From Vreelandella neptunia (GTDB lineage: Bacteria > Pseudomonadota > Gammaproteobacteria > Pseudomonadales > Halomonadaceae): a DNA stretch of 64,000 nt. The notes under the pieces were generated by a model, which saw only the letters and a program-made list of their open reading frames with translations, searched no databases and was not told where the DNA came from. Position 1 is the stretch's first letter. The number at the start of each line of letters is the position of its first letter. Made by a program: the position numbers and the translations under genes. The DNA lies in NCBI RefSeq assembly GCF_034479615.1, contig NZ_CP140255.1, forward strand, positions 1,612,001 to 1,676,000, read 5' to 3'. This document shows, piece after piece, positions 1 through 64,000 of the stretch.

Positions 1-178
1 GGATTGGCTCACCACTGGTTTTTTTAATCAATAGGAAGGCTCCTCGCACAGTAATGTTGTGTAGCGTTATAGTACAATGTTCGATAATGTTTTAGAAACG
101 CTGTTTTCTAACTGCAGTAGCAGCAAGTAGGGTATGATAATTAGCCCTAGCTGCGCCTCGTTAAGAGTCAACTGATCC
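1..178. other. Intergenic region upstream of mlaF
   Basis: No gene can be supported in these first 178 bases. The stretch is AT-rich compared with the rest of the window, which fits a promoter region for the mla operon. Several TATAAT-like hexamers occur (for example TACAAT at 73-78 and GATAAT at 83-88), but none has a convincing -35 box at 16-18 bases, so I do not call a promoter. Only a weak purine-rich ribosome-binding site (AAGAG, 162-166) precedes mlaF. Confidence 0.5.
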
Positions 179-991
179 ATGACAGATGCACCCTTTATAG
201 AAATTGAAAACCTTTATTTCTCTCGTGGCGACCACGAAATTTTCCGTGGTGTGAATATGACCATACCGCGGGGTAAAGTAACCGCGATCATGGGGCCAAG
301 CGGCACCGGTAAAACGACGTTGCTGAAGCTGATCGGTGGACAGTTGACCCCAGAAAGCGGGCGAATACTCATTGATGGGCAGGATGTTCATAAGCTGTCC
401 CGGAAGGCGCTATTCACCCTACGTAAGCGGATGGGAATGCTGTTTCAGAGTGGGGCGCTATTTTCCGATTTGGATGTGTTCGAGAACGTTGCCTTCCCGC
501 TGAGGGTGCATACGGATTTGCCCGATACGATGGTGCGCGACCTTGCGTTGCTGAAGCTGCAGGCAGTCGGGCTGCGCGGAGCTCGACACTTAACACCTGC
601 GGAGCTGTCAGGGGGAATGGCGCGGCGGGTCGCATTGGCGCGTGCGGTAGCGCTGGATCCCGAGCTGATTTTATATGACGAGCCGTTTGTTGGTCAGGAT
701 CCCATCTCAATGGGCGTGTTGGTGCAGCTAATTAAGCGTCTTAATCAAGCGCTGCAGCTTACCTCTGTGGTGGTCTCTCACGATATCAAGGAGACCTTGA
801 GTATCGCGGACTACCTCTATTTGATTGCCGATGGTCAGGTGGTTGCTCATGGCACACCACAGACCTTGGATACTAATCAAGACCCGCGTGTTCGCCAGTT
901 TATTCATGGCGAGCCTGACGGCCCAGTCCCCTTTCATTACCCCGCTAAGGCGTTTTATCGCGATATTCTGGGTGAAGCTCCAGTTAAATAG
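179..991 (+). CDS. mlaF: MlaF, phospholipid-transport ABC ATPase
   Basis: Cytoplasmic ATPase of the inner-membrane MlaFEDB complex, which moves phospholipids between the inner membrane and the periplasmic carrier MlaC to keep the outer membrane asymmetric. The 270-residue protein has all ABC motifs: Walker A GPSGTGKT (39-46), signature LSGGM (143-147), Walker B LILYDEP (163-169) and the switch His201. A C-terminal tail (about 241-270) extends beyond the ABC core, as in MlaF proteins whose tail contacts the partner MlaF/MlaB. It is the first gene of mlaFEDCB, in the same order as in E. coli and Pseudomonas, which makes the assignment firm. Confidence 0.96.
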   Translation: MTDAPFIEIENLYFSRGDHEIFRGVNMTIPRGKVTAIMGPSGTGKTTLLKLIGGQLTPESGRILIDGQDVHKLSRKALFTLRKRMGMLFQSGALFSDLDVFENVAFPLRVHTDLPDTMVRDLALLKLQAVGLRGARHLTPAELSGGMARRVALARAVALDPELILYDEPFVGQDPISMGVLVQLIKRLNQALQLTSVVVSHDIKETLSIADYLYLIADGQVVAHGTPQTLDTNQDPRVRQFIHGEPDGPVPFHYPAKAFYRDILGEAPVK

Positions 992-1058
992 AACCGCTAG
1001 GGTGGGTGACACAAGGCGCTTAAATTCACAAAAGCAGGGTAAATAAAGGGCAGGGTTA

Positions 1059-1859
1059 ATGCAGTCAAAATTCTCTAACGGCACCGCGCGTATCACCCGG
1101 CTGGGGCGCCGAGGGTGCGACCTAATGGAAGCATTAGGTCGGGCTGGCGTGTTTCTATTTCAGTCCGCAATTGGTGTGCCTTCCCGGGAAGGTTGGCGAT
1201 TATGGTTGCACCAGATGCACTTTGTTGGCGTGCTTTCATTAGCCATTGTGCTGGTGTCGGGGCTGTTTATCGGCATGGTGCTGGCACTGCAGGGCTATAC
1301 CATTTTGGTCGATTTCGGCGCTGAGCAGGCGCTGGGTCAAATGGTGGCGCTTTCACTATTGCGTGAGCTAGCGCCGGTTGTGGCGGCCCTGCTGTTTGCT
1401 GGGCGGGCAGGTTCTGCGCTGACTGCCGAGATTGGTTTGATGAAGGCAACAGAGCAGCTTACCAGCATGGAGATGATTGGCGTCGACCCGCTACGTCGCG
1501 TCGTGGCGCCACGCTTATGGGCAGGCTTTGTGTCGCTGCCTATCCTAACGGTGGGGTTTAGCGTGGTGGGTATCTGGGGGGGCTACCTGGTGGGCGTGGA
1601 GTGGCTAGGCGTCTTTGAGGGCTCCTATTGGAGCAACATGCAGGCCAATGTGACATTTATTAATGATATTGGTAACGGCATGATCAAAAGCGCCGTATTT
1701 GCTTTGGTGGTTACCTGGATTGCGGTATTCCAGGGTTATGATTTGGTGCCCACCTCTGAAGGTATCTCGCGTGCCACTACGCGCACGGTAGTGTATTCGT
1801 CGCTTGCAGTATTGGGGCTTGATTTTGTGTTGACCGCCATGATGTTTGGCGGCCTTTAA
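1059..1859 (+). CDS. mlaE: MlaE, phospholipid ABC transporter permease
   Basis: Integral membrane permease of the Mla complex. The 266 residues hold the MlaE/DUF140 core: a hydrophobic helix at about 54-78, the conserved [13 protein letters not shown] stretch at 114-126 that links helices in this family, and further membrane segments at about 157-180, 209-225 and 247-264. The length matches the usual 260. The start at 1059 is preceded by an AGGG-containing purine stretch. It lies 67 bases after mlaF, and its end comes shortly before the mlaD start. Confidence 0.96.
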
Positions 1860-1875
1860 TGGCTGGAGCAGTTTC

Positions 1876-2340
1876 ATGAGACGTAGTAAAACCATGGAGT
1901 TCGGTGTGGGCCTGTTTATGGTGGCAGGCATCCTAGGGCTTGTGTTCCTCGGCTTACGTGTTAGTGGACTGACGCTCTCTGCGCCCACGCAGTCGTTCCA
2001 GCTAGAGGCCAACTTTGCCAATATTGGTAGTTTAAAACCCCGCGCCAGGGTCACTATGGCCGGTGTGACGGTGGGGCGGGTGGAGGCCATTGAACTGGAT
2101 ACAGAGTGGTTCGATGCGCGGGTCGTGTTAAGCCTGGATAGCGAGCTTGAGGGGCAGCTCTCCAAAGACTCGATTGCTTCTATCCTGACCGCAGGTCTGT
2201 TAGGGGAGCAATATATAGGCCTTAGTGTGGGCGGCGACCCTGAGATGCTTGAAGATGGCGACACGATTCGCGACACCCAGTCGGCGCTGGTGCTGGAAGA
2301 ACTTATTCAGCAATTTGTGTCCAATATGGCTACTAACTAG
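1876..2340 (+). CDS. mlaD: MlaD, MCE-domain substrate-binding subunit
   Basis: Membrane-anchored MCE protein that forms the periplasmic hexameric ring through which lipids pass between MlaE and MlaC. A single N-terminal membrane helix (about residues 9-28) is followed by one MCE domain (about 36-115). The start at 1876 (MRRSKTMEFG) is preferred over an in-frame ATG at 1846 because it has a GGAG ribosome-binding site 8 bases upstream and begins as family members do; 1846 would overlap mlaE. The result is 154 residues, slightly shorter than the E. coli protein (183). Confidence 0.94.
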   Translation: MRRSKTMEFGVGLFMVAGILGLVFLGLRVSGLTLSAPTQSFQLEANFANIGSLKPRARVTMAGVTVGRVEAIELDTEWFDARVVLSLDSELEGQLSKDSIASILTAGLLGEQYIGLSVGGDPEMLEDGDTIRDTQSALVLEELIQQFVSNMATN

Positions 2341-2411
2341 TGTTTCATACGACAGGCACTAGCCCATTGTAATAACGGGTTCGGTGCAATAAAGGGTAGG
2401 GAGAAAGGGTT

Positions 2412-3071
2412 ATGAATGGAGTGAACGCAATGTTGGGGCGTTGGTCACTGGCGATAATGATGATCGCAACGTTAGTGGTGCCGCTGCAGTCACAGGCGCA
2501 GTCCCAGACACCTGAAGAGATGATTCGCGATAACGTTGAATCGCTAATGACGGATCTTGATGGACGCAAGGAGTACTACGCTGACAACCTTGGCGAACTT
2601 GAAGAGCTGGTGGATAGCAATCTCGATCAAGTAGCGGATTTTCGCTATATCGGTGCCAGCGTGATGGGCAATTACTTCCGCAACGCCTCCCCTGAACAAC
2701 GCCGTCGTTTTGTGGATGTGTTTCGGCAAACGCTGATTGATACCTATACCCGCGGACTGGTGACGTTTGATTATGATGAGCTGCGGGTGCTGGATGCCCA
2801 GCAGGCTCAGCGCTATGACGATCAGGCTAGCGTCGCCATGGAGGTAGTGGCCAGTAACGGTGAGGTGTACCCCGTGAGCTACAGTCTTAGGCTCTCCGAC
2901 GGCGAATGGCGCGTGGTTAACGTGATTGTTAATGGTATTAACCTTGGCCTGACATTCCGCAATCAGTTTGATCAAGCCATGCGTGATAACAATCGTGATT
3001 ATGACGCGGTTATTGACGGCTGGTCGCCTGAAGTGGGCGTTGAAGAGCTTGAGCAGGGGGGCGATGCGTGA
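2412..3071 (+). CDS. mlaC: MlaC, periplasmic phospholipid carrier
   Basis: Soluble periplasmic lipid carrier shuttling phospholipid between the outer-membrane MlaA complex and MlaD. The 219 residues start with a signal peptide (hydrophobic core about 12-24, cleavage probably near Gln/Ala 27-31) followed by the all-over MlaC/Ttg2D fold region. An AGGGAGAAAGG purine run precedes the ATG at 2412; an in-frame ATG at 2430 is a less likely alternative. It lies 71 bases after mlaD and overlaps the mlaB start by four bases. Confidence 0.94.
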   Translation: MNGVNAMLGRWSLAIMMIATLVVPLQSQAQSQTPEEMIRDNVESLMTDLDGRKEYYADNLGELEELVDSNLDQVADFRYIGASVMGNYFRNASPEQRRRFVDVFRQTLIDTYTRGLVTFDYDELRVLDAQQAQRYDDQASVAMEVVASNGEVYPVSYSLRLSDGEWRVVNVIVNGINLGLTFRNQFDQAMRDNNRDYDAVIDGWSPEVGVEELEQGGDA

Positions 3072-3406
3072 CAGCGCTATTTTCACGCCCCGGTGTAACG
3101 GTTAGTGTAGAAAACGCTACCTTGCTGGTAGAAGGTGATGTAGAAGTAACCCTGGCGGCCGATTTGGCCGCCAGTGGCGTCAAATGGCTCAAACATACCG
3201 AGCTAACCTCAGTCAGCTTTGATTTTAGTCGCGTGGGAAAAGCCAGCAGTGCTGCCATTAGCGTGCTGTTTGAATGGCTTCGAATTTGTCGTCAGCGTGG
3301 CATTCAGATTCAAACCATTCTTTTTTCAGCACCGCTACGTCGACTTGCCTCCTTGGCTGAGTTGGACACTTTGATCGATCAGCCAGCAGCTACGCTAGCC
3401 GTTTAA
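3068..3406 (+). CDS. mlaB: MlaB, STAS-domain subunit
   Basis: Small cytoplasmic STAS-domain protein (112 residues) that binds MlaF and is needed for assembly and activity of the Mla ABC complex. The start is GTG, overlapping the mlaC stop (GTGA), which implies translational coupling. The pattern of alternating strands and helices with the DFSRVGKASSAA stretch (about 57-68) matches the STAS phosphoacceptor-loop region. Sequence similarity among MlaB proteins is low; position in the operon is the stronger evidence. Confidence 0.9.
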   Translation: MTALFSRPGVTVSVENATLLVEGDVEVTLAADLAASGVKWLKHTELTSVSFDFSRVGKASSAAISVLFEWLRICRQRGIQIQTILFSAPLRRLASLAELDTLIDQPAATLAV

Positions 3407-3499
3407 CGCCCTGGCATCGCCAAGCGCACTGCTTTTCTTTATTATGTCGAGCCAATTACGTTCATTAATAACGATGACCCCAAAGGAGTTTTCTGCGCC

Positions 3500-5025
<1,526 letters not shown>

Positions 5026-5044
5026 GCCATGCTATTTAGGGCTG

Positions 5045-5073
5045 CTTTAGTTTGAAATAGATGCTTATACAAT
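5045..5073 (+). promoter_or_regulatory. Weak candidate promoter upstream of hisG
   Basis: A TACAAT -10 box (5068-5073) lies 17 bases after a poor -35 (CTTTAG, 5045-5050). If used, transcription would start near 5080 and the hisG transcript would carry the structured element at 5095-5178 in its leader. The -35 match is weak, so this is tentative. Confidence 0.25.
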
Positions 5074-5094
5074 CCTCGATAATGTGGTGTCAGG

Positions 5095-5178
5095 GCAGGT
5101 TGAAGCGAGGGTCTTTCGCCCAGGGATGGCGAAAGTAGCGCCCAAGGATGGGTTCACAGCGCCCTCGCGGAGACCTGC
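5095..5178. repeat. Multi-branched inverted-repeat element between murA and hisG
   Basis: Nested inverted repeats fold into a cloverleaf-like plan: outer arm GCAGGT/ACCTGC (5095-5100 with 5173-5178), a 4x4 internal loop, a second arm GCGAGGG/CCCTCGC (5105-5111 with 5162-5168), and inside it two hairpins, CTTTCGCC/GGCGAAAG (5113-5120 with 5128-5135) and CCCA/TGGG (5141-5144 with 5149-5152). AGCGCCC also occurs twice as a direct repeat. From memory, similar intergenic sequences recur in Halomonas genomes, which would make it a dispersed repeat; only one copy is in this window. It has no coding content and no T-tract. Confidence 0.6.
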
Positions 5179-5245
5179 ACTCGGCGCCGATGCATAACTG
5201 GAATAGCCTTGTTAAGCTCGCCACTATTAACCACTGGCCTATACG

Positions 5246-5899
5246 ATGAGTAAGCAACTGATTTTAGCCCTCTCGAAGGGCCGTATTCTGGAAGAGACGC
5301 TGCCACTGCTAGCCGATGCGGGTATTACGCCCGCAGAGAATTTAAGCAAAAGCCGTAAGCTGCTATTTGATACCAACTTGCCTGACGTAAAGCTGGTGAT
5401 TATCCGTGCCACCGACGTGCCCACCTACGTTCAGCTGGGGGCGGCCGATGTTGGCATCGCAGGCAAAGATGTGCTGCTTGAGCACGGTGCTGAAGGGCTT
5501 TATGAGCCACTGGATTTGGAAATTGCCCGCTGTAAGTTGATGACCGCGGGGGTGACCGGTCAGTTGCCAGCCCGTGCCCGGCGTCGGGTCGCAACGAAAT
5601 TTGTTAACGTGGCGCGCCGTTATTACGCAGAGCAGGGCATCCAGGCCGAGGTGATCAAGCTCTACGGCGCTATGGAACTAGCGCCGTTAATGAACCTCGC
5701 TGATGAGATTGTCGATATCGTCGATACCGGCAATACCCTGCGTGCAAACGGTATGGAACCGCGTGAGCTTATCGCCCAGATCAGCACCCGGCTAGTGGTG
5801 AATAAGGCCGCCATGACCATGAAGCATGAACGTATTAAGCCATTGCTAGAGCGCTTAGACAGGGCGGTCAAAAAGCGCCAGACCCAGCTTGCCGAATGA
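5246..5899 (+). CDS. hisG: HisG, ATP phosphoribosyltransferase (short form)
   Basis: First enzyme of histidine biosynthesis, joining ATP and PRPP to give phosphoribosyl-ATP. At 217 residues it is the short HisG type, which lacks the C-terminal regulatory domain and works as a hetero-octamer with HisZ; hisZ is not in this window. The N-terminal [10 protein letters not shown] motif and the late [16 protein letters not shown] stretch (about 154-169, PRPP-binding) are clear. The ribosome-binding site is poor, but the start fits family alignments. hisD follows after 13 bases. Confidence 0.95.
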
Positions 5900-5912
5900 T
5901 GTGAGGTGACCC

Positions 5913-7241
5913 ATGAGTGAACCCATGAGCAAACAGACGACCGCGACGATTTCACGCCTATCGACAAGCGATGATGCCTTCAACCATCGACTTGATGCGC
6001 TGTTAGATTGGGAAGGGGTGTCTGACAAAGCGGTGCAGGCGCGGGTCGAAGAAATTCTTGCCAGCGTAAAGCAGCGGGGCGATGCGGCGGTAGTGGAAGC
6101 CACGAATCGCTTTGATCGGCTTTCTGCTACTTCAATGGACGAACTGCAGTTGACGCCCGAGCAGTTGAAGGGGGCGTTTGATAACTTGCCTGCCGAGCAG
6201 CGCGAGGCGCTCTCCAGCGCCGCCGAGCGGATCAAGCGCTACCATGAGCGTCAAAAGCCGAGCTCATGGCAATACGAAGAGGCAGATGGCACGGTGCTGG
6301 GTCAGAAAGTTACCCCGCTGGATCGTGCCGGTATTTATGTGCCCGGCGGAAAAGCTGCTTACCCTTCCTCGGTGCTAATGAACGCGATTCCTGCCCATGT
6401 GGCCGGTGTACGCGAAATCGTTATGGTCGTGCCTACGCCGGATGGCGTGCTCAATGAGCTGGTGCTGGCTGCTGCCCACCTGGCAGGCGTCGACTATGTG
6501 TTCACGATTGGTGGTGCTCAGGCCGTAGCTGCACTTGCCTATGGCACTGAAAGTGTTCCCCGAGTCGATAAAATAGTTGGGCCGGGCAATATTTATGTGG
6601 CCACGGCCAAGCGTGCGGTATTTGGTCAAGTAGGTATCGATATGATTGCCGGGCCGTCGGAGATTATGGTGGTCTCCGATGGAGTTACCGATCCCGATTG
6701 GCTGGCGATGGATCTATTTTCTCAAGCCGAGCACGATGAAGATGCCCAGGCGATCTTGTTGAGCTGGGATGTCGGCCACTTGGATGCCGTCGAAGCGTCG
6801 ATTGAGCGGCTGCTACCGACCTTGGAACGCGAAGAGATCGTACGTGAGTCGCTGCGTAAGCGAGGAGCGTTGGTACTCTGCCAGGACGCCCAAGAAGCGA
6901 TTACGTTGATTAACCGGATTGCTCCTGAACACCTTGAGCTTTCGGTGGCTACCCCTGAGGCGTGGTTAGACGATATTCGTCATGCCGGGGCAATTTTTAT
7001 GGGGCGTTACACAGCTGAGGCGTTGGGTGATTACTGTGCTGGTCCAAATCACGTGCTACCGACCTCTGGCACGGCACGCTTCTCCTCGCCACTGGGCGTT
7101 TACGATTTCCAGAAGCGCTCTTCGATTATTCACTGCTCCGCAGGTGGCGCTTCTGAGCTAGGTAAAATTGCCTCGGTATTGGCGCGAGGTGAGTCGCTGA
7201 CCGCTCACGCTCGGTCAGCGGAGTACCGGATTCGCGATTGA
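5913..7241 (+). CDS. hisD: HisD, histidinol dehydrogenase
   Basis: Zinc-dependent NAD enzyme that oxidises L-histidinol to histidine in the last two steps of the pathway. The 442 residues are of normal length, with the [19 protein letters not shown] region (about 138-156), the [17 protein letters not shown] stretch, the GPSE motif, and the late EHLEL and GPNHVLPT segments that carry zinc and substrate ligands. The ATG at 5913 has a GAGGTG ribosome-binding site. In Pseudomonas hisC follows; here the next gene is convergent and unrelated. Confidence 0.97.
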
Positions 7242-7256
7242 CACACCCAGCCCTGC

Positions 7257-7314
7257 GCCAACGCGCTTATAGTAGTAACTAACTACTTGTAAGTATGCTA
7301 TGAGTCGCGTTGGC
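7257..7314. terminator. Inverted repeat between convergent hisD and degS
   Basis: GCCAACGCG (7257-7265) is exactly complementary to CGCGTTGGC (7306-7314), and an inner hairpin AGTAGT/ACTACT lies at 7271-7276 and 7282-7287. The outer arm reaches into the 3' end of the protease gene. There is no T-tract, so this is either a factor-dependent or a structural 3' end shared by the two converging transcripts. Confidence 0.35.
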
Positions 7315-8563
7315 CCGGGGTCTCTTCATTAATTGGGATGGTCGGTAGCGGGCGTTCTCCCACTTCGAGGGTCATCTCCATGCGTTCGCCGCTGCGTACG
7401 ATGGTTAGCGGTAGCGAAGTGCCGGGGGGGATCGAGGCAATGTCGCTCATCGTGGTGCGCGCATCTAGAATAGGCTGACCGTCGACAGAGAGGAGTACAT
7501 CACCTGGCTCCAGCCCTGCTTTGGCGGCGGGCCCTCCGCTGACGACTCCGGCGACGATCACCCCTTGGGGTGTTTGCAATCCAAAGGAGGCCGCCAGTTC
7601 CCTGGATAGCGCCTGGGCTTCAATGCCCAGCCAGCCTCGAATTACCCGCCCTTGAGTGACCAGTTCATCGAGAATGCTATGAGCAAGGTTGGCGGGAATT
7701 GCAAAGCCAATGCCCTGAGAGCCACCTGAACGTGAGAAAATCGCCGTATTAATCCCCACCATGGCGCCTTCAGGGTTGACCAGCGCGCCGCCTGAGTTGC
7801 CCGGATTGATGGCCGCATCTGTTTGAATAAAGTCTTCGTAGGCGTTTAGCCCTAAATGATTTCGTCCCGTGGCGCTAATGATGCCCATGGTGACTGTCTG
7901 GCCGACACCAAAAGGGTTGCCAATAGCGAGTGCTACGTCGCCTACCGCTACGTCGGCTGAGTCTGTCAGTTCAATGACCGGCAAGTCGTCTAGGTTAATT
8001 CTCAGCACGGCCAAATCACTTTCAGGATCCGTGCCGATCACCTCCGCAAGGGTTTCGCGTCCGTCACGCAGAGCGACCTGGATTTCATCGGCGCCGTTGA
8101 TGACGTGGTGATTGGTCAGTACGTAGCCGTCCTCGCTGACGATAACGCCAGAGCCCAAACTTGAGAGCATGCGTTGATGGGTTGTAGCGTCATCTCCCTG
8201 GTTATCAAAAAATTGCTGAAAAAATGGGTCTGACATCAGCGGGTGCTGGTCGCGCTCAACGATGCGCGATGAGTAAATATTTACCACCGCCGGCGCGGCT
8301 TGCTCCACTGCCTGAGCATAGCTGACGGGGCCTTCGTTCCGGGAAAGCGGCGCTGCCTGATGAATTTCAGGCGCAGGACGGCTAGGGTTGGGCTCTACCA
8401 CTGCTGGCGTCGTCGAGATGGCCGGCGCGGCGACTTGGGGGGCTTGAGGCGACGAGTCACGAAACGGGTTGGGCAGCTGCTCGGGGAGTGCGAAGAGAAT
8501 CACCACCGCGAGCAGTACGCCAATGATAACAGGCCAGAGATAAGGCAGCACGTAGCGTCGCAT
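7298..8563 (-). CDS. DegS/AlgW-type periplasmic serine protease
   Basis: Membrane-anchored HtrA-family protease. By analogy with DegS of E. coli and AlgW of P. aeruginosa it would cleave the anti-sigma factor RseA/MucA to start the envelope stress response. One N-terminal membrane helix (about 8-26) and a Pro-rich linker precede a trypsin-like domain with the triad His153 (TNHHVI), Asp183 (SDLAVL) and Ser257 (GNSGGA), then a single PDZ domain (about 310-405). One PDZ and an uncleaved anchor favour DegS/AlgW over DegP. At 421 residues it is longer than DegS (355), mostly in the linker. The position after hisGD matches algW of Pseudomonas. Confidence 0.9.
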   Translation of the reverse strand: MRRYVLPYLWPVIIGVLLAVVILFALPEQLPNPFRDSSPQAPQVAAPAISTTPAVVEPNPSRPAPEIHQAAPLSRNEGPVSYAQAVEQAAPAVVNIYSSRIVERDQHPLMSDPFFQQFFDNQGDDATTHQRMLSSLGSGVIVSEDGYVLTNHHVINGADEIQVALRDGRETLAEVIGTDPESDLAVLRINLDDLPVIELTDSADVAVGDVALAIGNPFGVGQTVTMGIISATGRNHLGLNAYEDFIQTDAAINPGNSGGALVNPEGAMVGINTAIFSRSGGSQGIGFAIPANLAHSILDELVTQGRVIRGWLGIEAQALSRELAASFGLQTPQGVIVAGVVSGGPAAKAGLEPGDVLLSVDGQPILDARTTMSDIASIPPGTSLPLTIVRSGERMEMTLEVGERPLPTIPINEETPGQRDS

Positions 8564-8691
8564 GCAATCAATTCCTTAACGGGTCAGTCTCGCTGTTCGC
8601 GATATAAAGCAGCGAGTTTTACAATGGTTTTATGGTAACACTTTCTTAGCAGCTACCTCACGGGTGCGGGTAAATCAATAAAGGACGGAAT

Positions 8692-9453
8692 ATGATTCAT
8701 CGTGATCAACTAGTAGCGGCCTGTGACCATCAGTTACGTGCGTCTGAATTTAAAGATTTTACGATTAACGGTTTGCAGATAGCGGGCCACGAGCAAGTTA
8801 AGCGCATCATGACGGGCGTCACTGCCTGCCAGGCGTTACTGGACGAAGCGGTTGCCTGGCAGGCGGATATGGTTCTGGTGCATCACGGCTACTTTTGGAA
8901 AAACGAGCCTGTGGCGATTACTGGCATGAAGCAGAGGCGGATTAAAACGCTGCTTGATCATGATATTAGCCTGCTGGCGTATCACCTGCCCCTGGATGCG
9001 CATGCAGAGATGGGGAATAACGCGGAATTGGCCCGACGCCTTGGCTGGAAGGTAGAGGGATGTATTGATGGTGAGCTGGGAGAGGGGCTTTTGTGGTCAG
9101 GGCGATTACCGCAGCCAAATTCGGTCAGTGAGCTGGCAGCGCAAATAGCGCAAACCTTACAGCGCAAGCCGTTGGTCATTGAAGCCCCGCAGGTGGGAGA
9201 TGTTGAGCGCATTGCGTGGTGCACCGGTGGTGCTCAGGACATGATCACCGCCGCCTTCGAAGCGGGTGCGCAGGCATTTGTATCGGGTGAGATATCCGAG
9301 CGAACCACTCACCTGGCGAGGGAAATGGGTATCCATTATATCGCCGCCGGGCACCATGCCACCGAGCGCTATGGTATTCAGGCGCTGGGCGAGTGGCTAA
9401 GCGATGAATATGACGTTGAGCACCGCTTTGTGGATATAGATAATCCTGCTTAA
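8692..9453 (+). CDS. Nif3-like dinuclear metal centre protein (YbgI family)
   Basis: Hexameric Nif3/YbgI-family protein of 253 residues; structures of the family show a two-metal site, often annotated as GTP cyclohydrolase I type 2-like, but the cellular role is not settled. Metal-ligand candidates are visible: VHHGYFWKN (about 63-71), the HLPLDAH segment (99-105) and HHATERYG (about 221-228). The start lies just after an AAAGGAC ribosome-binding site. Transcribed away from the degS-type gene across a 128-base divergent region. Confidence 0.88.
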   Translation: MIHRDQLVAACDHQLRASEFKDFTINGLQIAGHEQVKRIMTGVTACQALLDEAVAWQADMVLVHHGYFWKNEPVAITGMKQRRIKTLLDHDISLLAYHLPLDAHAEMGNNAELARRLGWKVEGCIDGELGEGLLWSGRLPQPNSVSELAAQIAQTLQRKPLVIEAPQVGDVERIAWCTGGAQDMITAAFEAGAQAFVSGEISERTTHLAREMGIHYIAAGHHATERYGIQALGEWLSDEYDVEHRFVDIDNPA

Positions 9454-9462
9454 CGGACTCAT

Positions 9463-9493
9463 GCCCCGGATCGCCAATAGCGGAAGCCGGGGC
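9463..9493. terminator. Hairpin between convergent Nif3-like gene and zapG
   Basis: GCCCCGG (9463-9469) pairs with CCGGGGC (9487-9493) around a 17-base loop, in the 54-base gap between two converging genes. There is no run of T on either side, so intrinsic termination is uncertain. Confidence 0.4.
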
Positions 9494-9507
9494 TGATCAA
9501 TCACTAA

Positions 9508-9966
9508 TTAGTAGCGCGGTGGCTGGGGTGTCGCCGCCTCATTGCCCTTCAAGCCAAAGTCTTCTGACAGCGTGCCGCCCTTTCCATCCGCGTAGTCGCG
9601 TGGTGTCGCAGGGGGGGTGAAATCAGTTGCTGTCTGCTGCTCTCGTGCTGGATCGATGCCCGAAAGATCAAGGCTGGGCTGAATGGCAGCGTCGCGAATA
9701 TCCCACTCTGCAGCGTCCTCTTTCAGTTGAAGCTCAAGCTGGTTAGCTTCGTCGCGGATATTGCTTAGGCGTTGATAAATACCCGTTAAATGGCTACCCA
9801 CGCTGCTCTTCATCTCGGCAATCTGGTGTTCGCGTTCGAGTAGCTTTTGGCGCATAGAGGCCGCCTCGCGCTGACTTTTGCTGAAGAGGCGATAAACGAC
9901 CGCTCCAATGATGAGACCGACGATAAAGCCGATTACGGCAAACGTTAATGGTGAGCTCGCGTCCAC
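9508..9966 (-). CDS. zapG: ZapG (YhcB, DUF1043) inner-membrane division-associated protein
   Basis: Single-pass inner-membrane protein of the YhcB/ZapG family, linked in E. coli to cell division and envelope synthesis. One membrane helix (about 7-25) is followed by a charged coiled-coil region (about 30-95) and a disordered tail. I use a GTG start at 9966 (VDASSPLTF read as Met) because it has a GGGAG ribosome-binding site 7 bases upstream and puts the helix near the N-terminus as in the family; an ATG at 10008 would add 14 residues without a comparable site. Final length 152. Next to zapE, another Z-ring-associated gene. Confidence 0.85.
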   Translation of the reverse strand: MDASSPLTFAVIGFIVGLIIGAVVYRLFSKSQREAASMRQKLLEREHQIAEMKSSVGSHLTGIYQRLSNIRDEANQLELQLKEDAAEWDIRDAAIQPSLDLSGIDPAREQQTATDFTPPATPRDYADGKGGTLSEDFGLKGNEAATPQPPRY

Positions 9967-10040
9967 AGTGTTCTCCCTGGCGCCTTGAATATAACAGTTA
10001 GGCTGCATTAGCTAGCAGCTTAAGAGTCGAACAGGCTGCC

Positions 10041-10071
10041 ATTATAGGCGTCACTCAGCCGGTTGGGTCAA
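10041..10071 (-). promoter_or_regulatory. Candidate sigma70 promoter for zapG
   Basis: On the minus strand a TTGACC -35 (10071-10066) and a perfect TATAAT -10 (10046-10041) are separated by 19 bases, a little longer than ideal. Transcription would start near 10034, about 68 bases before the GTG start of zapG. Confidence 0.45.
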
Positions 10072-10174
10072 TCCGCTCATGCGCTTAGATGTCTCTATGG
10101 GTATAATCACAGCCTTCTTGGGGTTGCCAGTGGTTATACTGGCTGCTGCCTTACAGGCTGTAGGAGGCGAGTGC

Positions 10175-11371
10175 ATGTCATCAACATCTGCGGGTAGGGC
10201 AACGGCAAAAGCGCGCCCTGCATCGCCTATAGAGCGCTACCGGGCGGACTTAGAGCGCGATGATTTTCAATATGATGCGGCCCAGGAGTTGGCGGTAAAG
10301 CATCTGCAGCGGCTTTATGACGAGCTTGTCGCCGCGCCATCAACTTCCCCCAAAGCCTTGGTTGCGAATAAAGGGGTGCATAAAGGATTAAAAGCCAAGA
10401 TGGCGGGTTTCATGGGCAAGAAAGCCTCATCGGCTGATGAGCCTGTTTTGCCCCCTATAAAAGGACTCTATTTTTGGGGTGGGGTAGGGCGGGGTAAAAC
10501 CTACTTGGTCGATACCTTTTATGAAGCTTTGCCCTTTCCCGATAAAATGCGCACTCATTTTCACCGCTTTATGCAGCGCGTCCATAATGAGCTGACCCAC
10601 TACAAGGGTGAAAAGAATCCGCTGACGCTAATCGCTGGCAAATTTGCTACTGAGGCGCGGGTTATTTGCTTTGATGAGTTTTTTGTCAAGGATATTACCG
10701 ACGCGATGATTCTTGCCAACTTGCTAGAGGCGTTATTTGAACGCGGAGTAGTATTGGTGGCGACCTCTAACATCGTACCTGATGATTTATATAAAGATGG
10801 CCTGCAGAGGGCGCGCTTCTTGCCGGCCATTGAGCTTGTGAACCGTCACTGCGAGGTGGTTAATGTCGATTCTGGTGTGGATTATCGACTGCGTGCATTA
10901 GAGCGTGCTGCCATCTTTTACTCACCGCTTGATGAGACGGCTGAAGGTGAGTTGTCACGCAGCTTTCGGGAAATAGCCGGACACGAAGGCGAGTCAGAGG
11001 CCTCGCTAGAGGTCAATCACCGGGTGCTGAAAACGCGACGGCTGCATGATGATGTCGCTTGGTTTGAGTTTCTTGAGCTGTGTGACGGGCCGCGCAGTCA
11101 AAACGACTATATTGAACTGGCCAGGGAGTTTCATACCGTGCTGGTTTCCAATGTGACGTGTATGGATGCCAAGCAGGATGATCAGGCCCGCCGCTTCATC
11201 AATATGGTCGATGAGTTTTATGACCGGGGCGTCAAGCTACTGATGTCCGCGGAAGCGCCGATTGAAGAGCTGTATCGCGATGGCAAGCTAACGTTCGAGT
11301 TCCAGCGGACTTTGTCGCGTCTGCAAGAGATGCAGTCCAAGGAGTACTTGGCGCTGGCGCATAAGCCTTAA
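10175..11371 (+). CDS. zapE: ZapE, AFG1-like ATPase
   Basis: Cytoplasmic AFG1/LACE1-type P-loop ATPase; in E. coli ZapE associates with the FtsZ ring during constriction. Walker A GGVGRGKT is at 102-109, Walker B around VICFDEFFV, and the sensor ATSNI motif follows. The start at 10175 is chosen for its strong GGAGG ribosome-binding site; an in-frame start at 10079 would add a hydrophobic 32-residue stretch that ZapE proteins lack. Length 398. Divergent from zapG; a perfect TATAAT at 10102-10107 could serve as its -10, but no good -35 is visible. Confidence 0.92.
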   Translation: MSSTSAGRATAKARPASPIERYRADLERDDFQYDAAQELAVKHLQRLYDELVAAPSTSPKALVANKGVHKGLKAKMAGFMGKKASSADEPVLPPIKGLYFWGGVGRGKTYLVDTFYEALPFPDKMRTHFHRFMQRVHNELTHYKGEKNPLTLIAGKFATEARVICFDEFFVKDITDAMILANLLEALFERGVVLVATSNIVPDDLYKDGLQRARFLPAIELVNRHCEVVNVDSGVDYRLRALERAAIFYSPLDETAEGELSRSFREIAGHEGESEASLEVNHRVLKTRRLHDDVAWFEFLELCDGPRSQNDYIELAREFHTVLVSNVTCMDAKQDDQARRFINMVDEFYDRGVKLLMSAEAPIEELYRDGKLTFEFQRTLSRLQEMQSKEYLALAHKP

Positions 11372-11405
11372 GGGCGGCTGCCCAGTAAAAAAGTCACGAT
11401 ACGGC

Positions 11406-11434
11406 TTAACTTGTCAGTAGCCTTACTGTAGAAT
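11406..11434 (+). promoter_or_regulatory. Candidate promoter for rplM-rpsI
   Basis: A -35 TTAACT (11406-11411) and -10 TAGAAT (11429-11434) are separated by exactly 17 bases. Transcription would start near 11441, giving a leader of about 105 bases that contains the hairpin at 11450-11471. Confidence 0.5.
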
Positions 11435-11449
11435 GCCGCCTCGCTGCAT

Positions 11450-11471
11450 GTTGCTGGGTTAAACCAGCAAC
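11450..11471 (+). promoter_or_regulatory. rplM leader hairpin, candidate L13 autoregulation site
   Basis: GTTGCTGG (11450-11457) pairs perfectly with CCAGCAAC (11464-11471) over a six-base loop, within the predicted leader of rplM. In E. coli the rplM-rpsI operon is controlled by L13 binding to a structured leader; this hairpin is a plausible counterpart, but sequence alone does not show that L13 binds it. Confidence 0.4.
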
Positions 11472-11546
11472 CAAAAAGAATAGGGATGGTGCTTCGCCGT
11501 ACAACGGTGTAAGTCACCCAATACATTTAATCTGGTGATTTCATCC

Positions 11547-11975
11547 ATGAAGACGTTCAGTGCTAAGCCGCAGTCCGTCCAGCGCGACTGGTATGTAGTC
11601 GACGCTACGGACAAAACGCTCGGTCGTCTGGCAACCGAGATTGCTCGCCGCCTACGTGGCAAGCATAAGCCCGAATTTACTCCTCACGTTGATACTGGCG
11701 ACTACATCGTCGTGATCAACGCAGAGAAAGTCCACGTAACCGGTAATAAGGCGAAGGCAAAAACCTATTACCGCCACACTGGTTACCCGGGCGGTCTGCG
11801 CTCTATGACATTCGACAAAATGCTTGATCATGCGCCCGAGCGTATCATTGAGTCTGCCGTTAAAGGCATGTTGCCGAAAGGTCCCTTGGGCCGTGCCATG
11901 TACACTAAATTGAAAGTGTATGCTGGCAACGAGCATCCGCATGCTGCCCAACAGCCGCTTGAACTGAACCTCTGA
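11547..11975 (+). CDS. rplM: 50S ribosomal protein L13
   Basis: Large-subunit ribosomal protein that binds 23S rRNA early in assembly. The 142 residues match bacterial L13, with the [23 protein letters not shown] region near the N-terminus and the [26 protein letters not shown] region in the middle. A GTG at 11535 in frame is less likely than the ATG at 11547, which gives the canonical N-terminus. Forms the conserved operon with rpsI 13 bases downstream. Confidence 0.98.
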
Positions 11976-11988
11976 GGAAATCTTCGCC

Positions 11989-12378
11989 ATGACACAGCAG
12001 TATTACGGTACCGGGCGCCGCAAGACTTCCACCGCTCGCGTGTTTATGAAGCCGGGCTCTGGCAAAATTACTGTCAATAACCAAGACCTAGACCTTTATT
12101 TTGGTCGTGTTACCGGTCGTATGGTTGTTCGTCAGCCGCTTGAATTGACTGAAACCCTGAACCAGTTTGACATCTTTGTGACTGTCGCTGGTGGCGGTGG
12201 TTCTTCTCAAGCTGGCGCCATTCGTCACGGCATCACACGTGCCCTGATGAACTACAACGAAGACCTGCGTCCTTCGCTACGTGCCGCTGGCTACGTAACA
12301 CGTGACGCGCGTCAAGTTGAACGTAAGAAAGTCGGCCTGCGTAAAGCACGTCGTCGTCCGCAGTTCTCCAAGCGTTAA
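11989..12378 (+). CDS. rpsI: 30S ribosomal protein S9
   Basis: Small-subunit ribosomal protein whose C-terminal tail reaches the P-site tRNA. The 129 residues include the N-terminal [15 protein letters not shown] stretch and the basic C-terminus ending QFSKR, the invariant tail of S9. A GAGGAAA ribosome-binding site precedes the ATG. Followed by a clear intrinsic terminator, which closes the rplM-rpsI unit. Confidence 0.98.
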
Positions 12379-12397
12379 TTTTTACGCTATGCGGCAA

Positions 12398-12428
12398 AAC
12401 GCCCGGGTCATCGACCTGGGCGTTTTTT
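12398..12428 (+). terminator. Intrinsic terminator after rpsI
   Basis: A GC-rich 12-base-pair stem (one G-T pair) with a three-base loop, AACGCCCGGGTC paired to GACCTGGGCGTT, runs directly into TTTTTT. Confidence 0.9.
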
Positions 12429-12484
12429 ATTGGAATATCAAAAAATTATATTGCTCGTACCACTATGGTCACGAGCGGTTGTTC

Positions 12485-12513
12485 TTGTGCACAGCGCTTT
12501 GTTTTTTTACCAT
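12485..12513 (+). promoter_or_regulatory. Weak candidate promoter for petABC
   Basis: TTGTGC (12485-12490) and TACCAT (12508-12513) are 17 bases apart, about 75 bases before petA and downstream of the rpsI terminator. Both hexamers match at four of six positions only. A hairpin GCTCGT/ACGAGC lies just upstream. Confidence 0.3.
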
Positions 12514-12586
12514 AGAGCGTAATTAATATTCGTCGTCGCAAGACGCCTTTGCGGCGGAACGGGTAAGCTGATGGGAGAAACCTGAA

Positions 12587-13186
12587 ATGGCAGATAACGG
12601 CGTAAACAAAGGCCGACGCCGTTTCCTCGTAGGCGCCACCTCCGTTGTGGGTGCGGTAGGTGCTGTCGGGGTAGCGGTACCCTTTGTGGCTTCTTGGCAG
12701 CCTAGTGCCAGGGCAAGAGCGGCGGGTGCTCCCGTTCAAGCAGATATATCCAAGCTTGAGCCTGGGCAACGTATGACCGTTGAGTGGCGTGGTCGACCAA
12801 TATGGATTATAAATCGCACGCCTGAAATGATCGAACGTACTGAATCGCTGACCGGTGAGCAGTTAGCCGATCCGGATTCGGAGGTGCCACAGCAGCCAGC
12901 CTATATCGATGGAGGGCTACGCTCTATCAAGCCTGAAATTGGGGTGTTGATCGGTATTTGCACCCATTTGGGCTGTTCGCCGCTATTCCGGCCTGAGCCC
13001 GACGCAGAGGGCGTAGGTGTGGATAACTGGCCGGGTGGTTTCTTCTGCCCCTGCCACGGCTCTCGCTTTGATTTGGCAGGTCGGGTATTTAACAACGTTC
13101 CCGCGCCGACCAATCTTGAGGTTCCACCCTACCGCTTTGAGAATGACGATATTATTGTCATTGGCGAAGATGAGGAGGCTGCCTAA
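12587..13186 (+). CDS. petA: Ubiquinol-cytochrome c reductase Rieske iron-sulfur subunit
   Basis: Rieske protein of the cytochrome bc1 complex, passing electrons from ubiquinol to cytochrome c1. Both cluster-binding boxes are present: Cys125-Thr-His127-Leu-Gly-Cys130 and Cys154-Pro-Cys156-His157. The N-terminal RRRF (10-13) before a hydrophobic segment (about 15-35) fits a Tat-exported, uncleaved signal anchor. Length 199. The stop overlaps the petB start by one base. Confidence 0.97.
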   Translation: MADNGVNKGRRRFLVGATSVVGAVGAVGVAVPFVASWQPSARARAAGAPVQADISKLEPGQRMTVEWRGRPIWIINRTPEMIERTESLTGEQLADPDSEVPQQPAYIDGGLRSIKPEIGVLIGICTHLGCSPLFRPEPDAEGVGVDNWPGGFFCPCHGSRFDLAGRVFNNVPAPTNLEVPPYRFENDDIIVIGEDEEAA

Positions 13187-14445
13187 TGGGTAATCCGAAT
13201 AAAGCCAAAGCGGAAAAGGGCCTAATGCGCTGGGTAGATGATCGCTTTCCTGCGACTCAGATGTGGCAAGAGCATCTCTCCAAATATTACGCTCCGAAAA
13301 ACTTTAACTTCTGGTACTTCTTTGGCTCGTTAGCGCTGCTGGCGCTGGTTAACCAGATCCTGACCGGGGTTTGGCTGACCATGAGCTTTAACCCCTCTGC
13401 TGAAGGTGCGTTCGATTCTGTCGAATACATCATGCGTGATGTGGAGTGGGGGTGGTTGATTCGCTATATGCACACCACGGGCGCCTCTGCCTTCTTCCTC
13501 GTTGTCTATCTGCATATGTTCCGTGGCCTTTTGTACGGTTCTTATAAAGCCCCGCGCGAGCTAGTGTGGGTTTTTGGTATGACTATTTACCTGGTGCTCA
13601 TGGCGGAAGCCTTTATGGGCTACCTGCTGCCGTGGGGGCAAATGTCCTACTGGGGCGCCCAGGTGATTATCTCGCTGTTCTCGGCGATTCCGGCGATCGG
13701 CCCTGACCTGGCGCAGTGGGTGCGGGGTGACTTCCTGATTTCAGGCATTACCCTTAACCGCTTCTTTGCGCTGCACGTGGTCGCATTGCCGATCGTTATT
13801 CTGGCGCTCGTCGTGCTGCACATCATTGCCCTGCATGAAGTGGGTTCTAACAACCCTGACGGCATTGATATCAAACAGAAGAAAGATGAGGCCGGTGTGC
13901 CGCTGGATGGGATTCCATTCCACCCCTATTACACGGTGAAGGACCTGGTTGGTGTGGCAGTGTTCCTGTTCGTTTTCTGCGTGGTGGTGTTCTACTTCCC
14001 AGAAGGCGGTGGCTACTTTATTGAGCGGCCTAATTTTGATCAGGCGAACCCGCTGCAGACGCCTGACCACATTGCTCCCGTTTGGTATATGACACCGTTC
14101 TACGCCATTCTCCGCGCTATCACCTTCTCGATATTTGGTTTAGACGCCAAGTTCCTGGGGGTAATATTTATGGGCGCGGCGATTGCAATCCTGTTTGTTC
14201 TGCCCTGGCTGGATCGTAGTCCTGTGCGCTCTATGCGTTACAAAGGCTGGATGTCGAAAACCATGTTGACGCTGTTTGCTATCAGCTTTGTCATCCTGGG
14301 TGTTTTAGGTGTGTTGCCATCGACAGAGGGCAGGACGCTACTAGCCCAGGCGTGCACCGTGATCTATTTCGCCTTCTTTGTCTTGATGCCGTTCTACACC
14401 AAGCTGGAGAAGACTAAACCCGTTCCGGAAAGGGTGACTGGCTAA
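13186..14445 (+). CDS. petB: Cytochrome b of the bc1 complex
   Basis: Multi-spanning di-heme subunit that holds the quinol oxidation (Qo) and quinone reduction (Qi) sites. Heme ligands His96/His197 and His110/His212 have the expected spacing. The Qo motif reads PVWY (298-301) instead of the more common PEWY, so the proton-accepting Glu is a Val. Length 419, with eight or so membrane segments. Start and stop each overlap neighbours by one base, implying coupled translation of petABC. Confidence 0.97.
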   Translation: MGNPNKAKAEKGLMRWVDDRFPATQMWQEHLSKYYAPKNFNFWYFFGSLALLALVNQILTGVWLTMSFNPSAEGAFDSVEYIMRDVEWGWLIRYMHTTGASAFFLVVYLHMFRGLLYGSYKAPRELVWVFGMTIYLVLMAEAFMGYLLPWGQMSYWGAQVIISLFSAIPAIGPDLAQWVRGDFLISGITLNRFFALHVVALPIVILALVVLHIIALHEVGSNNPDGIDIKQKKDEAGVPLDGIPFHPYYTVKDLVGVAVFLFVFCVVVFYFPEGGGYFIERPNFDQANPLQTPDHIAPVWYMTPFYAILRAITFSIFGLDAKFLGVIFMGAAIAILFVLPWLDRSPVRSMRYKGWMSKTMLTLFAISFVILGVLGVLPSTEGRTLLAQACTVIYFAFFVLMPFYTKLEKTKPVPERVTG

Positions 14446-15212
14446 TGAAAAAGTATCTTTTGGGACTCCTTTTCGCCTTAGTGCCAGTAACCGCGATGGC
14501 TGCAGGGGGCGCAAGTGTGCCCCACTCTATGGATCCAGATCTGCACGATCAGGCCTCGCTGCAAAATGGCATGAAGCTCTATGTTAACTACTGCATGGGC
14601 TGCCACTCGCTTCAATATCAGCGTTTTTCGCGTGCGGCAGAAGATTTGGGAATGCCTCAGGACCTGGTTGAAGAGAATCTGATTTTCTCGTCAGATTTGG
14701 CTTACAACGACCAAATGCATAACGCCATGAACAGCGGCGATGCGGAGGGTTGGTTTGGTGCGCCGCCGCCCGACCTATCGCTCAAGACCCGTGTGCGGGG
14801 AACTGATTGGATTTATTCCTATTTGCTCGGGTTCTACAAAGACCCCAGCCGTCCCACGGGCGTTAACAACACGGTGTTTGACCTAGTGGCAATGCCGAAC
14901 GTGTTGGAACCTCTGCAGGGCGTGCAGGAGCTGGTATGTGCCGAAACAGACCACCCGGTAGAAGGCCAAGAGCCGGATGCGTTATCGGGCAAGTACCAGT
15001 CTTGTGACGTGCTGCAAGTGACCGAACCAGGCGAGCTCGAACCTGCTGAGTTTGAGGAAGCGATGTATGACCTTACTAACTTCCTGGCTTATGTAGGTGA
15101 GCCCTCCAAGCTTCAGGCCCAGGCGCTGGCGCCTAAAGTACTGATCTTTATTTTTATTTTTGGTGTGATTGCTTACCTGCTCAAGCGTGAGTACTGGCGA
15201 GACATCCACTAA
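14445..15212 (+). CDS. petC: Cytochrome c1 of the bc1 complex
   Basis: Heme c subunit that takes electrons from the Rieske protein and hands them to soluble cytochrome c. A cleavable signal peptide (about 1-20, ending AMAA), the heme attachment site Cys50-Met-Gly-Cys53-His54 and a C-terminal membrane anchor (about 229-245) are visible. Length 255. Last gene of petABC, followed by an intrinsic terminator. Confidence 0.97.
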   Translation: MKKYLLGLLFALVPVTAMAAGGASVPHSMDPDLHDQASLQNGMKLYVNYCMGCHSLQYQRFSRAAEDLGMPQDLVEENLIFSSDLAYNDQMHNAMNSGDAEGWFGAPPPDLSLKTRVRGTDWIYSYLLGFYKDPSRPTGVNNTVFDLVAMPNVLEPLQGVQELVCAETDHPVEGQEPDALSGKYQSCDVLQVTEPGELEPAEFEEAMYDLTNFLAYVGEPSKLQAQALAPKVLIFIFIFGVIAYLLKREYWRDIH

Positions 15213-15236
15213 TTAGCGGTAGCTGATGGTCAGTAG

Positions 15237-15264
15237 GGCGCACGGCGTAAGCCGTGCGCCTTTT
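15237..15264 (+). terminator. Intrinsic terminator after petC
   Basis: A perfect 10-base-pair stem GGCGCACGGC/GCCGTGCGCC with a GTAA loop is followed by TTTT. Confidence 0.9.
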
Positions 15265-15361
15265 GCTTGTCAGCATGGCAATAAAGCAAAGCAAGCTAGC
15301 TTCCCCTAAGGTAGCGCTGGCGTGTTATTATCCAAGATTGTTTTGATGTGAGGATGCTTTC

Positions 15362-15988
15362 ATGGGTGTTGTGGCCAAGCGGTCGTCGATGATCTTTTAC
15401 TCTGGTAGTGATGATCATTTCAGTCATCGTGTGCGCATTGTGTTGGCGGAAAAGGGGGTTGCCGTCGATATCGTCGATGTGATTGACGAAAAACCACCCG
15501 AAGAGCTAGCAGACCTCAACCCGTACAACAGCGTGCCGACGTTGTTAGATCGTGACTTGGTGCTGTATGAATCCAAAGTCATGATGGAATATTTGGATGA
15601 GCGTTTCCCGCATCCTCCGTTGTTGCCTGTTTATCCAGTAGCGCGCGCGCAAAGCCGCCTATGGATGCACCGCATAGAGCGTGAGTGGTGCCCAATGGTC
15701 GATCTGATTCGTAGTGGTGGAAAGAAAGAGGCGGATAAAGCGCGTAAAGAGCTGCGTGAAAGCCTGATTGGTATATCGCCGATTTTTGAAGATATGCCTT
15801 ACTTCATGAGCGAAGAGTTTACGCTGGTGGATTGCTGTTTGGCGCCTGTATTGTGGCGTTTGCCGGAACTCAACATTGAGTTGCCTGAAAAGCAGGTAAA
15901 ACCGCTGCTGTCCTACATGTCGCGAGTATTCGAGCGTGAAGCGTTTAAGGCATCTTTAAGTGAGCGTGAAAAAGAGATGCGCGCTTGA
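15362..15988 (+). CDS. sspA: Stringent starvation protein A
   Basis: RNA-polymerase-associated protein with a glutathione-transferase fold; in E. coli it acts in stationary-phase and acid-stress gene expression. The N-terminal thioredoxin-like part (about 10-85) has the [14 protein letters not shown] stretch typical of SspA, and the helical C-terminal part follows. Length 208, as expected. GAGGA precedes the ATG. It lies upstream of sspB in the conserved petABC-sspAB order. Confidence 0.95.
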
Positions 15989-15996
15989 ATTCATTT

Positions 15997-16030
15997 GGCT
16001 CCTTTGTGCTCAACAGGGCAGGGAGCCTTT
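15997..16030 (+). terminator. Possible terminator or attenuator between sspA and sspB
   Basis: GGCTCC (15997-16002) pairs with GGAGCC (16022-16027) around a long loop and is followed by TTTCTT. The six-base-pair stem and 19-base loop make it weak, so partial read-through to sspB is likely. Confidence 0.4.
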
Positions 16031-16053
16031 CTTGTAAGGAGGAGGGAGTCTAG

Positions 16054-16560
16054 ATGAAATCGAGTCGCCCCTATCTCGCCCGAGCGCTCTATGAGTGGTT
16101 GTTGGATAATGAGCTAACACCTTACCTGGTGGTTGACGCTACTTTGCCTGGCGTGGAAGTGCCCCGCCAGTTTGTTCAGAACGGCCAGATCGTTTTAAAT
16201 GTGGCGCCGACCGCTGTGCGTGATCTCTTTATGGAGAATCAGGCGATAGGTTTTAATGCGCGCTTTGGCGGGCAGCCAATGCAGGTGATGATACCGACCG
16301 AGGCGTTAATCGCTATATATGCTCGAGAAAATGGCGCTGGAATGGTTTTTGGCCATGAGCCTGAGCTGGGTGAAGGTGCCGAATCCTTTGGCGATATTGA
16401 GGAAGAAAAACCCTCAACCAAGCCTGAACTGTCGGTCACTGATCCCATTGCGGAAAAGAGTGATAGCAGTGAGACTAGTGCTTCAGGCGAAGGCGCTGAC
16501 AAACAGGTTCAAGCGAAGAGTAAGGCGAAGAAAAAGCCAACCTTGCGGGTTGTTAAATAA
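16054..16560 (+). CDS. sspB: ClpXP adaptor SspB
   Basis: Adaptor that delivers ssrA-tagged proteins to the ClpXP protease. A folded domain (about 1-108) is followed by a flexible acidic and Ser-rich linker and a basic C-terminus, KKKPTLRVVK, which matches the short ClpX-docking (XB) motif of SspB. Length 168. An AAGGAGGAGG ribosome-binding site precedes the start. Downstream is a strong bidirectional terminator. Confidence 0.96.
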   Translation: MKSSRPYLARALYEWLLDNELTPYLVVDATLPGVEVPRQFVQNGQIVLNVAPTAVRDLFMENQAIGFNARFGGQPMQVMIPTEALIAIYARENGAGMVFGHEPELGEGAESFGDIEEEKPSTKPELSVTDPIAEKSDSSETSASGEGADKQVQAKSKAKKKPTLRVVK

Positions 16561-16575
16561 AGTACCCTGGGGTGT

Positions 16576-16620
16576 AGCCACAAAAAAGCCTCGCTTATTA
16601 AGCGAGGCTTTTTTGTGGCT
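16576..16620. terminator. Bidirectional terminator between sspB and the BON lipoprotein gene
   Basis: A perfect 21-base-pair inverted repeat (16576-16596 with 16600-16620) with only three loop bases. Its core is GCCTCGCTT/AAGCGAGGC flanked by A6 and T6, so each strand carries a stem followed by T6. It serves the two converging genes. Confidence 0.92.
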
Positions 16621-16640
16621 ATTAGAGCGCACTGAGATGA

Positions 16641-17213
16641 TTAGTCGAGGTAATCAAATACCTTTACGATTCGCTGTACGCCGCCAACTGAGGAGGCGGC
16701 ATTGACGATGCGATCAGCCTCTTCCCGGGTTACGCGGCCCATCAGATATACGCTGGCATTTTCAGTGGTGACTTTGATTTTTGACGAGTCGATGCGGTCA
16801 TTGGTTGCTAAGTGACTGACAACATTGGTGGTTAGCCAAGTGTCAGCTAAGCGCTGGCTTGCCGGTAAGTTAGCTGCGATGGTTAGCTCGTTATGAACTC
16901 TATTAACGCCGCGCAATTGGCTAGTGACGTCTTCCGCCATATTGCGAAGCTCATCGCTAGGCACTTGACCCACCAGAAGCACAACGCCGTTATAGCTATG
17001 GGCACGTATGCGGGCGTCGGCCAAGCGTGCATCCGCGCGCTCTAGGGCACGACCTACTTCACGCTCAATGGTAGTGTCGATTGCTTCAACATCGTCGCTA
17101 CGCTGAGCGTAGTTGGACTGATTGGAGGCTGAATTGTTAGCGCAGCCAGTAACGAAGAGTGCTGTGCAAAGCGCAGCGGTCATGAGGACGCGGGTGGAGA
17201 GGCGTTGGGTCAT
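16641..17213 (-). CDS. BON-domain outer-membrane lipoprotein (DolP/YraP-like)
   Basis: Secreted lipoprotein with a signal peptide and lipobox VTGC, lipidated Cys24, followed by two BON domains (about 48-115 and 125-190). DolP in E. coli binds anionic phospholipid at division sites and supports outer-membrane integrity. Length 190 matches DolP (191). It ends the minus-strand series lpoA-yraN-diaA-BON, the same order as E. coli yraM-yraN-diaA-yraP, which supports the DolP assignment. Confidence 0.9.
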   Translation of the reverse strand: MTQRLSTRVLMTAALCTALFVTGCANNSASNQSNYAQRSDDVEAIDTTIEREVGRALERADARLADARIRAHSYNGVVLLVGQVPSDELRNMAEDVTSQLRGVNRVHNELTIAANLPASQRLADTWLTTNVVSHLATNDRIDSSKIKVTTENASVYLMGRVTREEADRIVNAASSVGGVQRIVKVFDYLD

Positions 17214-17276
17214 CGTATGACTCCTTGGTGCTAGCAGTTAAATACATCGTGGTTGTTAACGCAGTAGAAATGGGCA

Positions 17277-17903
<627 letters not shown>

Positions 17904-17909
17904 TTAAAG

Positions 17910-17927
17910 ACCGTTTTCAAAAACGGT
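17910..17927. other. Short hairpin between yraN and diaA
   Basis: ACCGTTTT (17910-17917) pairs perfectly with AAAACGGT (17920-17927) with two bases between, in the 84-base gap between yraN and diaA on the minus strand. No T-tract follows, so its role (attenuation, RNA processing or none) is unknown. Confidence 0.35.
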
Positions 17928-17951
17928 ATATAAAAACAGCTTTAGAGACAG

Positions 17952-18323
17952 TCAAAAGGCATCAAACGCAGCTTTTACCCAGTTAAACTCAAGGTTGGGC
18001 GGCTTGCCCGTTATCGCTAGGATATCAAAGCGGCAGGGTGATGAAAGCCCGCCGCGGGCGATATAAAGCCTTGCTGCACGCACCAGGCGCTGCTGCTTCT
18101 GATAAGTGACGGTTTCCAGCGGATGCCCGTAGCGCGTCGTGGTGCGGTGTTTGACCTCAATAAAGACGAGAATATCGCCATCGCGCATTACCAAGTCAAG
18201 TTCACCCCCTTTGACGTAATGATTCTGCGTGACAAGGGTGAGCCCCTGTTGGCGCAGCCATTGAGCGGCGATTTGCTCAATGGCTGCGCCGCGGGCACGG
18301 GCGGTGTGGGCGTTAGTAGTCAC
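17952..18323 (-). CDS. yraN: YraN (UPF0102) endonuclease-like protein
   Basis: Small 123-residue protein of the UPF0102 family with a restriction-endonuclease-like core: the GGELDLVMRD motif (about 40-49) and IFVEVKHR-type strand (here FIEVKHR, about 54-60) carry the acidic and Lys residues of the PD-ExK signature. The cellular function is not established. It overlaps the lpoA stop by 11 bases, so the two are co-translated. Confidence 0.9.
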   Translation of the reverse strand: MTTNAHTARARGAAIEQIAAQWLRQQGLTLVTQNHYVKGGELDLVMRDGDILVFIEVKHRTTTRYGHPLETVTYQKQQRLVRAARLYIARGGLSSPCRFDILAITGKPPNLEFNWVKAAFDAF

Positions 18324-19821
18324 TGTCGTCCAGGTTTGGGATTAAAATGGGCGAGGGCACGCCGTTCTGGAACTTGGCCCAGGGCAGCTCGCGGTAGATG
18401 CGTCCATCGTCGCTTAAGTAGAGTGCGCCGGTACTGCCATTCAGGCCGTTCAGCTCGCCAAGATTGGAAAAGCGGATAGCCAGCTCGTAAGCATCAACGC
18501 CCATTGCCATCAGGCGGAACATGGAGGCGTCTGATTCATCCCGCAGGCTTTGGTAGGTAGATGCAAAGGGCAGAGCCTCTTCGCCACCGACGGCTGCATC
18601 AGGGATCTGCCAGGGGATATCCACGAACATAACATCGTTTAGATCTTGGTCAAGGCGTGTCTGCAGGCGCCCTTCATGCAAATGTGAAGTGGCATAGATC
18701 GGCAGGTCGGGGGCGTAGTAGTAATCCATGGTCGGCGGCACCTGGCGCGCGTACTCGGGCAGTGCGAGCAGGAATAGAGCGTCAATATTGCTTAGGCGCG
18801 CGCGATCACCGCTGACATTGAGAGCGGTTTGTACGGCATTGGAGACCGAACTCTCAGGGTTGTAGCGCACGGCGTTGGTGATTTCGCCACCCTGGCTGTG
18901 CCACTCATTCCAGAAGGCTTCGCCTACGCGGCGGCCCCAGCCGTTATCGGGAACCATCATGGAGACTTGGCGGTGCCCATCCTGCCAAGCGCGGCGGGCA
19001 ACTTGGCGTGCTTCATCTTCAGCTGAAAGGCCGTACTGAAACAGGCGCTGGGCTTGATTGTTTTCACCGCTGCCATAGTTGAGTGCCAGTGTAGGGAGCG
19101 GCACGCTATCACGTTGCTCTAGTTGGGTGACTTGATCCTTATCTAGTGGGCCAATGATTAACTGCGCATTCATCTGCTGTGCGCGATCATAAAGCTCATC
19201 CATCGAGTAGCGCGAGGCGTCCAGAAAGCTCAGCTCGACGCTGCTGCCCTTGACGTCATGGTGCTGCCGCATGGCTGTGGCGATGGTGTTGGCGACGCTG
19301 CTAAGCGGGCCTGATTCGGGTAGTGCAACCACGATGCGGCGTATTTCCTGACCCTCAAGCTCTGGCAGCGCAACGCTCACTGCACCGCTGGGCTGATCAA
19401 GCGCCTCGCGGGCCCAGCGCTGGCGCTCTTCAAGTCGCGCCTGCTGGTTGGCCTGCATCGGCAGTTCGTCGTCGAGTACCTGTGTGGCGCGCAGCACGGC
19501 ACGAGGTTCATCCAACGCGCGGGCAAGCTCGGAAAATAGCAGCGCCCAGCGTACCCGGTCGGGTTCTGAGAGCAAGCTTTCATCGATCCCATCGGCGGTT
19601 TCGAAGGCTTTGTCGCGCTCACCTTGGCGGGCCAGAATATTAGCCGCTTCCAGACGTGTTTTCGCGGCTTGCTCTGGCGCTTGCTGTTCCGCTTGGCTGA
19701 GTAACTGGCCAGGGTCTTCATCGGGCACTCGATCTACCACACTAGGCGATTGCATCGCACAGCCAGCAACGAGAAATGCCATGAGGGCAGCGGTGAGTAA
19801 GCCACGTAATGACTGTTTCAT
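18313..19821 (-). CDS. lpoA: LpoA, outer-membrane activator of PBP1A
   Basis: Outer-membrane lipoprotein that reaches through the periplasm to stimulate the peptidoglycan synthase PBP1A. The signal peptide ends in lipobox VAGC (Cys21); a TPR-like helical N-terminal part (about 40-150) precedes a periplasmic-binding-protein-like domain (about 160-490). The start at 19821 (MKQSLRG) has a GAAGGA ribosome-binding site; an upstream in-frame ATG at 19899 would put 26 polar residues before the signal peptide. At 502 residues it is clearly shorter than E. coli LpoA (678), mostly in the N-terminal domain. Confidence 0.92.
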   Translation of the reverse strand: MKQSLRGLLTAALMAFLVAGCAMQSPSVVDRVPDEDPGQLLSQAEQQAPEQAAKTRLEAANILARQGERDKAFETADGIDESLLSEPDRVRWALLFSELARALDEPRAVLRATQVLDDELPMQANQQARLEERQRWAREALDQPSGAVSVALPELEGQEIRRIVVALPESGPLSSVANTIATAMRQHHDVKGSSVELSFLDASRYSMDELYDRAQQMNAQLIIGPLDKDQVTQLEQRDSVPLPTLALNYGSGENNQAQRLFQYGLSAEDEARQVARRAWQDGHRQVSMMVPDNGWGRRVGEAFWNEWHSQGGEITNAVRYNPESSVSNAVQTALNVSGDRARLSNIDALFLLALPEYARQVPPTMDYYYAPDLPIYATSHLHEGRLQTRLDQDLNDVMFVDIPWQIPDAAVGGEEALPFASTYQSLRDESDASMFRLMAMGVDAYELAIRFSNLGELNGLNGSTGALYLSDDGRIYRELPWAKFQNGVPSPILIPNLDDSDY

Positions 19822-19935
19822 GTATCCTTCCTTAGGTTTCCATTTGCGCTGTCGCTGCTTGTCAGCGATTGACCAAGCCACTGCACAAGCATAGCGCACC
19901 AGCAGGGCAAGCCATCAACGAATTGAGAGTCAACA

Positions 19936-20793
19936 ATGACAGACGATAATCCGGGCACATTGTACGTGGTTGCCACGCCAATTGGGAATTTGGATGACTT
20001 AACCGCGCGTGCCGCTCGGGTGTTAGGACAAGTTTCGCGTATTGCGGCTGAAGATACCCGCCACAGTGGGCGCCTGTTGGCGCACTTGGGACTAAACAAG
20101 CCAATGCTCTCTTTGCACGAGCACAACGAAGCGCGCCGGGTGGATACTTTGGATAGCTATCTCGCTGCAGGTGAAGATATTGCCCTGATCAGTGACGCCG
20201 GAACACCGTTGATTAGCGATCCCGGCTTTGTGCTGGTACGTGAGTTGCGGGCACGCAATCGCCATATTGTGCCAATTCCCGGCCCCTGTGCCCTGATTAC
20301 TGCGCTGTCAGGGGCGGGCCTGCCAACAGACCGCTTTGTATTTGCCGGTTTTCTGCCTGCTAAGCCGGGCGCAAGGCGCCAAGCATTGGAGAGTTGGAAA
20401 ACCCGCGAAGAGACGCTGGTGTTTTATGAATCTCCTCACCGTATCGTGCACACTCTTGAGGCGCTGCAGGAGCAAATGGCGGATCGCGATGTGGTATTGG
20501 CGCGTGAGCTAACCAAAACCTTCGAAACGTTTCTGCACGGTACCCCTGCGTCGCTATTGGCGCAGTTGACCGCTGATCCTAATCAAGCACGCGGCGAATT
20601 TGTGGTCATTGTTGCCGGGGCTCCGCCGGTTGAGCAGAGTGAGCGCCAGGATATATCAGCGGACGCCTTGCTGGAGGCGCTGCTGGCAGAGGGGGTTGGC
20701 GTGAAGCAGGGCGCTGCGATTGCCGCGCGAATGCTAGGTGGCCGCAAGCAAGTCTGGTACGCACGTTTGCAAGCAATTAAAGGTGAGCATTGA
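19936..20793 (+). CDS. rsmI: RsmI, 16S rRNA C1402 2'-O-methyltransferase
   Basis: SAM-dependent tetrapyrrole-methylase-fold enzyme that 2'-O-methylates C1402 in the ribosomal P site, the same nucleotide that RsmH modifies on N4. The 285 residues show ATPIGNLDDLTARA near the start, the ISDAGTPLISDPG motif (about 80-92) and the PIPGPCA stretch. It is divergent from lpoA across 114 bases. Its stop codon lies inside the predicted -35 box of rnpB. Confidence 0.96.
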   Translation: MTDDNPGTLYVVATPIGNLDDLTARAARVLGQVSRIAAEDTRHSGRLLAHLGLNKPMLSLHEHNEARRVDTLDSYLAAGEDIALISDAGTPLISDPGFVLVRELRARNRHIVPIPGPCALITALSGAGLPTDRFVFAGFLPAKPGARRQALESWKTREETLVFYESPHRIVHTLEALQEQMADRDVVLARELTKTFETFLHGTPASLLAQLTADPNQARGEFVVIVAGAPPVEQSERQDISADALLEALLAEGVGVKQGAAIAARMLGGRKQVWYARLQAIKGEH

Positions 20794-20818
20794 GGCAAGT
20801 CGAGGGCGCTGGTATGCT
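20790..20818 (+). promoter_or_regulatory. Predicted rnpB promoter
   Basis: TTGAGG (20790-20795) and TATGCT (20813-20818) are exactly 17 bases apart, and a start seven or eight bases downstream falls at the first base of the RNase P RNA P1 helix (20826). The -35 overlaps the rsmI stop codon (20791-20793). Confidence 0.65.
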
Positions 20819-20825
20819 TGCCGCC

Positions 20826-21197
<372 letters not shown>

Positions 21198-21207
21198 TTA
21201 ACGTACC

Positions 21208-21232
21208 AGAGCGTGTCCGCACGCTCTTTATT
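21208..21232 (+). terminator. Terminator of rnpB
   Basis: Eight-base-pair stem AGAGCGTG/CACGCTCT with a TCCG loop (21208-21227) followed by TTATT. Confidence 0.75.
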
Positions 21233-21264
21233 ACGCTGTCACTATCATTTTGTGTGAGTAAAAC

Positions 21265-22221
21265 ATGCCTTCTCCTGACGCTGAACAGGTTGCTAACTGC
21301 TTTCGCCATACCAGCGTACTACTGGAAGGTGCTGTCGATGCCCTGGTGCACGATGCACGAGGCGTCTATTTAGATGGCACCTTCGGGAGAGGCGGCCACT
21401 CACGATTGATCCTTGATCGTCTGGATGACCAGGGCCAACTGCTTGCGATGGATCGCGATCCCCAAGCGATTGCCGCGGCCGCTGAAATTGACGATTCACG
21501 CTTCCAGATCGCCCAGCGAGAATTTGCACAGCTAGCCGAGTTTGCCCGTGAACAGGGCGTATTTGGCAAGCTTTCCGGTGTGTTACTCGATGTTGGCGTG
21601 TCATCTCCTCAACTAGATGACCCCGAGCGCGGCTTCAGCTTTATGCGCGACGGCCCGCTGGATATGCGTATGGATCCTACCCAAGGGCAAAGTGTGGCTG
21701 ATTTTCTGGCCCGGGCCAGTGAAGCAGATATTGCCTACGTGTTTAAAACCTATGGCGAAGAGCGCTATGCCAAGCGTTTGGCCCGCGCCGTGGTCACTCG
21801 TCGGGTTGAGAAGCCGTTTACCCATACGGTGGATCTGGCCGAGGTGTTGAAAGTAGCCCACCCCGCCTGGGAAAAAGGGCGCCACCCTGCCACGAAAGCG
21901 TTTCAAGGGCTGCGTATTTTCGTCAACGGCGAGCTTGAGCAGTTAGACAGCGCATTAGACGCCGCGCTAGAGGCGCTGGCGCCCGGTGGCCACTTAGTGG
22001 TTATCAGCTTTCACTCGTTGGAAGATCGTCGCGTGAAACGCTTTATTCGCCACCATGTCCGCGGCGATACCGACTTGCCGCGAGGGGTGCCGATTCGCGA
22101 CGATCAATTGAATCGGCGTCTTGAAGCGCTCGGCAAAGGTGTGCGGCCGAGCGAGGAGGAAGTGGATGCCAATCCCCGCGCACGTAGTGCCGTCATGCGG
22201 GCTGCACGCAAACGGATGTAA
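21265..22221 (+). CDS. rsmH: RsmH, 16S rRNA C1402 N4-methyltransferase
   Basis: SAM-dependent methyltransferase for N4 of C1402, and the first gene of the dcw cluster here. The SAM-binding [11 protein letters not shown] motif is at about 32-42, followed by [14 protein letters not shown] (about 107-120) and the late [13 protein letters not shown] stretch. Length 318 is normal. In most gammaproteobacteria mraZ precedes it; here the gene lies 38 bases after the rnpB terminator hairpin, with no room for mraZ. Confidence 0.97.
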
Positions 22222-22229
22222 ATGTCGTC

Positions 22230-22565
22230 ATGAGCATGGATCGGATTGAGCAGTGGGCAACCACGCTACGCACCGAATGGCCTTTCAAGCTGCGTCTGCG
22301 CGCCTGGCCGGTAGCTATTACGCTACTCTTTTTACTCTGCATAGCCTCTGGGCTGGGTGTGGTCGTCACTACTCATATGACGCGGGTTCAATTTGCTCAG
22401 TTGCAGCAGTTGGAGCAAGAAGAGAACCAGCTGCAAACGGAGTGGGGGCAACTGCTACTCGAAGAGGGTGCATGGTCAACGCCTGCACGTATTGAACAAA
22501 TTGCCACCGAGCGCTTGGGTATGCGGATCCCCGATGTCCATGATGTTGAGGTGATTCGACCATGA
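22230..22565 (+). CDS. ftsL: FtsL, divisome subcomplex protein
   Basis: Small bitopic membrane protein that forms the FtsQLB complex and helps activate FtsWI at the septum. It has a short basic cytoplasmic part, one membrane helix (about 29-46) and a periplasmic coiled coil (about 50-80). Length 111. Two ATG codons, 22230 and 22236, are possible starts. The stop overlaps the ftsI start (ATGA). Sequence is poorly conserved in this family, so context carries weight. Confidence 0.92.
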   Translation: MSMDRIEQWATTLRTEWPFKLRLRAWPVAITLLFLLCIASGLGVVVTTHMTRVQFAQLQQLEQEENQLQTEWGQLLLEEGAWSTPARIEQIATERLGMRIPDVHDVEVIRP

Positions 22566-24268
22566 GAAGCGAACGTCGAGGTGGCACCTCGCGTCAGGCG
22601 CCGATTGCCCCTCCGCTCGGCGGCGGGCGGTTCATGTTTATTCTGCTGGCGATTGGCTTGGCATCGGTTATTTTGATTGGTCGGATTACCTTGCTGCAGG
22701 TTATTGACCGCCCTTTTCTACAAAGTCAGGGTGACGCACGTACTCTTCGCCACGAAACAATCCCTGCCCACCGCGGCATGATTACAGACCGCAATGGTGA
22801 ACCATTGGCGATTTCCACGCCGGTGGTGACTCTTTGGGCCAATCCACAAGAACTTCCTGAAGATGCTATACAACGGGTAATGCTGGCCCAGGCGCTAGGC
22901 ATGTCGCTGGGTGACTTCGAGGCTCGGGTAGCGCGCTTTAGCGAGCATGAGTTCATGTATTTGCGTCGCCAGATGACGCCCGCGGCGGCCCAGCAGATTC
23001 TTAATCTGCGTACGCCTGGCGTGTATCCGCAGCGCGAATATAAGCGTTATTACCCCGCTGGTGAGGTGGCCGCCCAACTGCTGGGGGTAACCAACGTTGA
23101 CGATGTTGGTCAGGAAGGCTTGGAGCTATCTTATCAGCATTACCTAGCGGGGCGGCCAGGTCAGCGGCGGGTCATTAAGGATCGCCGCGGGCGCCTGGTT
23201 CGCGAGCTGGGGGTTATTGACGAAGCCCAGCCGGGTGGTGAACTGACCCTCTCTATTGATCAGCGCATTCAATATATGGCTTATCGGGAACTGCGCGCAG
23301 CGGTGGCTGAGAATGAGGCTGATGGCGGCGTGCTGGTGATGATGGATGCCCGCACGGGAGAGGTGTTGGCTATGGCTAATTTGCCCTCCTACAACCCTAA
23401 CAATCGAGCAGGGCTTGATCCGCGTGGTTTACGTAACCAGGCGTTGGTTGATGTATTTGAACCCGGTTCGGTGATGAAACCGCTAGCTATGGCTGCGGTG
23501 TTAGAGAGTGGCGTGGTAGATCGCAACGCTGTGGTTGATACGTCCCCCGGTTGGATGCGGTTGGATCAGTTCACCATTCGCGATTTCCGTAATTATGGCG
23601 AGCTGGATTTAGCTGGCATTCTGGAACATTCTTCGAATGTGGGGATGTCTCGACTAGCGCTGCGGTTGAGCGATACGGCGATTTGGGAAAAGTATAATCA
23701 GTTAGGGCTGGGGCAGGCACCAGGAACCGGTTTTCCTGGCGAATCTACTGGTAGCTTACCAGCACCGGTGCGCTGGTCGCGCAGCGAGCGGGCGACGCTC
23801 TCCTACGGTTACGGCTTGTCTGTGTCAGCGGTGCAACTGGCGAGTGCCTACACGGCGCTAGCCAATGATGGCGTGCGTTTAACACCCTCACTGCTACGCC
23901 TTTCTGAACCACCCCAAGGCGTTCCTGCGATAGAGCCCTCGGTTGCCAATGACCTATTGCGGATACTGGAAACTTCCGTTGCGGCCTATACTGGCGGGCG
24001 GCGAGCTCGCGTCGAGGGCTATCGCGTCGGAGGGAAAACAGGCACGGTGCGTAAAATAGGCCAGCAGGGCTACACCACCGATGCATACCGCAGCGTCTTT
24101 GCCGGTATTGCACCTATTTCTGACCCACGTATTGTCACAGTGGTAATGATTGATCACCCCAAAGCAGGCGAATTTTACGGCGGCGCTGTTGCCGCTCCGG
24201 TTTTTTCCAGTGTGACGGGGAATGCTTTACGCTTGCTGGACGTTCCGCCGGATCATGAGGCGGAGTAG
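22562..24268 (+). CDS. ftsI: FtsI (PBP3), septal peptidoglycan transpeptidase
   Basis: Class B penicillin-binding protein that crosslinks septal peptidoglycan with FtsW. A membrane anchor (about 24-44) is followed by the pedestal domain and the transpeptidase domain with all three active-site motifs: Ser303-Val-Met-Lys306, Ser357-Ser358-Asn359 and Lys492-Thr493-Gly494. Length 568 is normal. Overlaps ftsL by four bases; murE follows after 18. Confidence 0.97.
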   Translation: MRSERRGGTSRQAPIAPPLGGGRFMFILLAIGLASVILIGRITLLQVIDRPFLQSQGDARTLRHETIPAHRGMITDRNGEPLAISTPVVTLWANPQELPEDAIQRVMLAQALGMSLGDFEARVARFSEHEFMYLRRQMTPAAAQQILNLRTPGVYPQREYKRYYPAGEVAAQLLGVTNVDDVGQEGLELSYQHYLAGRPGQRRVIKDRRGRLVRELGVIDEAQPGGELTLSIDQRIQYMAYRELRAAVAENEADGGVLVMMDARTGEVLAMANLPSYNPNNRAGLDPRGLRNQALVDVFEPGSVMKPLAMAAVLESGVVDRNAVVDTSPGWMRLDQFTIRDFRNYGELDLAGILEHSSNVGMSRLALRLSDTAIWEKYNQLGLGQAPGTGFPGESTGSLPAPVRWSRSERATLSYGYGLSVSAVQLASAYTALANDGVRLTPSLLRLSEPPQGVPAIEPSVANDLLRILETSVAAYTGGRRARVEGYRVGGKTGTVRKIGQQGYTTDAYRSVFAGIAPISDPRIVTVVMIDHPKAGEFYGGAVAAPVFSSVTGNALRLLDVPPDHEAE

Positions 24269-24286
24269 TTTTTTTAAGGAGATGGC

Positions 24287-25780
24287 ATGACGCTGAGTCC
24301 AGGCGAAGTATTAACGTCGCTCGCGAAAGTATGGCCCAAGTCACCGCTGCCCACTGACCTGCCCAAGCTGCCGGATCAGGTGCGCATGGAAATGAACTCG
24401 CGCAAGCTCGCCAAGGGCGACATTTTTGTGGCCGTGCCTGGCAGCCAGCGTGACGGGCGTGATTTCATCGAGCAAGCCCTTGAGGCTGGGGCTTCGCTTG
24501 TTTTAGCGCAGGGGACTCACGGCGATGTGCAGCTTGAGGGGCGGGTGCTGAAGCTGCCTCATTTGTCATCCCGATTAGGCGAGCTAGGGCGGGCACTGTA
24601 TAAAGTGCCCAGCGACCTGGAAGTCATTGCGGTGACCGGCACCAATGGCAAAAGTTCTGTCACTCACTATATTGCTGCCCTCAGCGAGGCGTTGGGAACC
24701 CCGGCGGGCCTTGTCGGCACCTTAGGCGTGGGGCGCCCAGGAGAATTGAGCGATAGTGGCTTAACCACGCCTGGCCCCTTGGCGCTGCAGGCGACGCTGG
24801 GTGAGTTGGCCCAACAGGGGGTGAAGCGCGTTGCCCTCGAAGCCTCTTCCCACGCTCTGGATCAATACAGATTGGACGCGGTCAACGTTAGCGTGAGTGT
24901 GTTTACCAATCTTACCCGCGACCATTTGGATTACCACGGCAGCATGGCCGCCTACGCGGCCTCGAAAGCCAAGCTGTTTCGCCGCTCTGAGCTAACTTTG
25001 GCGGTAGTGAATGGGGATGACCCCTTGGCGCGCTTAATGCTGGCTGGTATTAGTAGCCGCGTACGTGTGCTAGCTACCGGGCAAGATGAGGCCGTTACGT
25101 TTCGTGTGCTTGACTGGCAGGCGTTTGAGCAGGGGCAGCAGGCAATGATTGCGACCCCCGACGGCGAGAAAATGCTGCGCTTATCGTTAATGGGACGCTT
25201 TAATTTAGATAACGTCCTGCTGGCGATGGCCGTGCTGTACGGATTAGGCGAATCCCTCGATGCGCTGTTTGATGCAGCGACGTCGCTTACGCCTGTGCCC
25301 GGGCGTATGGAGCTGTATGGTGATATTGGCGCCCCAAGCGTTGTGGTGGATTACGCCCACACACCGGATGCCTTGAAAAGTGCCCTACAAGCGCTCCGTG
25401 CTCACTTGGGCGATGCGGGTGAACTATGGTGCGTCTTTGGTTGTGGCGGTGAGCGCGATACGGGTAAACGTGCTGAAATGGCCAGGGCCGCCGAGCAGTT
25501 GGCGGATCACGTCGTGGTCACCGACGATAACCCGCGAAATGAATCTGCCACGCAAATCCGTGAGCAGATCATGAGCGGATTCTCAGCGGCTGCGCAACCG
25601 ATTGAAGTCGCTGATCGCCGCGAGGCCGTGGCAGCCGCTATTCAACAAGCTAGTGCTAAGGATGTGGTACTGATCGCAGGAAAAGGGCACGAGGCGTATC
25701 AGGAGATACAAGGGGTGCGCCATCCTTATACCGATAGCGAAGAGATTCAGCGCGCCTTTGTCCAGCGGAGATCGCAGTAA
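24287..25780 (+). CDS. murE: MurE, UDP-MurNAc-tripeptide synthetase (meso-DAP adding)
   Basis: Mur ligase that adds the third amino acid to UDP-MurNAc-Ala-Glu. The P-loop TGTNGKSS is at 117-124, and the DNPR signature at 414-417 is the one found in enzymes that add meso-diaminopimelate rather than lysine. Length 497. An AAGGAG ribosome-binding site precedes the ATG. The stop and the murF start overlap (TAATG). Confidence 0.97.
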   Translation: MTLSPGEVLTSLAKVWPKSPLPTDLPKLPDQVRMEMNSRKLAKGDIFVAVPGSQRDGRDFIEQALEAGASLVLAQGTHGDVQLEGRVLKLPHLSSRLGELGRALYKVPSDLEVIAVTGTNGKSSVTHYIAALSEALGTPAGLVGTLGVGRPGELSDSGLTTPGPLALQATLGELAQQGVKRVALEASSHALDQYRLDAVNVSVSVFTNLTRDHLDYHGSMAAYAASKAKLFRRSELTLAVVNGDDPLARLMLAGISSRVRVLATGQDEAVTFRVLDWQAFEQGQQAMIATPDGEKMLRLSLMGRFNLDNVLLAMAVLYGLGESLDALFDAATSLTPVPGRMELYGDIGAPSVVVDYAHTPDALKSALQALRAHLGDAGELWCVFGCGGERDTGKRAEMARAAEQLADHVVVTDDNPRNESATQIREQIMSGFSAAAQPIEVADRREAVAAAIQQASAKDVVLIAGKGHEAYQEIQGVRHPYTDSEEIQRAFVQRRSQ

Positions 25781-27132
25781 TGCACTGGGCTCTTAGTCAA
25801 GTGGCTGCGGCGCTGTGTATCGAAGCGCCCTCAGACAGCGCTCAGTTAACCATTCATTCGGTTGTTACCGATAGCCGCAAAATTGAGCCTGGCTGCCTGT
25901 TTGTTGCCTTAAAAGGCGTCAGTTTTGACGGTCACGATTTTGTCGAGCGAGCCCACGCGCTTGGCGCAGCGGCGGCGTTGGTCGAGGCGCCTGTTGCCAG
26001 TGATTTACCCCAATTGGTGTGCCCCGATACTCGCTTAGCCCTGGGACTGTTAGCCGGTGCTCATCGGTGCGCATGGCACGGCCCCTTGGTAGCGGTAACC
26101 GGTAATAGCGGTAAAACCACGGTTAAAGAGATGTGTGCGGCACTGCTGACGCCCTTGGGCGAGGTGTTAGCGACCGAAGGCAATCTAAACAACGATTTCG
26201 GCGCGCCGCTGACCTTATTGCGATTGCGCCAACAGCATAAAGCTGCGGTGGTAGAGCTAGGTGCTAATCATCTAGGTGAAATTGCCTGGACGGCAGCGCT
26301 GGCACAGCCCGATATTGCGATTATCACCAATGTCACCGGCGCCCATGTGGGCGAATTTGGCGGCATGGGGCAGATCGCCCAGGCGAAAAGTGAACTGCTC
26401 GCCGGGCTAAGCGAACAGGGGTCGGCCATATTGAACCGCGATGATCACTATTACGCCTTTTGGGCGTCGCGTGCGGCCCCAAGGCGAGTGGTTAGCTTTG
26501 GCTTTCACCCTCAGGCAGATGTCAGCGCCTCAGAACTTTCCTGTGATCCTCAAGGGCGGTATGCTTTCACGCTACTGCAGCATGGTCAGGCGCTGGGCCA
26601 AGTGCGTTTGCCGCTACTCGGTAAGCACAATGTCAGCAATGCCTTAGCTGCCGCCGCTGCGGCATTAGCGCTAGGCGTGCCTCCAGAGCAGATCATTGAG
26701 CGCTTGGAGTCGCTGCAAGCGCTAGCGGGTAGGCTAACCGTGGTGTCCGGTTTGCGGGGTGCCAAGCTGCTGGATGACACATACAATGCCAACCCGGGGG
26801 CGGTCAAAGCGGCCCTGGATACCCTGGCCAGTTTCCCAACCCCACGCTGGTGTGCATTAGGGGCGATGGGCGAGCTAGGGGACGAGGCGGCAGCGCTGCA
26901 CGCGGATATTGGACGCTACGCCGCTGAGCTTGGCATTGATGAGCTGTTGACACTGGGCGACGCCGCACGCGCTGCCAGTGAGGCCTTTGGTCGTGGGCTG
27001 CATTTTAACGATCACGAGGCGCTAACGCGCCATGTCACTAATACTTTGCCGCCGGACACCACTTTACTGGTGAAAGGATCGCGCAGTGCGGGCATGGAAC
27101 ATGTCATTAATGCACTGCGTTCGGATAAATAA
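25780..27132 (+). CDS. murF: MurF, UDP-MurNAc-pentapeptide synthetase
   Basis: Adds D-Ala-D-Ala to UDP-MurNAc-tripeptide, the last cytoplasmic Mur ligase step before MraY. The ATP-binding P-loop TGNSGKTT is at 107-114, followed by the TEGNLNNDFGAPLTLL stretch (about 130-145) typical of MurF. Length 450. It shares one base with murE, and mraY follows after 14 bases. Confidence 0.97.
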   Translation: MHWALSQVAAALCIEAPSDSAQLTIHSVVTDSRKIEPGCLFVALKGVSFDGHDFVERAHALGAAAALVEAPVASDLPQLVCPDTRLALGLLAGAHRCAWHGPLVAVTGNSGKTTVKEMCAALLTPLGEVLATEGNLNNDFGAPLTLLRLRQQHKAAVVELGANHLGEIAWTAALAQPDIAIITNVTGAHVGEFGGMGQIAQAKSELLAGLSEQGSAILNRDDHYYAFWASRAAPRRVVSFGFHPQADVSASELSCDPQGRYAFTLLQHGQALGQVRLPLLGKHNVSNALAAAAAALALGVPPEQIIERLESLQALAGRLTVVSGLRGAKLLDDTYNANPGAVKAALDTLASFPTPRWCALGAMGELGDEAAALHADIGRYAAELGIDELLTLGDAARAASEAFGRGLHFNDHEALTRHVTNTLPPDTTLLVKGSRSAGMEHVINALRSDK

Positions 27133-27146
27133 GGTAAACGCCGTTC

Positions 27147-28229
27147 ATGTTACTTCACTTGGCGAATTTTCTGTCGCAGTACCAATCTGATTTTCAGGTA
27201 GTCAATTATTTAACCCTGCGCGTGATTTTAGGCGCTCTCACTTCGTTAATGCTCTGCTTGTGGCTAGGGCCATGGATGATCCGCAAGCTGGTAGAAGGGC
27301 AAATTGGTCAATCCGTGCGTGACGATGGCCCACAGTCCCATCTTTCCAAGGCGGGCACCCCGACCATGGGTGGGGCAATGATTTTGTTGGCCATCGCCAT
27401 GAGTACCTTGTTATGGGGTGACTTAACCAATCTCTATATTTGGGTGGTGTTAGGTGTCACGCTGGGCTTTGGTGCCATCGGCTGGGTCGATGATTACCGC
27501 AAAGTAGTGGAAAAAAACCCCCGTGGCCTACCCGCCCGCTGGAAGTATTTCTGGCAGTCGGTGGTGGGGCTTGGGGCGGCAGTGCTGCTCTATTTGACCG
27601 CCTCAACGCCGGTAGAAACCAGCTTGTTAGTGCCAATGTTTAAAGAGGTTGCGCTGCCGCTGGGCCTGTTCTACATCGTGCTTACCTACTTCGTGATTGT
27701 GGGCAGCTCCAATGCGGTTAATTTAACCGATGGTCTCGATGGCTTGGCGATTATGCCTACGGTACTGGTGGCCATGGGCTTATCAGTGTTTGCTTATGCC
27801 AGCGGTAATACTCTGTTTGCTGACTACCTGCATATTCCGTTTATTGCGGGCACCGGCGAGCTGGCGGTTTTTTGTGCCACCATTGCTGGTGCCGGGCTCG
27901 GCTTTTTATGGTTCAACACTTACCCCGCCCAGGTCTTTATGGGTGACGTAGGCGCTTTGGCATTAGGAGCTGCGTTAGGCGTGGTGGCAGTGATCGTGCG
28001 TCAGGAGATCGTGCTGTTTATTATGGGCGGTATTTTTGTCATGGAGACGGTGTCGGTCATTCTTCAGGTGGGATCCTATAAGCTCACCGGGCGACGCATC
28101 TTCCGCATGGCGCCATTGCATCACCACTATGAATTGAAAGGTTGGCCTGAGCCGCGGGTAATCGTGCGTTTTTGGATCATTACCGTGGTACTGGTGCTGC
28201 TCGGCCTCGCAACGCTCAAGGTTCGTTAA
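27147..28229 (+). CDS. mraY: MraY, phospho-MurNAc-pentapeptide translocase
   Basis: Inner-membrane enzyme that makes lipid I from UDP-MurNAc-pentapeptide and undecaprenyl phosphate. The 360 residues, with about ten membrane helices, carry the catalytic Asp115-Asp116 (DDYRK), the NLTDGLDGL motif (192-200), Asp267 (FMGDVGAL) and a C-terminal HHHYELKGW segment. Residue numbers coincide with E. coli MraY. Next to the stop, TTCGTTAATG occurs twice within about 20 bases, a small local duplication. Confidence 0.97.
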
Positions 28230-28301
28230 TGAAATTTCGTTAATGCAAATGGCCAAGAGTGGAATGACGGGTTGAGAGCACTAGGCGAGAGGGGGCCGGT
28301 G

Positions 28302-29690
28302 ATGGTTCGAGTTGCTAAAGGTTTAACGCTAGTTGTTGGGCTAGGCCTGTCGGGTCGAGCGATATGCCGCCATTTAAGCCGCTTAAAAGTGCCCTACATG
28401 GTAGCGGATACGCGTGCCGAACCTCCGGGATTGGATGACTTTAAAGCCGCTCACCCGGGGGTCGACATTCACTGCGGCCCGTTATCGTCGCTGGATCTGC
28501 GTGATGTTGAAGAGGTGGTGATTAGCCCTGGGCTTGATCCGAGAATGCCGGGCTTGAAAGAGCTTGCGGATCAGCAAAACCCGCGTACAGGCGACCCGAT
28601 GGTAGTGGGCGAAATTGCTCTGTTTGTACGTGCTGCTAACGCCCCCATTGCTGCTATCACCGGATCCAACGCCAAGTCTACGGTCACTTCGTTGCTAGGA
28701 GAGATGGCCGCTGCTGCTGGTATTAATGCAGCGGTGGGAGGGAATCTTGGTACCCCCGCGTTGGATCTGTTGGCCAGCCATCCCGATGCCGCGCTGTATA
28801 TCTTAGAGCTTTCAAGCTTTCAGCTTGAAATGACGCCCTACCTGGGCGCCAGCTGTGCTGCCTTTCTGAACTTGTCCGAAGACCACCTGGATCGTCATGG
28901 TGATATGCACGGTTATCGCGCTGCGAAACAGCGTATTTTTATGGGTGCCGAGCAGGCCGTGGCGAATGCCGATGATACTAACACGTGGCCTGAATATCCC
29001 GTTGACCAAGTGACTTACTTTACGCAAACAGCCCCAAAGGGGAACGAGTGGGGGCTGGCGTATCACCAGAGCAAATTGACGTTAATGCAGGGCTCCACCC
29101 CTTGGTTGGCTATTGATGAGTTAAAAATGGCCGGCCAGCACAATTACCTCAATGCTTTGGCGGCACTGGCCATGGGGCAGGCGCTGGGCTTTGCGGCTGA
29201 GCCCATGTGCAGCGCGCTACGGGAATTTAAAGGTTTAGAACACCGTAGTGAAGTCATTGCGCAGATTAATGGCGTTACCTGGGTCAATGACACCAAGGGT
29301 ACCAATGTGGGTGCTACCTTGGCGGCCATTAATGGCATTGGCGCTACGCTGGAAGGTCGTTTGATTCTGTTGGCGGGTGGGGTAGGTAAGGGGGCTGATT
29401 TTTCCCCTTTAGCTGAGCCGCTGTCGAAGTGCGCGCGGCACGTACTGCTATTTGGTTTAGATGCCCCGCGGCTAGCTGACGCCTTGATTGAATACGTCAG
29501 CATTCAGCAGGTGGAGAATTTAACCCAGGCGATGGAGGCAGCCTTTGAGCTTGCCCAGCCGGGCGACTGCGTGTTGCTATCGCCCGCTTGCGCGAGTCTG
29601 GATCAGTTTGTTAACTATCAGCAGCGCGGCGATGTATTCCGCCGCTGGGTGCAGCAACGGGCACTGCCTTCCACGGGGGGGGCGCCATGA
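28302..29690 (+). CDS. murD: MurD, UDP-MurNAc-Ala D-glutamate ligase
   Basis: Cytoplasmic Mur ligase that adds D-glutamate. N-terminal Rossmann-like domain with VVGLGLSGRA (11-20), then the P-loop TGSNAKST at 120-127; Ala takes the place of the usual Gly before Lys, a variant I believe also occurs in Pseudomonas MurD. Length 462. The ATG at 28302 with a GAGGGGG upstream is preferred over an in-frame TTG at 28272. The stop overlaps the ftsW start (ATGA). Confidence 0.95.
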   Translation: MVRVAKGLTLVVGLGLSGRAICRHLSRLKVPYMVADTRAEPPGLDDFKAAHPGVDIHCGPLSSLDLRDVEEVVISPGLDPRMPGLKELADQQNPRTGDPMVVGEIALFVRAANAPIAAITGSNAKSTVTSLLGEMAAAAGINAAVGGNLGTPALDLLASHPDAALYILELSSFQLEMTPYLGASCAAFLNLSEDHLDRHGDMHGYRAAKQRIFMGAEQAVANADDTNTWPEYPVDQVTYFTQTAPKGNEWGLAYHQSKLTLMQGSTPWLAIDELKMAGQHNYLNALAALAMGQALGFAAEPMCSALREFKGLEHRSEVIAQINGVTWVNDTKGTNVGATLAAINGIGATLEGRLILLAGGVGKGADFSPLAEPLSKCARHVLLFGLDAPRLADALIEYVSIQQVENLTQAMEAAFELAQPGDCVLLSPACASLDQFVNYQQRGDVFRRWVQQRALPSTGGAP

Positions 29691-30868
29691 GTCGACTTCA
29701 GCGTCTACGCACGGTGCTTACCACTCGTGATCTCCCCTGCGATGTATGGCTCATCGTAGCAGCGGTTGCCTTGGCGGGGTTGGGCTGGGTCATGGTTAGC
29801 TCAGCGTCGATTGGCTTGCTGGAAGATACCTATCACTACTCACGTCAGCACGGCGTTTTCCTGGTGCTGGCCATCCTGGCCTGCGTATTTATGCTCTGCG
29901 TGCCGCTTGAAGTGTGGCGCCAAAACGCAGCGCTGATTCTGCTCGCCACTATTTTTCTATTGGTTTTGGTGCTGATTATTGGTCAGGAGATCAATGGTAG
30001 TAAGCGCTGGATAGCGTTGCCGGGGCCCTTGCCAAGTTTACAGGTCTCTGAATTTGCCAAAGTCGGGCTAATTTTCTATATGGCGGCGTTTATGTCGCGT
30101 TTTACCTACGATCTGCGTCGCCGAGCGTTCAGCATGTGGCGCCCTCTGGCTGTGCTGGCCGTACCGGTTGGGCTGCTATTTTTAGCACCTGATTTCGGCG
30201 GGATGGTGGTCTTTACCGTCTGCGTGATTGGCATGCTGATGATGTGCGGTGCCTCGCTGGTGCTGCTGGTTGGAAGCGGACTGCTGCTCGGCTCCGGGGC
30301 GGTTGTCATGGTGTTGATCGAACCCTATCGGCTGGCCCGGTGGACCAGTTTTTTAGACCCCTGGGCCGATCAGTTTGCGACCGGCTACCAGTTAACCCAA
30401 GCATTAATCGCCTTCGGTCGGGGCCATGTAACGGGCACCGGCCTGGGTAACAGTGTGCAAAAATTACACTATCTGCCCGAGGCGCATACCGACTTTATAT
30501 TTGCGGTGATTGCTGAAGAGCTGGGCATGATCGGCGCGATTATCGTCGTGCTGTTGTTCACTCTATTGATTGCCCGCGCTATGTGGATAGGGCGCAAAGC
30601 TGAGCTGGCAGGGCATCTATTTGGCGCTTATGTAAGCTATGGTATCGGCTTTGTCGTAGCCGCCCAGGCGTTTATTAACATGGCGGTAAGTTCCGGGCTG
30701 TTGCCGACTAAAGGGTTAACGCTGCCGCTAATGAGCTATGGCGGCTCTAGCCTGCTAGTGACAGGCATAATGGTAGGGCTACTGCTGCGCACGGATGCTG
30801 AAACACGTCATCGGCCTCGGCGCGCTTCCACACCGTATAAATCCCGCCATGAACCGCGTTTATCGTAA
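29687..30868 (+). CDS. ftsW: FtsW, septal peptidoglycan glycosyltransferase
   Basis: SEDS-family polymerase that works with FtsI at the septum. The 393 residues form about ten membrane helices. The large periplasmic loop and the LPLMSYGGSS motif near the C-terminus (about 343-352) are typical of SEDS proteins. It overlaps murD by four bases and precedes murG by 33. Confidence 0.96.
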   Translation: MSRLQRLRTVLTTRDLPCDVWLIVAAVALAGLGWVMVSSASIGLLEDTYHYSRQHGVFLVLAILACVFMLCVPLEVWRQNAALILLATIFLLVLVLIIGQEINGSKRWIALPGPLPSLQVSEFAKVGLIFYMAAFMSRFTYDLRRRAFSMWRPLAVLAVPVGLLFLAPDFGGMVVFTVCVIGMLMMCGASLVLLVGSGLLLGSGAVVMVLIEPYRLARWTSFLDPWADQFATGYQLTQALIAFGRGHVTGTGLGNSVQKLHYLPEAHTDFIFAVIAEELGMIGAIIVVLLFTLLIARAMWIGRKAELAGHLFGAYVSYGIGFVVAAQAFINMAVSSGLLPTKGLTLPLMSYGGSSLLVTGIMVGLLLRTDAETRHRPRRASTPYKSRHEPRLS

Positions 30869-30901
30869 CGCTATGCCGCTTGGTGTTATCAGGAGTTTGA
30901 T

Positions 30902-31999
30902 GTGACGACTAACGTTAGCCGACGAGTACTGATTATGGCGGGGGGCACCGGCGGCCACGTGTTCCCAGCCTTGTCACTCGCCAACGCTTTGCAGGAACAC
31001 CAGGTCGACGTTGAGTGGTTGGGTAGCCCTAGAGGAATTGAAAACCGCTTGGTGCCTGAAGCGGGGATTAAATTACATACAATTGCGGTTAGCGGGCTGC
31101 GCGGCAATGGCTTGACGGGCTGGCTAAAAGCACCGCTAAACCTTAGCCGTGCGGTACTGCAGGCGCGTGCGGTTATTCGCGATTTCAAGCCTCATGTGGT
31201 GGTCGGCTTGGGTGGCTTTGCCAGTGGTCCTGGCGGGTTAGCCGCTTGGCTGACGCGCGTTCCTTTAGTAATCCATGAGCAGAACGCCGTGGCTGGCCTG
31301 ACCAATCGCGTGCTGTCGCGGCTTGCCAAGCGTACCTATGCCGCTTTCCCCGAGGCTTTTGGGGCGCGTGCCGACGTCATTGGCAACCCAGTGCGTGACG
31401 ATATCGCTGCTTTAGGGAACATGCCAAGAGATGCGGAGAGCCTCTCTGCAAGGCCTCTGCGTTTGCTGGTGGTTGGAGGCTCGCTCGGCGCTGTCGCCCT
31501 TAACGAGCGCTTGGCCCCTGCGTTGGCAGCTCTGCCCATTGATCGGCGACCCCAGGTGCGCCATCAGGCGGGTAAAGACCGTGAAAAAACCACTGCTGAA
31601 AATTATCAGCAGCACGGCGTGAGTGCCGAGGTTTGCCCTTTTATTGACGATATGGCCGCTGCCTACGAGTGGGCCGACTTAGTGGTGTGTCGCTCAGGTG
31701 CCCTGACTGTCGCGGAGTTGGCAGCTGCGGCCAAGCCTGCGCTGCTAGTGCCTTTCCCCTTTGCAGTTGATGACCATCAGCGGATCAACGCCCAGGTGCT
31801 AGTCAAAGCGGGAGCGGCAAAGTGTGTGGTTCAGTCTGAGCTCACCGTTGAGCGGTTAAGTGAATTTTTAAATCAATTGCTCGTCCCGAACACCCTGGCT
31901 GCGATGGCGGCGAATGCGCGCCAGGCCGCCCATTTAGACGCCACGAAGCGCTTGGCTGAAGGGTGTTTGGCGATGGTGCCGTTAGGAGACTCTGCGTGA
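30902..31999 (+). CDS. murG: MurG, lipid II synthase
   Basis: Peripheral membrane glycosyltransferase that adds GlcNAc to lipid I to make lipid II. The glycine-rich loop [10 protein letters not shown] is at 14-23, and the C-terminal UDP-GlcNAc site includes [12 protein letters not shown] and DDHQRINA. Length 365. The start is GTG with an AGGAG ribosome-binding site; the stop overlaps the murC start by four bases. Confidence 0.96.
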
Positions 32000-33462
32000 T
32001 CGATTCAGACAAAACCATGACACCCTCACGTTCTGCCGCTGGCCCCGGCATGCGCCGAATTCGGCGACTCCATTTTGTCGGCATTGGTGGCGCAGGGATG
32101 TGCGGTATTGCGGAGGTGCTGGCCAATCAGGGCTACACCGTTAGCGGCAGTGATGTGAAAACCTCCTCGGTGGTGGAGCGATTACGTCAATGTGGGGTCA
32201 ATGTGGCGATCGGTCATGCGGAAGCCAATGTGGAAGGCGCTGATGTGGTGGTGGTGTCCAGTGCCATTGATGAAACCAATCCAGAGATACGCTGGGCCCA
32301 TGAGCATCGTGTACCGGTGGTACGTCGGGCTGAAATGCTCGCTGAGCTAATGCGTTTTCGTCACGGCATCGCCGTAGCCGGCACCCATGGCAAAACCACC
32401 ACGACCAGCTTAACGGCAACCCTGCTGGCCGAAGGAGGGCTTGATCCCACTTTTGTGATTGGCGGGAAATTAACCAGTGCCGGTGCTAATGCACGCTTAG
32501 GCGAGGGCGATTACTTGGTTGCCGAAGCCGATGAGTCGGACGCCTCCTTTTTGCACTTACAGCCGATGGTATCGATTGTCACCAATATCGATGCTGACCA
32601 TATGGCAACCTATGGGGGCGACTTTGAGCGGTTAAAAAGCACCTTTATCGAATTTCTACACAACTTGCCGTTTTATGGCTTGGCTGTGCTATGTATCGAT
32701 GACCCCCATGTGCGCGTGCTTTGTGAGCAGGTGAAGCGGCAGTTCGTGACCTATGGGTTTGATAGCGATGCCGATTACCGGATTGTTGATTTTGCCCAGC
32801 GTGGTGGTGAAGTGTCGTTCACTGCGCTACGCCCTGGTGGCGCTGCGCCGTTAGATGTCCGCTTGGCCATGCCGGGTCGCCACAATGCTTTAAACGCCAT
32901 GGCGGCGATTGTAGTGGCTACCGATTCGGGCGTGAGTGATAGCGCTATTCTAAGCGGTCTGGCAGGTTTTGCTGGGGTTGGTCGACGTTTCCAGGTGCAT
33001 GGTCATTTCCCGGCACCTCAAGGGGGGGATGACATCATGCTGGTGGATGATTATGGCCACCATCCCCGTGAAGTTGACATGGTCATTCAGGCGATTCGCG
33101 CCGGATGGCCGGATCGTCGCCTGGTTATGCTTTATCAGCCCCATCGTTACAGCCGTACCCGCGACTTATACGAAGATTTTGTCAGGGTGCTTTCTCAAGT
33201 CGATACGCTGGTGCTGCTCGATGTATACAGTGCCGGTGAAGCGGTTATTCCTGGTGCCGAAGGAAGAACCTTGGCGGGTTCTATTCGTCAACGTGGTGAC
33301 GTCGACCCACTATTTGTCGAACATAAACACGAACTACCTGCGCTGTTAACCAACGTATTGCGCCCAGGTGATATTTTAATAACCCAGGGTGCTGGTGATG
33401 TGGGGGGGATTTCCCTTCGCTTGGCCCAGGCACAGTTAGCGATGAGCGAGGTGGATCTGTGA
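31996..33462 (+). CDS. murC: MurC, UDP-MurNAc L-alanine ligase
   Basis: First of the Mur ligases, adding L-Ala to UDP-MurNAc. [17 protein letters not shown] (about 26-42) is the N-terminal nucleotide-binding loop and AGTHGKTT (128-135) the ATP P-loop. The GTG at 31996, overlapping the murG stop as GTGA and preceded by TAGGAGA, is preferred over a TTG at 31963 inside murG. Length 488. Confidence 0.96.
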
Positions 33463-34400
33463 GTGTTGACATAGCAACCCCCCAGTCTCTTGAAAAAGTC
33501 GTTGTCGTTTACGGTGGCACCTCCGCTGAACGCGAGGTATCGCTGAAAAGCGGTGCGGCGGTGCTTGAGGCGCTACAACGCAAAGGTGTCAATGCCTGCG
33601 GCTATGATCCCCGTGACAAAGGCCTAGTAGGGTTGGAGCAACTTGCTCCCTCCCTGGTGTTTGTGGCTCTGCATGGCCGCGGTGGGGAGGACGGCACGCT
33701 ACAGGGGGCGCTAGAGCTGCTCGACATTCGCTATACCGGCAGTGGGGTGCTTGCTTCGGCCCTGGGCATGGATAAGCAGCGCACCAAGCAGGTGTGGAGT
33801 GCGGTTGGGCTACCCACCCCTGAAAGTATTATGTTAGAGGCAACGTCGGAGTGGTCAACGGTGGTCGAGCAACTTGGCTTGCCGTTGATTGTGAAGCCTG
33901 TGCATGAGGGCTCGACGCTGGGTATTAGCATCGTTAAAAATCAGGCCGCGCTTGAGGCGGCCTATCATGAGGCCGCCCAGTTCGACGCCCGCGTGATGGC
34001 GGAGCGTTTTGTGGTGGGTGAAGAGTATACCGTTGCGCTGCTAGGTGATCGGGTGTTACCGGCGATTCGTGTTGAAGTGCCTGGCGGTTTCTACGACTAC
34101 GAAGCCAAATATATCGCTAATACTACCCAGTACCATTTGCCCTGTGGCTTGTCGGCACAGCATGAGGCTGAGCTTGCATTGCTCTGCCAGCAGGCGTTTG
34201 CCGCTATTGGTGGCGCAGGGTGGGGTCGGGTTGATGTCATGCGTGATAGTGAAGGGCGTTTTTGGCTACTGGAGGTCAACACGGTGCCTGGTATGACCGA
34301 TCATAGTTTGGTTCCTCAAGCGGCGGCTCATGCGGGCATTGGCTTTGATGATCTAGTGCTGCAAATACTCAACACCGCAGGCGAGCAGTTTACAGCATGA
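33459..34400 (+). CDS. ddl: D-alanine--D-alanine ligase
   Basis: ATP-grasp enzyme that joins two D-Ala residues to make the MurF substrate. [17 protein letters not shown] (about 13-29), the [14 protein letters not shown] segment (about 68-81), and the late WGRVDVMRD and [17 protein letters not shown] motifs are all present. Length 313 matches the DdlB type found in dcw clusters. The GTG start overlaps murC by four bases. Confidence 0.96.
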
Positions 34401-34453
34401 GTAACAACTTATTTAAAAGCGCCTTTTTAAAAGTGCCTTATGAAAAGGCGTAA
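34397..34453 (+). CDS. Putative 18-codon coupling ORF between ddl and ftsQ
   Basis: An ATG overlapping the ddl stop (ATGA) opens an 18-codon frame, [18 protein letters not shown], whose stop (34451-34453) lies just inside ftsQ, whose own ATG (34440) is in another frame and has little ribosome-binding site. Ribosomes finishing ddl could re-initiate here and deliver themselves to ftsQ. The frame holds two near-identical TTAAAAG(C/T)GCCTT blocks. It may equally be chance; no protein function is proposed. Confidence 0.3.
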   Translation: MSNNLFKSAFLKVPYEKA

Positions 34454-35153
34454 CGCTTGGTTGGGAATTCTACTGCTGGCGCTACTTATGGGCGCTGGCG
34501 GACGGGCGCTTTGGCTGTGGCTAGATCGTCCGATTGAGCGGGTATCTATTCGCGGTGAATGGGAGTACGTAAGCGCCGACTACCTGCGTACTCAGTTGGC
34601 GCCACTGGTCGTCGATGCTACTTGGCTGTCAGCAGATTTGGGTGAATTGCGCGACCGTGCTCTACAGGTGGGCTGGTTGAATGAAGTGCGCATTTCCCGT
34701 GAGTGGCCGAATGCGCTGGTGTTTGAGCTGGTTGAGCAGCAGCCTGTCGCACGCTGGAATGATGACTTCTTGCTGAACCCTGAAGGCGAGCCATTCGCTT
34801 TTGCGCCATTATCACCACCCGCCGGCTTGCCCGATCTCGCTGGCCCTGCTGGCAGCAGTGAAGAAGTGTTGGACTATTACCATCGGTTAAAACTTCACTT
34901 TGAACAGTTATCGTTGAGCCTTACTCAACTTCGTTTAGAGCCGCGTGGTGCCTGGCGGCTGCAATTAAACGATGGTGCTTGGGTGATGTTAGGCCGGCGT
35001 CAGCATGAAGTACGCTTGGCAAGGTTGTCGGCTTCATGGCAACGGGAGTTGTCGTCTCTTGGGGATCAGATTCGCTATATTGATCTGCGCTACCCTAATG
35101 GTGTTGCCGTTGCGTGGCATGGAGAAAGTGAATTTGCTGTGCAAGATGAGTAA
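34440..35153 (+). CDS. ftsQ: FtsQ, divisome scaffold protein
   Basis: Bitopic inner-membrane protein that recruits and regulates FtsL and FtsB. A short basic cytoplasmic end, one membrane helix (about 8-27), a POTRA domain (about 32-102, starting IERVSIRGEW) and a beta domain (about 105-230) are visible. At 237 residues it is shorter than the E. coli protein (276), mainly in the cytoplasmic part and C-terminal tail. Its start has a poor ribosome-binding site. Confidence 0.93.
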   Translation: MKRRNAWLGILLLALLMGAGGRALWLWLDRPIERVSIRGEWEYVSADYLRTQLAPLVVDATWLSADLGELRDRALQVGWLNEVRISREWPNALVFELVEQQPVARWNDDFLLNPEGEPFAFAPLSPPAGLPDLAGPAGSSEEVLDYYHRLKLHFEQLSLSLTQLRLEPRGAWRLQLNDGAWVMLGRRQHEVRLARLSASWQRELSSLGDQIRYIDLRYPNGVAVAWHGESEFAVQDE

Positions 35154-35466
35154 CACTCCTATTACTTTATGCAAATAAGGTGTAAAAGTGAGTGGTTGCC
35201 ATCGTTGAAAAGGCCAATAATCGGCTTTAAATTGCTTCCCAAGCCTATTATTGTGGGTATGTACTAGTCGTATTGCGACTATTGTTTCTATACTATGGGC
35301 TGGGTGCGGGTTAAATAGTTTTTAATTTCGACTATTGGCAGTTAGCGATTGTCTGAAAAACAGCACTGAGTATTTTGGGTAGCACGCTTTCAATGTTAAG
35401 CGTTGGTTTAAGCGCAGCCCTATTTATATTTACTTTTAACAATGACGCAAGGAGATTTCCCGACTC
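35154..35466. other. 313-base gap between ftsQ and ftsA
   Basis: No gene is seen here. The stretch is AT-rich. It holds a candidate promoter (35205-35233), a 6-base-pair inverted repeat TAGTCG/CGACTA (35265-35270 with 35276-35281) and an AAGGAGA ribosome-binding site for ftsA near 35449. The gap suggests that ftsA-ftsZ have their own transcription start rather than relying on the upstream dcw transcript. Confidence 0.6.
35205..35233 (+). promoter_or_regulatory. Candidate promoter for ftsA-ftsZ
   Basis: TTGAAA (35205-35210) and TAAATT (35228-35233) are 17 bases apart. It would give a leader of about 225 bases before ftsA. The -35 is moderate, the -10 weak. Confidence 0.35.
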
Positions 35467-36756
35467 ATGGCAGGCTCACCCAACGCATCCAATATGGTGG
35501 TCGGGCTGGACATTGGAACGTCCAAGGTCGTCGCGATAGTCGGTCAACCTACCGATGATGGCGGAATTGAAATTGCAGGTATTGGTTCGCATCCTTCGCG
35601 TGGTATGAAGCGTGGCGTGGTAATCAATATTGAATCAACGGTACAGTCTATTCAGCGCGCCGTTGAAGAAGCAGAATTAATGGCCGGTTGTGATATTCAC
35701 TCGGTATACGTTGGCGTGGCAGGCAGCCACATTAGTTCAATGAACTCGGACGGCGTTGTAGCCATAAAAGAGCGTGAGGTAACGCCCTCCGATATTGAAA
35801 GGGTGATTGACTCCGCAAGGGCGCGCGCTATTTCAGAAGGCCAGCGAGTGCTGCATGTGCTGCCTCAAGAATTCTCGATTGATGCCCAGGGTGGCATTCG
35901 TGAGCCGCTTGGCATGTCCGGTGTGCGCTTGGAAGCGCAGGTTCACTTAGTGACAGCTGCATTAAACGCGGTGCAAAATATTGAGAAGTGTGTGCGCCGC
36001 TGCGGTCTTGAAGTTGATGCTATTATCTTAGAGCAGCTCGCCTCAAGTATGGCCGTGCTGACTGAAGATGAGCGTGAACTGGGCGTCTGTATGGTCGATA
36101 TTGGTGGCGGAACCACTGATATGGCTATTTTCAGCGAAGGCGCCATACGCCATACGGCGGTGATTCCTATTGCCGGGGATCAAGTCACTAACGATATCGC
36201 CATGGCGTTGCGAACACCCACGCAGCACGCTGAAGAGATCAAAGTTAAATACGCTTGCGCGCTAACCCATTTAGCCGCCAGCGATGAAATGATTAAAGTA
36301 CCTAGCGTAGGTGATCGTCCAGCGCGTGATCTATCGCGTCAAGCGCTCGCTGAAGTGGTAGAGCCTCGCTACGAAGAGCTATTTACGCTAGTGAGAGACG
36401 AATTGCGCCGTAGTGGCTATGAAGACATGGTGGCTGCTGGGATAGTGCTCACCGGCGGTACCTCGCGTATGGAAGGGGTTAGCGAATTGGCAGAAGAGAT
36501 TTTCCATATGCCCGTTCGTATCGCATGTCCGCAGAATGTGAGAGGTTTGGCGGACGTCGTTTGTAACCCCATTTATGCGACGGGCGTTGGTCTGCTGCAT
36601 TATGCCTTGCAGGAAACGCGTCATGGGCAAGGTCTAAGAAGCCACGGGGGAGTGGTTGCAGCCCATAAGGGACGCAACGAGCTTGCCCGGCGTGATATCA
36701 AGGAAGACCATTCGGCGCTGGCAAGAATTAAAGGCTGGTTCAAAGGAAATTTCTGA
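35467..36756 (+). CDS. ftsA: FtsA, actin-like Z-ring membrane tether
   Basis: Actin-family ATPase that anchors FtsZ polymers to the membrane and passes signals to the divisome. [16 protein letters not shown] (about 11-26) is the phosphate-1 loop, [14 protein letters not shown] (about 212-225) phosphate-2, and [13 protein letters not shown] the adenosine loop. The C-terminal [11 protein letters not shown] is the amphipathic membrane-targeting helix. Length 429. ftsZ follows after 34 bases. Confidence 0.96.
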
Positions 36757-36790
36757 CAGGGCCGCAAGCGCGGTTCAGGAGACGGGGCTT

Positions 36791-37966
36791 ATGTTCGAAT
36801 TGGTAGATAACGCACCCTCGAGCAGTGCGGTCATCAAAGTGGTTGGCGTTGGCGGCGGTGGCGGCAACGCTGTTAACCACATGGTCGAAAGCAATATTGA
36901 AGGCGTTGAGTTTATCTGCGCCAACACGGACGCCCAGGCGCTGAAACGCTGTGCAGCGAAGACGGTATTGCAATTGGGTAGCGAAATCACTAAGGGATTA
37001 GGCGCAGGTGCCAATCCCGACGTGGGTCGTCAGGCGGCAATGGAAGACCGCGAACGCATTGCGGAATTGCTGGTCGGTGCTGATATGGTCTTCATCACTG
37101 CCGGTATGGGCGGTGGTACGGGGACCGGAGGCGCTCCAGTTGTTGCACAGGTCGCCAAAGAACTGGGGATCCTCACCGTTGCGGTAGTGACGCGCCCCTT
37201 CCCCTTTGAAGGGCCAAAGCGTATGCGCGCTGCTGAAGAGGGTATGAAAGAGCTCTCCGAGCACGTTGATTCGTTGATCACTATCCCCAATGAAAAACTG
37301 CTTTCCGTGCTGGGCAAGAATGCCACGTTACTGACGGCCTTCAGTGCAGCGAACGATGTGCTGCTGGGCGCTGTTCAGGGTATCGCAGAGCTGATCACCA
37401 GCCCGGGTATCATCAACGTCGACTTTGCTGATGTGCGCACCGTTATGTCTGAAATGGGCATGGCGATGATGGGTACCGGTGGTGCCACGGGCGAAAATCG
37501 TGCTCGCGAAGCCGCCGAGAAAGCGATCCGCAGCCCGCTGCTGGAAGATATCGATCTTCACGGCGCGCGCGGTATCTTGGTCAACATCACTGCGGGCCCC
37601 GATTTATCGATCGGCGAGTTCAACGATGTGGGCGCTACCGTTCAGGAGTTTGCGTCTCCGGATGCCACCATCGTCGTCGGCACCTCCATTGATATGGAAA
37701 TGTCCGACGAGCTACGTGTCACCGTTGTCGCTGCTGGCTTGGATGGGCAAAAACCAAAGGCGGCCGCGCGTGAGCCTGCCCGCCGGTCAGCTGCGGAGTC
37801 ATCCGATTACCGCAAATTGCAGCAGCCTACGGTGATGCGTCAGCAGGCAACTGCTCGCGCTGAAGCACCCGAAGCGACTGCAAAACCGCGTCCTGAAAAG
37901 CGCCGCGCTTCCGAAGCGGATGACTATCTGGACATACCCGCGTTTCTACGCCGCCAGGCGGATTGA
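36791..37966 (+). CDS. ftsZ: FtsZ, tubulin-like division GTPase
   Basis: GTPase that forms the Z-ring. The tubulin signature [10 protein letters not shown] is at 107-116; a variable linker (about 318-375) is followed by the conserved C-terminal peptide [15 protein letters not shown] (377-391) that binds FtsA and ZipA. The ATG at 36791 gives the canonical MFELVDN start; a longer in-frame opening at 36656 overlaps ftsA and is rejected. Length 391. Confidence 0.97.
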
Positions 37967-37997
37967 TTCTCGATACCAGGCTCATTGCAACAACGAG

Positions 37998-38028
37998 CGA
38001 GCGTTTTATTGGCTAAAACGCTCGTTTG
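37998..38028 (+). terminator. Terminator between ftsZ and lpxC
   Basis: Perfect 10-base-pair stem CGAGCGTTTT/AAAACGCTCG (37998-38007 with 38015-38024) with a seven-base loop, followed by TTTG. The short T-run may allow some read-through into lpxC. Confidence 0.7.
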
Positions 38029-38100
38029 CTGTTAAAGTGAACACTGTTTGATAACTTTTCCCCTGCGGTTATTACCGTCATTAGAGCTCGGCTACTATCC

Positions 38101-39012
38101 ATGATCAGACAACGCACCCTACAAAACGTCATTCGCGCCACAGGAGTGGGCCTGCATTCTGGCAAAAAAGTCCACCTAGCTCTGCGTCCGGCGCCGGCCA
38201 ATACTGGGATTGTGTTTGTCAGAACCGATTTGGATCCCGTTGTGCACGTTCCTGCCCGGGCAGAATTGGTTGAAGACACCAAACTATGCACGGCTCTTGT
38301 TTTAAACGGGGTTAAAGTAGCCACCGTTGAGCATCTGATGTCTGCCTTTGCTGGGCTGGGTATCGATAACGCCTATGTGGACGTCAGCGAACCTGAAGTG
38401 CCTATTATGGATGGTAGCGCGAGCCCATTTGTGTTTTTGATTCAGTCGGCGGGTATTTTGGAGCAGGATGCGGCAAAGAAATTTATTCGTATCAAGCACC
38501 GCGTAGCGGTGACCGATGGCGATAAAGAAGCGGTTTTCTTACCCCATCAAGGGTTCAAGGTCTCCTTTGCAATTGACTTTGATCATCCTGTTTTTGAGCA
38601 GCAGAAGCAGACCGCGTTGATCGATTTCTCGACTACGTCCTTCGTTAAAGAAGTTTCCCGTGCACGTACTTTCGGATTTATGCGCGACTTAGAGTTTTTG
38701 CGCTCTAATAATCTGGCGCTCGGCGGAAGTTTAGATAACGCCATTGTGGTGGATGATTACCGCATCGTTAATGAAGGCGGGCTGCGTTACGAAGATGAGT
38801 TTGTTAAGCACAAAGTATTGGATGCTATCGGTGACTTGTACCAGCTGGGTTATAGCTTGATCGGCGAGTTCCGTGGGGTAAAGTCGGGGCACGCTCTCAA
38901 TAATCAGCTCTGCCGCGAATTGATGGCGCAGCCCGATGCCTATGAGATTGTCACCTTTGAAGAGGAAAAAGCGGTTGCGCCGATCTCTTATGCCGCACCT
39001 GCAATGGCGTGA
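38101..39012 (+). CDS. lpxC: LpxC, UDP-3-O-acyl-GlcNAc deacetylase
   Basis: Zinc enzyme for the committed step of lipid A synthesis. The zinc ligands His78 (VEHLM), His237 and Asp241 (HKVLDAIGD) and catalytic His264 (SGHALNN) are all present, each one position below the E. coli numbering. Length 303. It ends the dcw cluster as in E. coli and Pseudomonas. Confidence 0.97.
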
Positions 39013-39066
39013 TTTAGCTAGCTTCGCTTTTTAATATTAGCGTTTTTTATTACTTTTTTGGTTTAT

Positions 39067-39092
39067 AAAGCATCGCTTAGGCGGTGCTTTAT
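39067..39092. terminator. Terminator between convergent lpxC and DUF721 gene
   Basis: Ten-base-pair stem AAAGCATCGC/GCGGTGCTTT (one G-T pair) with a TTAG loop at 39067-39090. The A3/T3 ends make it usable from both strands, though the T-runs are short. Confidence 0.65.
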
Positions 39093-39129
39093 GCATTTAA
39101 GAGCAGGGCGATTTGGCTGGTAAGCCATG

Positions 39130-39591
39130 TTACTTGGTCGGCCGAGCATGAGATGCAAGCCGTTCCAAGGCACGTTTTAGCGCTGGATCGGCGGTGTCCT
39201 CAGCGCACTCGGAAAGGGTTTTGCCTGCGTCGGCCGACAGACTGCGCGTGTTACGCTTGGGTGCCACAAGAGGACGCACAGGGCGTACCTTAAAGGTAAA
39301 GCCGCTGACCCCTTCAAAGCCGGGCAGTTGATGGAGCAGTTCTAATAGGCGTCGTTGTTCAAAGCGTAACCACGTCAGCCAGCTCGCCTGGCCGCTAATC
39401 AGGGTTAAACGACCTTCGCTAAAGCCCCCCACAAAAATATGCTCCCGCATCTCTTCGGGCAAATGGGCGCGCAGGTGTCGTTGGGCCTGATCGATGAGAC
39501 GAGACAGCCGCATTAATTGATTAATATCGCTCGACTTCGATAGCAAGCGGGCGATGGGCTGGGCGTGCGAACGCTTAACCTTTATACTCAT
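39130..39591 (-). CDS. DUF721 (DciA-like) protein
   Basis: A 153-residue protein of the DUF721 family, which includes DciA, the loader of the replicative helicase in bacteria without DnaC. A basic N-terminal helix region (about 5-45) is followed by the strand-rich LRAHLPEEMREHIFVGGFSEGRL region (about 41-63), where the KH-like DciA fold is expected, and a low-conservation C-terminal tail. Whether this copy is a true DciA cannot be settled from sequence alone. It lies between lpxC and secA on the opposite strand, as its relatives do in Pseudomonas. Confidence 0.8.
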   Translation of the reverse strand: MSIKVKRSHAQPIARLLSKSSDINQLMRLSRLIDQAQRHLRAHLPEEMREHIFVGGFSEGRLTLISGQASWLTWLRFEQRRLLELLHQLPGFEGVSGFTFKVRPVRPLVAPKRNTRSLSADAGKTLSECAEDTADPALKRALERLASHARPTK

Positions 39592-39705
39592 ACGCTTAAT
39601 TCCCAGGGTGCTGCTGTTTTAGGCACCACCACGACTAATGACGTCGGCCACCTTCGCCGATGGCTGATTAGTTAACTTTACCACGCTCAGGAGCCGGTCT
39701 ACAGC

Positions 39706-40068
39706 ATGTCACCTACGCTTGATGTTCAATCAGCTTTGCCGCGGCGCCAGCGCCGTTACGGTTTAGCGCGTTGGTGGCTGGCCGGCCTGTTAGTGAGCTG
39801 CCTTTTACCCGCCAGTTTAAGCCCTACAGATGCATTCCGTGGTGGCGAGCGTAGCGTTACTATCTGTTTCTGGGTGCCGGCGATTTTGCGTGCGCAGTCC
39901 CACTGGGTCGCCAAACGACGGCGTGCCCTGCAACGTTGGGCGAAAAGCCCTCAGCGCTTTGCCCCTGTACGGCGTCTATGTCACTGGCTAGCCCCGATGG
40001 CTGTGCTGGTTGCCGCGCGGGATGTCTTGACCCAGCGCGGCCCGCCTTCCAGCCAAGCCTGTCGTTAA
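39706..40068 (+). CDS. Candidate SecM-like secretion monitor upstream of secA
   Basis: A 120-residue protein of unknown family directly upstream of secA on the same strand. It has an export-type N-terminus: basic residues (RRQRR, 13-17; R22) before a hydrophobic core (about 23-38) with a possible cleavage near Ala43. The middle is very basic (R/K-rich, 57-91), a second hydrophobic stretch covers about 94-104, and the end reads LTQRGPPSSQACR with RGPP at 111-114. E. coli SecM has the same plan: signal peptide, arrest motif ending RAGP four residues before the stop, and secA next. RGPP is, from memory, the core of strong SecM variants. The upstream Phe/Trp residues of the E. coli motif are not conserved at the same spacing, so this is a hypothesis. 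The start has an AGGAG site at a somewhat long spacing of 12 bases. Confidence 0.55.
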   Translation: MSPTLDVQSALPRRQRRYGLARWWLAGLLVSCLLPASLSPTDAFRGGERSVTICFWVPAILRAQSHWVAKRRRALQRWAKSPQRFAPVRRLCHWLAPMAVLVAARDVLTQRGPPSSQACR

Positions 40069-40157
40069 TACATCTACTTTGTGCATGCTGCACAGATAAG
40101 CAGCATGTACTGAAAGGGCAACGTCCGCTGGGACGCTCGTGAATATTTGGATATTTC
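40069..40157 (+). promoter_or_regulatory. Structured secM-like/secA intergenic leader
   Basis: Three hairpins are visible: CATGCTGC/GCAGCATG (40084-40091 with 40100-40107), CGTCC/GGACG (40122-40126 with 40131-40135), and AATAT/ATATT (40142-40146 with 40151-40155), the last holding the GG of the weak secA ribosome-binding site (TTGGA, 40147-40151) at its loop. In addition CCCAGCG (40031-40037), inside the upstream gene just before the RGPP codons, can pair with CGCTGGG (40126-40132), which would compete with the second hairpin. The layout could couple secA translation to ribosome position upstream. Confidence 0.4.
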
Positions 40158-42890
40158 ATGCTTAATAATTTATTACGTAAAGTCGTGGGTTCTAAAAACG
40201 ACCGCGATGTCAAACGCATGCACAAGAATGTGCCGCAGATTAACGCCTTGGAAACAGAGCTTGAGGCAATTAGCGATTCTGAGCTGCAAGGCAAAACCGC
40301 CGAGCTGCGCCAGCGCTTAGAAGCCGGCGAGTCGCTTGATTCGCTGTTAGCGCCCGCCTTTGCGATCGTGCGAGAAGCCAGTAAGCGTGTTATGGGTATG
40401 CGTCACTTCGATGTGCAGATGGTAGGGGGCATGACCCTGCACCGTGGCCGCATCGCTGAAATGAAGACCGGTGAGGGTAAAACCCTGGTGGCGACACTGG
40501 CGGTGTACCTGAATGCGTTGCCGGGTAAAGGGGTACACGTGGTCACGGTGAACGACTACTTGGCCCGCCGTGATGCCGAATGGATGCGTCCGCTGTATGA
40601 GTTCCTAGGCTTGTCTATTGGCGTCATTTTCTCCGGTCAGTCGGGCGAAGAGAAGCGTCACGCGTACCAGTGCGATATTACCTATGGCACCAACAACGAG
40701 TTCGGCTTCGATTATCTGCGCGATAACATGGCGTTCTCGTTAGAAGATAAAGTCCAGCGCGGCCTGCATTATGCGATTGTCGATGAAGTTGACTCGATTC
40801 TTATCGATGAAGCGCGTACGCCACTGATTATTTCCGGCGCGGTAGATGAGAATACCGACCTCTATAAAGTCGTTAATCAACTTGCCCAGCAGCTTGAAAA
40901 AGGCGAAGAAATTGAAGATGAGGAGGCCACGGTCGTCGGTGACTTCTTGGTCGATGAGAAGCAGAAGCAGGTAGAGTTAACTGAGCAGGGACATAATAAA
41001 GTTGAAGAGTTGATGCGCGCTGAAGGCTTATTAGGCGACGAAGAGTCGCTGTATGCCGCGCAAAACCTTAACTTGCTTCAGCATATGCACTCGGCGCTGC
41101 GCGCCCGCTATCTCTATCATCGTGATGTCGACTACATCGTCTCTGAAGGTCAGGTGGTGATCGTCGACGAGCACACCGGTCGCTCTATGCCAGGGCGCCG
41201 CTGGTCGGAAGGCTTACACCAGGCCGTTGAGGCCAAAGAGGGCGTCACGGTGCAGCGCGAAAGCCAGACGCTCGCCTCAACGACGTTCCAGAACTACTTC
41301 CGCCTGTATGAAAAACTCGCCGGAATGACCGGTACGGCGGATACTGAAGCCTTTGAGTTTCGGCAAATTTACGGTCTTGACGTGGTGGTTATTCCCACCA
41401 ACCGTCCATTGGCCCGTAAAGACCTCAACGATCTGGTGTATTTGAGCGCTGAGGAGAAGTACGAAGCGATCATCAAGGATGTCAAAACCGAGACCGAAGC
41501 CGGGCGTCCGGTGCTGGTGGGTACAGCGTCTATTGAGACATCCGAGTACCTTGCCAAGCTGATGCGCGAGGCGGGCTTGACGTTCAGCGTACTGAATGCC
41601 AAACAGCACCAGAGTGAAGCCGAAATTATTGCTCAGGCAGGCCGCCCAGGGGCGATTACGATCGCTACCAATATGGCCGGTCGTGGCACCGATATCGTTC
41701 TAGGCGGTAACTGGGAAGCCGAAGTTGCCAAGCTGCAAAACCCCAGTCAAGAGCAGGTTGAAGCGTTAAAAGTCGAGTGGCAAGCGCGTCACGATGGCGT
41801 TCTCGCCGCTGGCGGCCTGCATGTGGTGGGTTCTGAGCGCCACGAGTCCCGGCGTATCGACAACCAGCTGCGTGGCCGTGCTGGGCGTCAGGGCGACCCT
41901 GGCTCGACACGGTTCTTCTTGTCGCTTGAAGATAGCCTGATGCGCCTGTTTGGCTCTGACCGCGTCAAACGCTTGATGCAGGCATTGGGTCTTGAGCATG
42001 GCGAAGCGATTGAGCATAAGATGGTCTCGAACGCCGTTGAGCGTGCCCAGAAGAAAGTCGAAGGGCGTAACTTCGATATTCGTAAACAGCTGCTTGAGTA
42101 CGATGACGTTGCCAACGATCAGCGCCGGGTGATCTACGACCAGCGCAATGAGATTCTGGCCGCGGACGACGTGGCTGATGCTGTCATTGGTATCCGCGAA
42201 GAGGTGATGGAGACGGCTATCAGCGACTACGTGCCGCCCCAAAGCCTGCCCGAACAGTGGGATCTGCCCGGCTTGGAAGCCCACCTGAAGACGGAGTTCA
42301 ACCTTGACGCGCCGGTGGTTAAATGGGCCGCCGAGGATGATCGCTTTAGTGAAGAGCAGCTGCGTGAACGGCTGCAGACGATGCACCGCGAAGCCTATGC
42401 AGCCAAGATCGAGGCGGCTGGCGAGAAGTTGATTCGTCGCTTTGAGAAGCAGGTCATGCTGCAAGTGCTAGACACACGTTGGAAAGAGCACCTGCAGTCG
42501 ATGGATCATCTGCGTCGCGGTATCCACCTGCGTGGCTATGCTCAGAAAAACCCCAAGCAAGAGTACAAACGTGAATCCTTTGAACTCTTCCAGCATCTGT
42601 TAGAGCACATTAAAGCTGATGTGACGCGCATTCTGAGCCACGTGCAGGTTCGTCAGCCTGAGGAAGTTGATGCTCTTGAGCAACAGCGCCGCGAGGCGCT
42701 GGCCCGGGAAACCGCCACAGCGGCTAGCCGTCATGACGCTCCGGCCCAGGAGCAGTCCGAAACCGAGCAGGAGGCGCCTAGTGTCGATGGTCGCCCTGTG
42801 CGCCGGGAAGGCCCGAAAGTGGGCCGCAACGACCCCTGTTTTTGCGGCTCGGGTAAAAAGTATAAGCAGTGCTGTGGAAAACTAAGCTAA
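40158..42890 (+). CDS. secA: SecA, preprotein translocase ATPase
   Basis: Motor ATPase that drives proteins through SecYEG. Walker A MKTGEGKT is at 102-109; the second nucleotide-binding domain has [15 protein letters not shown]; the C-terminal zinc-binding domain [14 protein letters not shown], which binds SecB, is intact after a variable acidic linker. Length 910, close to E. coli (901). The ribosome-binding site is weak, consistent with translation controlled from upstream. Confidence 0.97.
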
Positions 42891-42945
42891 CGGCGCCCGT
42901 TTTTGAGACGGTCTGTGAAACGGTCTTTGCCTTAAGGAGAAAATC

Positions 42946-44175
42946 ATGGCGGTTGGAAACACTCCCTTTCCAGAGTTGCCACCCCTAGAAGGGGTGCGCC
43001 TGGGGGTTGCAATGGCGGGTATCAAGAAGCCAGATCGCCGTGATGTGGTGGTGATTGAACTGCCCGAGACCGCGACGGTGTCAGGAGTCTTTACCCGTAA
43101 TGCGTTCTGCGCAGCCCCCGTTTTGGTGGCCAAGCAACACCTAGAACAGTGCCGCGCAGAAAACCGTTCACCTCGCTTTTGGCTAATCAACACTGGCAAT
43201 GCTAACGCAGGTACGGGTGAAGCAGGTTTGCGTGACGCAAGGGCTAGCTGTGCAGAACTGGCTAAACAAGCCGGTGTATCTGAGCAGGACGTTCTGCCGT
43301 TTTCAACTGGCGTCATTGGCGAGCCGCTGCCGATGGAGCGTCTGCTTGCGGGATTGGCACCGGCGCTTGAAAGTCTGGCCAGCGACAGCGTTGCCTGGGA
43401 ACATGCGGGTCAAGGCATTTTAACCACCGATACTCGCGCCAAAGGTGCCAGTGTCGCGGTTGAAATAGGCAATCAGCAGGTAACGATTAACGGCATCACT
43501 AAAGGGTCTGGCATGATCAAGCCCAATATGGCGACCATGCTGGGTTTTGTGGTGACCGATGCAACTATTGAAGCGCCGCTGCTGGATCGACTGCTACGTG
43601 AAACCGTCGATCGCTCGTTTAACTGCATTACGGTGGACAGCGATACCTCCACCAATGACGCCTGTATGTTAGCGGCAACCGGCACTGGTCCTAGCATCGT
43701 CGATGATGAGCAAATAGCCGTTTTCAGCAACGCCTTGCAGCGAGTAATGACCGAACTGGCGCAGGCGATTATTCGCGACGGCGAGGGCGCGACGAAATTC
43801 GTAACCCTTCAGGTCGATGAGGCGAAAAGCCGTCAAGAGGCGCTTGACGTGGCCTTTACTGTTGCGCATTCACCGCTAGTCAAAACAGCGCTTTACGCTT
43901 CAGATGCTAATTGGGGACGTATTTTGGCCGCGGTAGGACGAGCGCCTGTAAGCGACTTTGATGTCAACCGTGTGGTGATTGATTTAGGCGATGTACGTCT
44001 AGTTGAAAATGGCGGGCGTGCTGCAGGCTATACCGAAGCGGCAGGCAGCGCCGTCATGGCCCAGTCAGAAATTACCATTCGCATTAACTTGGGGCGCGGC
44101 GAGGAAAGTGCCACGGTATGGACTTCCGACCTCTCCCATGACTATGTGTCTATTAACGCGGATTACCGCAGCTAG
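42946..44175 (+). CDS. argJ: ArgJ, bifunctional ornithine acetyltransferase/N-acetylglutamate synthase
   Basis: Recycles the acetyl group in arginine synthesis by transferring it from N-acetylornithine to glutamate. The precursor self-cleaves between Ala196 and the catalytic Thr197 in the KPNMATMLG motif. Length 409. An AAGGAGA ribosome-binding site precedes the ATG. The secA-argJ-Nudix order is shared with Pseudomonas. Confidence 0.96.
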   Translation: MAVGNTPFPELPPLEGVRLGVAMAGIKKPDRRDVVVIELPETATVSGVFTRNAFCAAPVLVAKQHLEQCRAENRSPRFWLINTGNANAGTGEAGLRDARASCAELAKQAGVSEQDVLPFSTGVIGEPLPMERLLAGLAPALESLASDSVAWEHAGQGILTTDTRAKGASVAVEIGNQQVTINGITKGSGMIKPNMATMLGFVVTDATIEAPLLDRLLRETVDRSFNCITVDSDTSTNDACMLAATGTGPSIVDDEQIAVFSNALQRVMTELAQAIIRDGEGATKFVTLQVDEAKSRQEALDVAFTVAHSPLVKTALYASDANWGRILAAVGRAPVSDFDVNRVVIDLGDVRLVENGGRAAGYTEAAGSAVMAQSEITIRINLGRGEESATVWTSDLSHDYVSINADYRS

Positions 44176-44235
44176 TCAGTCTCCCCCTATACGGGGCGTT
44201 GGTTGGCAGGGGTAGTGGGCACACGCAGCGAGATA

Positions 44236-44260
44236 GCACCGATGCCCTTAGCATTGGTGC
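44236..44260 (+). terminator. Hairpin after argJ
   Basis: Ten-base-pair stem GCACCGATGC/GCATTGGTGC (one G-T pair) with a five-base loop, in the 121-base gap after argJ. No T-tract follows, so it may be an RNA-stabilising hairpin rather than a terminator. Confidence 0.35.
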
Positions 44261-44296
44261 GCGCAGTGGATAAAGACGTAACGAGTATATGAGTCT

Positions 44297-45253
44297 ATGA
44301 GCATAAAGGTAAAACGACGGGTTCACGTCGCAGCGGCAGCGATTATCAGCGCCGATCAACAGCAAGTACTGATCGCTCGTCGGCCATCGAACGTCGATCA
44401 TGGCGGACTTTGGGAGTTTCCTGGCGGGAAACTGGCTCCCTATGAAACCGGTCTTGAAGGGTTAAAGCGTGAGCTGCACGAAGAGCTAGGCGTTGAGATT
44501 GTTTGTGCTCAGCCGTTGATTCGCGTCCACCATGAGTACCCCGACAAGCATATCCTGCTCGATGTATGGCAGGTGCATGAGTTTGCTGGCGAGCCCTTTG
44601 GTCGTGAAGGGCAGGCGGTGCGCTGGGTGCCCATGAGTGAGCTCTCCAACTACCCCTTCCCAGCGGCTAATTTGCCGATTCTGCGAGCGGTAAGGTTGCC
44701 TACCGAGTATTTAATTACCGGGGAAGAGTTGGATGAGGCGCGTTTCGATGCGTTTTTGGAACGCGCGCTGCGTGAAGACAAGATTCGTCTGGTACAGCTG
44801 CGCGCCAAGCAGTTGGATGAATCGGCTTATCTGGCCCGTGCCCAGCGTGCATTAACTCTGTGTCGAGAGCACGGTGCGCGACTGCTGCTCAATGGAGAGC
44901 CAACGCTGCTTGATCACATTGACGCCGATGGCATTCATCTGACCAGCGAGCGGTTGATGCAGCTTGAGCGTCGTCCGATTGCCGAAAGCAAGTGGTTGTC
45001 GGCATCGACCCACAATCAAACGCAGCTGACCCAGGCGGCGGTGTTAGGCTGTGATTTTGTTAGCCTTTCGCCGCTGCGCACCACGCCGTCACACCCGGAA
45101 GTATTCCCGCTCGGCTGGCATGATTTCCAGCAGTTGGTAGAGCGCGCAGGCATGCCAGTATTCGCACTGGGCGGTATGACGCGCTTTGATGCCAATCATG
45201 CCCGTGCCGTGGGTGCTCAAGGGATTGCCTCGATCCGCGATTTCTGGAAATAA
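44297..45253 (+). CDS. Nudix hydrolase fused to a ThiE-like domain
   Basis: The N-terminal half (about 1-130) is a MutT-type Nudix domain; its box is complete (Gly44, Glu50, Arg58-Glu59, Glu62-Glu63, Gly65), so sanitising 8-oxo-dGTP is the likely activity. The C-terminal half (about 140-318) has the fold pattern of thiamine-phosphate synthase (VQLRAKQLD, ADGIHLTSE, ALGGMTRFDA). Residues expected for ThiE catalysis look changed: LLLNGEPT where ND is usual, and HLTSER where HLGQxD is usual. So the second domain is probably not an ordinary ThiE. The same fusion is known next to argJ in Pseudomonas. Confidence 0.9.
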   Translation: MSIKVKRRVHVAAAAIISADQQQVLIARRPSNVDHGGLWEFPGGKLAPYETGLEGLKRELHEELGVEIVCAQPLIRVHHEYPDKHILLDVWQVHEFAGEPFGREGQAVRWVPMSELSNYPFPAANLPILRAVRLPTEYLITGEELDEARFDAFLERALREDKIRLVQLRAKQLDESAYLARAQRALTLCREHGARLLLNGEPTLLDHIDADGIHLTSERLMQLERRPIAESKWLSASTHNQTQLTQAAVLGCDFVSLSPLRTTPSHPEVFPLGWHDFQQLVERAGMPVFALGGMTRFDANHARAVGAQGIASIRDFWK

Positions 45254-45291
45254 CACACTAAACCAGAACGCATAAAGAGCGTTATGCAATG

Positions 45292-45336
45292 AAAAACGCC
45301 TGCCTCGGCATTTAGCCAAGGCAGGCGTTTTTTTTG
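45292..45336. terminator. Bidirectional terminator between Nudix-ThiE and aguB
   Basis: A long stem, AACGCCTGCCT paired to AGGCAGGCGTT and extended inward by GGC/GCC, is flanked by A5 on one side and T8 on the other. It serves both converging transcripts. Confidence 0.92.
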
Positions 45337-45370
45337 TTTTTATCTTTTAGCTAAAGCTAAGCCAAGCCTA

Positions 45371-46273
45371 CTAGTCGCGGTAGCGGCGAGTCAGATCCCC
45401 ATAAGCGTCCACACGACGATCGCGCAGGTAAGGCCAGATACGGCGGGTATTTTCACTGCGCGCCATATCAAGCTCAACGACTAACTGCTCGGTCGCTTCC
45501 CCCGCATGGGCCAATAGCTCACCTTGCGGCCCACAGACAAAACTACCCCCCCAGAACTGAATGCCATCGCCGACTCCAGAGTGATCCGCTTCAAAACCAA
45601 CCCGATTGGCCACTAGCACAGGCAAACCGTTGGCCACGCCGTGGGCGCGCTGAATCACTGTCCAGGCATCTTTTTGGCGGTTCTTTTCTTCACCGTCGTC
45701 ATTGGGATCCCAGCCGATTGCCGTGGGGTAGAGCAGTAAATCGGCACCGGCTAACGCCATAAGCCGGGCGGCTTCGGGATACCACTGATCCCAGCAGACC
45801 AAGACGCCGAGGCGACCCACGGATGTTTCGATCGGGGTAAAGCCCTCTCCGCGAGCGCTGTCATGATCACCTGGTGTGAAGTAAAACTTCTCATAAAATC
45901 CAGGATCATCAGGAATGTGCATCTTGCGATACTGGCCGACGCGACCTTTGGCGCGGTCATAGACCACGGCGGTATTGTGGTAGAGCCCCGGCGCGCGGCG
46001 CTCAAATAGCGAGCCGACCAGGACAATGTCCAGCTCTTTAGCGAGCGCCGCCAGACGTTGGCCGGTCGGGCCGTCGAGGGGCTCCGCCAGATCAAATAGG
46101 GCAGGGTCTTCAAATTGGCAGAAGTAGTGGGTGGCGTGCAGTTCTTGCAGCAGTACTAACTGCGCGCCTTGTGTAGCGGCGCTACGGATACCTTCTTCGC
46201 TTGCTGACAGGCTTTGGGCTTTGTCTGGCCACGCGGGTTGCTGCACAACAGCGACGGTTAGCGTTGTCGACAT
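45371..46273 (-). CDS. aguB: AguB, N-carbamoylputrescine amidase
   Basis: Nitrilase-superfamily enzyme that hydrolyses N-carbamoylputrescine to putrescine, CO2 and ammonia. The catalytic triad Glu44, Lys117 (YRKMHIPDD) and Cys160 (VCWDQWYPEA) is present. The start at 46273 has an AGGAG ribosome-binding site; an earlier in-frame ATG at 46321 would overlap aguA. Length 300. It lies 10 bases after aguA, so the two form an operon. Confidence 0.95.
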   Translation of the reverse strand: MSTTLTVAVVQQPAWPDKAQSLSASEEGIRSAATQGAQLVLLQELHATHYFCQFEDPALFDLAEPLDGPTGQRLAALAKELDIVLVGSLFERRAPGLYHNTAVVYDRAKGRVGQYRKMHIPDDPGFYEKFYFTPGDHDSARGEGFTPIETSVGRLGVLVCWDQWYPEAARLMALAGADLLLYPTAIGWDPNDDGEEKNRQKDAWTVIQRAHGVANGLPVLVANRVGFEADHSGVGDGIQFWGGSFVCGPQGELLAHAGEATEQLVVELDMARSENTRRIWPYLRDRRVDAYGDLTRRYRD

Positions 46274-46283
46274 GGTGACTCCT

Positions 46284-47351
46284 CTAGCAAATAGCGGTCG
46301 TGGCAGGCGTGCCCCGGGCAAGCGTGCCTTTTGGCAGCTGCATGGTTAAACAGTGCAGGCTGCCATGTTGGCGAATAACGCTTACACACTCAATCGGAAT
46401 TAGCGTGTGCTCGGGAAAAGCAACCGCTAGCGCGCTCAGTGCGGTGACATCCGCCGGATCGCCGTAGGTAGGCACCAGTACGGCCTGATTGATGATCAGG
46501 AAATTCGCGTAGGTGGCGGGCAGGCGGTGGCCATCTTCCGGGTCAAAGCAGGCTTGGGGCCAAGGCAGCGGAATAAGCCGGTAGGGTTCGCCATTGCGTT
46601 GCCGGAAAGCCTGCAGCTCTTGCTCCATCGCCGCCAGGGCCGGGTAGTGCGGGTCGTTGGGGTCGTCACAACGCACATAGGCGATGGTAGTTGGGTTGCA
46701 GAAGCGAGCCAGGGTATCAATATGGCTGTCGGTGTCGTCGCCCTCTAAATGGCCGTTAGCAAGCCATAAAACACGGTCAACGCCGAAGTCCTCGCCAAGT
46801 TGCGCTTCTACCTCTGCTCGAGAGAGAGTGGGGTTGCGATTGGGGTTAAGCAGGCATGCTTCAGTGGTGAGCAGGGTGCCTTCACCGTCGGTTTCTATAC
46901 CACCACCTTCCAGTACCAGGTTACGAGAGGCCACCGGGCATGCCCAAGCGCCTGCATCAGCAAGCCACTGGGTGAGGCGATTATCGTGCTCAGCAGGAAA
47001 TTTCCCACCCCAGCCGGTGAAAATGTAATCGAGCATCACTAATTGGCCATCTTCATCGACCACGCTGATCGGACCATGATCCCGCGCCCAGGTATCGTCG
47101 GTGGGTGCGACAATAAGCTGCAGGCGTTCAGCGGGCACAGCGTAGGCGTGAAAAGTATCGGCCAAGCGCTGTTTGGTTAGTTCGTCTGGCACGCAAATCA
47201 ACACGCGCTGATAGCGCGCGGTGGCAATCACAATGCGTTCGAGAGTGGCTTCGATACGGGCAAGCAGAGGCGCCCAATCGCCTTCTGGGCGTGGCCAGGT
47301 CAGTTGTATCCCATCTTGGGGATACCATTCGGGTAGCAAACGATACGTCAT
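46284..47351 (-). CDS. aguA: AguA, agmatine deiminase
   Basis: Converts agmatine to N-carbamoylputrescine and ammonia, the step before AguB. The 355 residues show the WARDHGPISV motif (about 88-97), LEGGGIETDGEGTLL (about 146-160), HLEGDDTDSHIDTLARF (about 201-217), and a C-terminal catalytic Cys334 in SLHCLTMQLP. In most relatives the last motif reads GGGNIHCIT; here the glycines are QHGSLH, a moderate departure. First gene of the aguAB unit, divergent from the lol genes. Confidence 0.94.
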   Translation of the reverse strand: MTYRLLPEWYPQDGIQLTWPRPEGDWAPLLARIEATLERIVIATARYQRVLICVPDELTKQRLADTFHAYAVPAERLQLIVAPTDDTWARDHGPISVVDEDGQLVMLDYIFTGWGGKFPAEHDNRLTQWLADAGAWACPVASRNLVLEGGGIETDGEGTLLTTEACLLNPNRNPTLSRAEVEAQLGEDFGVDRVLWLANGHLEGDDTDSHIDTLARFCNPTTIAYVRCDDPNDPHYPALAAMEQELQAFRQRNGEPYRLIPLPWPQACFDPEDGHRLPATYANFLIINQAVLVPTYGDPADVTALSALAVAFPEHTLIPIECVSVIRQHGSLHCLTMQLPKGTLARGTPATTAIC

Positions 47352-47530
47352 TAAAGCGCAGCCCCACGGTCAGCAGTAAATCGGCGCAATGTAGGGCGTG
47401 GCGGAGCAAGTTGCAAGCGTAACGTTTTTATTCTGAACGCTCACGGCGAAGGCCGCTCTAATGGCCGTTTGAACATGCAGAGAGACTAAAAAAACCGTAC
47501 CATGAGCGCTTATTGATAAGGAATGACGCC

Positions 47531-48772
47531 ATGCTTGATCGTTTGCCTTTTCTGGTGGGGCTGCGCTACGTGCGCGCTAAACGCCGGAACCACTTTATTT
47601 CGTTTATTTCGCTCACCTCGATGTTGGGGCTAATGCTTGGGGTCGCCGTACTTATTTTGGTGCTGTCGGTGATGAACGGCTTCGACCATGAGCTGCGCAC
47701 GCGTATTTTGGGCATGGTGCCTCACGCTAAAATTGAGTCCCGAGTAGGCATGGTGGAGTGGGAGACATTAGCCGAAGAGTTGATGCAGCGCGAGCGGGTC
47801 ATTGGTGCGGCGCCTTACGTTGAGCAGCAGGGTATGTTCTCCGTGGGTGGACGTAATCAGGGGGCCATGGTCAACGGTATCAACCCGGAGTGGGAAGACC
47901 GAGTGTCGATCATTGGTGAGCATATGCGCCAAGGTGAATTGACCGATCTGGTGCCCGGTGAGTGGCATGTGGTGCTGGGCTCAATGCTGGCACGCAACCT
48001 GGGCGTTGGCGTGGGCGATCGAGTGACGCTGCTGGTGCCTGAAGCATCGATTACCCCTGCGGGGGTCTTTCCGCGCTTAAAACGCTTTACCGTTAGCGGT
48101 ATTTTTAGCGTCGGTGCCGAACTAGACGCTAATTTGGCTTACGCCAATATTGAAGATATGCAGACCCTGGCGCGCCTGGGTGATGCGGTTGGCGGGCTGC
48201 GTCTACAGCTGGATGATCTGTTTGCCGCCAGTAGCGAGACCCAGGCGATTCTCAATGAGCTTGGCCCGGAGTATCGGGGTAGCGACTGGACGTTCTCTCA
48301 AGGCAATCTTTTCCAGGCGATACAGATGGAAAAGCGCATGATCGCGCTGCTGTTGACGGTGATTATCGCCGTGGCGGCGTTTAATATCGTCTCGACGCTG
48401 GTCATGGTCGTCACCGATAAACGCGCGGATATCGCCATTCTGCGGACGATCGGTGCTAAACCGAGCTCGATTATGGGGATTTTTATTGTTCAGGGCATGG
48501 CCATCGGCTTTATCGGTATCGCCATTGGGGTAGCCGTGGGTGTGGTGCTGGCGCTGACCATTGCCGATCTGATTGGCTGGGTGGAAGGAACGCTGGGGAT
48601 CCAGTTCTTGGATGCTGGGGTCTACTTTATTAGCGACCTTCCTTCTCGCCTGCAGTGGAATGATGTCAGTCGTATCGTTTTGGCCGCCTTTGGTCTGACG
48701 TTCCTGTCGACACTTTATCCCGCTTGGCGGGCGGCAAAAGTTCAGCCGGCGGATGTGCTGCGCTATGAATAA
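47531..48772 (+). CDS. LolC/LolE-type lipoprotein-releasing permease
   Basis: Inner-membrane subunit of the Lol ABC transporter, which extracts outer-membrane lipoproteins for LolA. Four membrane helices are expected: one near the N-terminus (about 21-46) and three at the C-terminal end (about 267-293, 314-343, 375-396) around a large periplasmic domain. The 413-residue length is normal. Only one permease gene is seen here; no lolE follows lolD, so it may act as a homodimer of the LolF type. The ATG at 47531 is preferred over a start at 47513. Confidence 0.92.
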   Translation: MLDRLPFLVGLRYVRAKRRNHFISFISLTSMLGLMLGVAVLILVLSVMNGFDHELRTRILGMVPHAKIESRVGMVEWETLAEELMQRERVIGAAPYVEQQGMFSVGGRNQGAMVNGINPEWEDRVSIIGEHMRQGELTDLVPGEWHVVLGSMLARNLGVGVGDRVTLLVPEASITPAGVFPRLKRFTVSGIFSVGAELDANLAYANIEDMQTLARLGDAVGGLRLQLDDLFAASSETQAILNELGPEYRGSDWTFSQGNLFQAIQMEKRMIALLLTVIIAVAAFNIVSTLVMVVTDKRADIAILRTIGAKPSSIMGIFIVQGMAIGFIGIAIGVAVGVVLALTIADLIGWVEGTLGIQFLDAGVYFISDLPSRLQWNDVSRIVLAAFGLTFLSTLYPAWRAAKVQPADVLRYE

Positions 48773-48797
48773 CGGCTTCAGGAACAAGGATGACACG

Positions 48798-49556
48798 ATG
48801 TCTATGAATTCGACGGCTATAAATTCTAAGCCCATCAATACTGGGCCCATCAATACTGGGCAAGAGGCGGCGGTAATGCTCGATTGTCAGTCGTTGACAC
48901 GAACCTACAGCGAAGGCCCCCAGGATCTGACGGTACTGGACAAGCTCAATTTGCAGGTGCGCGCCGGGGAGCGGGTGGCCATCGTGGGCAGCTCGGGTTC
49001 GGGGAAGACAACACTACTAAATCTGCTGGGCGGTCTTGATCGCCCTAGTGAAGGCCGTGTGATTATTGCCGGTGAGCCGCTATCAGGGTTGAATGAAGCG
49101 GCGCTTGGCAGCTTTCGTAATCGCTACATCGGATTTGTGTATCAATTCCACCATCTGTTGGCGGAATTCACTGCACTCGAAAATGCGGCGTTACCGCTAA
49201 TTATTCGCGGTCAGTCGAAAAAGGCGGCCGAGCAGCGGGCTATGCAGATACTCGAGCGGGTAGGCATGCAGCCGCGGGCGGATCATAAGCCGGGTGAGCT
49301 TTCCGGCGGGGAGCGTCAGCGCGTGGCCATCGCCCGGGCGCTGGTCACCGATCCTAGCCTGGTGCTGATGGATGAGCCCACGGGCAATCTGGATCAAACC
49401 ACGGCGGCGACTATTTTGGCACTAATGGATGAACTGGCCAAAGAGAGCGCCTGTGCGTTCGTGATTGTGACCCATGACGTTAGCCTGGCGGCCCATCAAG
49501 ACCGCGTGCTTAAACTGGATGCGGGTAAGTTGGTCGAGCAGGCCCCGGCGCTTTAA
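48798..49556 (+). CDS. lolD: LolD, lipoprotein-releasing ABC ATPase
   Basis: ATPase of the Lol transporter. Walker A GSSGSGKT at 64-71, signature LSGGERQR, Walker B LVLMDEP and a His-loop are all present. Two starts are plausible. The ATG at 48798 (AAGGA site) gives 252 residues with a Ser/Asn-rich extension holding PINTG twice, encoded by a 15-base tandem repeat. The ATG at 48876 (AGAGG site) gives 226 residues and lines up with ordinary LolD. With the second start the repeat would be intergenic. Confidence 0.93.
   Translation: MSMNSTAINSKPINTGPINTGQEAAVMLDCQSLTRTYSEGPQDLTVLDKLNLQVRAGERVAIVGSSGSGKTTLLNLLGGLDRPSEGRVIIAGEPLSGLNEAALGSFRNRYIGFVYQFHHLLAEFTALENAALPLIIRGQSKKAAEQRAMQILERVGMQPRADHKPGELSGGERQRVAIARALVTDPSLVLMDEPTGNLDQTTAATILALMDELAKESACAFVIVTHDVSLAAHQDRVLKLDAGKLVEQAPAL
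48831..48860 (+). repeat. 15-base tandem repeat at the lolD N-terminus
   Basis: CCCATCAATACTGGG occurs twice without gap (48831-48845, 48846-48860). Each unit begins CCCA and ends TGGG, so each can form a small hairpin. In frame with the longer lolD start it encodes PINTGPINTG. Confidence 0.9.
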
Positions 49557-49572
49557 CCGTCGGGATCATTCA

Positions 49573-50130
49573 TTAAACCTTATCGTCAAATTCAGCTTCT
49601 ATCTGCACACGCCGCTGCCGACGTATCTGGCGGCGGCGTTTCCAGTTATGGGAGACGTGCCAGCGCCAGATCAAGCGAATGCCAATATTGACCACAATCG
49701 CTAATATGAGCGCTGTTACCAACGAGCCGACGATCAGCGGCGGCATAATGTCGTGCATCTGTTCGGCGATCCAGCGAGTTGAAATACGCGAGGGGGCCTC
49801 CCGTACAGGGGCGCCGAGCAGAAAGGTGCCAATCCAGTAGTTGCCGTAAAAAATCAGTGGCATCGTTAATGGATTAGTAATCCATACCAAGCCCACAGAG
49901 AGGGCTAAATTGCAGCGTGTTAGGCGCGCACCCAGCGCGGCAACGACCATCTGAAAGGGGATGGGCAGCATCGCGCAAAACACGCCCACGCTGAATGCAT
50001 TGGCAACGCTTCGGCGAGTTAAAAGCCACAAACCCGGGTCTGCAATCAGCGGTGCCATAAAGCGTAGCGAGCGCTGTTTCCTGATAGTGTCGGGTTTGGG
50101 CATGTAGCGCTGCAGGAATCTGCGCGGCAT
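49573..50130 (-). CDS. DUF2062 membrane protein
   Basis: A 185-residue protein of the DUF2062 family with three or so hydrophobic segments (about 42-63, 76-96 and 136-160) and basic ends. The function is unknown. Its place between lolD and comEC on the opposite strand matches Pseudomonas. It converges with lolD (16 bases between stops) and diverges from comEC. Confidence 0.85.
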   Translation of the reverse strand: MPRRFLQRYMPKPDTIRKQRSLRFMAPLIADPGLWLLTRRSVANAFSVGVFCAMLPIPFQMVVAALGARLTRCNLALSVGLVWITNPLTMPLIFYGNYWIGTFLLGAPVREAPSRISTRWIAEQMHDIMPPLIVGSLVTALILAIVVNIGIRLIWRWHVSHNWKRRRQIRRQRRVQIEAEFDDKV

Positions 50131-50227
50131 GACGGATACTCTTGCCTATCGATGTGGCTCATTATCCATATCGAGCTGCCTTTCGGCTATGCTAGGCCAT
50201 CAATGAAGCGTCAGCAGAGAGGGTTCT

Positions 50228-52507
50228 ATGCGGTTAGGTGTTGCCATGCCAGCGGCGCTTGCGGCACTCGCAGGGGGGATGTTTGCCTGGTATTGCCACA
50301 CCGCAGGGGTGACTCCAAACGCATTTGGCTGGGTGTTGGTAGCCGCGTTGCTGGGAATGGGGTGGCGCCCACGCATAGGTATATGGCTGCTAATCGGCGC
50401 TTGGGTCTTTATTAGCGTACAAGGTGAATGGGGGAGTCGCTTACCGGCGGGTCTAAGCGGAGAAGATATTGCCATTGAAGCAACCGTGTTGACCGCCCAG
50501 CCGGTGGGTAACGCCACGCGTCTGCTGTTAAACGTTGATAAATGCCAAAGCTCTGCAAATAGTCCGGTACAACGCCCCAGCTGTTCCTCGCTCGCTAAGG
50601 TGCGCATAACCGCTTATAGCGATGAGCGATTTAAGCCCGGAGAGCGGTGGCAAATGACGCTGGGCTTGCGTCCTCCAAGTGGCTTTGCCAACCCTGATAC
50701 CTTCGATTATGAGCAGTGGCTGTGGCGTGAGGGAATCCATGCCACCGGCTACCTGCGCCAGGAGCCAGCGCCAGTTCGGCTCTCGTCTGCTGATCCCTCG
50801 TTGCGCCAGCTAGCGCTGGATTTTTTAGCCCGTCAGCCGCTCGACGAGCGAACCAAGCGCTGGCTGGCCGCATTGACGTTAGGCGATAGCGAACAGCTTA
50901 CCCAAGACGACTGGTCGCTACTGAATGCCACCGGCACCACGCATCTGGTGGTAATTTCAGGCTTGCATGTCGGGCTGGTGGCCTCATTTGTACTGCTGCT
51001 AGCCAAGTCAGTCGCTCGGTTTGCAACGCCCACCAACTGGCGTATGCGCACCTGGCCGTGGTGGTTGGCAGCGCTAGCCTGTGTCAGTTACGCCACCCTT
51101 GCCGGGATGGCGCCGCCGGCTATGCGGGCGATGGTGATGACATTGATCGGGCTGTGGGTGCTGAGTGGCCGGCATGCGCCAGGGGCTTGGCAGGGCTGGT
51201 GGCTGGCACTCGGGGTGGTACTTATAGTCGATCCGCTAGCGCTATGGCGACCTGGCATGTGGCTGTCGTTTGTGGCGGTGGCATGGCTGATTATTATTTG
51301 GCAGGGGCGGCAGCGCCCTCAAGGGATAAAGGGTTGGTGCTGGGCGCTGGTGAGATCGCAACTGCTGCTGGCCCCGCTAATGGCTGCCGCCGTATTGGTG
51401 GCCTTTGGGCGAGTGGCCCCCGCCGCTCCATTGATCAATTTAGCCGCCGTACCCTGGGTGAGCTCGGTAATGGTGCCAACGGCGTTGCTGGGGTGGCTGC
51501 TGTCACCTATTCCCATGGTGGGAGAGATGGTGTGGCAGCTGTTTGAGCAGGCGCTGAGCGTTTTTCACCTGTTGCTGACGTTTGCTGTGCAGCGTTGGCC
51601 ACTATGGGAACCTGATCGGTCGTTAGCATATCCGCTTGCCTGTGGATTGCTACTATTGTCGTTATGCTGGGGGCTGCCTGCCGTGCTACCAAGTTTACGC
51701 CTGGGAGCCACCACGCTGATCGTTGCGCTGCCCTGGTGGTCGCTTCCGCCATCGATTCCCCCCAATGCACTCAGAGTCAGCGTCCATGACGTGGGGCAGG
51801 GGCAGTTGATAGAGCTGCGTAGCGAACATTATCGCCTGCTCTACGACACCGGCCCGCGCTTTCGTAGTGGCTTTATGCCCTTGGAGACCTTGTGGTCGCC
51901 GGGCCAGCAGTTTGATCAAGTGATCGTCAGCCACGCTGATAATGACCATGCGGGTGGTATTGAGGCATTGTTAGCCGACCACGGGGTCAGCCAGTGGATG
52001 ACTCCTGCGGGGGAGGCGCTGCCAGTTGCCGGTATTGCTTGTCAGCGTGGGCAAACATGGCAGCGTGACGGGGTGAGTTACCGTATTCTCTGGCCGCCCG
52101 CGGGTGATAACGATTTATCTGCCAACGACCGCTCCTGCGTGCTAGAGGTAAGCGTTGGTGAACAGCGACTGGTGATTACCGGAGATGTGGCCACTGAAGT
52201 AGAGCGTCGCTTTCTGCGTGAGGTGGAGCTGCCTGTCCGAGTTTTGGTGGCAGGGCACCATGGTAGCGGCACCAGCTCGGGTATCCAGTTCGTACGTTCC
52301 ATCGCTCCTGAGCATGTAATATTTAGCGCCGGGCGGAGTAATGCGTTTCAACATCCGGTGGATGCCGTCGTGCGCCGTTTTCGCCAGCAGGGCAGCTGTC
52401 TATGGAGCACGGCCCATGACGGCGCACTGCGTTTTTGGCTAAACGCCGCCCAGCCCATCCAGATCGAAACGACGCGACCAGTGCCAGGAAGACGCAACCA
52501 GTGTTGA
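50228..52507 (+). CDS. comEC: ComEC/Rec2 DNA-uptake channel
   Basis: Inner-membrane channel for single-stranded DNA during natural transformation. The 759 residues have the three-part plan: N-terminal membrane helices with a DUF4131 OB-like loop (about 1-200), the Competence core (about 220-490, starting near the LVVISGLHVGL motif) and a C-terminal metallo-beta-lactamase-like domain with SHADNDHAGG. The frame is intact, so competence is possible, but comEC is also kept in bacteria not known to transform. Confidence 0.95.
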   Translation: MRLGVAMPAALAALAGGMFAWYCHTAGVTPNAFGWVLVAALLGMGWRPRIGIWLLIGAWVFISVQGEWGSRLPAGLSGEDIAIEATVLTAQPVGNATRLLLNVDKCQSSANSPVQRPSCSSLAKVRITAYSDERFKPGERWQMTLGLRPPSGFANPDTFDYEQWLWREGIHATGYLRQEPAPVRLSSADPSLRQLALDFLARQPLDERTKRWLAALTLGDSEQLTQDDWSLLNATGTTHLVVISGLHVGLVASFVLLLAKSVARFATPTNWRMRTWPWWLAALACVSYATLAGMAPPAMRAMVMTLIGLWVLSGRHAPGAWQGWWLALGVVLIVDPLALWRPGMWLSFVAVAWLIIIWQGRQRPQGIKGWCWALVRSQLLLAPLMAAAVLVAFGRVAPAAPLINLAAVPWVSSVMVPTALLGWLLSPIPMVGEMVWQLFEQALSVFHLLLTFAVQRWPLWEPDRSLAYPLACGLLLLSLCWGLPAVLPSLRLGATTLIVALPWWSLPPSIPPNALRVSVHDVGQGQLIELRSEHYRLLYDTGPRFRSGFMPLETLWSPGQQFDQVIVSHADNDHAGGIEALLADHGVSQWMTPAGEALPVAGIACQRGQTWQRDGVSYRILWPPAGDNDLSANDRSCVLEVSVGEQRLVITGDVATEVERRFLREVELPVRVLVAGHHGSGTSSGIQFVRSIAPEHVIFSAGRSNAFQHPVDAVVRRFRQQGSCLWSTAHDGALRFWLNAAQPIQIETTRPVPGRRNQC

Positions 52508-52578
52508 AGCGCGTCGCCATCAGGTAGAATTCCCCGCACTGCATACTATGGGCCCTAGGGTCTAGGCTAGGAGCGCGT

Positions 52579-54315
52579 GTGACTGATTCAGGTTGGGGTA
52601 TTTATAAGCGGTTGTTGGGCTATGTGAAACCGCATTGGCGGGCTTTTGCGCTAGCGATAGTGGGCTTTGTGGTTTACGCCGCATCGAGTACGGCGCTTGC
52701 GGAAATGATGAAGCGCTTGATTGATGGCATTCAAAACCCAGATGCAGCGTTTCGGCTATTTCTACCGCTGTTTGTGATTATTATGTTCTCCGCTCGGGGG
52801 GTAGGTACTTTTTTAAGCACCTACTTCATGGCCTATGTGGGTCGCTACGTGATTCATACCCTACGTTGCGACGTATTTGCTCATCTACTCCATCTGCCAG
52901 GCTGGTTTTTTGACCATCACTCCAGCGGTCAACTGGTATCGCGGGTGACCTACCACGTTGAGCAAGTCGCTGGGGCGGCGACCAAAGCGGTGACGATTAT
53001 TCTCCGTGAAGGGCTATTCGTCGTCGGCCTGGTGCTCTATCTGCTCTGGACTAACTGGATGCTAACGCTGCTATTTTTGGGCGTGACGCCGATCATTGCC
53101 GTGGTGGTGAGCTACGTCAGCAAGCGCTTTAGGCGCATTTCAAAACGCATTCAGCACTCCATGGGCGATGTCACCCACATTGCCTCGGAAGCGCTGTCGG
53201 GCTACCGGGTAGTGCGCACCCACGGCGCTGAGCCGTATGAAAAACAGCGCTTTGAGCGGGTAAGCGAAGAGAATCGCCGCCAAAGTATGAAAGAAGCCAT
53301 GACCCGTGCGGTCAGTTCCCCTGTGATTCTAATGTTGGTGGCCATCTCCATGGCGCTACTGGTTTGGCTGGCCATGGCACCCTCGCTGATGGAGAACATG
53401 ACGCCTGGTGAGTTTGTGGCCTTTATTACCGCGGCTGCTCTGATGATCAAGCCGGTACGTCAACTGACCGAGATTAACGGTGAAATTCAGAAAGGCCTGG
53501 CGGCCGCGTCAGAGCTTTTCGGGTTGCTGGATATGACCCCTGAAGAGGATAGTGGCAAACACATCGCCAGCCGTTTAAGCGGCGATGTCGTGATCGATCA
53601 TGTTAGCTTCCGCTACGCCGACGACCAGCCTGAAGTTCTGCACGATATTAATCTACGCATAGCGCCGGGCGAGCTGGTGGCGATAGTCGGGCGTTCGGGG
53701 AGCGGCAAGTCCACTCTGGTCAGTTTGCTGCCGCGTTTTTACTGCCCCACCCAAGGCAGTATTACTATCGATGGCATTAATGTTGACGAATACGCGCTTG
53801 GCCCACTGCGCCAGCAGATTGCCCTGGTGTCGCAGCAGGTAACGCTATTTAACGCCTCGATTGCCGATAATATTGCTTACGGGGTGGCCAACCCTGATCC
53901 CCAGGCTGTTCAGGCTGCGGCTGAAGCCGCCTATGCCCATGAGTTTATCGATAAGCTCCCTAATGGTTATGCCACCACCGTGGGTGAAAATGGCGTGATG
54001 CTCTCGGGCGGCCAACGCCAGCGGCTGGCGATTGCCCGGGCGATCTTCAAGGATGCGCCGCTACTGGTGCTGGATGAGGCCACTTCCGCGTTGGATACTG
54101 AATCCGAGCGCTATATTCAAAAAGCCCTTGAGCGAGTCTGTGAGGGGCGCACCACGCTGGTCATCGCCCACCGCCTCTCCACCATCGAGCGGGCTGATCG
54201 AATTGTGGTGATGGATCAGGGACGTATTATCGAAGAGGGCTCGCATCAGGCATTGCTGGAAGCCGATGGCGCCTACGCAGCGCTACATCAGCTGCAGTTT
54301 CAAGAAGCGCCATGA
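52579..54315 (+). CDS. msbA: MsbA, lipid A flippase
   Basis: Homodimeric ABC exporter that flips lipid A-core from the inner to the outer leaflet of the inner membrane. Six membrane helices (about 20-300) precede one nucleotide-binding domain with Walker A GRSGSGKST at 371-379, signature LSGGQRQRLAIARA and Walker B LLVLDEATSALD. Length 578, close to E. coli (582). The start is GTG with an AGGAG site. It lies directly before lpxK, as in E. coli; in P. aeruginosa this spot holds exbB-exbD instead. A TTGAAG/TAGAAT pair upstream is only 15 bases apart. Confidence 0.95.
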   Translation: MTDSGWGIYKRLLGYVKPHWRAFALAIVGFVVYAASSTALAEMMKRLIDGIQNPDAAFRLFLPLFVIIMFSARGVGTFLSTYFMAYVGRYVIHTLRCDVFAHLLHLPGWFFDHHSSGQLVSRVTYHVEQVAGAATKAVTIILREGLFVVGLVLYLLWTNWMLTLLFLGVTPIIAVVVSYVSKRFRRISKRIQHSMGDVTHIASEALSGYRVVRTHGAEPYEKQRFERVSEENRRQSMKEAMTRAVSSPVILMLVAISMALLVWLAMAPSLMENMTPGEFVAFITAAALMIKPVRQLTEINGEIQKGLAAASELFGLLDMTPEEDSGKHIASRLSGDVVIDHVSFRYADDQPEVLHDINLRIAPGELVAIVGRSGSGKSTLVSLLPRFYCPTQGSITIDGINVDEYALGPLRQQIALVSQQVTLFNASIADNIAYGVANPDPQAVQAAAEAAYAHEFIDKLPNGYATTVGENGVMLSGGQRQRLAIARAIFKDAPLLVLDEATSALDTESERYIQKALERVCEGRTTLVIAHRLSTIERADRIVVMDQGRIIEEGSHQALLEADGAYAALHQLQFQEAP

Positions 54316-54353
54316 GGCTATCAATATGAGCATTTTGATATGAGCCGATTGTG

Positions 54354-55382
54354 ATGAGCTCTGCCAAGACAACGCTGTCAGAGCGCTGGCTACGGGGCGC
54401 TTACCAGGGCAGCCGCTGGCTATCGCCGCTGAGGCCGTTAGGGGCGCTGTACCAGTGGGCCATGGCGCGGCGGGAGCGGGAGTACTCTAGTGGCAAAAAA
54501 GTCACATGGAGGGCGCCGGTGCCGGTTATCGTGGTAGGCAATATCACCTTGGGAGGGACGGGTAAATCGCCGCTGGTGGCGTGGCTAGCTGGTTGGCTGG
54601 TGGCCCAAGGCTGGACGCCAGGTATCGTTAGCCGCGGCTATGGCGGAAAAGCGCCCAGTTACCCGCTACTGGTCACTGCTGACACTAACGTTGCCGAAAG
54701 CGGTGATGAGCCGCTGATGCTGGCTCAGCAGACGGGAGTGCCGGTGGTCGCAGATCCTAATCGTGTGCGCGGCGTTCAGGCACTGGTAGAAAAGGGCTGC
54801 GATATTATCTTGAGCGACGACGGTTTGCAGCACTTGGCGCTGGATCGAGATATTGAGTTGGTGGTTGTGGATGGTGCCCGTGGATTGGGCAACGGGCGCT
54901 GCCTGCCCGCAGGGCCGCTGCGCGAGTCGCCCAGCCGGTTGCAGCGTGTTGACGCGGTGATCGTCAACGGCGAATCACAGCCCTCTCTGCCGCTTACTCC
55001 GTCTATTCTGCAGTCAGCCACCACTATGCAGCTGGCGCCGCTATGCTGGCGCCGCCTTGATGACGGCGCACGTTTTCCGCTTGCGCCACTGCCGTTTACG
55101 CTGCCGGTGCACGCGGTGGCAGGTATCGGGCATCCCGAGCGTTTTTTTCGTACACTCTCCGCGTTGGGTGTTGAGGGCGAGTGCCACCCGTTGGCCGATC
55201 ACCAGCACTTTAGTGCGGACGCGCTAAGCTTTGCAGATACCCGCCCAGTGATTATGACCGCTAAAGATGCCGTTAAGTGTTACGCCCTGGCCCCGCCTAA
55301 CAGTTGGGTATTAGATGTGGAGGCAACCCTTCCACCCGAATTTGAGCACTGGCTGGCAGCGCGGCTGTCGGCACTTTCCTAA
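54354..55382 (+). CDS. lpxK: LpxK, tetraacyldisaccharide 4'-kinase
   Basis: Membrane-associated kinase that phosphorylates the lipid A precursor at 4'. The P-loop [12 protein letters not shown] (61-72) and the ILSDDGLQH catalytic segment (about 152-160) are clear. The start at 54354 is used; a GTG one codon earlier is possible. Length 342. Confidence 0.95.
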
Positions 55383-55395
55383 AGGAGATACGCGC

Positions 55396-55641
55396 ATGGA
55401 TAAGGAACTGCTGGCAATGCTGGTCTGCCCGTTGTGCAACGGTAAGCTGAAGTATGACCGCGACGCTCAAGAGCTGCGCTGCCACTACGATGGCCTTGCC
55501 TATCCGATCAAAGAGGGGATTCCGGTGATGTTGCCGGAAGAGGCTCGCGAGATGGATGCCGATGAAAAGCTGCACACTTCACAAGGGCGTTCACCAGGTC
55601 GTTCTCCAGGGCGTCCTCAAGAGCGTTCAGGAGACGCTTAA
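55396..55641 (+). CDS. Trm112/YcaR family small protein
   Basis: An 81-residue protein of the Trm112-like YcaR family, often found between lpxK and kdsB; its role in bacteria is not known. The N-terminal [11 protein letters not shown] zinc-ribbon half-site (about 8-18) and the [18 protein letters not shown] segment match the family. After about residue 60 there is an unusual Arg/Ser/Pro/Gly tail ([18 protein letters not shown]). AAAGGAGA precedes the ATG. The stop overlaps the kdsB start (TAATG). Confidence 0.9.
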
Positions 55642-56441
55642 TGGCCGTTTTTGATGACATGGCTGATGAAATGGTTAATTTCAAGGTGCCTGACTTTACC
55701 GTCGTCGTACCTGCCCGCTATGGCTCTACCCGGCTGCCCGGCAAGCCACTGCTTGAAATTGCCGGGGAACCGATGGTTGCTCACGTATGGCGCCGTGCTT
55801 GCCAAAGCCACGCCAGCCGAGTGGTCGTGGCAACAGACGATAGCCGTATTCGTGATGCTATGCTGCCCTACGGCGCCGAAGTGATCATGACCCGCGACGA
55901 TCACCCATCGGGCACCGACCGCTTAGCCGAGGTGGCTGATATATTGGCATTGACGGATGATGCGCTCCTGGTGAATGTGCAGGGCGACGAGCCGCTGATT
56001 CCTCCCGCGCTGATCGACCAGGTGGCGCTGCGCCTAGCCGATGATCCTGAAGCGTCGATAGCCACGCTGGCGGAGCCTATCAATGACGTGGACACGCTGT
56101 TTAATCCCAACGTGGTCAAGGTCGTGCGCACACTGCAAGGCCGCGCGCTGTATTTCTCACGGGCGCCCATCCCCTGGGATCGTGAGCAGTTCAAAGCGCC
56201 ACCGTCCATGCTGGCAACCGATGCCTGGCTGCGCCATATCGGGTTGTATGCGTATCGTGCTGGCTTTCTAGCCGCCTATCGGGACTGGCCTGCCTCAAGC
56301 CTCGAACAGCTTGAACAGCTCGAGCAGTTGCGTGCGCTGCAGAATGGTCACGCTATTCAAGTGGCATTGGCCTGCGAAGTAAACCCCGCCGGTGTTGATA
56401 CGGCCGAGGATCTAGCGCGGATTCGGGCGCTGCTGGCCTAA
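55641..56441 (+). CDS. kdsB: KdsB, CMP-KDO synthetase
   Basis: Activates 3-deoxy-manno-octulosonate as CMP-KDO for LPS core synthesis. [16 protein letters not shown] (about 22-37) is the CTP-binding motif; [15 protein letters not shown] and NVQGDEPLI are also present. With the start at 55641 the protein (266 residues) has about 18 residues before the usual beginning; the overlap with the upstream stop favours this start. A Glu-Gln-Leu triple repeat occurs near residue 217. Confidence 0.94.
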
Positions 56442-56515
56442 CGCGGGTTCGGGCGTTGCCGACTTAGCGCAGGGGCGGGCGCTTGCTTGGGCAGCTCAGT
56501 TTTTAAGGAGCTATC

Positions 56516-56980
56516 GTGAAAGTATTATTTGTATGTTTAGGCAATATTTGCCGTTCACCGACCGCCGAAGGTGTTTTTCGTCGTGCTCTTGAGCGAGCAG
56601 GGTTGGCCGATGAGGTCGAGATAGACTCCTGCGGCGTCGGCAGTTGGCATTTGGGCAAAGCCCCAGACGCCCGCGCCCAGCAGGCAGCACTACTGCGCGG
56701 TATCGATATAAGCGACCTGCGTGCCCGCCAGCTAAGCGAGCACGATTTTACCCAATTCGACTACGTGCTGGGCATGGATCAGGACAATCTACGCGCCATG
56801 CGCGAGCTGCAGCCTGCCAATAGCCAGGCGCATGTTGGGCTGTTTTTAGATTTTGCTGGTACCCCCGGTGCTGAAGTCCCAGACCCTTATTTTGGCGGTG
56901 ATGAGGGATTTGAGAAGGTTCTAGATATGATTGAAGCTGCATCAGAAGGGCTGATTCGACACCTTAAGCGAGAGCTGTAA
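56516..56980 (+). CDS. Low-molecular-weight protein tyrosine phosphatase
   Basis: Arsenate-reductase-fold phosphatase of 154 residues. The catalytic loop Cys7-Leu-Gly-Asn-Ile-Cys-Arg13-Ser is at the N-terminus and the general acid lies in VPDPYF (about 122-127). Relatives act on tyrosine kinases of polysaccharide export, but no such kinase is in the window and the substrate is unknown. The start is GTG with an AAGGAG site. Between kdsB and murB as in Pseudomonas. Confidence 0.92.
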   Translation: MKVLFVCLGNICRSPTAEGVFRRALERAGLADEVEIDSCGVGSWHLGKAPDARAQQAALLRGIDISDLRARQLSEHDFTQFDYVLGMDQDNLRAMRELQPANSQAHVGLFLDFAGTPGAEVPDPYFGGDEGFEKVLDMIEAASEGLIRHLKREL

Positions 56981-56993
56981 TGGGGCTAATGGT

Positions 56994-58016
56994 GTGGCTG
57001 CACAGATGAATATTCTCAGCAATGTGGATTTGTCCGCCGCTAATACACTTAGGCTCCCCTGCCAAGCAGAGCGCTTCGCGTCACCAAAGACATTAACAGC
57101 ACTACGCCAAACGGTAGCCGAGGCACGCCATAAAGGCTGGTCCGTCACGCTGCTCGGTGGCGGCAGCAATGTTCTGCTTCCCGAGGCACTACCAGGTTTG
57201 GTGGTGCGGCCTGATTTGCAACAGCACTGGCTCAGTCAGCGTCAAGGGCAGGTGCTTGCCCACGTAGGGGCGGGGGTTAATTGGCATACGCTGGTGATGG
57301 CGACTGCTGCACGCGGCCTGTGGGGCATTGAAAATCTAGCGCTCATCCCCGGCAGTTGTGGTGCTGCGCCGGTGCAGAACATTGGTGCCTACGGTGTTGA
57401 ACTTGCCGATACGCTGCAAGCGGTGCAGGTAATGGAGCTTGCCACCGGGCGGGTAAATTGGCTAAGCGCGCAAGAGTGCGGCTTTGGTTACCGTGAGAGT
57501 ATTTTTAAAGGCGAGTTGGCAGGTAGTATTGTGATCACTCAGCTAGTCTTGCGTTTGTCACCCACGCCTGCCCCCCGGCTAGGGTATGGCGATCTCGCTG
57601 CACGTTTAGCAAGCTCTCCCACGCCGCTGGCGGTAGCCGAAGCGGTATGTGGTATTCGACGCGAGAAGCTGCCCGACCCACAGGTGCTGGCCAATGCGGG
57701 GAGCTTCTTCAAAAATCCGCTGGTAGCTGATGTGCTGGCAGCGCAGTTGTTGCAGCAGTATCCTGCTATGCCCCATTTCCCACAGGAAGGAGGGCAAACA
57801 AAGCTGGCGGCGGGGTGGTTAATCGACCAGTGTGGCTTGAAAGGGATGCGTGATGGTGCCTTCGGAGTACACCAGCATCAAGCGCTGGTGCTGGTGCACT
57901 TTGGCGGCGGTGATCGTCAGGGGCTAATGAAAACAGCTAGCTATATCGCTGACCAAGTCGAGGCACGCTTTGGGGTGCGCTTAGAGCCCGAGCCGCGGTT
58001 AATTAATCCCTGTTAG
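56994..58016 (+). CDS. murB: MurB, UDP-N-acetylenolpyruvoylglucosamine reductase
   Basis: FAD enzyme that reduces the MurA product to UDP-MurNAc. The FAD-binding LLGGGSNVLLPE (about 54-65), the GIENLALIPGSCGAAPVQNIGAYG stretch (about 107-130) and the YRESIFK motif are present; the late segment resembles type I MurB of E. coli. Length 340 from a GTG at 56994; an ATG at 57006 would remove four residues. Last gene before the terminator shared with rne. Confidence 0.95.
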   Translation: MAAQMNILSNVDLSAANTLRLPCQAERFASPKTLTALRQTVAEARHKGWSVTLLGGGSNVLLPEALPGLVVRPDLQQHWLSQRQGQVLAHVGAGVNWHTLVMATAARGLWGIENLALIPGSCGAAPVQNIGAYGVELADTLQAVQVMELATGRVNWLSAQECGFGYRESIFKGELAGSIVITQLVLRLSPTPAPRLGYGDLAARLASSPTPLAVAEAVCGIRREKLPDPQVLANAGSFFKNPLVADVLAAQLLQQYPAMPHFPQEGGQTKLAAGWLIDQCGLKGMRDGAFGVHQHQALVLVHFGGGDRQGLMKTASYIADQVEARFGVRLEPEPRLINPC

Positions 58017-58040
58017 TTAATTTCTATTAGTTAATTTCTA
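58013..58040 (+). repeat. 14-base tandem duplication over the murB stop codon
   Basis: TTAGTTAATTTCTA occurs twice in tandem (58013-58026, 58027-58040). The first copy contains the murB stop TAG, so the duplication repeats the stop region just before the terminator. Confidence 0.9.
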
Positions 58041-58068
58041 TGCCCTGCCTCTAAGGTGCACATAACGC

Positions 58069-58097
58069 AAAAATCCCCGCCGAAGCGGGGATTTTTG
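58069..58097. terminator. Bidirectional terminator between murB and rne
   Basis: Perfect 12-base-pair stem, AAAAATCCCCGC paired to GCGGGGATTTTT with a CGAA loop. Both strands end in T5, so it serves the two converging genes. Confidence 0.93.
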
Positions 58098-58120
58098 TTA
58101 CTACAACACGGTGAACCGAT

Positions 58121-61100
58121 CTATTCGGAGCGTGTGTCTTGCTGCGCCTGTTTGCGCTTCTCACGTGGGTCGTTGTGGGCCCGGGTGCGGCGACGGCGCG
58201 GTTTAGGCGCTTCTTCCGTTACTGTGGCTTCAGCGGGTGCTTCACTGGCGACCGGCTGAGCGTCTGCTTCAGCTGCAGTGGCTTCAGTCGCAGGTGTTTC
58301 AGTCGCTGCTAGTTCGTCACTGCTCTTTTCAGAGCTATTGTCAGAACCGCCGTCAGAGCTATCATCAGAACTCTTAGGTTCAGCGCTACTCTCTTCAGCG
58401 CTTTTTTCTTCAACGCTTCTGTCTTCAGCGTTTGTGTCTTTAACACTCTTAGGCTCATCACCTTTTTCTGCGCTGTCTTGCTGCGGCTCGCTGTTGGCAG
58501 GCTCTTCAGTTGAAGGGGCTGCGGAGACACTCTCAGAAGCGCTCTCAGAAGTACTCTCAGCAACCTCTGGGTTTGACGCTTCCTGGCGGGTTTGGGTCTT
58601 AGCTGAAACTTCTTCGGGCTGACGCTCGTCGCTGCTTTGATCCGTATCCGCACTATTGAAAGGTGCCGGGGAGGCCGCCTCTTCAATAGTTGCCGTTGGG
58701 TCAACGGCGTTGTCTGCAGGCGGTTCGATGGCTTCAGGCGCTGCCTGTTCACTAGCACTGGGCTGCTGGCTATCGTCGGTTTTCTCACTTTCAGTCGGCT
58801 CTGCGTTGGCCTTGGCTGTTGCTGAGGTCTCCTCAGATGGCGCTGACGGCTCTTCGCTGGCTGTGGCCTCCGGTTCGCTTGTCTTTGCAACGGCCTCATT
58901 TTGCTCAACGGTGGCGGCAGTTGACGTTTGCTCCGTTGGTGAAGCCGCTTTAGGCTGACGGCGCTGGTGCGTCGACTTGCGCGCTTTAGCGTTTTCTGCC
59001 ACGGGCCGATCGGCGGTCGTTGCGTCGTCCGCTTGCTCGGCGTTGGGCTCAGGCGCATCGGCTGCTGCCGCTTCTGGCTGAGCGGTGACGTCCGAGTCCG
59101 ATCCTAGTGCAATCGTTGTGTCATTTGTCGCTGCTTTAGCCACCTGTGCCTGTTCTTCTGCCTCAGGGGCTTCGGCTGGCTCTGGTGTCACTGCGGGCGC
59201 TTCACTCTGAGCCTCGGCCTGCAGTTTTAACTGCTCAGCTTCTGCCTGGGGATTGATCGCCTGGGTGCGCGTGCGGTTACGCGGGTTATTACGCGTACGC
59301 TTCGGCTTGCCGTCATCCTGCTTGGTCTCGACGTTCTTGGGCTCTGAACTCTTGGCCGTTTCATCGCGCTGACTGTCGCGGTTTTTGTCACCACCATCAC
59401 GACGTGACTCTTTCTGCGCTGCACTTCTGCCGCTGGTGCTCTCTTTAGAGCCCTCTTTGGTGGCGCTGTCTTTGGAAGAGCTATCTTTGGAAGAGCTAGA
59501 AGAGCTATCAGCATGGTTCTCTTTACGAGGCGCTTTGGCTGATTCTTGACCGTTAGCGTCGTCCTGCTGGGGGTGACGACGGCGGTTTCGGGTACGGCTG
59601 GGGCCGCTACGCTTATCACTACTGTCGTCACTGGCAGGACGCGGTGTGCTGCTGCGCTGCTCGGCTTTCTGTTCAGTTTTTTGTTCAGCTTTGGGCTCGG
59701 GGCGGGCGCTGTTATCGCTGCGCGACTCATTACGGCTGGCGTTGTCGCCTCGCTCGCCACGCGACGACTTTTGCCGCGACTCGCCGCTGCGTTGATTGGT
59801 TTTGCGCTCGCTTGGCTTGCGCGGCGCGGGTGTTTCAACCTTGGGCTCTGGCGTGGCTTCGGCGCTGCTTTCGTCGCTACCGAGCAACTTGGCGAAGCCG
59901 CGGATAAAGCGCCCAATAACGCTGGGTTGTTCGCTGGTCACAGGTGCTGCTTTGACCGCTGGAGCTGCAGCGGGCGCCTTCTCTTCCGTTTGCAGCGATG
60001 CCGGCGCGGGAGCGTTGTGGGTAACACTCTTGACGGCGGCTTCGGCGCGTTGAGCGGGCGGCACGAAGCTGGGTGTCGGCTCTTTGCCTACTTCGGTATC
60101 GGTGGAGAGCTCAAAGCTCGATAGGCTTTGGGTGTCATCCTCGTCCAGGTGATCATCACGCAGGCGCTGTACGTCGTAGTGAGGCGTATCCATGTCAGGA
60201 TTGGGCAGCAGTACTACGCGAACATTCTGGCGAGACTCTAGATCTGCCAGCACGCTGCGTTTTTCATTGAGCAAGTAAGTCGCCACGGGTACCGGCAGAA
60301 TGGCGCGAATTTGCGCGCTGTTCTCTTTCATCGCCTCTTCTTCAATCAGACGCATGATGGACAGCGACAGCGAGCGAACATCGCGAATGGTGCCTTGGCC
60401 ATTACAGCGCGGGCAGACCACGCCGCTGGTTTCCCCCAGCGAGGGACGCAGGCGCTGGCGGGACATTTCCATCAGGCCAAAGCGTGAAATACGCCCAATT
60501 TGCACCCGTGCGCGATCCAGCTTGAGGGCATCACGCATGCGGTTTTCAACTTCACGCTGGTTGCGCGCAGGCCCCATGTCGATAAAGTCGATCACCACCA
60601 AACCGCCAATATCGCGCAGGCGCAGTTGGCGGGCGATCTCGTCGGCGGCTTCAGAGTTGGTCTGTAGTGCCGTCTCTTCGATATCGCTGCCCCGGGTGGC
60701 GCGGGCGGAGTTGATATCGATGGAGACCAGCGCCTCAGTGTGGTCGATCACAATCGAGCCACCAGAAGGCAGCTTCACTTCGCGCTGATAGGCGGTTTCG
60801 ATTTGTGATTCGATCTGGAAGCGCGAGAATAGCGGGACTTCGTCCGCGTAGAGCTTGATCTTCTGCTGATAGGAGGGCATCACCTGGCGGATGAAGGCCA
60901 GCGCTTCAGCGTGAATCTCGGGGCTGTCGATCAGTACTTCGCCAATGTCCTGGCGTAGGTAGTCGCGCATGGCGCGAATGATGACGTTGGATTCCCGGTA
61001 GATCAGGAACGGGGCAGGGCGCTTGGCGGCTTCGGTGGTGATCGATTCCCACACCTGAACGAGGTAATCCAAATCCCACTGTAGCTCTTCCGGGTTACGA

Positions 61101-61615
61101 CCGATGCCCGCGGTGCGCACAATCAGGCCCATTTTATCCGGCACGGTGAGCTGGCCCATGGCGTCTTTGAGCTGGCTGCGCTCGTCGCCTTCGATACGGC
61201 GAGAAATACCGCCCGCACGCGGATTATTGGGCATCAATACTAAAAAGCGCCCAGCCAGGCTGACAAAAGTAGTTAGCGCGGCGCCTTTATTGCCACGCTC
61301 CTCTTTATCGACCTGGACGATGACCTCTTGGCCCTCTTTAAGCACTTCTTTAATGCTCGGACGTCCGGAAACATCTTTGACAAAGTACTCGCGAGAGATC
61401 TCTTTGAGGGGCAAAAAGCCGTGTCGGTCGGCGCCGTAGTCAACGAAGGCGGCTTCCAAGGAGGGCTCTACACGGGTGATTTTGCCGCGATAGATATTGG
61501 CTTTTTTCTGTTCTCTTGCGCCGGATTCGATATCTAAATCGTATAGGCGTTGTCCATCAACTAAAGCGACACGCAGCTCTTCGGGCTGGGTCGCATTGAT
61601 AAGCATCCGTTTCAT
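58121..61615 (-). CDS. rne: RNase E
   Basis: Endoribonuclease that starts most mRNA decay and matures rRNA and tRNA. The catalytic half (1 to about 520) has the S1 domain (about 38-120), the magnesium ligands Asp300 and Asp343, and the Zn-link Cys401-Pro-Arg-Cys404. The C-terminal half (about 520-1164) is low-complexity and rich in Glu, Ala, Ser and Lys, with an Arg-rich end (PRRRRTR), where RNA and degradosome partners bind in other species. The start at 61615 ([10 protein letters not shown]) is the canonical one; an open frame continues 36 codons upstream. Length 1164, longer than E. coli (1061). Confidence 0.97.
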
Positions 61616-62233
61616 AGTGTCTCGCATAGCGTTGCGTGCCGGCGAACTGCCTATTGGGTGACGTAGGCGAATCGCTGGGTGCTGCGTGCTTGTGCTCGGC
61701 GCATTGCAATGCTGACGCGTCAAGCCGGGAAGGCGTCATCGCCAACCCGGCCAATAGGGCGTTGAGTACGTGGCGGAGGCAGGACGTGTTCCGGTGGCTG
61801 TCACGTCCATCCGGCCCTGCTGACACCGCCAACACCTGGCATTCATCGATTCACCAACGCCGGCCACCGGCACAGCGTTGAACTTTTCGCCCGGAGTCAG
61901 TCATCGCCTTGTGACGAATAAGGCGGAGCTGCTCAGGGCGTGGCGTTGTTTAGTTGCTGCCTGCCGTTGAGGGCAAGGCTTACTTTCCTCTGCCGGCATA
62001 AACACGGGCGGCAGAGTTACTGCATTTTTAAGATCAGTTTTAATACTGTAAAACGGGCAATGCGTACACTGGTGCCGTTTTTGCGTTCAGGCCTGCGTGT
62101 TAGTCGGGCAGGCGCATTAACCAAGCTCAGCGGTGATGCTCTCTGCTAACAAATTTAATCAATTAGCTATCGAACAGCTAGTCACTAGCGCTAGACAAGA
62201 CAGCTTTCTGCGCTTAGCTGGTGAACGATTTCG
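61616..62233 (-). promoter_or_regulatory. Long structured rne leader
   Basis: The 706 bases between rne and rluC hold no gene I can support. The part before rne is full of inverted repeats: GCCGGG-AA-GGCG-TCAT-CGCC-AA-CCCGGC (61724-61751, a hairpin with a symmetric 2x2 internal loop), GGACGTG/CACGTCC (61782-61788 with 61802-61808), CAACGC/GCGTTG (61855-61860 with 61875-61880) and CTCTGCCG/CGGCAGAG (61988-61995 with 62009-62016). In E. coli, RNase E controls its own mRNA through hairpins in a 361-base leader; this region is the likely counterpart. Confidence 0.55.
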
Positions 62234-62262
62234 AATATAACAGTAAAGACTACGACCAGCAA
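62234..62262 (-). promoter_or_regulatory. Candidate rne promoter
   Basis: On the minus strand a TTGCTG -35 (62262-62257) and TATATT -10 (62239-62234) are 17 bases apart. A start near 62227 would give a leader of about 610 bases. The -35 is weak. Confidence 0.35.
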
Positions 62263-62294
62263 TTGACGCAATGCCCTTGGGTCTACGCTAGAAT
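62263..62294 (+). promoter_or_regulatory. Candidate rluC promoter
   Basis: TTGACG (62263-62268) lies 20 bases before TAGAAT (62289-62294), 28 bases upstream of rluC. The spacing is too long for an ideal sigma70 promoter. The -35 abuts the -35 of the candidate rne promoter on the other strand. Confidence 0.3.
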
Positions 62295-62321
62295 GCCGTT
62301 TTTAAGCAGGAGTAAGTAGTA

Positions 62322-63263
62322 ATGTCCGAAGGGCGTGAAGTGCAGTGGGTGGATATCGCCCCGGAGCAAGCAGGGCAGCGAATTGATAATTTTCTCATGA
62401 CGCGGCTTAAAGGGGCGCCTCGCGCGCTTATTTATCGCATCGTGCGTAAAGGCGAAGTGCGCGTTAATAAAAAGCGTGTGAAGGTGGATTACCGTTTGCA
62501 AGCGGGGGATTTAGTACGCGTTCCGCCGCTGCGTTTGGCGCCTCGCGAAGCGGTGAAGGAAGTCAGTGATAATTTGCGCGACCTGCTGGTAGGCAGCGTT
62601 ATCATGGAAGGCCCCGATTGGATGGTGCTTAACAAACCCTCTGGTTTGGCGGTGCATGGCGGCAGCGGGGTTAAAATTGGTTTAATAGAAGCGCTGCGCC
62701 AGGTGCGCGATGATCTAAGCTTTCTGGAACTGGTTCACCGCTTGGATCGCGATACATCCGGCTGTTTGCTGCTGGCCAAGTCGCGAGATGCGCTGGTGAC
62801 GCTGAACGAGTCGCTGAAAAAGCATGGCATGGATAAGCGTTACCTGGCCCTGGTCAGTGGGCGCTGGCCTGCGCGGAAAACCTATGAGAGTGCTCGGTTA
62901 GACCGCTTTGATGCCGGTAACGGCGAGCGGAGGGTAAGGGTAGATCCCAACGGGAAAGTGTCGCGCACCCACTTTTCAGTGGTCGAAACCTTCGAAAAAG
63001 TAACCCTTATAGAGGCTGAGCCGGTCACGGGCCGTACCCACCAGATTCGCGTACATGCCGCCCACGCAGGCCATGCGTTATTAGGTGACGATAAGTACGC
63101 TACCCGTGAAAGTGGTCTGCTCACCAAGCAGTTAGGGCTGGGGCGTCTGTTCCTTCATGCGCGAGCGCTGACCTTTCCTGAGCCTACTAACGGCCGCCCG
63201 GTTACCGTCAAGGCGCCGTTGCCAGAAGCTCTGGAAGAAACGCTCAAGCGCGCCCGTCAATAA
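62322..63263 (+). CDS. rluC: RluC, 23S rRNA pseudouridine synthase
   Basis: Makes pseudouridines 955, 2504 and 2580 (E. coli numbering) in 23S rRNA. An S4 RNA-binding domain (about 18-75) precedes the RluA-family catalytic domain with HRLDRDTSG at 139-147; Asp142 is the expected catalytic residue. Length 313. An AGGAG site precedes the ATG. Divergent from rne, as in E. coli. Confidence 0.96.
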   Translation: MSEGREVQWVDIAPEQAGQRIDNFLMTRLKGAPRALIYRIVRKGEVRVNKKRVKVDYRLQAGDLVRVPPLRLAPREAVKEVSDNLRDLLVGSVIMEGPDWMVLNKPSGLAVHGGSGVKIGLIEALRQVRDDLSFLELVHRLDRDTSGCLLLAKSRDALVTLNESLKKHGMDKRYLALVSGRWPARKTYESARLDRFDAGNGERRVRVDPNGKVSRTHFSVVETFEKVTLIEAEPVTGRTHQIRVHAAHAGHALLGDDKYATRESGLLTKQLGLGRLFLHARALTFPEPTNGRPVTVKAPLPEALEETLKRARQ

Positions 63264-63301
63264 CTTCTTTTTCACCGCGTTGCCTTTTACAGGGAGCTGC
63301 C

Positions 63302-63946
63302 ATGCAGTATGAGTTAATTATATTTGATTGGGACGGCACCTTGATGGACTCGGTGCCGCGGATTGTGTCGTGTATGCAGGCGGCTGCTTTAGAGGCTGAG
63401 TGGGGGGCGCTTACAGCGGCTGAGGTGGAAGATATTATTGGCCTGGGGCTACCCGAGGCAATTGCCCAGCTTTGTCCAGGTATTTTACCTGCACAGGCAG
63501 AGCGGCTTCGCGAACGTTATGCGCACCACTTTGTGCAGGCCGACGCCACGCCGATGGCGTTTTTTGGCGGTGTCGAAGCTCATATCGCCCGTTTGCGCGG
63601 GCATGAGCAGCAGCGTTTAGCGGTCGCAACAGGTAAAAGTCGTCGCGGACTTGAGCGTATTTTTGCTGAGACTGGCAGTGGCGCGTGGTTTCATGCCAGC
63701 CGCACCGCGGATGAAACTCGTTCCAAGCCGCACCCACAGATGCTTTCAGAGTTGTTGGTTGAGCTTGCGGTGCCGGTCGAGCGGGCGGTAATGGTCGGCG
63801 ATACCGAGTATGACTTGGAAATGGCTAGGGCAGTGGGAATGGATCGGGTGGGTGTAAGCTATGGGGTGCATACGCCTGAGCGCTTGGCAATGAGCGAGCC
63901 AAAGTGGATTGCCCATAGCGTTGACGAGCTTTTTGATCGGTTATAA
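63302..63946 (+). CDS. HAD-family phosphatase (Gph-like)
   Basis: A 214-residue haloacid-dehalogenase-type hydrolase. Motif I is FDWDGTLMDS with nucleophile Asp9 and acid/base Asp11; a helical cap (about 18-85), motif II Thr in VATGKSRRGL, motif III Lys in RSKPHPQM and motif IV GDTEYDLEMA follow. Phosphoglycolate phosphatase-like activity is a reasonable guess but the substrate is unknown. The rluC-HAD-sppA order matches Pseudomonas. Confidence 0.92.
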   Translation: MQYELIIFDWDGTLMDSVPRIVSCMQAAALEAEWGALTAAEVEDIIGLGLPEAIAQLCPGILPAQAERLRERYAHHFVQADATPMAFFGGVEAHIARLRGHEQQRLAVATGKSRRGLERIFAETGSGAWFHASRTADETRSKPHPQMLSELLVELAVPVERAVMVGDTEYDLEMARAVGMDRVGVSYGVHTPERLAMSEPKWIAHSVDELFDRL

Positions 63947-63955
63947 GGACATTTT

Positions 63956-64000
63956 ATGAGTGACGATCCAACCCGCCAAGAGGGTGCACAAGAGGGTCAT
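63956..64000 (+). CDS. 5' end of probable signal peptide peptidase sppA (partial)
   Basis: An ATG at 63956 with a TAAGGAC ribosome-binding site opens a frame of 15 codons, MSDDPTRQEGAQEGH, that runs off the window. The hydrophilic acidic start alone does not identify it. Its place after rluC and the HAD gene suggests sppA, the membrane protease that degrades cleaved signal peptides. Confidence 0.5.
   Translation, partial: MSDDPTRQEGAQEGH

Follow-up and report, generated by a model that had tools for sequence, protein, structure and literature searches.

A candidate secretion monitor encoded upstream of secA in Halomonadaceae, very probably of a published RGPP arrest-peptide group

Fujiwara et al. 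(2024) searched more than 30,000 genomes and described, among the upstream open reading frames (uORFs) of secA, a group found in a subset of the Pseudomonadales, uA_RQH_Pseudomonadales (PMC10987492). The tested member of this group, with the motif R109GPP, stalls the ribosomes of E. coli and B. subtilis; its arrest fraction (fAP) exceeds 0.9 in the PURE system of either species, and toeprints of RQH peptides show the P site occupied by the third residue of the motif (PMC10987492). Across four peptide contexts, the most robust arrest generally comes from RGPP, a sequence that proteomes avoid (PMC12992588), and in RAPP peptides the A-site Pro-tRNA is held unreactive, which blocks the ribosome at the PTC (PMC10951233). 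The main-text sections of the paper describing the group, supplements aside, name no Halomonadaceae and leave its secA start structure, origin and extended motif untreated (PMC10987492). Literature searches combining Halomonas with arrest peptide, secA or secM, and translation arrest returned no paper, and no experiment on the protein considered here was found.

The window analysed here is a stretch of 64,000 nucleotides from Vreelandella neptunia, in which a short uORF without known function lies directly 5′ of secA, one of the traits by which the RQH group is defined. Re-reading of the sequence bears out the original description of this locus: a same-strand frame of 120 residues (39706-40068) stops 89 nt short of the secA ATG (40158), and its product has an export-type N-terminus (RRQRR at residues 13-17 and a hydrophobic stretch at about 23-38), a basic middle and RGPP at residues 111-114, followed by six residues (SSQACR) and the stop. 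Upstream of the uORF ATG, GGAG and ACAGC or ACAGT recur in most of 37 congeners. The features of the region are as follows.

38101-39012, upstream of the uORF: lpxC.
39130-39591, opposite strand to the uORF: DciA-family gene (PF05258), between lpxC and the uORF.
39689..39693, + strand: Shine-Dalgarno sequence AGGAG of the uORF, read from the sequence.
39706..40068, + strand: uORF for the 120-aa arrest-peptide candidate (secretion monitor); ATG start, kept in relatives, selection map.
39742..39840, + strand: putative export signal, residues 13-45, RRxRRxGxARWWLAGLLV[SG]CLLP...; pN/pS 0.13, two alignments.
39841..39930, + strand: conserved middle element, residues 46-75, ERxVxIC...PAxIRAxSRRxARRR across genera, predicted helix; pN/pS 0.19, alignment, AlphaFold.
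39931..40008, + strand: spacer, residues 76-101, variable in sequence; pN/pS 0.71.
40009..40047, + strand: candidate arrest motif VAAxDVxxxRGPP, residues 102-114; invariant residues, pN/pS 0.12.
40042..40044, + strand: Pro113 codon, expected in the P site when the ribosome stalls, with Pro114 in the A site; rule from RQH toeprints (PMC10987492).
40048..40068, + strand: six unconstrained residues after RGPP, plus stop; pN/pS 0.92.
40069..40157, + strand: RNA between uORF and secA, for which folding predicts no clear exposure of the secA start by a stall; ddG 0.08, 0.14, 1.17.
40147-40152, + strand: Shine-Dalgarno-like UUGGAU of secA, read from the sequence.
40158..42890, + strand: secA, the presumed regulated gene; Pfam SecA domains.

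The explanation that accounts best for this locus, and that we hold with high confidence, is that the uORF encodes a secretion monitor of the Halomonadaceae, a well-supported candidate that is very probably a member of the published uA_RQH_Pseudomonadales. The gene, its conservation, the pattern of selection along it and the single clade of its carriers are observed here; stalling and its chemistry would be as reported in the papers on its relatives, and we infer pull-dependent release and secA induction for this organism. In the proposed mechanism, the N-terminal signal would direct the nascent chain to SecA/SecYEG, where active export would exert a pull on the chain and release the stall, and on export failure the stall would persist and the translation of secA would rise. 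The link from stall to secA would be an unmasking of the ribosome-binding site (RBS), predicted for about a third of the relatives tested and not for the window. Since the third motif residue of RQH peptides occupies the P site, the stall of this uORF is expected with Pro113 in that site, and not with Gly112 as originally predicted (PMC10987492).

RGPP by itself is weak evidence, since the six frames of the window hold 391 open segments of 60 codons or more and these contain seven matches to RGPP, RAPP, RAGP or RAPG, three of which lie no more than 15 codons from a stop; conservation carries the case. The ORF and its C-terminus, on whose conservation in relatives the original prediction had made itself depend, are both conserved. 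Among 58 genomes searched, the gene is present in all 37 of the same genus, the window included, and in none of the 21 from other families. RGPP is found in each of the 37 congener proteins read (window included), residues A103, A104, D106, R111, G112, P113 and P114 are invariant among them, and secA follows 3′ of the uORF in 37/37. A profile search of the Halomonadaceae gave matches in 257 of 275 genomes, 20 of 24 genera and 80 of 82 congeners, a count of gene matches, the motif having been read in part of these 257 genomes; two of the 18 genomes lacking a match are congeners, 80% and 66% complete. The region upstream of secA was read in 30 genomes of 23 other Halomonadaceae genera and yielded 24 motif uORFs, 22 with RGPP and 2 with RAPP, while the six genomes that lack the uORF represent four genera (g35, g37, g41, g44). 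RAPP takes the place of RGPP in L078 and L082, which belong to two separate genera.

A second set of loci (the best 80 of 160 found) overlaps the first, as 19 of its proteins have an identical counterpart among the 37 congeners. In this set, RGPP is present in 79/80, with an Asp five residues before the Arg, and a secA match accompanies all 80. A C-terminal RAPP-like motif common to more than two uORFs of the order, another defining trait of the RQH group, is thereby found in 37/37, 24/30 and 79/80 (best 80 of 160). In L146 (Halomonas olivaria TYRC17), the match spans 358 nt and the reading frame is interrupted, by a sequencing error or because the gene is broken.

Outside the family, no credible RxPP uORF precedes secA in 20 of the 21 other families of the order, represented by one genome each; the remaining one, L110, has 94 nt of upstream sequence and was not judged, and two motif matches in L098 (RDPP and RSPG), which lie in short frames, were discounted. 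On a SecA tree of 57 rows, a branch with support 100/99 separates the 30 carriers from all other rows, so that a single gain inside the Halomonadaceae is the simplest history. Because the Halomonadaceae are the only sampled family with such a uORF, and because R109 is found in L081, L084 and L187, uA_RQH_Pseudomonadales is taken to be the Halomonadaceae family. From this identity, which we infer, the uORF family very probably belongs to the published group and hence does not form a new one. The reading of the locus as a secretion monitor in Halomonas-like bacteria is upheld, and its group is very probably uA_RQH_Pseudomonadales, which the family fits (PMC10987492). The gene found before secA is an M23 peptidase gene (PF01551) in 17 of the 21 other families sampled (among L094-L114) and in five of the six uORF-less Halomonadaceae genomes (L088, L089, L090, L091, L093).

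The product might instead be a very diverged orthologue of enterobacterial SecM and not an independent invention, as the uORF lies between lpxC and secA like E. coli secM (a DciA-family gene on the other strand intervenes here), its signal is basic with aromatic residues, and its spacer is about as long as in the short SecM class (median 71). The SecM profile PF06558 has no match in 37 family members at E<=1 and none in 38 relatives, where the E. coli control matches; this silence is weak evidence and weighs little, because the model is narrow and matches 0 of 143 genomes across the class, E. coli again being found. The comparison by hhalign with the single E. coli SecM sequence returned a probability of 0.2%, and the SecM arrest sequence F150xxxxWIxxxxGIRAGP does not occur in the product, which has AAxDVxxxRGPP in its stead; the Phe, Trp and Ile contacts of E. 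coli SecM are absent, and that they have no match at the same spacing had been recognised from the start. Orthology is further opposed by the carriers forming one clade within the family and by the M23 peptidase gene that stands before secA in most other families and in most uORF-less Halomonadaceae genomes read. With a narrow profile and a thin comparison, a very diverged SecM orthologue is rated improbable. Membership of SecM was considered as a classification and rejected, the profile and hhalign both being against it. The original wording, "independent or highly diverged", is supported and leans towards independent, given the profile result, the hhalign probability and the single clade of carriers. 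The product would work like SecM by analogy, and no descent from SecM is detected in its sequence.

The pattern of selection, computed from 17 of the 37 congener sequences chosen for their closeness, starts with a pN/pS of 0.56 for residues 2-12 and continues through the blocks listed above, of which the signal, the middle element and the arrest motif are constrained, the spacer varies in sequence and the last six residues are free of constraint. The abrupt loss of constraint after the second proline fits an arrest peptide, because residues past the stall point need do nothing. In 118 sequences, the codons of RGPP differ widely at their synonymous positions, and the constraint therefore acts on the peptide. 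It is very unlikely that the product is a small exported protein of the ordinary kind, with RGPP kept by chance or for another reason, since constraint ends right at Pro114 (from 0.12 to 0.92), RGPP is avoided in proteomes (PMC12992588), and the only change of the core among the 24 uORFs of other genera, which had been picked by R[GA]PP, is from RGPP to RAPP. What speaks for such a protein is the conservation of residues 46-75 (39841-39930), a predicted-helical element before the spacer that a pure arrest peptide does not need and in which it would be unexpected; arrest does not explain the constraint on it. The AlphaFold model consists of helices only (mean pLDDT 72.8, pTM 0.37), including a helix at residues 43-80 with block pLDDT of 82-94 within residues 51-80.

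The N-terminus combines a basic n-region with a conserved hydrophobic core, as judged from alignments and pN/pS. It contains Cys32 (39799-39801), which stands in a lipobox-like context and is invariant in both alignments (37 congeners and cross-genus). A strict lipobox is present in 32/37 and 78/79 sequences, and a PROSITE-like lipoprotein core in only 5/37 and 7/79; the signal may be of type I or of the lipoprotein type. The invariant Cys and the Arg stand 75-82 residues apart in 37/37 and 78/79 measured sequences (one was not measured), and the sequence in between drifts. From signal to arrest site there are about 70 residues, beyond the more than 30 that characterise the RQH group.

The step from stall to secA was approached by RNA folding, comparing the cost of opening the secA start site when the whole RNA can fold with the cost when a ribosome stalled at Pro113 leaves only the rest of it free. 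In its final form, the test began 45 nt 5′ of the Arg codon and covered 113 of 118 distinct sequences, those with longer gaps or short upstream sequence being dropped. With this form, ddG exceeds 2 kcal/mol in 36/113 relatives versus 7.6% of shuffles and 4 in 16/113 versus 2.3%, with a loss of more than 3 in none; as the relatives are not independent, these counts are not p-values. The E. coli secM-secA control gives a ddG of 4.2 with the 45 nt. The first form, starting from the Arg codon, gave 32/117 relatives versus 6.4% of shuffles and missed this control (ddG 0.14), so the final form was chosen after the control had been seen. For about a third of the relatives and for E. coli, exposure of the secA start by a stalled ribosome is thus predicted, a result that is new and purely computational.

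The congeners L030, L033 and L035 have a ddG of 4.7-8.5, and in L033 and L035 the RNA at and just past the RGPP codons is predicted to pair with the secA Shine-Dalgarno (SD) sequence. The RGPP codons themselves can pair with it, again by prediction, in the Chromohalobacter loci L168, L176, L180, L190 and L194 and in L072, which has a Chromohalobacter-like protein. The averaged opening curve drops over the 20 nt that begin with the Arg codon and changes little after that. Synonymous codon choice within RGPP favours SD pairing modestly (13.6% of 118 sequences at p<0.05, 3.4% at p>0.95), with the strongest rows in Chromohalobacter. The duplex between post-RGPP RNA and the secA SD stands out under mononucleotide shuffles (36% at z<-1 versus 1.6% for the next stretch, 61 sequences) and is a weak tendency, with a mean z of about -0.3, under dinucleotide shuffles in a strict position scan, and for this reason the opening-energy test was relied on instead. 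Conserved hairpins at the secA start were also considered as the switch and are not claimed, the result being mixed: in an alignment of 27 of the 37 congeners, ten having been left out by eye as not alignable, 89.8% of cells pair (7/500 shuffles as high) and there are four two-sided changes (11/500), the covariation score is 0.182 versus 0.178 (200/500), and the shuffles have more of the further pair types.

In the window, the ddG is 0.08 in the final form, 0.14 in the Arg-codon form and 1.17 with another start-site window, so that the SecM trait of a masked secA start freed by the stall, predicted in 36/113 relatives, is not predicted here. A strong 11-bp hairpin lies between uORF and secA at 40081-40110, with similar sequence in close relatives such as L005 and not in the genus at large. 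The arrest may be real and act here by a route other than a freed secA SD, such as translational coupling, mRNA protection, ribosome queueing or the synthesis of secA near the membrane, an alternative to which we assign an appreciable though minor share of the probability. It draws on the window's ddG of 0.08, on the mixed pair counts of the hairpins near the secA start and on L037, whose frame continues for another 44 residues after RGPP and shares 4 nt with the secA start, as would suit coupling. It is countered by the relatives, among them the congeners L030, L033 and L035, in which a stem joins the secA SD to RNA that lies at the RGPP codons or directly follows them.

Beyond RGPP, the secretion monitor can be given a fuller description, which we offer tentatively and regard as rather doubtful in its entirety: one origin in the Halomonadaceae, an invariant lipobox-like Cys, a conserved helical middle, a spacer of near-fixed length (Cys to Arg 75-82) and drifting sequence, and a dual role of the arrest codons in Chromohalobacter and some other genera, where GAGGUCC would also pair with GGAUYUC, the Shine-Dalgarno of secA. 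If true, the same nucleotides would encode, in these genera, both the stall and the switch that it throws. More broadly, the analysis very probably places in the Halomonadaceae a published arrest-peptide group that is named by its order only, and it suggests that this family gained the uORF once. It tells apart the parts of the peptide that are under protein-level constraint from those that need length alone, and suggests that the RNA switch 3′ of the stall has been repeatedly rebuilt while the peptide persists.

Compared with known systems, the uORF product shares with E. coli SecM the place of the gene, the plan of (here putative) signal, spacer and C-terminal arrest core, and probably the sensing of SecA. 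It differs in having no detected sequence homology and a shorter spacer, in its AAxDVxxxRGPP as opposed to RAGP with the F150/W155/I156 contacts, and in that unmasking of the secA RBS is computed for E. coli secM-secA and not for the window. ApdP and ApdA, compared here by core motif and gene place, have the RxPP core in common with it and presumably the same peptidyl-transferase block, whereas they lie upstream of secDF in Alphaproteobacteria and Actinobacteria (PMC10951233). The RGPP core is also found in uDF_RQH_Enterobacterales of Alteromonas, whose SD-masking stem has been shown experimentally to be undone by the stall; that uORF, compared in the same way, differs in lying upstream of secDF2. 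With uA_RQH_Pseudomonadales, as described in the main text of its paper, no essential difference is seen, both being secA uORFs of Pseudomonadales with an export signal (putative here), a C-terminal RGPP and a spacer of more than 30 residues (PMC10987492).
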